Positions 1-20,527 of a DNA stretch of 20,527 nt are shown here, piece by piece. Each line of letters begins with the position of its first letter. The stretch's first letter is position 1. The notes below the pieces were generated by a model. It was not told the DNA's origin. It worked only from the letters and a program-made list of their open reading frames with translations, and made no database searches. The DNA is from a virus. A program made the translations under genes and the position numbers. The stretch spans positions 1-20,527 of IMG/VR virus record IMGVR_UViG_3300044641_001856, one strand, 5' to 3'.

Positions 1-2853
1 ACCGCAGTTACCGTACCTTCTGATGTTAGCATATATGGTGGTTTAGAAGCCATAGAAGCCCAAGCATATGGTATTGCAGAAGATTCTGGATATTATATTA
101 CAGAGGGTGGACTTAAGTGTAAAAATTCTGGAATTCCTTTAGTTTATGGTGCAAGTGGCGTAACAAGGTTAGAACCAGATACAGATGCTTCACTAATTGT
201 TCCTGGCAAAGGATTTTTAAATCAAAAGGGACAATACAATGACTATACAGTAGAGTTTTGGGCAAGAATAAATGCCAATACTTTAACTCCTAAAAAAATT
301 TTTGGACCAATTGCATCAGAAGATGGTCTATATGTTGAAAGTGGATTTTTAACTTTAGTCATTGGGGATCAATTTGCTTCTCATTTCGTTGGTGAATGGT
401 TTAGACCAATGCTTATTCATATACGTTTAATTAAAAATGCAGCATCTTTGCTTATAAATGGTGAAGAAGTTCTTTCACTATCAATAAATACAGAAAATCT
501 TGTTTTACCAGAAGAACTAGACGCCTATGGAGATAATCAGGACTGGCTAGGATTTTACGCATACGCAGATGTTTATCCATTTGAAATTGATTGTGTTGCT
601 ATATATTCTTATCAGGTTCCAATTACTGTTGCAAAACGCAGGTGGGTTTATGGTCAAGGGGTTGCTTCTCCAGAAAACATTAACTCATCTTATAGTGGAA
701 CAACGGCTTTTATAGACTATCCATTTGCTAACTATACGGCAAATTATAATTATCCAGACTTTGCAAGGTGGGATCAAGGAACTTTTGATAACCTTGCTAC
801 GACTCCAACAAGTTTAAGAACTCCACAATATGTTTTACCAGAAATATTTATTGGAACAAAAACATTACAAGAACTTTATGATGATAATAAATATATACAG
901 GATAACGAGTCTGGTCCAGCAATTAGCGATAAATTCTTATCTTTTAAACCAAACAACACCTGGAACTCAATAAACTCATATATTAATTTCCCTAGATTTA
1001 ATTTATTATCTACCCAAGTAGAAAGTTTTTATGGTGTATTTAGTTCTCATAATCTTGCTTCAGAAGAGATGTTATTTAAACTATATAATCCGCTAACTGG
1101 AGACTATTTTACAATTATAAAAGATGCAGATGAAATTAAATACTCTTTGACTTATAATGGAACAACAGAACTATTATTTACGTCTGACCCAATCACATCA
1201 AATCAACTTTTTGCAGTTGGCTTTAATCTAACGACTCTTGTTAATGAGTTTGGAAATAATGTTCCAGCATTTTTTGGAAATCAAAATGCTCTAAGAATGT
1301 ATGCTTGTGGCGATGAGTCTGGAAATTATACCTTTACAGGAAGACTTTATTCAATTGGAATTTCTACTGCTCAAAACTCTTCAAATATATCTGATAGTTT
1401 TGACGCAGACGGTATAGTAGTAATTGAAGATGGACAATTATTAATTGATCATACTGCAAGTTACACACTTTTACCTTCAGAGGCATATGAAAAATATTTT
1501 CTTGATATTGGAGTTGCAGGATACTGGGAAGACTATCTTCCACTATCATATTTTGGTCAGTTTGTAGAAAATGCTCAAGGCGAAAAGTTTTACGATTTAG
1601 ATTTTTTACAATTTAATATTGGTTATCCAACAACCACATCTTTACTAGAAGATTCAGGATCTTTGGAGATGTATTATGATACAACTGGGGCACAAATAAA
1701 AAGTTATGTCACTTTTCAGTATCTAATTGATGGTGCAAATATTCCAACAGACTTTGAAAACCAAGAAACTCCAAATGAATATAAGATTGTTGATTTATCT
1801 AATTATCCAGATTGGGAAACAACAAGGTTTGAAATATTAAATAATACACTTATTTATCCAGTTAAGGATGTAGACTTTAATAGATTAGCCATTGTATATA
1901 GTCTTGAATTTAATAGCCGTGGTATTTTAAGTAAGCCAATTTTACTAAATAGATTGCAGTTAACATCCCAAGCATTAAATGATAACTCTAACAATCCTAT
2001 TGGAACAAGATTTGGAGTAGACTTAATCCCATATAAAAGAAATGGTGTCTATTATAGTTATAAAACTAAAAATCCATTTAGTATTTATAAAGAAAGCACT
2101 CCATATTTATATTTAACAAAAAATTCTGGCATAGAGGTTCGTGGAGAATTAAATATATTAGAAAATCGTGGCCTATCCTTACCAATTAATAAAGAACTTT
2201 CTACATTTTATAGAGTAAGCGCTATGCAATTATGGGCAAGATATGATCAAAATACCTTCCCCGCAGCAGCAACTGAATTATTTGAAATTAATCACAAAGA
2301 TGGAGCCATTAAGTTTTATATTCAAGCAAATAGTGCAGATGCGAATAGAGGCAAGATTTTTGCTTTAAACGAAAATGGAGTTGAATATAATGGCCTTTCA
2401 TTTTATTTAAATGGTACTCTTGTTCGTGAGCCAGTATTGTCACTTAAAGAGTGGTCGTCAATTGGTATTTCATTTTTGACCCCGCTTTCTTTTAACTCAT
2501 ACCTTGGAAATATTAATATTACAGGCCCAGCATTATTTAATAATATTGCTTATTATCAGGCAAGCAGTTTACAAGAAATTGAAAGTAGTACAAGAAGGCC
2601 TTGGTTTAAAGTATTAACAGACGGAGTTACAACTTTTGATTGGCAGTTCTGGTTTAATAACTTTACTTGGGACGGAATGCTTGTTATTGGCTCTTCACAA
2701 TTTTATGGCATTAATCCATCTGATATTTATAAAACCTACATTGGAACTAATAAGATAATTATTGATGATGGCGAAGGTCTTATCTACCAGCCCGAAAAAT
2801 TGAAGGTATATGCAGAAACAGAATGGTCAACCACTGTTTCAACACCAGTATAA
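1..2853 (+). CDS. LamG/concanavalin-like structural protein, probable tail fibre or adhesin (5' partial)
   Basis: The reading frame is open from the first base to the TAA at 2851-2853 (950 codons), so the true start lies upstream; the first internal ATG, at 409, falls in the middle of a beta-rich domain and is not the start. I see about three concanavalin A/LamG-like segments, each with an F/W-x-A-R or similar strand pattern and a ligand-like NG-x-LV turn. They lie at about residues 10-200 (YTVEFWARINANT, then INGEEVLSLSINT), about 285-480, and about 690-870 (SAMQLWARYDQNTFPAA, then YLNGTLVREPVLS). The C-terminus ends in a short conserved-looking tail (PSDIYKTYIGTNKIIIDDGE). No signal peptide or membrane segment is visible. 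Such LamG arrays in phages usually belong to baseplate or fibre proteins that contact host glycans; that role is inferred from fold alone. Arginine is mostly AGA. The next gene starts about 18 bases after the stop. Confidence 0.72.
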   Translation, partial: TAVTVPSDVSIYGGLEAIEAQAYGIAEDSGYYITEGGLKCKNSGIPLVYGASGVTRLEPDTDASLIVPGKGFLNQKGQYNDYTVEFWARINANTLTPKKIFGPIASEDGLYVESGFLTLVIGDQFASHFVGEWFRPMLIHIRLIKNAASLLINGEEVLSLSINTENLVLPEELDAYGDNQDWLGFYAYADVYPFEIDCVAIYSYQVPITVAKRRWVYGQGVASPENINSSYSGTTAFIDYPFANYTANYNYPDFARWDQGTFDNLATTPTSLRTPQYVLPEIFIGTKTLQELYDDNKYIQDNESGPAISDKFLSFKPNNTWNSINSYINFPRFNLLSTQVESFYGVFSSHNLASEEMLFKLYNPLTGDYFTIIKDADEIKYSLTYNGTTELLFTSDPITSNQLFAVGFNLTTLVNEFGNNVPAFFGNQNALRMYACGDESGNYTFTGRLYSIGISTAQNSSNISDSFDADGIVVIEDGQLLIDHTASYTLLPSEAYEKYFLDIGVAGYWEDYLPLSYFGQFVENAQGEKFYDLDFLQFNIGYPTTTSLLEDSGSLEMYYDTTGAQIKSYVTFQYLIDGANIPTDFENQETPNEYKIVDLSNYPDWETTRFEILNNTLIYPVKDVDFNRLAIVYSLEFNSRGILSKPILLNRLQLTSQALNDNSNNPIGTRFGVDLIPYKRNGVYYSYKTKNPFSIYKESTPYLYLTKNSGIEVRGELNILENRGLSLPINKELSTFYRVSAMQLWARYDQNTFPAAATELFEINHKDGAIKFYIQANSADANRGKIFALNENGVEYNGLSFYLNGTLVREPVLSLKEWSSIGISFLTPLSFNSYLGNINITGPALFNNIAYYQASSLQEIESSTRRPWFKVLTDGVTTFDWQFWFNNFTWDGMLVIGSSQFYGINPSDIYKTYIGTNKIIIDDGEGLIYQPEKLKVYAETEWSTTVSTPV

Positions 2854-2855
2854 TC

Positions 2856-2864
2856 TGCTATACT
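2856..2864 (+). promoter_or_regulatory. Extended -10 promoter candidate P1 (TGCTATACT)
   Basis: TGC followed by TATACT lies just after the stop of the LamG gene. The -10 hexamer ends 7 bases before the ATG at 2872, the spacing expected if transcription starts at or next to that ATG, and there is no Shine-Dalgarno sequence in between. A second TATAAT overlaps the stop codon at 2849-2854. No convincing -35 box is seen. Confidence 0.45.
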
Positions 2865-2871
2865 TATGGTT

Positions 2872-3270
2872 ATGGAATCATTAATAAATCCAAAAACTGG
2901 TAAACCTTATGTACAAAATGTGCGTCGTAAAGTAATAGATAAGCACTATGACTGGGGTTTATACGTATATAAGAAGTCAAATGGTAAGTGGTTTTCAGAT
3001 GAAACTGGCTCAGTTTTAAACATTCCGTCAGATCGTGGAGACATTTCAAAGATTTCTGAATTAAAAAAAATGGCTATTCATTATGGTGATGATGGTTTGG
3101 GCGAGGCTGTTTTTGTTCCTGGATTAACCAGAGTTAGTGAAGAAGAGTACTCTGAACAAAAAGAAAGATTAAAAGAAGGTTTGATTCCTTCAATGAACGA
3201 CTTGGGCGCTTGGCATGCTGCTCAGCAAACATTAAATACACATGGAAGAGATGTATACGAAAATGGCTGA
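2872..3270 (+). CDS. Conserved-looking protein of unknown function upstream of portal
   Basis: I do not recognise a named domain. The 132-residue product (134 if the ATG at 2866 is used) opens with MESLINPKTGKPYVQNV. It then has an aromatic segment (HYDWGLYVYKKSNGKWF, about residues 23-40), a motif with DRGDISKISELKK (about 55-67), and a charged C-terminal helix rich in E/K that continues into LGAWHAAQQTL. There is no signal peptide or membrane span. I chose ATG 2872 because it sits 7 bases after the P1 -10 element and neither ATG has a Shine-Dalgarno sequence, so a leaderless start fits best. Its 3' end overlaps the portal start by 8 bases (ATGGCTGA), which suggests translational coupling and a role in the head or packaging module. 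It could be a portal-associated or minor virion protein; this is inference from position only. Confidence 0.7.
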   Translation: MESLINPKTGKPYVQNVRRKVIDKHYDWGLYVYKKSNGKWFSDETGSVLNIPSDRGDISKISELKKMAIHYGDDGLGEAVFVPGLTRVSEEEYSEQKERLKEGLIPSMNDLGAWHAAQQTLNTHGRDVYENG

Positions 3271-4867
3271 TGAAGAATATGTTCGTGTAGGACTTAACAC
3301 ACAAGAACGTGATGAAAATATTTTTAAATCTCAAGATCCTTTTAATAAGTCTTGGGATCAACTAAAAGATTATTTTGGTCTTGATCAAAACTTTCGTCGT
3401 AGAACAAACCGTAATATAACAAAGGCTACAGGTTTAGAAACAAATCAAGCATATTTAGATGCTGCTAATACAACTCCATCAGGGGTGGATGCAGGATCAA
3501 AGGCTATCAATCCTGGCACGGTATATAGAAATGGCTATGGACTATTTGATGTAATTACACCACCATATAACATGTATGAACTAGCAAACTTCTATGACAC
3601 ATCATTTGCTAACCATGCTGCTATTGATGCTAAGGTAGAAAACGTAGTTGGGCTTGGTTACCGCTTTGATGTAACAGATAGAACAATGTTAAGGTTTGAA
3701 ACAAGTGAAGATCAAGAAGCCGTTGGTCGTGCTCGTCGTCGCATTGAGAGAGCAAAGATTGAATTACGTGATTGGCTAGAAAACCTTAATGATGACGATA
3801 GTTTTACAAAAACAATGGAAAAGGTTTATACAGATCTTCAAGCAACAGGCAATGGCTTTATTGAAATAGGTAGAACTGTGTCTGGAGATATTGGATATGT
3901 TGGTCATATTCCAGCAACTACGGTTCGTGTTCGTCGTCTTCGTGATGGATTTGTTCAAATTATTGGTCAAAAATTAGTTTACTTTAGAAATTTTGGGGCT
4001 AAAAATCCAAACCCAATTGGAACTGATCCAAGACCAAATGAGATTATTCATCTTAAAGAATACTCACCTTTAAACACTTTTTATGGAATTCCAGATATTA
4101 TTGCTGCAATGCCCTCTCTTATCGGAGATCAACTTGCCTCACAATATAATATTGACTACTTTGAAAATAAGGCTGTTCCAAGATACGTAGTTACCCTAAA
4201 AGGTGCAAAATTATCAGGAGATGCTGAAGATAAGATGTTTAGGTTTTTACAGACTGGGCTTAAGGCTCAGTCTCATAGAACTCTTTATATCCCACTTCCT
4301 GGCGATACAGACTCAAACAAAGTTGAGTTTAAGATGGAACCAATTGAAAATGGGATACAAGATGGCTCTTTTAAAGAATATCGCAAGCAAAATCGTGATG
4401 ATATTTTAATTGCACATCAAGTTCCTATGTCTAAACTTGGAGGAGCAGATTCTGGAGGTATTGCAGCAGCATTATCACAAGATCGTACCTTTAAAGAACA
4501 GGTGTCTCGTCCAGCCCAAAGACATCTTGAAAAGATTGTAAATAAGATTATTCGTGAAAAAACAGATATTCTTGAACTTAAATTTAATGAATTAACTCTT
4601 ACAGACGAAATTGCTCAATCTCAGATTCTTGAGCGTTATGTAAAAACACAAGTAATGACGCCAAATGAGGCTCGTGAAAAGTTAGATTTGCCACAAAGAG
4701 CAGATGGTGACGATCCATTTGTTATGTCTCCAAGACAAGCAACAGATGCTAGAGCAAATTTGGCAGGGACTCGTCAAAGAGATTCAGAAAGACAAAATAA
4801 TAACTCCGATTCAACTACAACAGTATCTGGACGTAATGCACAAGGTGAGGGTAGAGCGTCTCAATAG
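3263..4867 (+). CDS. Portal protein (PBSX/HK97-type phage portal)
   Basis: This is the dodecameric ring at the capsid vertex through which DNA is packaged and to which the neck attaches. The recognisable core includes ATGNGFIEIGRTVSGDIGYV (about residues 193-212) followed by HIPATTVRVRRL, then NEIIHLKEYSPL (about 259), the YFENKAVPRYVVTL segment (about 299), and NGIQDGSFKEYRKQNRDDIL with AHQVPMSKLGG (about 362-394), as in portal_PBSX family proteins. Length (534 residues from this start) is normal. Three in-frame ATGs exist at 3242, 3251 and 3263. I prefer 3263 because GGAAGAG at 3244-3250 lies upstream of it and the overlap with the preceding gene shrinks to 8 bases; the longest form would be 541 residues. 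The C-terminal 50 residues are polar and low-complexity (SERQNNNSDSTTT), probably flexible. The terminase gene is not adjacent, unlike in many phages. Confidence 0.93.
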   Translation: MADEEYVRVGLNTQERDENIFKSQDPFNKSWDQLKDYFGLDQNFRRRTNRNITKATGLETNQAYLDAANTTPSGVDAGSKAINPGTVYRNGYGLFDVITPPYNMYELANFYDTSFANHAAIDAKVENVVGLGYRFDVTDRTMLRFETSEDQEAVGRARRRIERAKIELRDWLENLNDDDSFTKTMEKVYTDLQATGNGFIEIGRTVSGDIGYVGHIPATTVRVRRLRDGFVQIIGQKLVYFRNFGAKNPNPIGTDPRPNEIIHLKEYSPLNTFYGIPDIIAAMPSLIGDQLASQYNIDYFENKAVPRYVVTLKGAKLSGDAEDKMFRFLQTGLKAQSHRTLYIPLPGDTDSNKVEFKMEPIENGIQDGSFKEYRKQNRDDILIAHQVPMSKLGGADSGGIAAALSQDRTFKEQVSRPAQRHLEKIVNKIIREKTDILELKFNELTLTDEIAQSQILERYVKTQVMTPNEAREKLDLPQRADGDDPFVMSPRQATDARANLAGTRQRDSERQNNNSDSTTTVSGRNAQGEGRASQ

Positions 4868-4889
4868 TTGAGAAATTGTTATAAAGCAA

Positions 4890-4898
4890 TGCTATAAT
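4890..4898 (+). promoter_or_regulatory. Extended -10 promoter candidate P2 (TGCTATAAT)
   Basis: This is a perfect TGN-TATAAT in the 40-base gap between portal and protease. A TTGAGA at 4868-4873 could act as a -35 box, but its 19-base spacer is long. The hexamer ends 9 bases before ATG 4908 and there is no Shine-Dalgarno sequence, so a leaderless or nearly leaderless message is likely. An 11-base palindrome, ATAACAGTTAT (4899-4909), follows directly and covers the presumed start site. Confidence 0.6.
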
Positions 4899-4907
4899 AT
4901 AACAGTT

Positions 4908-6215
4908 ATGTTAACAAACAAGGCTCATTGGGTAACTGAAGGTGACAATGTTCGCCTATCAATGCCTATCGGTAAAATAGACGTTGAACGCCGTATGGTG
5001 TCAGGTTTTGCAACGCTTGATAACGTTGATCGTCAAAACGATATCGTAACCACAGAGTCTAGTATAGAGGCATTTAAAAATTTCCGTGGCAATCTTCGTG
5101 AGATGCACCAGCCTTCAGCAGTAGGAAAGATTGTTTCTTTTAAAGAAGATAAGTATTTTGATCCAAATGATAAAAAGTTTTATAGTGGAGTCTATATCTC
5201 TGCATATGTTTCTAAAGGTGCACAAGATGCATGGGAAAAGGTTTTAGATGGAACATACACTGGTTTTTCAATTGGTGGAAACATTAAACAATGGGATGAT
5301 GCTTATGATGAAAAAATGGATAAAACTGTCCGTGTAATTAAAAATTATGAACTGCATGAATTATCTTTAGTTGATAATCCAGCAAATCAGTTTGCAAATA
5401 TTGTATCTATTGAAAAAGTAAATGGTCAAAATGTTGTTGGTGGATATTTATCAAAAGCAGAAATTGAAAATGTATTTTGGGATGCAGAAAGTGGTATCGT
5501 AACACTATCTGATTCAGAATCAGCAATAAGCCCAGTTAATGGCAATAAAATGCAAAACATAGGTTTCGTAGAAAAAAGTGATAAGAGTAATGTAGAAATG
5601 ATAAAATTCTTAGTTGATAGTGCTAAAGGCATTAGTACAATTAAGATTACTAAGGAGGTAAATCCAATGACAGAATCAACAGAAACAGCAGTAGACGCTG
5701 TAGTTGAAAATGCAGAGGTTGCTCCAGAGGCACAACCAGCAGAAGTTGTAGAAACTCCTGCAGTTGCTGAAGAAGTTGCCGTTGCTGAAGTAGCACCAGC
5801 AACCGAAGCAGTTGACGGTGGTGCAGACTCTCCTGTTGCAGAAGCAGCAGTAGAAGTAGAGAAAGTGCAAACTGCAGTGGTTGATCCAGTTGCAGAAGTT
5901 AAGGAAGAAGTTGCTAAGGCAGTTTCAGAAATTAATACTTCTCTTACTAATGCCTTTGGCGATCTTGCTGCAACTATTAAGACTCTAAATGAGCAGGTAG
6001 CAGCAGTAACAAAGTCTCTTGATGCAGTGACAACAGATGTTAACAATATCAAGGGTAACTTTAATGAGTTTGGCAAGCGAGTAGATCTTGTAGAAAAAGA
6101 CACCGCTTTCCGCAAGTCTGGCGATCTAGGCGAGATCGTGCAGGAATCACCACAAGTGGTTCAAAAATCCCTATGGGGCGGTCGTTTCCTCACATCAACC
6201 GACCTATTTAACTAA
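4908..6215 (+). CDS. Prohead protease fused to capsid scaffold (XkdF/S78-like)
   Basis: This protein is expected to help assemble the procapsid and then cleave the scaffold and capsid N-termini. Residues about 10-175 look like a phage prohead serine protease of the S78/XkdF kind: GFATLDNVDRQNDIV (33-47), a candidate catalytic His67 in REMHQ, Ser121 in TGFSIGG, and ELHELSLVDNPAN (148-160) typical of the family. About residues 175-250 form a connecting region. From about 254 on the chain is Ala/Glu/Val/Pro-rich (to about 335), then predicted coiled coil (KEEVAKAVSEINTSL through LNEQVAAVTKSLDAV), as in scaffolds. The start at 4908 has no Shine-Dalgarno sequence but lies just downstream of a TGCTATAAT element. 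A strong internal ribosome-binding site and in-frame ATG at codon 254 suggest a separate scaffold product. The capsid gene follows 29 bases after the stop. Confidence 0.88.
   Translation: MLTNKAHWVTEGDNVRLSMPIGKIDVERRMVSGFATLDNVDRQNDIVTTESSIEAFKNFRGNLREMHQPSAVGKIVSFKEDKYFDPNDKKFYSGVYISAYVSKGAQDAWEKVLDGTYTGFSIGGNIKQWDDAYDEKMDKTVRVIKNYELHELSLVDNPANQFANIVSIEKVNGQNVVGGYLSKAEIENVFWDAESGIVTLSDSESAISPVNGNKMQNIGFVEKSDKSNVEMIKFLVDSAKGISTIKITKEVNPMTESTETAVDAVVENAEVAPEAQPAEVVETPAVAEEVAVAEVAPATEAVDGGADSPVAEAAVEVEKVQTAVVDPVAEVKEEVAKAVSEINTSLTNAFGDLAATIKTLNEQVAAVTKSLDAVTTDVNNIKGNFNEFGKRVDLVEKDTAFRKSGDLGEIVQESPQVVQKSLWGGRFLTSTDLFN
5652..5658 (+). promoter_or_regulatory. Internal Shine-Dalgarno site (AAGGAGG) inside the protease gene
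   Basis: AAGGAGG lies within the protease reading frame with an 8-base spacer to the in-frame ATG at 5667. It is one of the best ribosome-binding sites in the window, while the protease's own start has none. This favours abundant independent translation of the C-terminal scaffold. Confidence 0.75.
5667..6215 (+). CDS. Nested in-frame capsid scaffold protein (internal start)
   Basis: Initiation at ATG 5667, in the same frame as the protease (codon 254), would give a 182-residue protein beginning MTESTETAVDAVVENAE. It contains only the acidic Ala/Glu/Val/Pro-rich stretch, the coiled-coil segment (about residues 85-150 of this product) and a basic/aromatic tail (VVQKSLWGGRF). That composition matches phage scaffolds, and the arrangement mirrors lambda C/Nu3 and similar genes where the scaffold is translated from within the protease gene. 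What is seen: the frame, the ATG and the AAGGAGG with 8-base spacing. What is inferred: that the product is made in excess over the full-length protease and later degraded by it. The C-terminal residues are candidates for capsid binding. Confidence 0.7.
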   Translation: MTESTETAVDAVVENAEVAPEAQPAEVVETPAVAEEVAVAEVAPATEAVDGGADSPVAEAAVEVEKVQTAVVDPVAEVKEEVAKAVSEINTSLTNAFGDLAATIKTLNEQVAAVTKSLDAVTTDVNNIKGNFNEFGKRVDLVEKDTAFRKSGDLGEIVQESPQVVQKSLWGGRFLTSTDLFN

Positions 6216-6244
6216 GGTAATATATCACTAGGAGGTGAAAAATA

Positions 6245-7390
6245 ATGTCGGAACAAAACACAAATCTAGAAAAGAACTATCCAGGATCAGGTGACGGTGC
6301 TGAAATCAACTCAGCAGGCTCATTAGTATCTGGTGGTGTTGGAGGTGCAACAGGTCTGAACGCTGCAGCGCAATCTGTAGGATCAGAACTTGGTAACACA
6401 GCAACAGCAGGCTTTGGTGTAACAACTGGAGACAATGCTGTAAATCCAACAGGAGCCGCTGGTGGTATCCTAAATCCTGAACAAGCACGTCGTTTTATTG
6501 ACTACGTCTGGGATGCAACAGTTCTCGCTAAAGATGGCCGTAGAATTACCATGAGAGCAAACACCATGGAAATTGAGAAGGTCAACGTTGGAGAGCGTGT
6601 TATCCGTGCAGCAGCACAGGGTAGCCCAAACTACACCAACACTGGCGCTACTTTTACTAAAGTAGAACTTACAACCAAGAAGATTCGTCTTGATTGGGAA
6701 GTAAGCACAGAGTCACTAGAAGACAATATTGAAGGCGGTGCATTAGAAGATCGTTTAGTACGATTAATGACTAACGCATTCGGTAACGATATTGAAGACC
6801 TTGCCATTAATGGCGATGGTGCAACTGGAGACTTCTTGTCTATTATGTCAGGCTTCGTAAAGCAAACTCGTGGAACAGTAGGAAATGCTGCTCACGAATA
6901 TGCTGCAACAGTCTCAGACAACAACTACACAACTTCAGTAATGCAAGGCTTGCTATTAGCAATGCCTCGTAAGTACCGTGCACTTAAGAGCAATCTTAAG
7001 TTCTACGCAGGTACTGATGCATTCGCTGGAATCGTTCGTAACAACGGTACACTTGCAGATGCAATTTCAGCAGCGTTCTCAGATCGCACTGGTAGCACTC
7101 AGGCAAACCGTCAAGCATACCTAGACGGTGGCGCACAAACATTCGGAGAAGCACGTACAACTCGTGTTCTTGGAGTAGACGTTCTAGAGGTTCCTTACTA
7201 TCCTGCAGGCTATGTTGATTTAACATTCCCTCAGAACCGTGTATGGGGCTTCCAGAGAGACATCACTGTAAACCGTGAATACAAGCCAAAGAAGGACACT
7301 GTAGAATATACAGTATTCGTACGTTTTGGTATTCAATGGGAAGAACTAGATGCAGTTGCTTATGTTGACTCAGACAGCGCTGATTCATAA
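6245..7390 (+). CDS. Major capsid protein (HK97 fold)
   Basis: The main shell protein, 381 residues. The body starts near residue 77 with NPEQARRFIDYVWDATVL. It continues through RRITMRANTMEIEKVNVG (99-116), ATFTKVELTTKKIRLDWEVS (135-154), STESLEDNIEGGALEDRLV (154-172) and FGNDIEDLAINGDG (179-192), a pattern of HK97-type capsids with an N-arm, spine helix and P-domain. The first 75 residues are Gly/Ala/Ser-rich and look disordered; they may be a delta-like region trimmed by the prohead protease. AGGAGGTGA at 6230-6238 gives a near-ideal Shine-Dalgarno site 6 bases from the ATG. Arginine codons are almost all CGT and many Asn/Phe codons end in C, unlike the AGA/AAT-rich tape measure, consistent with selection for high expression. 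It is followed by a 7-bp hairpin and an intrinsic terminator, so it ends a transcription unit. No separate decoration gene follows. Confidence 0.93.
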   Translation: MSEQNTNLEKNYPGSGDGAEINSAGSLVSGGVGGATGLNAAAQSVGSELGNTATAGFGVTTGDNAVNPTGAAGGILNPEQARRFIDYVWDATVLAKDGRRITMRANTMEIEKVNVGERVIRAAAQGSPNYTNTGATFTKVELTTKKIRLDWEVSTESLEDNIEGGALEDRLVRLMTNAFGNDIEDLAINGDGATGDFLSIMSGFVKQTRGTVGNAAHEYAATVSDNNYTTSVMQGLLLAMPRKYRALKSNLKFYAGTDAFAGIVRNNGTLADAISAAFSDRTGSTQANRQAYLDGGAQTFGEARTTRVLGVDVLEVPYYPAGYVDLTFPQNRVWGFQRDITVNREYKPKKDTVEYTVFVRFGIQWEELDAVAYVDSDSADS

Positions 7391-7408
7391 TATCTAATTC
7401 TTTAGATA
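7391..7408 (+). other. Hairpin immediately after the capsid stop codon
   Basis: TATCTAA, TTCT loop, TTAGATA form a perfect 7-bp stem starting one base after the TAA. It is too AT-rich to be a terminator by itself and lies 6 bases before one. A near-twin occurs after the tail tube gene (11234-11251). Confidence 0.6.
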
Positions 7409-7414
7409 CAAAAG

Positions 7415-7451
7415 GGAGGGCAGAATAAAAAACTGCCCTCCTTTATTTCTT
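7415..7451 (+). terminator. Intrinsic terminator after the capsid gene
   Basis: GGAGGGCAG (7415-7423) pairs with CTGCCCTCC (7433-7441), a perfect 9-bp GC-rich stem with a 9-base A-rich loop, followed by TTTATTTCTT. Flanking AAA/TTT can extend the stem with one bulged G. It ends the head transcription unit; the next promoter follows at once. Confidence 0.88.
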
Positions 7452-7455
7452 ATAA

Positions 7456-7464
7456 TGGTATAAT
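7456..7464 (+). promoter_or_regulatory. Extended -10 promoter candidate P3 (TGGTATAAT)
   Basis: TGG-TATAAT lies directly downstream of the capsid terminator; a second TATAAT is at 7451-7456. The hexamer ends 25 bases before ATG 7490, leaving room for a short leader with AGGAGA (7478-7483). No clear -35 box. The terminator-promoter pair implies a new transcription unit for the neck genes. Confidence 0.6.
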
Positions 7465-7489
7465 TACAAAAGAACATAGGAGATAAAAT

Positions 7490-7828
7490 ATGAGTATTAC
7501 AATGGAAGAATTATCAAAAAAGACAGTTATGGCATTAAAGGCTTACGCTAAAAAAAATAACATAGAATTATTTGATTCAAACACTAAACTTGAAATATTA
7601 GAGATTCTTGCTAGTTGGATGCCGTCTGAAGAACAAAAAGAAGAAATAAAAGAAGTAAAACAAAAAGTAGCAATTTATTCACAAAAAAATTTACATATGG
7701 ATAATCTTAAACCAATTTCAGTGGGGTACAACATAGTAACTAAGGAGGCATCCGAAAAGTGGCTTAATCATAAGGCGGTGCGAGTAGCATCACCTGAAGA
7801 GATGGCTTCATATTACGGTAAGTCATAA
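7490..7828 (+). CDS. Small post-capsid protein with SAP/Rho-N-like N-terminus
   Basis: A 112-residue protein. Its first 45 residues (LSKKTVMALKAYAKKNNIEL, then NTKLEILEILASW) follow the helix-extended loop-helix pattern of SAP, HeH/LEM and Rho-N folds, small modules that often bind nucleic acid. The middle is a charged helix (EEQKEEIKEVKQK) and the last 40 residues include VGYNIVTKEASEKWLNHKAV. Proteins with such a module are common just after the capsid gene in phages, where they may be head-completion or minor head proteins; the exact role here is unknown. AGGAGA 6 bases upstream supports the start. Its stop overlaps the next start (TAATG), so the two are probably translationally coupled. 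Confidence 0.75.
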   Translation: MSITMEELSKKTVMALKAYAKKNNIELFDSNTKLEILEILASWMPSEEQKEEIKEVKQKVAIYSQKNLHMDNLKPISVGYNIVTKEASEKWLNHKAVRVASPEEMASYYGKS

Positions 7829-8829
7829 TGTCAGTAGTTCTTCGTATTCCCCCATATCCGCTTTCTGTTACTTACACAGTTCCAGATGAAGCAGCAGACT
7901 ATATCCTTGTCATTGAAGACGTTGCAGAACAATCTGAAATTGAAGAATTTATTAGTGGCGAATCTGGAGGGGATGCAACAACAGAGGGAAAGATTACATA
8001 TGAATTATCTGGAGACTTTGTAAAATATGATAAGTCTTATGCAGTGACTGTGTATGAAGATATTGACGGAGAACGTGGAGATATTGTTGTTGAGGATAAT
8101 CTACAGATTGAGCGTCCATACATAAATCCAATAGAGTTAGCAGCACAAAACAATGAGACATCCGCAACAGATATTGCTAAATATAAAGAGTATGAATCAT
8201 TAGCAAGAGCAATTATTGATACTATTGTTGATGGTTTTTATTACAGACGTAAATTTTTAGAGGTTGTGGGTCAAGGAACAGACTATTTACCTCTTTGGGA
8301 TAGAACACACAAAATTTTGAAGGTATACGAAAATGCACAATTAGTCTATGATATAACAAATGAAGAAGGTCCAGCATTAGGAGACTTCAATTACATTATT
8401 ATTAAAGATAAGAGTGCAATAACAAAAGATCCAGTAGGAGCAGTAGATGCTGTAAATAGAGCAGAAAGACGTCCAGCAAGAATTCCTTTAGGCTCTTCAG
8501 ATTCTTTTGCAATATTTGATACAGAAGATAGCGGAAATACACAAACCATTACTGGTGGTGTAGGGTTTGCTACAGGAGTAGATTATATTTTCTTGTTAGA
8601 AACAGGGTATAAGGTTGTACCTATTGACATTCAAGATGCAATTAAATTACTTATTAATGATATTAAGTGTGGTAAATTAGATTACTACAAGAGATATGTA
8701 AAAAACTATAGCACCGATCAATTTAAAATTGAATATGATAAAAGAATGATTGAGGGTACTGGAAATATTATTGTAGACAAGATTTTGTCTAAATATGTTG
8801 ATAATATTGTTCGTCCTGGAGTGTTGTAA
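7828..8829 (+). CDS. Head-tail connector protein with extra N-terminal beta domain
   Basis: 333 residues. The first about 105 residues read as a beta-sandwich-like domain (LSVTYTVPDEAADYILVIED, then YAVTVYEDIDGERGDIVVED). Next is a helical/beta core, ESLARAIIDTIVDGFYYRRK and VVGQGTDYLPLWDRTHKILK (about residues 126-167), then a long loop (about 190-255). A C-terminal helical bundle, IDIQDAIKLLINDIKCGKLDYY with FKIEYDKRMIEGTGNIIVDK (about 270-325), resembles adaptor proteins of the gp6/gp15 class that sit under the portal. The assignment rests on this helical pattern and on position between capsid and stopper; I place it at moderate confidence. It starts in a TAATG overlap with the previous gene and ends in a TAATG overlap with the next. 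Confidence 0.68.
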   Translation: MSVVLRIPPYPLSVTYTVPDEAADYILVIEDVAEQSEIEEFISGESGGDATTEGKITYELSGDFVKYDKSYAVTVYEDIDGERGDIVVEDNLQIERPYINPIELAAQNNETSATDIAKYKEYESLARAIIDTIVDGFYYRRKFLEVVGQGTDYLPLWDRTHKILKVYENAQLVYDITNEEGPALGDFNYIIIKDKSAITKDPVGAVDAVNRAERRPARIPLGSSDSFAIFDTEDSGNTQTITGGVGFATGVDYIFLLETGYKVVPIDIQDAIKLLINDIKCGKLDYYKRYVKNYSTDQFKIEYDKRMIEGTGNIIVDKILSKYVDNIVRPGVL

Positions 8830-9278
8830 TGGATTCATGCGAAGTTACAGACTTTATGTTTCCAATGAAGGCAGACATATACTTTCCAATTCTTCAACAA
8901 GGCGATTATGGCCAGCCTAAAAAAGATTGGGTCTATGATAGAACTATAACCTGTAATGCTACCCCAGTTGGTGGTTTAGGAACAGAAGATATTAAACCAG
9001 AAGCATTTTTACAATACGAAAATAAACTTATTGCAAGAACGGTAAACGACCCAAGAATTTCTTCAAATAAATCAAGTAATGCAATTACAAATATTCTTAT
9101 AACAAACATTAGAGATGCAAACGATGTAATTATATATAGAGAAAGTGCTGGTGCAAGATCTGGCAGAGGAACAATTTATGAAGTGGCCACAGTAGAACCA
9201 TTTACAGGTCCTTTTGGCTCAACAGAATATTATAAAATGTTGTGGCGTAGGACTGAAAATCAGACTGTAGGTGACTAA
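8829..9278 (+). CDS. Head closure (stopper) protein
   Basis: 149 residues. The small beta-rich protein starts with MKADIYFPILQQGDYGQPKK (residues 13-32), followed by DRTITCNATPVGG, a PEAFLQYENKLIARTVNDPR stretch (56-75) and a C-terminal EVATVEPFTGPFGSTEYYKM. This layout resembles gp16/gpFII-type head-completion proteins that plug the connector and prevent DNA leakage, and I have seen related sequences in actinophage neck modules. It starts within a TAATG overlap with the connector gene, with GGAG at 8819-8822 as a weak ribosome-binding site, and ends in the same type of overlap with the next gene. Confidence 0.68.
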   Translation: MDSCEVTDFMFPMKADIYFPILQQGDYGQPKKDWVYDRTITCNATPVGGLGTEDIKPEAFLQYENKLIARTVNDPRISSNKSSNAITNILITNIRDANDVIIYRESAGARSGRGTIYEVATVEPFTGPFGSTEYYKMLWRRTENQTVGD

Positions 9279-9955
9279 TGATTGTTACTATGAATACTAA
9301 GTTATTTGATAAACAAATGAAAAATATTATTAATTATTCTTTTGGATTTTTAGATGGAGTACAAAAAGGTAAAAAAATATTTTTAGAAAACCTTGGTCTT
9401 GGAGTAATACAGGCATTAGCACAATATATAGATATGCAGGCTAGATCAAATCCAAAAGCATTACACCACGTTTATGAATGGAATCAAACTGGTAGTCCAA
9501 GTTCAAGATTATTTGATTTAAACTATACAGTTAGTAATTTAGGTTTATCAATAAATTCTAAATTTAGACAATCAAGAACTGTTTCAGAAAATATGACAGT
9601 TCCATTTTATAATAAAGCAAAAATTATGGAAGACGGGATACCAGTAACAATTTCCCCAACAAAGGCGCAAGTATTAAAATTTAATGGTCCCAATGGAGAG
9701 GTTTTTACAAAAAACCCTATAACAGTAGATAATCCTGGAGGAGATCAGGTATATGGAAGTTTTGAATCATCTGTTGATGAATTTATTTTAAAATATTTTA
9801 AACAATCATTTATTAAAGCATCTGGATTATATGATTACATTAAGAGGCCAACCCTATATAAGAAAAATCTTAAAGCAGGATCTAGAATGGGTAGAAATAA
9901 AGGTGTTGATACTGGTTTTAAATGGATTGCTAATGCAACAATTGGGGTAGAATAG
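9278..9955 (+). CDS. HK97 gp10-like neck / tail-completion protein
   Basis: 225 residues, third in a chain of overlapping genes (TAATG at 9276-9280). The N-terminal half is helical (LFDKQMKNIINYSFGFLDGV, then ENLGLGVIQALAQYIDMQAR), followed by HHVYEWNQTGSPSSRLFDLN (about residues 64-83) and a beta-rich half. This is the general plan of gp10-like proteins located between stopper and tail terminator. The C-terminus is basic (KRPTLYKKNLKAGSRMGRNK). AGGTGA at 9269-9274 is close to ATG 9278 (3 bases); an in-frame ATG at 9290 lies 15 bases away, so 9278 is kept with mild doubt. Confidence 0.65.
   Translation: MIVTMNTKLFDKQMKNIINYSFGFLDGVQKGKKIFLENLGLGVIQALAQYIDMQARSNPKALHHVYEWNQTGSPSSRLFDLNYTVSNLGLSINSKFRQSRTVSENMTVPFYNKAKIMEDGIPVTISPTKAQVLKFNGPNGEVFTKNPITVDNPGGDQVYGSFESSVDEFILKYFKQSFIKASGLYDYIKRPTLYKKNLKAGSRMGRNKGVDTGFKWIANATIGVE
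9948..9953 (+). promoter_or_regulatory. Weak -10-like element (TAGAAT) before the tail terminator gene
   Basis: TAGAAT overlaps the end of the preceding gene and ends 6 bases before ATG 9960, which has no Shine-Dalgarno sequence. The spacing suits a leaderless start, but there is no TG extension in the right place and chance overlap with coding sequence is possible. Confidence 0.25.
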
Positions 9956-9959
9956 ACCT

Positions 9960-10529
9960 ATGAGCATATTAACTGATACTGGATTCCCGCCAACATTTTT
10001 AAATGGATATATTCTTTCTGAATTAGCACATTTTAATCTTATTGCAGAAGCAGATCTTCTTAATCCTAGTCCAATGGTTCCTGCACAATTTCCTACTAAT
10101 ATTGAAGACTTATATAATGACAGTATTGTTATTAGACAAACAGAAAGTCCATTGTTAATTGTTTATGATAGATTAATGAGGTTTAGGCCTACACCATTTT
10201 ATGCTCGTAAAAGAGAGCAACTTATTTATTTCTTATACTCTACGGACGTTGGAAAACTCATAGACTCTGTACGTGTTATTTCTAATGCTCTTGACCGTGA
10301 AGACTCTTCTGCTCAAGATATCAATGCCTGGGCAATAGGTAATCCAGTCTTAAATTCACAGGGAGAGACGATTCCATATAATATATTTTTCCATAATACG
10401 AGGGTATATCAAGCAGATGAAAGCAGGGACGTAGCAGAATTAGCCTCTGCAAGAACCCTATTTGTAAATAAACTAATTATAGAGTATGACTATCACATAA
10501 AAACTGATTCAGATTCTAGATACACATAA
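9960..10529 (+). CDS. Tail terminator protein
   Basis: 189 residues. The core is FNLIAEADLLNPSPMVPAQF, then SIVIRQTESPLLIVYDRLMR (about residues 55-74), RFRPTPFYARKREQLIYFLY and STDVGKLIDSVRVISNALDR, with a closing beta segment LFVNKLIIEYDYHIK. Position just before the tube gene and the alpha/beta pattern fit the hexameric terminator (gpU/gp17-like) that caps the tail tube and joins it to the neck. The start at 9960 lacks a ribosome-binding site; only four bases separate it from the previous stop, so it is translated either by coupling or from a leaderless message. Function is from context plus pattern, so moderate confidence. Confidence 0.66.
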   Translation: MSILTDTGFPPTFLNGYILSELAHFNLIAEADLLNPSPMVPAQFPTNIEDLYNDSIVIRQTESPLLIVYDRLMRFRPTPFYARKREQLIYFLYSTDVGKLIDSVRVISNALDREDSSAQDINAWAIGNPVLNSQGETIPYNIFFHNTRVYQADESRDVAELASARTLFVNKLIIEYDYHIKTDSDSRYT

Positions 10530-10536
10530 ATGGCGG

Positions 10537-10542
10537 TATAAT
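10537..10542 (+). promoter_or_regulatory. Promoter candidate P4 (CGG-TATAAT) for the tail tube gene
   Basis: A perfect TATAAT sits in the 74-base gap before the tube gene, without the full TG extension. It is enclosed by an inverted repeat, ATGGCG (10530-10535) and CGCCAT (10559-10564), that could be an operator. The leader would be about 55 bases and carries AAAGAGGTGA at 10588-10597. Confidence 0.5.
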
Positions 10543-10603
10543 TGGTTTTGAGGAAACACGCCATACAACTTAATATAACACTTTAAGAAAGAGGTGAACA
10601 CAT

Positions 10604-11236
10604 ATGCCATATAGCCGTGGTACGTCAAACAACATTATTGTTGGTGCAGCAGCGCTTTTTGTCGCAGATACAACTTTGACTCCAGGAACACTGGAATCTT
10701 TTGATGCAAGTGAATCTTTTAAAGATACACTATCAGACGAAGCAGATTACACTAACATTGGTTATACCATGAACGGTTTAGAATTACAGTTCCAACCAGA
10801 CTTCGGTGAAGTTCAGGTAGATCAAATTCTTGACGTTGCAAAACTATATAAGCAAGGTATGCAAGTTAATCTTGCTACCGCTTTTGCTGAAGCAACATTA
10901 GAAAACTTGCTTCTTGCATTAGCATTCTCCGATGCACAACTTACAGGAAACAAGGCAGCATCTACAGGTCAGACACTTAATCTATCTGCAGGTGAACTTG
11001 GAGAATGTCCAGTAGAACGAGGAATCGTTGCTGTTGGACCAGGAACTGGTGATTGTGATGACTCTGACTCTGTTGAGCGTGTTTATACAGCCTACCGTGC
11101 TCTATCAATTGAGAACGTAACTGTATCCGCAAAGCGTGACGAACCATCAATGTTTGAAGTTTCATTCCGTCTTCTTCCAGAAGATGTATCAGGATCCTAT
11201 GGTAAGATCGTAGATCGTACTTGGGGACAATCATAA
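10604..11236 (+). CDS. Major tail (tube) protein
   Basis: 210 residues. This is the single tube gene between tail terminator and chaperones; the absence of a sheath gene before it marks a siphovirus. The N-terminus MPYSRGTSNNIIVGAAALFV leads into beta strands such as NGLELQFQPDFGEVQVDQIL (about residues 59-78), a helix (QVNLATAFAEATLENLLLAL), and a C-terminal sandwich with VYTAYRALSIENVTVSAKRD and FEVSFRLLPEDVSGSYGKIV. This order is typical of tube monomers of the gpV/N4-like fold. A strong AAAGAGGTGA site lies 6 bases from the ATG. Promoter P4 upstream and a hairpin plus terminator downstream suggest it is mainly expressed as its own message, as expected for a protein needed in hundreds of copies. 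Confidence 0.86.
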   Translation: MPYSRGTSNNIIVGAAALFVADTTLTPGTLESFDASESFKDTLSDEADYTNIGYTMNGLELQFQPDFGEVQVDQILDVAKLYKQGMQVNLATAFAEATLENLLLALAFSDAQLTGNKAASTGQTLNLSAGELGECPVERGIVAVGPGTGDCDDSDSVERVYTAYRALSIENVTVSAKRDEPSMFEVSFRLLPEDVSGSYGKIVDRTWGQS

Positions 11237-11251
11237 TCTAGGTTTAGATTA
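11234..11251 (+). other. Hairpin overlapping the tail tube stop codon
   Basis: TAATCTA, GGTT loop, TAGATTA form a perfect 7-bp stem beginning with the TAA itself. It resembles the hairpin after the capsid gene (same TCTA/TAGA core, 4-base loop) and lies 7 bases before a terminator. Confidence 0.6.
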
Positions 11252-11258
11252 ACACTAG

Positions 11259-11289
11259 ACCCACCTTTAATTAGGTGGGTTTTTTGTTT
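11259..11289 (+). terminator. Intrinsic terminator after the tail tube gene
   Basis: ACCCACCT (11259-11266) pairs with AGGTGGGT (11273-11280), an 8-bp stem with a TTAATT loop followed by TTTTTGTTTT. Strong Rho-independent form. Confidence 0.92.
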
Positions 11290-11295
11290 TGCCTG

Positions 11296-11304
11296 TGATA
11301 GAAT
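11296..11304 (+). promoter_or_regulatory. Extended -10 promoter candidate P5 (TGATAGAAT)
   Basis: TGA-TAGAAT lies just after the tube terminator. It ends 9 bases before ATG 11314, which has only a weak purine stretch (GAAAG) upstream, so a leaderless or very short leader is likely. No -35 box seen. Confidence 0.5.
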
Positions 11305-11313
11305 AGAAAGATT

Positions 11314-12009
11314 ATGGCAACAACTGTTTATCAAAATAAAATAATAAAACTTGTTGATGGTACAGAATTAGAGATTGTCCCATTAAAAATAAAATATTTA
11401 CGTGAGTTTATGGAAGCATTTGAGTATGTAAAAAAATCCAAAAATGATGATGAAGCAATAGAATGTTTAATAGAATGCGTAAGAATTGCTATGAAACAAT
11501 ATTACCCAGAAATAAAATTAACAAAATCTGATGTAGAAGATAGTCTTGATCTACCAACAATTTATACAATTTTAGATATTTCTGCTGGAATTAAAATAAA
11601 TAAAAAATCAGAAGAAACGGTTAAAAATCAAGCAACTGAAAGTGGATCAACTTGGTCAGAATTAGATTTAGCAAAAATTGAGGCTGAAGTATTTTTGCTG
11701 GGTATTTGGAAAGATTATTTAGAACTAGAAGAGTCGCTATCTATGCCAGAACTAATGGCTACACTGTCAAGTCGTAGAGAACTTGAATATGAAGAAAAGA
11801 AATTTCTTGCTGCAATTCAGGGGGTAGACTTAGATAAACAGTCTGGATCTAGCAGGGGACAAAAAGAATGGGAAGACATGAAAGCCAGAGTATTTAGTAA
11901 AGGACAAACTAAAGATAGCAAAGACATTCTGGCTTTACAAGGACCAAATGCCAAGAAAGCAGGGTTTGGTATTGGTATGGGTATAGATTACGAAGACCTA
12001 ACAAAATAA
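11314..12009 (+). CDS. Tail assembly chaperone, long form (GT-like, no frameshift needed)
   Basis: 231 residues. Residues 1-100 (KLVDGTELEIVPLKIKYLRE, LIECVRIAMKQYYPEI, DLPTIYTIL) are the G-type chaperone domain that coats the tape measure. Residues about 110-231 (LDLAKIEAEVFLLGIWKDYL, LSMPELMATLSSRRELEYEE, KKFLAAIQGVDLD) form the T-type extension that recruits tube subunits. In lambda-like phages G and GT come from one gene by -1 frameshifting; here the long form is one uninterrupted frame. The N-domain is clearly homologous to the next gene's whole product, so the two are duplicates. A T-AAA-AAA-T run at 11601-11608 could allow a minor -1 slip to a stop at 11622. The start lies 9 bases after the P5 -10 element; its ribosome-binding site is weak. 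Confidence 0.82.
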   Translation: MATTVYQNKIIKLVDGTELEIVPLKIKYLREFMEAFEYVKKSKNDDEAIECLIECVRIAMKQYYPEIKLTKSDVEDSLDLPTIYTILDISAGIKINKKSEETVKNQATESGSTWSELDLAKIEAEVFLLGIWKDYLELEESLSMPELMATLSSRRELEYEEKKFLAAIQGVDLDKQSGSSRGQKEWEDMKARVFSKGQTKDSKDILALQGPNAKKAGFGIGMGIDYEDLTK

Positions 12010-12028
12010 TAAAAAATAAAGTTAGTCA

Positions 12029-12037
12029 TGCTATAAT
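12029..12037 (+). promoter_or_regulatory. Extended -10 promoter candidate P6 (TGCTATAAT)
   Basis: The same nine bases as P2, in the 57-base gap between the two chaperone genes. The hexamer ends 29 bases before ATG 12067. ACATAG-C-CTATGT (12040-12052) directly follows and may be an operator or leader hairpin. AGGAGGG (12053-12059) is the ribosome-binding site. Confidence 0.58.
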
Positions 12038-12066
12038 TAACATAGCCTATGTAGGAGGGTAAATTA

Positions 12067-12399
12067 ATGGCAACAAGCACGTATGAAGAGGTAGAACTAG
12101 TTCTTTTGGACGGTACTAAGATTAAAGCAAGACCGCTTAAAATCTCATTACTACGTCCATTTATGAAAAAGTTTGCAGAACTAGCAGAGGTGGCAGAAGA
12201 TAATGACAAGTCAACGACTGTCCTTATTGAGTGTGTTCAAATTGCTATGAAGCAATATAAGCCAGAAATTGCAGATGATACTAAAAAGTTAGAAGAGAAT
12301 ATTGATCTTCCAACTGTATATAAAGTAATTGAGTCTGCTTCAGGGGTTAAACTGCAAGATGCAAATGCATTGTTAAACACTGTTCTTGCAAATAATTAA
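12067..12399 (+). CDS. Tail assembly chaperone, short form (G-like paralog)
   Basis: 110 residues, aligned end to end with the N-terminal 100 residues of the preceding gene: MAT at the start, LDGT, PLKI, LR-x-FM, LIECVxIAMKQYxPEI, DLPTxY and an SAG/SASG-VK/IK end. It lacks the T-type extension and stops 15 bases before the tape measure gene, so no frameshift into a T frame is possible. It has its own promoter candidate and a strong AGGAGGG site 7 bases from the ATG, which fits the need for far more G than GT protein. Likely role: coats the tape measure during tail assembly and leaves before maturation. The function is inferred from homology to the long form and from position. Confidence 0.8.
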   Translation: MATSTYEEVELVLLDGTKIKARPLKISLLRPFMKKFAELAEVAEDNDKSTTVLIECVQIAMKQYKPEIADDTKKLEENIDLPTVYKVIESASGVKLQDANALLNTVLANN

Positions 12400-12414
12400 A
12401 TAATGAGGTGACAA

Positions 12415-15400
12415 ATGAGCGATGTTAATGCCAAAATTGGCGTACAAATTGATACGTCACAGGCGTTAGCAGAACTTAAAAGTTTACAGCGACAGTTAGC
12501 ACTATTCCATTCATCAGTAGCAAAGGGTAGTGCTTCTGCTGCTGCTCAGCAAAGAAACATGCAGCAGAATCTGCTGAATTCAATAAATGCTACTGGCAAA
12601 TTTTCAGCACAGATGGGTGTTGTTAGAACATCCACAGAATCTTTTACAAATGCCCTTGAAAAAAACAAACTCTCAATGCGAGAGTATTTCCGTTATGCAG
12701 GGGGATCTACAAAAACATTTGGAAGATTATTTAAAGCAGAGTTTGACACAATTGGCAAGGTAGCCGAAGAACGTGTAAGAAGATTACAAACACAATATAT
12801 TAAATTAGGCCGTGACACAAGCGGAGCAATGAAGGCTATTTCAGTAACTCCAACTAGTGTAAACATGAAAGATTATGGCAATCAAGTTGCCATGGCAGCA
12901 CAGAAACAAGCATTATTTAATCAATTAGTAAAACAAGGATCTACCAATCTTTTAAATTTTGGTAAAAATACACAATGGGCAGGACGCCAACTTATGGTTG
13001 GTTTTACAATCCCACTTGCTTATTTAGGAACTGTTGCTGGCAAAACGTTTATGGATCTTGAGGCTCAGGCTATAAGATTTAAGCGTGTATATGGAGATAT
13101 GTTTACAACAACAGAGCAAACGAATAAGGCTCTGGATGATGTAAGAACTCTTGCAGAAGAATTTACTAAGTATGGCGTAGCAGTTGTAGACACAATGAAA
13201 ATGGCAGCAGATGCTGCAGCAATGGGTAAGACTGGTGCAGATCTTACTGCACAGGTTGCACAGGCTACAAGACTTGCTGTTCTTGGCGGGGTAGAACAAG
13301 GACAAGCACTAGAAACCACTATATCTATTACAAATGCTTTTGGTACTGCAGCAGAAGATTTAGCAAAAAAGATTAATTTCCTTAACGCAGTAGAAAACCA
13401 GACAGTTGTGTCTATTGAAGATTTAACAATCGCAATTCCTAAAGCAGGACCAGTTGTAAAACAACTTGGTGGAGATGTAGAAGATTTAGCATTTTTCTTA
13501 ACTGCAATGAAAGAAGGCGGTATTAATGCATCAGAAGGTGCTAACGCTCTTAAGTCTGGTCTTGCAGCATTAATTAATCCAACCAAAAAAGCATCAGAAA
13601 TGCTTGCTGGGTTTGGCATTAACATTAAAGCAATTGTTGAAGGTAATCAAGGAAATGTAAGACAAACAGTTATTGACTTTTCAAGAGCATTAGACACACT
13701 TGATCCACTTAATCGTGCTCGTGCTATTGAGCAATTATTTGGTAAGTTCCAGTTTTCACGTCTTTCTACTTTATTCCAAAACGTAACAAAGGACGGAACA
13801 CAAGCATCTAAGGTGCTTGGTTTGACAACAAACTCAGTTGAGCAACTTGCAATTATGTCTGAGCGAGAACTTGGAGTTTTAGAAAATGCCGTTGGAACTA
13901 AATTTAAAAAAGCAATACAAGATCTAAAACTAACACTTGAACCAATAGGTAAAACATTTTTAGAAGCAGTAACTCCAATTGCTCAATCAATTGCTGGCTT
14001 GTTAGATAAATTTAATAATCTTGGAGATGGCACAAAAAAGTTTATTGTTGTAGCAACTACCCTTGTTGGAGTAATTGGTCCAGTATTGTTGATGACTTTT
14101 GGTTTATTGTTAAACGCTGTTGCAAACGGCATTAAGTTATTTGCAGTAATGCGTAGCGGATTTTTAAGACTTGGTGGTAATTCAAAGATCCTTGCAGAAC
14201 AAACAAATTATTTATCAGTAGAGCAACTAGAGGCTGCAACAGTAGCAGCATCATTAAATCAAACACACACAAACCTTACACAACAGTTTATTCTTGAAGC
14301 AAGTGCAGTTAGAGCATTACGTCAGGCATATCTTGAAGCAACTGCTGCAGCAGCAAGATTTGCAGCAACAAACCCAGGAATGATGGGGCCAGGATTTAAA
14401 GGTATAAAAGGTGGAGGAACAAAAAAGTTTTCTTCTGGAACTACAGGCGTAGTTGGCGGGGAATCAGGAAAAGATTCTGTACCAGCATTACTAACTCCTG
14501 GAGAAGCCGTAGTACCAGAGCCAATAGCCCAAGATGATAGATTTAAACCATTAATTGCAGCACTTGTAAGTGGACAAATTGCTAAATATAATGGCGGAAC
14601 AACTGGAGTAAAACCAGGTTTAGCATTTGGACATGCGGTAGATCGTAGACAAGTTTCTGGAGCACAAGTATCAGAGAAGTTTAGGCAACTTGGTTTTGGA
14701 AGAGAAAATCTTTATACATCCGTTGGTTTTGACATTCCTAAAGAAATGAATGCACAATTAAATAGAACTAACTCAAGAGTAATGCTTGGCGATTATAGAA
14801 ATGCTCTTCTTGATAATAACTCTTTAAGAACGATGACTTTAAGTCTTGCTAAGAGAGGAATTCCAGATAGGGAAGCACTTAGAGTTGCACAACAAATTAG
14901 AGCAAATTTATTAAAGTCTTTAAGTGGTTTGCCAGATGGCGCTTTAATTAATGACAAAATGATTTACTCTAGAATGGGTAATGAAAGAACTGGAATTATG
15001 GGTGCACTTACAAAATCAGGAGACCCAATTATATCTACAGCAGCAAAGTCATTACTTGGTGTAGCGTCTACAAGTGCCGTTGGTGGCTCAAAAATTGCAA
15101 CAAGTAAACTAAAACCAATTGATGATGTAATAAAAGCAGTACAAAAAACTCGTTCAAATCCAGTATTAGTTAAAAAATTAAATGAGTTAAAAAAACTTAA
15201 TCCAAGTTTACAAATTCCAACTAGTTTAAATAATGCAGGTGAAATTGTTGCTTACAGAAGGCCTGAAATTACTGGTGGGAAAATTACTGGAAATAATGTA
15301 ATGAATGGTTTAGTTGATGGCAAATTTAGATCACAAAGAGAATTTTTGGGTGGTGGAAGACAAGTTCTTAAAATTACTAAATCAATGAATGATGCTTTTG

Positions 15401-18400
15401 ATAGATTAATTTCTAAACAACCTCAAAAAGAAACTGTTGCTGTTAGAGCAAGAGGAGAGTTTAAGCGTGATTCTCGTGGTAAATTAACTGCACTTACTGG
15501 ACAAAACACTGAAAGAAAACCAGCATCGGTTGGAACAACAAGTAGAAATGTTGCAGATAATAGAACAACAACTCTTGGTCCAAAAGAAACTGTTGTTCAA
15601 AGAATTTCAAGGCTACGTGGATTTGCAGATGCTCCACAAGTTGATACTAGAGGAGTTCCTTTATCTGAGGCTACATCTAAATTAGCAATGGGTCCTAGAG
15701 GTTTAATTGCTAAACAACAAGAAGAAATAAAAAAACAAACTGAAGCAATAAAGCAATCAACCCAAGCGACAGACGACCTTGCAAATCAAACAAAAACAAC
15801 AAAACAAAAATTAACTGATTTTAGTTCAAAAGCAAGCATGGGCATAGGCGCAGTTTCTGGTCTTACAATAGCAGCATCATTTGCTGGCGGTAAATTAGGA
15901 GAAATGGCTCAAACCATAATGCCGTTTGTTTTTGGATTACAAGGTCTCGTAATGCTTCTTCCATTACTTGCTAATCCTTGGGTAGCAGTAGTAGCAGCAA
16001 TAGCAGTACTTGGTGGAGTAATATATAAGATGAATAAAGATATGGAAAAAGCAAGGCAAGAAGGAATTAACCTTGCTAATGCTATGTCTATGACATCTAA
16101 AAAATTAATAGATCTATCTGTTATTTCTGGAACAGTTAGTGCAAGCGAAGCAGCAAATAGAAGAAGACAAAATTTAGTTTCTGGAACAGTTGATGCTCAA
16201 AGAAAGTTTGGTCAAAATGTAATAGAAAGTGAAGTTGGAAAAGAATTGCTTGCAAATATTGCTACTCAAGCAAAAGCGGGCGGAACAAATAAAGAAATTG
16301 CACAAAACATAGCAACTCAATTGGCAACTGCTGTAGTTCAAGGAGCAGTTACTCCAGAACAAGCAAAAAGTATTGCTTCAGCATTAGGAGAACAACTAGG
16401 TAGTTATGAAATTCCATTATCAGTAAGCGGAAAACTTGTAACTTTGCTTGGTCCAAATGGAGAAAAATTAGAAAGTGAACCATTACAAGTTGCTCTAGCA
16501 ATTAAAAAAGAATCAGCAAAAAATCTTAGCGAACAATTTGCATTAGCACAAAACAATAGAAGAAGAGAAGTTACTGCTGGCGGTGGTGGTGCAATTGCAG
16601 CAGGAGGACTTGCATTAGCGGGTGGTTTGGCTGCTACTGGTATTGGCGCTCCAATTGCTGCAGGAGTACTTGCTGCAACTGGTGTTGGATTAATTACAAA
16701 AGCAGTATTTGATCAAAACACAGCAAAATCAGCAAATGCAAAACTTGACGCTGCTGCTATTCAATTAGGACTTGAATCAATTGTTCAAAATCAACAACTT
16801 GTAGACGGACTTAATAAAGAATATGATCTAAAACTTAAAAACGCAAAGACTGAAAAAGAAATTTTAGATCTTCAAGCACAAAGAAAAACTGATCTAGATG
16901 CACTAAATACTGCAAATAAACAAACAGTAAATGACGTTGTTGGACTATCAAGTCAAATATCTGCAGAAAACTTTAACAAAGCAATTGGAACCTCTATTGA
17001 CAATTTGTACAAAGATGCTTCGGACGCTATTAAAGTATTTAAAGATATTGCTAAAGATGAACTAAATGATCTTGCAAATACAGATTTTAAAAAGACAATA
17101 CAGATTGGTTTTGCCTCTGGCCAGTTAACTCCAAACGCAGTAATTAATCTTTTAGATGCATCTAAAAAAGTACCAGAAATTGAAACAAAAATAAAAACCG
17201 TTGTAGAAAAACAAGGGTTTGCAGAAGCAAGCACACTTCTTGAATTAATTGGACAAACTGGAGCAGATGCAAAAACTATTGACTTAATGCTTAATTATAT
17301 AAATACTAACAAAGTTGATTTTGATAAAGATATAAGTGCTTTAGATATTCTTGCAAAATTCCAACAAAAATATGGAATTAAGTTAGACCTTAGTGTTAAT
17401 GGAGTAAGTCAATTAACAGTAGCAAATGATGCATTATCAAAAATTTCAACATATCCAGATAAAATAGATATCAAAGTAGTTCAAGAACTTGCTGGTGCAA
17501 ATCCAGAATTATTTGGAGATGCTTTAAAGAATTTTGATAAATTATCGGGAGGCGATCCTTTAATAAGCAAAACATTGCTTGTTAATTATCGGGTTGGAAA
17601 AATGGATCCACAACTTAAAGCAGCAGCGCTAGCCGAATTTAAGAATGAACCTGGAACAGAAGAAGAAAAAATTGCAAGATATATAGCAGAAGGATTTAAT
17701 GCAGCAACAACCAACATACCAGGCAGTGAAAATCCACCAGGTCCAGGTGCACGAAAAGCCACAGTTATTGATGACCTATTATTAAAACTAAAATTATTTA
17801 GAAAAGAATCTGTAAATGCCCTTGGCGGTTGGCAAGAACTTGTTAAACAACTGGGTAGTGGAAAGTCTATTAATGCATTTAAAGGAACAACAAACCAACT
17901 ACAGGGTGCTGGCGGTAATGAAAGTTTAGTTCAATTTGCAGAAGGGCTTAACGCAGAAGAAGCAGGTCAATTCTTTGACAAAATTACAACTAAGGCAAAG
18001 AACGGCAAGTTAGTATTAAATGATTATGGTAAATCATTAAATAAATTATTCCCAACAGTTCAGGCGGGTATATATTTAAGACAACAAGATCAAATTACAA
18101 GAGAACAAACAACTCAAAATAAAGCACTTGCAATGCTAAGATCAAGAGGAGTTGATGCTGCTACCGCACTAGAATTAACTGGCGATGCAGCCAACGCAGC
18201 AGCAATTGTAAGTAAAGACCTAGACGGCAAAGATTTAGAAAAAATGATTAATAGAACTAAAAAGGCTACTGCTGCAACAAGAGAATTTGAAAAAGCATTA
18301 AAGGCTGCTCAATTTGAAGCAGATGAAATGTCAGAGGGTGCAGCAGAAAAACTAAGTGAAGCATTTGACTATGCGTTTGTAGAAATTGAAAGAAAACAAA

Positions 18401-19746
18401 GAGAACTGTTTAAGTCAACAAATAAAATGACTCCAGAGCAAGTGGAGTTAAGTATTGCTATTGACGAAAGAGCAATTGAAAAAATTCAAAGTCAAATAAA
18501 TGGTATTAATTCACAAGTTAAATCTTATAACCGTACTCTTGATTTAATTGGTAGACAAGAAACAGTAATTACAGAAACCTATGACAAGAAAATTGAATCT
18601 TTAAATAAACAAAGAGATGCTCTTGAATCAATAAAATCATTAAATTCATTTTTACTTTCACAACAACAAAAACAACTTGGCCTTGCAAACGCACTAACCC
18701 AAGGAGATATTTCTGCAGCAGCAGCAGCAGCCCAAGAAATGAGATCAGAGGCTGCACAAGAAGCATTAAACAGAATGGGCACTGGATTAGAAACTGCATC
18801 AAGTAATTTAGAAGTACAAAAACAAAGAGAGTTGTCTTCAATTACCGCCGTCGTTAATGGCCAAAAGTTAACTAGAAAACAAATTGATGCACAGATTCTT
18901 ACTTTAAGCGATCAAATTTATAATATTGAAGTAACACAACTTGAGCCTTTACAAAAACAAGCAGATGCAAAAAGACAATTACTTTCTGATCTTGATTTTG
19001 AAATTCAAAAACAACAAACAATATTTGAAAAAAGTGGAATGACAAAGGCTGAGTGGAATCTTATACAACAATATGTAGATGCAGCAAATAGAAATGCAGA
19101 TACCCTTGCTACAGACATAGATGCAATTGCTTCATCCTCTAGTTCTGCAGCAGCCTCGTGGCTATCTATTCTTAAATCTATGAGAGAAGCAGCAGCATTA
19201 AAAACATTAGGAACTAATTCTGGCTCTACAAATCCCGCAGACATCGCTGCTGGAATAAAAGATGGATCAATAACAAAACAAAACTTAACACCTGCACAAG
19301 CAGCACAGGCTTCTGCAGTAGTTAAATTAACAATTAGTAAAATAAACAGTCAGATTGCACAACTTAATAAACTAACACAAAAGAAAATGTATGGCGGTAT
19401 TGTTAAATATATGTCATTTGGTGGAGCGGTTGGTTCAGATACCGTACCCGCAATGCTAACTCCTGGAGAATTTGTAATGAATAAGGCAGCATCAAAAGCA
19501 TATAGGCCATTACTTGAAAGAATGAATGAGTCTAAATACCCTGGAATGCTTGGTGGAGGCGGGATGACTCAAATTCCAGTAAACAACATTACAACATCTA
19601 TGAATGATAACTCAACGGCAGTGTATAATTATAATTTAGGATTCAGTATTAATGGCTCCAATGGAAGTGCTAAAGATATTGCTAATGCGGTAATGAGAGA
19701 AATTAAAAATGTTGACTCACAAAGAATTAGAGGGCAGAGGCGATAA
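12415..19746 (+). CDS. Tape measure protein
   Basis: 2443 residues, setting tail length; at the usual 0.15 nm per residue this predicts about 365 nm. The N-terminal helical region (QALAELKSLQRQLALFHSSV) is followed by a TP901-type tape-measure core at about residues 213-415 (MDLEAQAIRFKRVYGDMF, TRLAVLGGVEQGQALETTIS, DLAFFLTAMKEGGINASEGA). Hydrophobic segments lie at about 543-580, 1143-1205 and a Gly/Ala-rich one at about 1388-1432, candidates for membrane insertion during DNA ejection. Residues about 705-1110 are a basic region I do not recognise. A long coiled coil runs from about 1965 to 2220. The motif D-S/T-V-P-A-L/M-L-T-P-G-E occurs at 687-697 and again at 2342-2352. Arginine is mostly AGA. 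GAGGTGA (12405-12411) precedes the ATG. The stop overlaps the next start (GATAATGG). Confidence 0.95.
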   Translation: MSDVNAKIGVQIDTSQALAELKSLQRQLALFHSSVAKGSASAAAQQRNMQQNLLNSINATGKFSAQMGVVRTSTESFTNALEKNKLSMREYFRYAGGSTKTFGRLFKAEFDTIGKVAEERVRRLQTQYIKLGRDTSGAMKAISVTPTSVNMKDYGNQVAMAAQKQALFNQLVKQGSTNLLNFGKNTQWAGRQLMVGFTIPLAYLGTVAGKTFMDLEAQAIRFKRVYGDMFTTTEQTNKALDDVRTLAEEFTKYGVAVVDTMKMAADAAAMGKTGADLTAQVAQATRLAVLGGVEQGQALETTISITNAFGTAAEDLAKKINFLNAVENQTVVSIEDLTIAIPKAGPVVKQLGGDVEDLAFFLTAMKEGGINASEGANALKSGLAALINPTKKASEMLAGFGINIKAIVEGNQGNVRQTVIDFSRALDTLDPLNRARAIEQLFGKFQFSRLSTLFQNVTKDGTQASKVLGLTTNSVEQLAIMSERELGVLENAVGTKFKKAIQDLKLTLEPIGKTFLEAVTPIAQSIAGLLDKFNNLGDGTKKFIVVATTLVGVIGPVLLMTFGLLLNAVANGIKLFAVMRSGFLRLGGNSKILAEQTNYLSVEQLEAATVAASLNQTHTNLTQQFILEASAVRALRQAYLEATAAAARFAATNPGMMGPGFKGIKGGGTKKFSSGTTGVVGGESGKDSVPALLTPGEAVVPEPIAQDDRFKPLIAALVSGQIAKYNGGTTGVKPGLAFGHAVDRRQVSGAQVSEKFRQLGFGRENLYTSVGFDIPKEMNAQLNRTNSRVMLGDYRNALLDNNSLRTMTLSLAKRGIPDREALRVAQQIRANLLKSLSGLPDGALINDKMIYSRMGNERTGIMGALTKSGDPIISTAAKSLLGVASTSAVGGSKIATSKLKPIDDVIKAVQKTRSNPVLVKKLNELKKLNPSLQIPTSLNNAGEIVAYRRPEITGGKITGNNVMNGLVDGKFRSQREFLGGGRQVLKITKSMNDAFDRLISKQPQKETVAVRARGEFKRDSRGKLTALTGQNTERKPASVGTTSRNVADNRTTTLGPKETVVQRISRLRGFADAPQVDTRGVPLSEATSKLAMGPRGLIAKQQEEIKKQTEAIKQSTQATDDLANQTKTTKQKLTDFSSKASMGIGAVSGLTIAASFAGGKLGEMAQTIMPFVFGLQGLVMLLPLLANPWVAVVAAIAVLGGVIYKMNKDMEKARQEGINLANAMSMTSKKLIDLSVISGTVSASEAANRRRQNLVSGTVDAQRKFGQNVIESEVGKELLANIATQAKAGGTNKEIAQNIATQLATAVVQGAVTPEQAKSIASALGEQLGSYEIPLSVSGKLVTLLGPNGEKLESEPLQVALAIKKESAKNLSEQFALAQNNRRREVTAGGGGAIAAGGLALAGGLAATGIGAPIAAGVLAATGVGLITKAVFDQNTAKSANAKLDAAAIQLGLESIVQNQQLVDGLNKEYDLKLKNAKTEKEILDLQAQRKTDLDALNTANKQTVNDVVGLSSQISAENFNKAIGTSIDNLYKDASDAIKVFKDIAKDELNDLANTDFKKTIQIGFASGQLTPNAVINLLDASKKVPEIETKIKTVVEKQGFAEASTLLELIGQTGADAKTIDLMLNYINTNKVDFDKDISALDILAKFQQKYGIKLDLSVNGVSQLTVANDALSKISTYPDKIDIKVVQELAGANPELFGDALKNFDKLSGGDPLISKTLLVNYRVGKMDPQLKAAALAEFKNEPGTEEEKIARYIAEGFNAATTNIPGSENPPGPGARKATVIDDLLLKLKLFRKESVNALGGWQELVKQLGSGKSINAFKGTTNQLQGAGGNESLVQFAEGLNAEEAGQFFDKITTKAKNGKLVLNDYGKSLNKLFPTVQAGIYLRQQDQITREQTTQNKALAMLRSRGVDAATALELTGDAANAAAIVSKDLDGKDLEKMINRTKKATAATREFEKALKAAQFEADEMSEGAAEKLSEAFDYAFVEIERKQRELFKSTNKMTPEQVELSIAIDERAIEKIQSQINGINSQVKSYNRTLDLIGRQETVITETYDKKIESLNKQRDALESIKSLNSFLLSQQQKQLGLANALTQGDISAAAAAAQEMRSEAAQEALNRMGTGLETASSNLEVQKQRELSSITAVVNGQKLTRKQIDAQILTLSDQIYNIEVTQLEPLQKQADAKRQLLSDLDFEIQKQQTIFEKSGMTKAEWNLIQQYVDAANRNADTLATDIDAIASSSSSAAASWLSILKSMREAAALKTLGTNSGSTNPADIAAGIKDGSITKQNLTPAQAAQASAVVKLTISKINSQIAQLNKLTQKKMYGGIVKYMSFGGAVGSDTVPAMLTPGEFVMNKAASKAYRPLLERMNESKYPGMLGGGGMTQIPVNNITTSMNDNSTAVYNYNLGFSINGSNGSAKDIANAVMREIKNVDSQRIRGQRR

Positions 19747-20378
19747 TGGCTACTAGTGCTTATTTAACAGGTAGACGCAGATATACTAGACCGCAGGGTA
19801 TATTGTGGGCAAACAACGCTGGAACCCTCTCCAATGGCTTATACGTGCCTACTGGCGTAGAGGTAGGAGCCTCCACAACAGAAACAGATCCAGACCTCCT
19901 AGATCAGTTTATTATTTTATCTGATCATAATAGAGGGGATATGCAATTTAATACCCAGCGAATTGAGCAACGTCAAAGAACTATTAATGGTCGCATGCGT
20001 TCATATCATATTGCCGATAAATTAACTATGTCTGTATCTTGGAACATGCTGCCTTCACGAGGGTATTCAGGATTACCAAACTTTAACTCAACAACAGGAG
20101 TATCCCCAAGTGAAGGATCTACAACAGAGTACACAGCAGATGGTGGAGCAGGTGGCGTAGAACTTCTTGATTGGTATGAAACACATCAAGGTCCATTTTT
20201 CATGTACCTTGCTTATGATAAATATACAAATTTTGATGAAGCAACACAATTTAATAACTTAAATAAATATAATCAAATTATTGAAGTTTATTTTGCAGAC
20301 TTTAATTATTCTGTCGTAAAGCGTGGGGCAACAAATCATGATCTTTGGAACATATCGGTAACCCTGGAAGAAGTTTAA
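19746..20378 (+). CDS. Probable distal tail protein / minor tail protein
   Basis: 210 residues, beta-rich, directly after the tape measure, where siphoviruses place the distal tail (Dit) hub gene. Visible blocks: RRRYTRPQGILWANNAGTLS (10-29), RIEQRQRTINGRMRSYHIAD (72-91), KLTMSVSWNMLPSRGYSGLP (92-111), ELLDWYETHQGPFFMYLAYD (139-158) and a closing WNISVTLEEV. The pattern of a strand-rich core with a final strand VTLEEV is like tube/Dit folds, but I see no diagnostic motif, so the specific name is from position. Its start overlaps the tape measure stop by one base (TAATG), with GAGG just upstream. The next gene starts immediately after its stop. Confidence 0.6.
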   Translation: MATSAYLTGRRRYTRPQGILWANNAGTLSNGLYVPTGVEVGASTTETDPDLLDQFIILSDHNRGDMQFNTQRIEQRQRTINGRMRSYHIADKLTMSVSWNMLPSRGYSGLPNFNSTTGVSPSEGSTTEYTADGGAGGVELLDWYETHQGPFFMYLAYDKYTNFDEATQFNNLNKYNQIIEVYFADFNYSVVKRGATNHDLWNISVTLEEV

Positions 20379-20527
20379 ATGTTTGAAAGTACCGACCTAA
20401 AAAATCACTTTGAAACATCTGGAACAATACAAACAGAATCACTAGTTCTGGCTGAGTGGAATATGAATATGCCAGATAATATATTTAAACTTGGCAATTA
20501 CAGATACAGATCTCAAGAACAAAACTC
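20379..20527 (+). CDS. Tail-tip / baseplate gene, 3' truncated by window edge
   Basis: ATG at 20379 follows the previous TAA with no gap, with GGAAGAAG at 20366-20373 as ribosome-binding site. The 49 complete codons begin MFESTDLKNHFETSGTIQTE and continue with LAEWNMNMPDNIFKLGNYRY, then run off the end. This AEWN-x-N/GNYRYR style of N-terminus is one I associate with large tail-tip proteins of uncultured phages, but only 49 residues are visible. It may encode a baseplate-hub or receptor-binding component acting with the distal tail protein. It starts within 150 bases of the window end and is certainly incomplete. Confidence 0.65.
   Translation, partial: MFESTDLKNHFETSGTIQTESLVLAEWNMNMPDNIFKLGNYRYRSQEQN

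Follow-up and report, generated by a model that had tools for sequence, protein, structure and literature searches.

Tail assembly chaperones of a probable actinophage lineage: gene duplication as the likely replacement of a programmed frameshift

Few recoding events of phages are as widely conserved as the G/GT frameshift of tail assembly chaperones. In phage lambda, -1 frameshifting within one gene yields a short (gpG) and a long (gpGT) chaperone and fixes their ratio at about 30:1, with G binding the tape measure protein and T recruiting the tube protein (PMC5009743). Hitherto, it has been hard to separate the importance of slippage itself from that of the ratio set by slippage. This raises the question of how a short and a long chaperone come about at a locus where the long one is encoded in a single continuous frame and the short one by a second gene. 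Such a locus is found in viral DNA of 20,527 nt—IMG/VR record IMGVR_UViG_3300044641_001856, positions 1 to 20,527—which is referred to as the window in the following.

A long and a short chaperone gene next to the tape measure gene

The features of the locus, all on the + strand, are:

10604..11236, +, major tail protein (MTP) gene, upstream neighbour of GT, assigned by a phrog_2175 match and by synteny with annotated Streptomyces phage MTPs
11257..11292, +, intrinsic terminator between the MTP gene and GT, 10-pair hairpin plus T run, fold z -5.4
11296..11304, +, TGATAGAAT, candidate extended -10 of GT, hexamer TAGAAT at 11299-11304, ending 9 nt before the ATG
11314..12009, +, GT, long chaperone of 231 aa, G and T domains in a single frame, no Shine-Dalgarno sequence
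11605..11655, +, G/T junction of GT, where relatives shift frame; a slippery heptamer is absent in the window
12029..12037, +, TGCTATAAT, candidate extended -10 promoter of G', a TGNTATAAT-type motif with fixed placement across loci
12053..12059, +, AGGAGGG, Shine-Dalgarno sequence of G', -10.1 kcal/mol
12067..12399, +, G', short chaperone of 110 aa, G domain only, paralog of the G half of GT, phrog_10504
12415..19746, +, tape measure gene, 2443 aa, tblastn matches to Streptomyces phage tape measure proteins with E to 3e-62 and a matching gene start

A preliminary description of this DNA had proposed a 231-codon long gene followed by a short paralog of its G domain. The coordinates of both genes proved exact (11314-12009 and 12067-12399, both +), as did their order, long first and short second. 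Over the first 96 residues, GT and G' share 41/96 identical positions (43%, BLASTP E = 3e-26), including the motifs that had been listed as common to both, and the two proteins match phrog_10504 independently (1.7e-21 and 1.7e-22). The C-terminal half of GT matches phrog_10474 (1.3e-13); G and T, fused in GT, stand as two separate PHROGs families. Annotated tail assembly chaperone (TAC) genes are homologous to the window proteins with tblastn E values to 6e-30, and the T half of GT has its homologue in the T open reading frame (-1) of annotated Streptomyces-phage chaperones, which confirms that the long protein is GT-like. Pfam and NCBIfam held no usable family for GT or G'.

Both genes are located between the MTP and tape measure genes, as in G/GT-type tail assembly chaperones, and the gene-level pattern of these systems is present: a short and a long product with a common N-terminal G, and a T extension on the long one. 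As judged from sequence, GT and G' would hence be the long (gpGT-like) and short (gpG-like) tail assembly chaperones of a long-tailed phage, with the MTP as the expected partner of the T domain and the tape measure protein as that of the G domains. At the other end of the window, positions 409-2853 encode an 814-aa protein upstream of the portal gene.

Structure predictions appear to agree with this homology and add little. The G' model (mean pLDDT 68) consists of a beta hairpin and helices. It aligns with HK97 gp13 (PDB 2OB9), a suggestive likeness only, as the match is weak (Z 4.2, rmsd 4.7 over 88 residues, 6% identity) and its rank of 2/350 is tied with unrelated rows. A Foldseek search of a viral library returned a named tail assembly chaperone (E = 2.7e-6). 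For GT, the AlphaFold model has a mean pLDDT of 49.8 with an unusable T part and found helical look-alikes only when compared with the PDB; a profile search of the sequences of solved structures (PDB) gave chance matches only, HK97 gp13 not being among them.

Frameshifting relatives and the G/T junction

The closest named relatives make the long product by changing frame. The matching phage records, 127 in number, all come from Streptomyces phages and have one G only, at one place per record; where a full taxonomy line was inspected, it gave Stanwilliamsviridae (Circinus, Braelyn, Sham, Coruscant, and others). Homologous G and T domains are arranged in these phages as in the window: the MTP gene and a terminator come first, then G and T, and the tape measure gene last. 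What sets them apart is a single G gene of about 115 aa, with no second G, and a T in the -1 frame, the shift being placed at C CCA AAT or, for certain genera, at C CCG GAA. Within the G/T overlap, 34/43 distinct frameshift loci show an in-frame X XXY YYZ heptamer, which is CCCAAAC or CCCAAAT in 30 of the 34, in the context GAC CCA AAY; in the remaining 9/43 (Braelyn/Coruscant type), C CCG GAA takes this position. Environmental frameshift relatives (L183, L188, L193, L200, and others) resemble G' in that their G carries TGCTATAATT and an AGGAGG leader. They differ from the window in that CCCAAAC/T leads into a T in the -1 frame and a GT gene is absent.

Annotation of these loci is uneven. For Sham and Francob, the records give the chaperone as a joined gene; in NC_070783 (Faust), MK620896 (Circinus), and other deposited relatives, T appears as a separate hypothetical gene or as a 60-base fragment, and the frameshift join that the sequence supports is missing. 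One frameshift-type chaperone locus (L329) is the sole match on a genome contig, binned as an uncultured cyanobacterium, and perhaps represents a misbinned phage contig.

Iterated profile searches gave a census of 330 sequences—329 loci and the window, among the matches listed, and not a measure of abundance. Of these, 249 have GT followed by G', and 73 have G followed by a -1 frame T; GT alone occurs in five, all of them cut by contig ends, and three are cut or broken by indels. The same pair thus recurs in at least 249 loci, whereas no isolate of the phage collection carries it. Since loci overlap, the distinct sequences weigh more than the raw counts: 163 are of the two-gene and 43 of the frameshift type. 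No clear intermediate between the two architectures was seen among the 330 listed. One open frame joins G and T in the window, as in the two-gene loci that are neither cut nor broken, and G' is kept in every uncut one. In two of the two-gene loci, the frames of G' (L043) and GT (L132) are broken by indels, either from sequencing errors or in decaying copies.

A frameshift gene misassembled or misannotated as two genes could mimic such a pair, and metagenome contigs bear this risk in general. The 163 distinct sequences stem from many independent contigs that agree in gene order and have separate promoters, and the two copies share only about 40% identity; this reading is refuted by the census, and its probability is negligible. 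Thirteen long two-gene contigs (65-110 kb) contain exactly two G and one T each, so that no frameshifting copy is hidden elsewhere on those thirteen; three frameshift contigs contain one G and one T each. The gene whiB, a key indicator of actinophages (PMC10202952), was found in 12/16 of these contigs. As the named relatives are in addition Streptomyces phages, the host is probably an actinobacterium—probably of the freshwater Actinomycetota, the freshwater origin being suggested by the kind of contigs matched.

At the point where the relatives slip, the two-gene loci have lost the site. An in-frame heptamer occurs at the GT junction in only 17/163 distinct two-gene loci, at scattered positions and with none conserved. 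Neither does a slippery site lead from the short gene into a T frame: C CCA AAY is destroyed, and the tails of window-type G' mostly read GAT GCA AAT where the frameshift relatives have GAC CCA AAY. Synonymous differences were compared along each gene as an independent test for recoding sites, with the frameshift G genes as a positive control. In the control, synonymous variation drops to 0.55 of expectation around the slip region, with 0.26 for the segment at Asn-Asp-Pro, whereas it amounts to 0.89-1.04 at the GT junction and 1.05-1.13 at the G' end. Hence, the test detects the recoding site of the control and none in GT or G'. The junction proteins themselves are compatible—PKSSSDGSGSTWEELDLAKLEA from the -1 frame of a relative versus KINKKSEETVKNQATESGSTWSELDLAKIEA in the fused product. 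Two hallmarks of the lambda mode are therefore missing: G and T are not in different frames, and no slippery site is conserved towards the end of G. This supports the proposal of the preliminary description that duplication stands in the place of recoding.

GT might nevertheless still make both forms by a hidden frameshift or by transcriptional slippage near the junction, the short form ending at an early stop as in bacterial dnaX, which would leave G' with another role. The junction is A-rich, and off-frame stops follow it soon, after a median of 6 codons in the -1 and 5 codons in the +1 frame; some short G could hence arise from a low level of unprogrammed slippage. A search of GT for residual frameshifting or transcriptional slippage signals found none, A/T runs being mostly 3-6 long and not conserved. 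Together with the missing heptamer, the missing synonymous suppression that is clear in the control, and a G' that is present in every uncut locus with the stronger signals, this makes hidden slippage very improbable.

Separate promoters and start signals for the two genes

The preliminary description had assigned each gene a promoter candidate and a ribosome-binding site, weak for GT and strong for G', and had placed the control of the ratio in transcription and initiation. Shine-Dalgarno energy and promoter placement were compared in 128 distinct GT/G' pairs. The computed Shine-Dalgarno medians are -1.1 for GT, -9.9 for G', and -9.3 kcal/mol for frameshift G, and that of G' is the stronger one in 128/128 pairs. 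In the window, the values are 0 for GT versus -10.1 kcal/mol for G', the strongest among 15 starts examined. The strong site of G' is thus as described, while GT bears no detectable site at all and is better read as leaderless than as weak.

Both promoter candidates are present as well. Single-site scans of the window for the GT and G' motifs performed no better than chance; it is the fixed placement across the 128 loci, not the single matches, that is informative. TGNTATAAT lies upstream of G' in 120/128 loci, mostly 23-29 nt before the ATG, and its -10 hexamer is TATAAT wherever found; a motif of the same type also precedes frameshift G genes. TGNTANNNT ends 5-9 nt before the ATG of GT in 126/128 loci, where about 0.8% would be expected by chance. 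The GT hexamers are mostly weaker: TAGAAT in 64, TAAAAT in 21, TATACT in 20, and TATAAT in 10. An intrinsic terminator precedes GT in 119/122 two-gene loci versus 1/120 shuffles, and the same scan found none between GT and G'. Consequently, full GT transcripts should carry G' too, and as the G' promoter adds more of it, G' should exceed GT.

A -10 element just before the ATG and an absent Shine-Dalgarno sequence are the pattern of leaderless actinobacterial genes, and the GT start looks leaderless rather than weakly ribosome-bound. In the window, the 9-nt spacing may leave a leader of up to about 3 nt. The phage seems to have two classes of starts. Two further starts look leaderless, with TATACT 7 nt before the in-frame ATG at 2872 (2859-2872) and TATAAT 9 nt upstream of the ATG at 4908 (4893-4908); the start at 7490 resembles that of G', with TGGTATAAT and a leader containing AGGAGA. 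In addition, many two-gene loci share a CCTA..TAGG dyad (often CCTATAGG), at 12047-12056 of the window and in homologous leaders, that overlaps the beginning of the G' Shine-Dalgarno sequence. Its role might be that of a binding site or of a feature of the start region.

How strongly the two start modes differ in output is judged differently from mycobacterial data. In M. tuberculosis, the highest promoter activity goes with an extended -10, and median RNA and protein levels are lower for leaderless than for Shine-Dalgarno genes (PMC3898074). In M. smegmatis, leaderless ATG starts are translated as efficiently as leadered ones (PMC4633059), so that a missing Shine-Dalgarno sequence does not by itself mean a weak start. 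Because this evidence is mixed, the main control is placed at the promoters, with the initiation mode as a second, uncertain layer. The promoter and start signals are split between the genes throughout the clade, and control of the G':GT ratio by promoters and initiation is what they suggest; as for the ratio itself, we infer it from these signals.

Origin of the pair and its meaning

In a tree of G domains, the G parts of GT (GT-G) cluster as a single long-stemmed clade (99/99); those of G' make up another (79/97) beside the freshwater-type frameshift G genes. GT-G stands slightly outside frameshift G and G'; a single clade of GT-G and G' is not rejected (AU p 0.42), and a single origin of the fused T is compatible with the data (AU 0.53). 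Within one genome, G' and GT-G are about 40% identical. Frameshift G is about 59% identical to G' and 45% to GT-G; hence, the old sequence and control seem to have been preserved in G', with GT-G having changed faster. Frameshifting is taken as the ancestral state because it is widely conserved (PMC5009743) and present in the outgroups. Duplication and in-frame locking thus appear to have replaced recoding once or very rarely.

The tape measure tree broadly agrees, except that two frameshift loci, L194 and L200, fall within the two-gene clade (support 100). The MTP of L200 is 91% identical to that of frameshift L193, and its tape measure is nearer to the two-gene group, which indicates recombination between the chaperone and tape measure genes. 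Both loci are mosaics with MTP and T near the frameshift relatives, as if both kinds of chaperone module could serve similar tape measures. Such mosaicism next to the chaperone module, together with the outside position of GT-G, would also fit an extra G acquired horizontally from another phage instead of duplicated in place. The unrejected joint clade and the long stem of GT-G, which is prone to misplacement, speak against this origin, and we consider it unlikely.

Taken together, we favour, with a probability of roughly 0.84, a replacement of the ancestral -1 frameshift by duplication of G, in which GT and G' have split signals and an excess of G' stands in for the slippage ratio. In the ancestor, both products would have come from one gene by -1 ribosomal frameshifting at C CCA AAY. 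The G region would then have been duplicated, one copy being locked in frame with T (GT) at the loss of its slippery site and the other (G') keeping G alone and likewise losing the site. G' would have retained the ancestral strong extended -10 TGCTATAAT and the AGGAGG leader, and in GT—behind the terminator—the weaker -10 would set the transcript start at the ATG or a few bases from it. The excess of G' over GT would substitute for the one formerly fixed by slippage, with G' presumably coating the tape measure protein and GT recruiting the MTP. We further regard it as probable that this holds for a whole widespread lineage of freshwater actinophages, in which the programmed frameshift was replaced once by duplication and the ratio was moved to two promoters and two start modes, one led by a Shine-Dalgarno sequence and one leaderless.

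The two proteins might instead be differentiated partners with distinct jobs—for example on different tape measure segments or at different assembly times—and no ratio replacement at all. The strong divergence of GT-G, both on its stem and from the G' of the same genome, would fit this, and two start types could respond differently over the infection. However, G' retains the sequence, promoter, and leader of frameshift G, and there is one T per contig, as expected of plain G and GT; distinct jobs are hence a rather improbable explanation.

For the favoured replacement by duplication, an engineered system shows why a separate G might be kept. In the TP901-1 mutant gpGfsT, an altered slippery site joins gpG and gpT in frame, as in GT, but this laboratory mutant lacks a separate G; its particles look normal and are non-infectious (PMC4493119). 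A lineage with locked G-T therefore needs G from elsewhere, which G' supplies, and this would explain its retention.

Among natural systems, gp26 and gp51 of T4 (Straboviridae) are adjacent paralogs (E = 2e-6). We take them to be the T4-like tail chaperone genes of Vladimirov et al. 2022 (Virology 566:9), a study that, by its title, reportedly has these chaperones arise by a mechanism other than frameshifting. They differ from GT and G' in having similar lengths, opposite strands, and no frameshifting ancestor in close kin. T4, named as the exception to the conserved G-T frameshifting (PMC5009743), may hence be a distant precedent for non-frameshift tail chaperones. No published description of a duplicated G together with a fused GT was found in the open-licence literature, and the apparent novelty lies in a clean replacement throughout a lineage whose kin still frameshift.

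For annotation, this means that a chaperone pair without a slippery site is not necessarily an error. The path from recoding to duplication can still be read from three traces: the slip site of the ancestor, the junction locked in frame, and the promoter that was inherited. A lineage that keeps both products without slippage, beside relatives that slip, would be a natural and direct test of whether slippage itself is needed.
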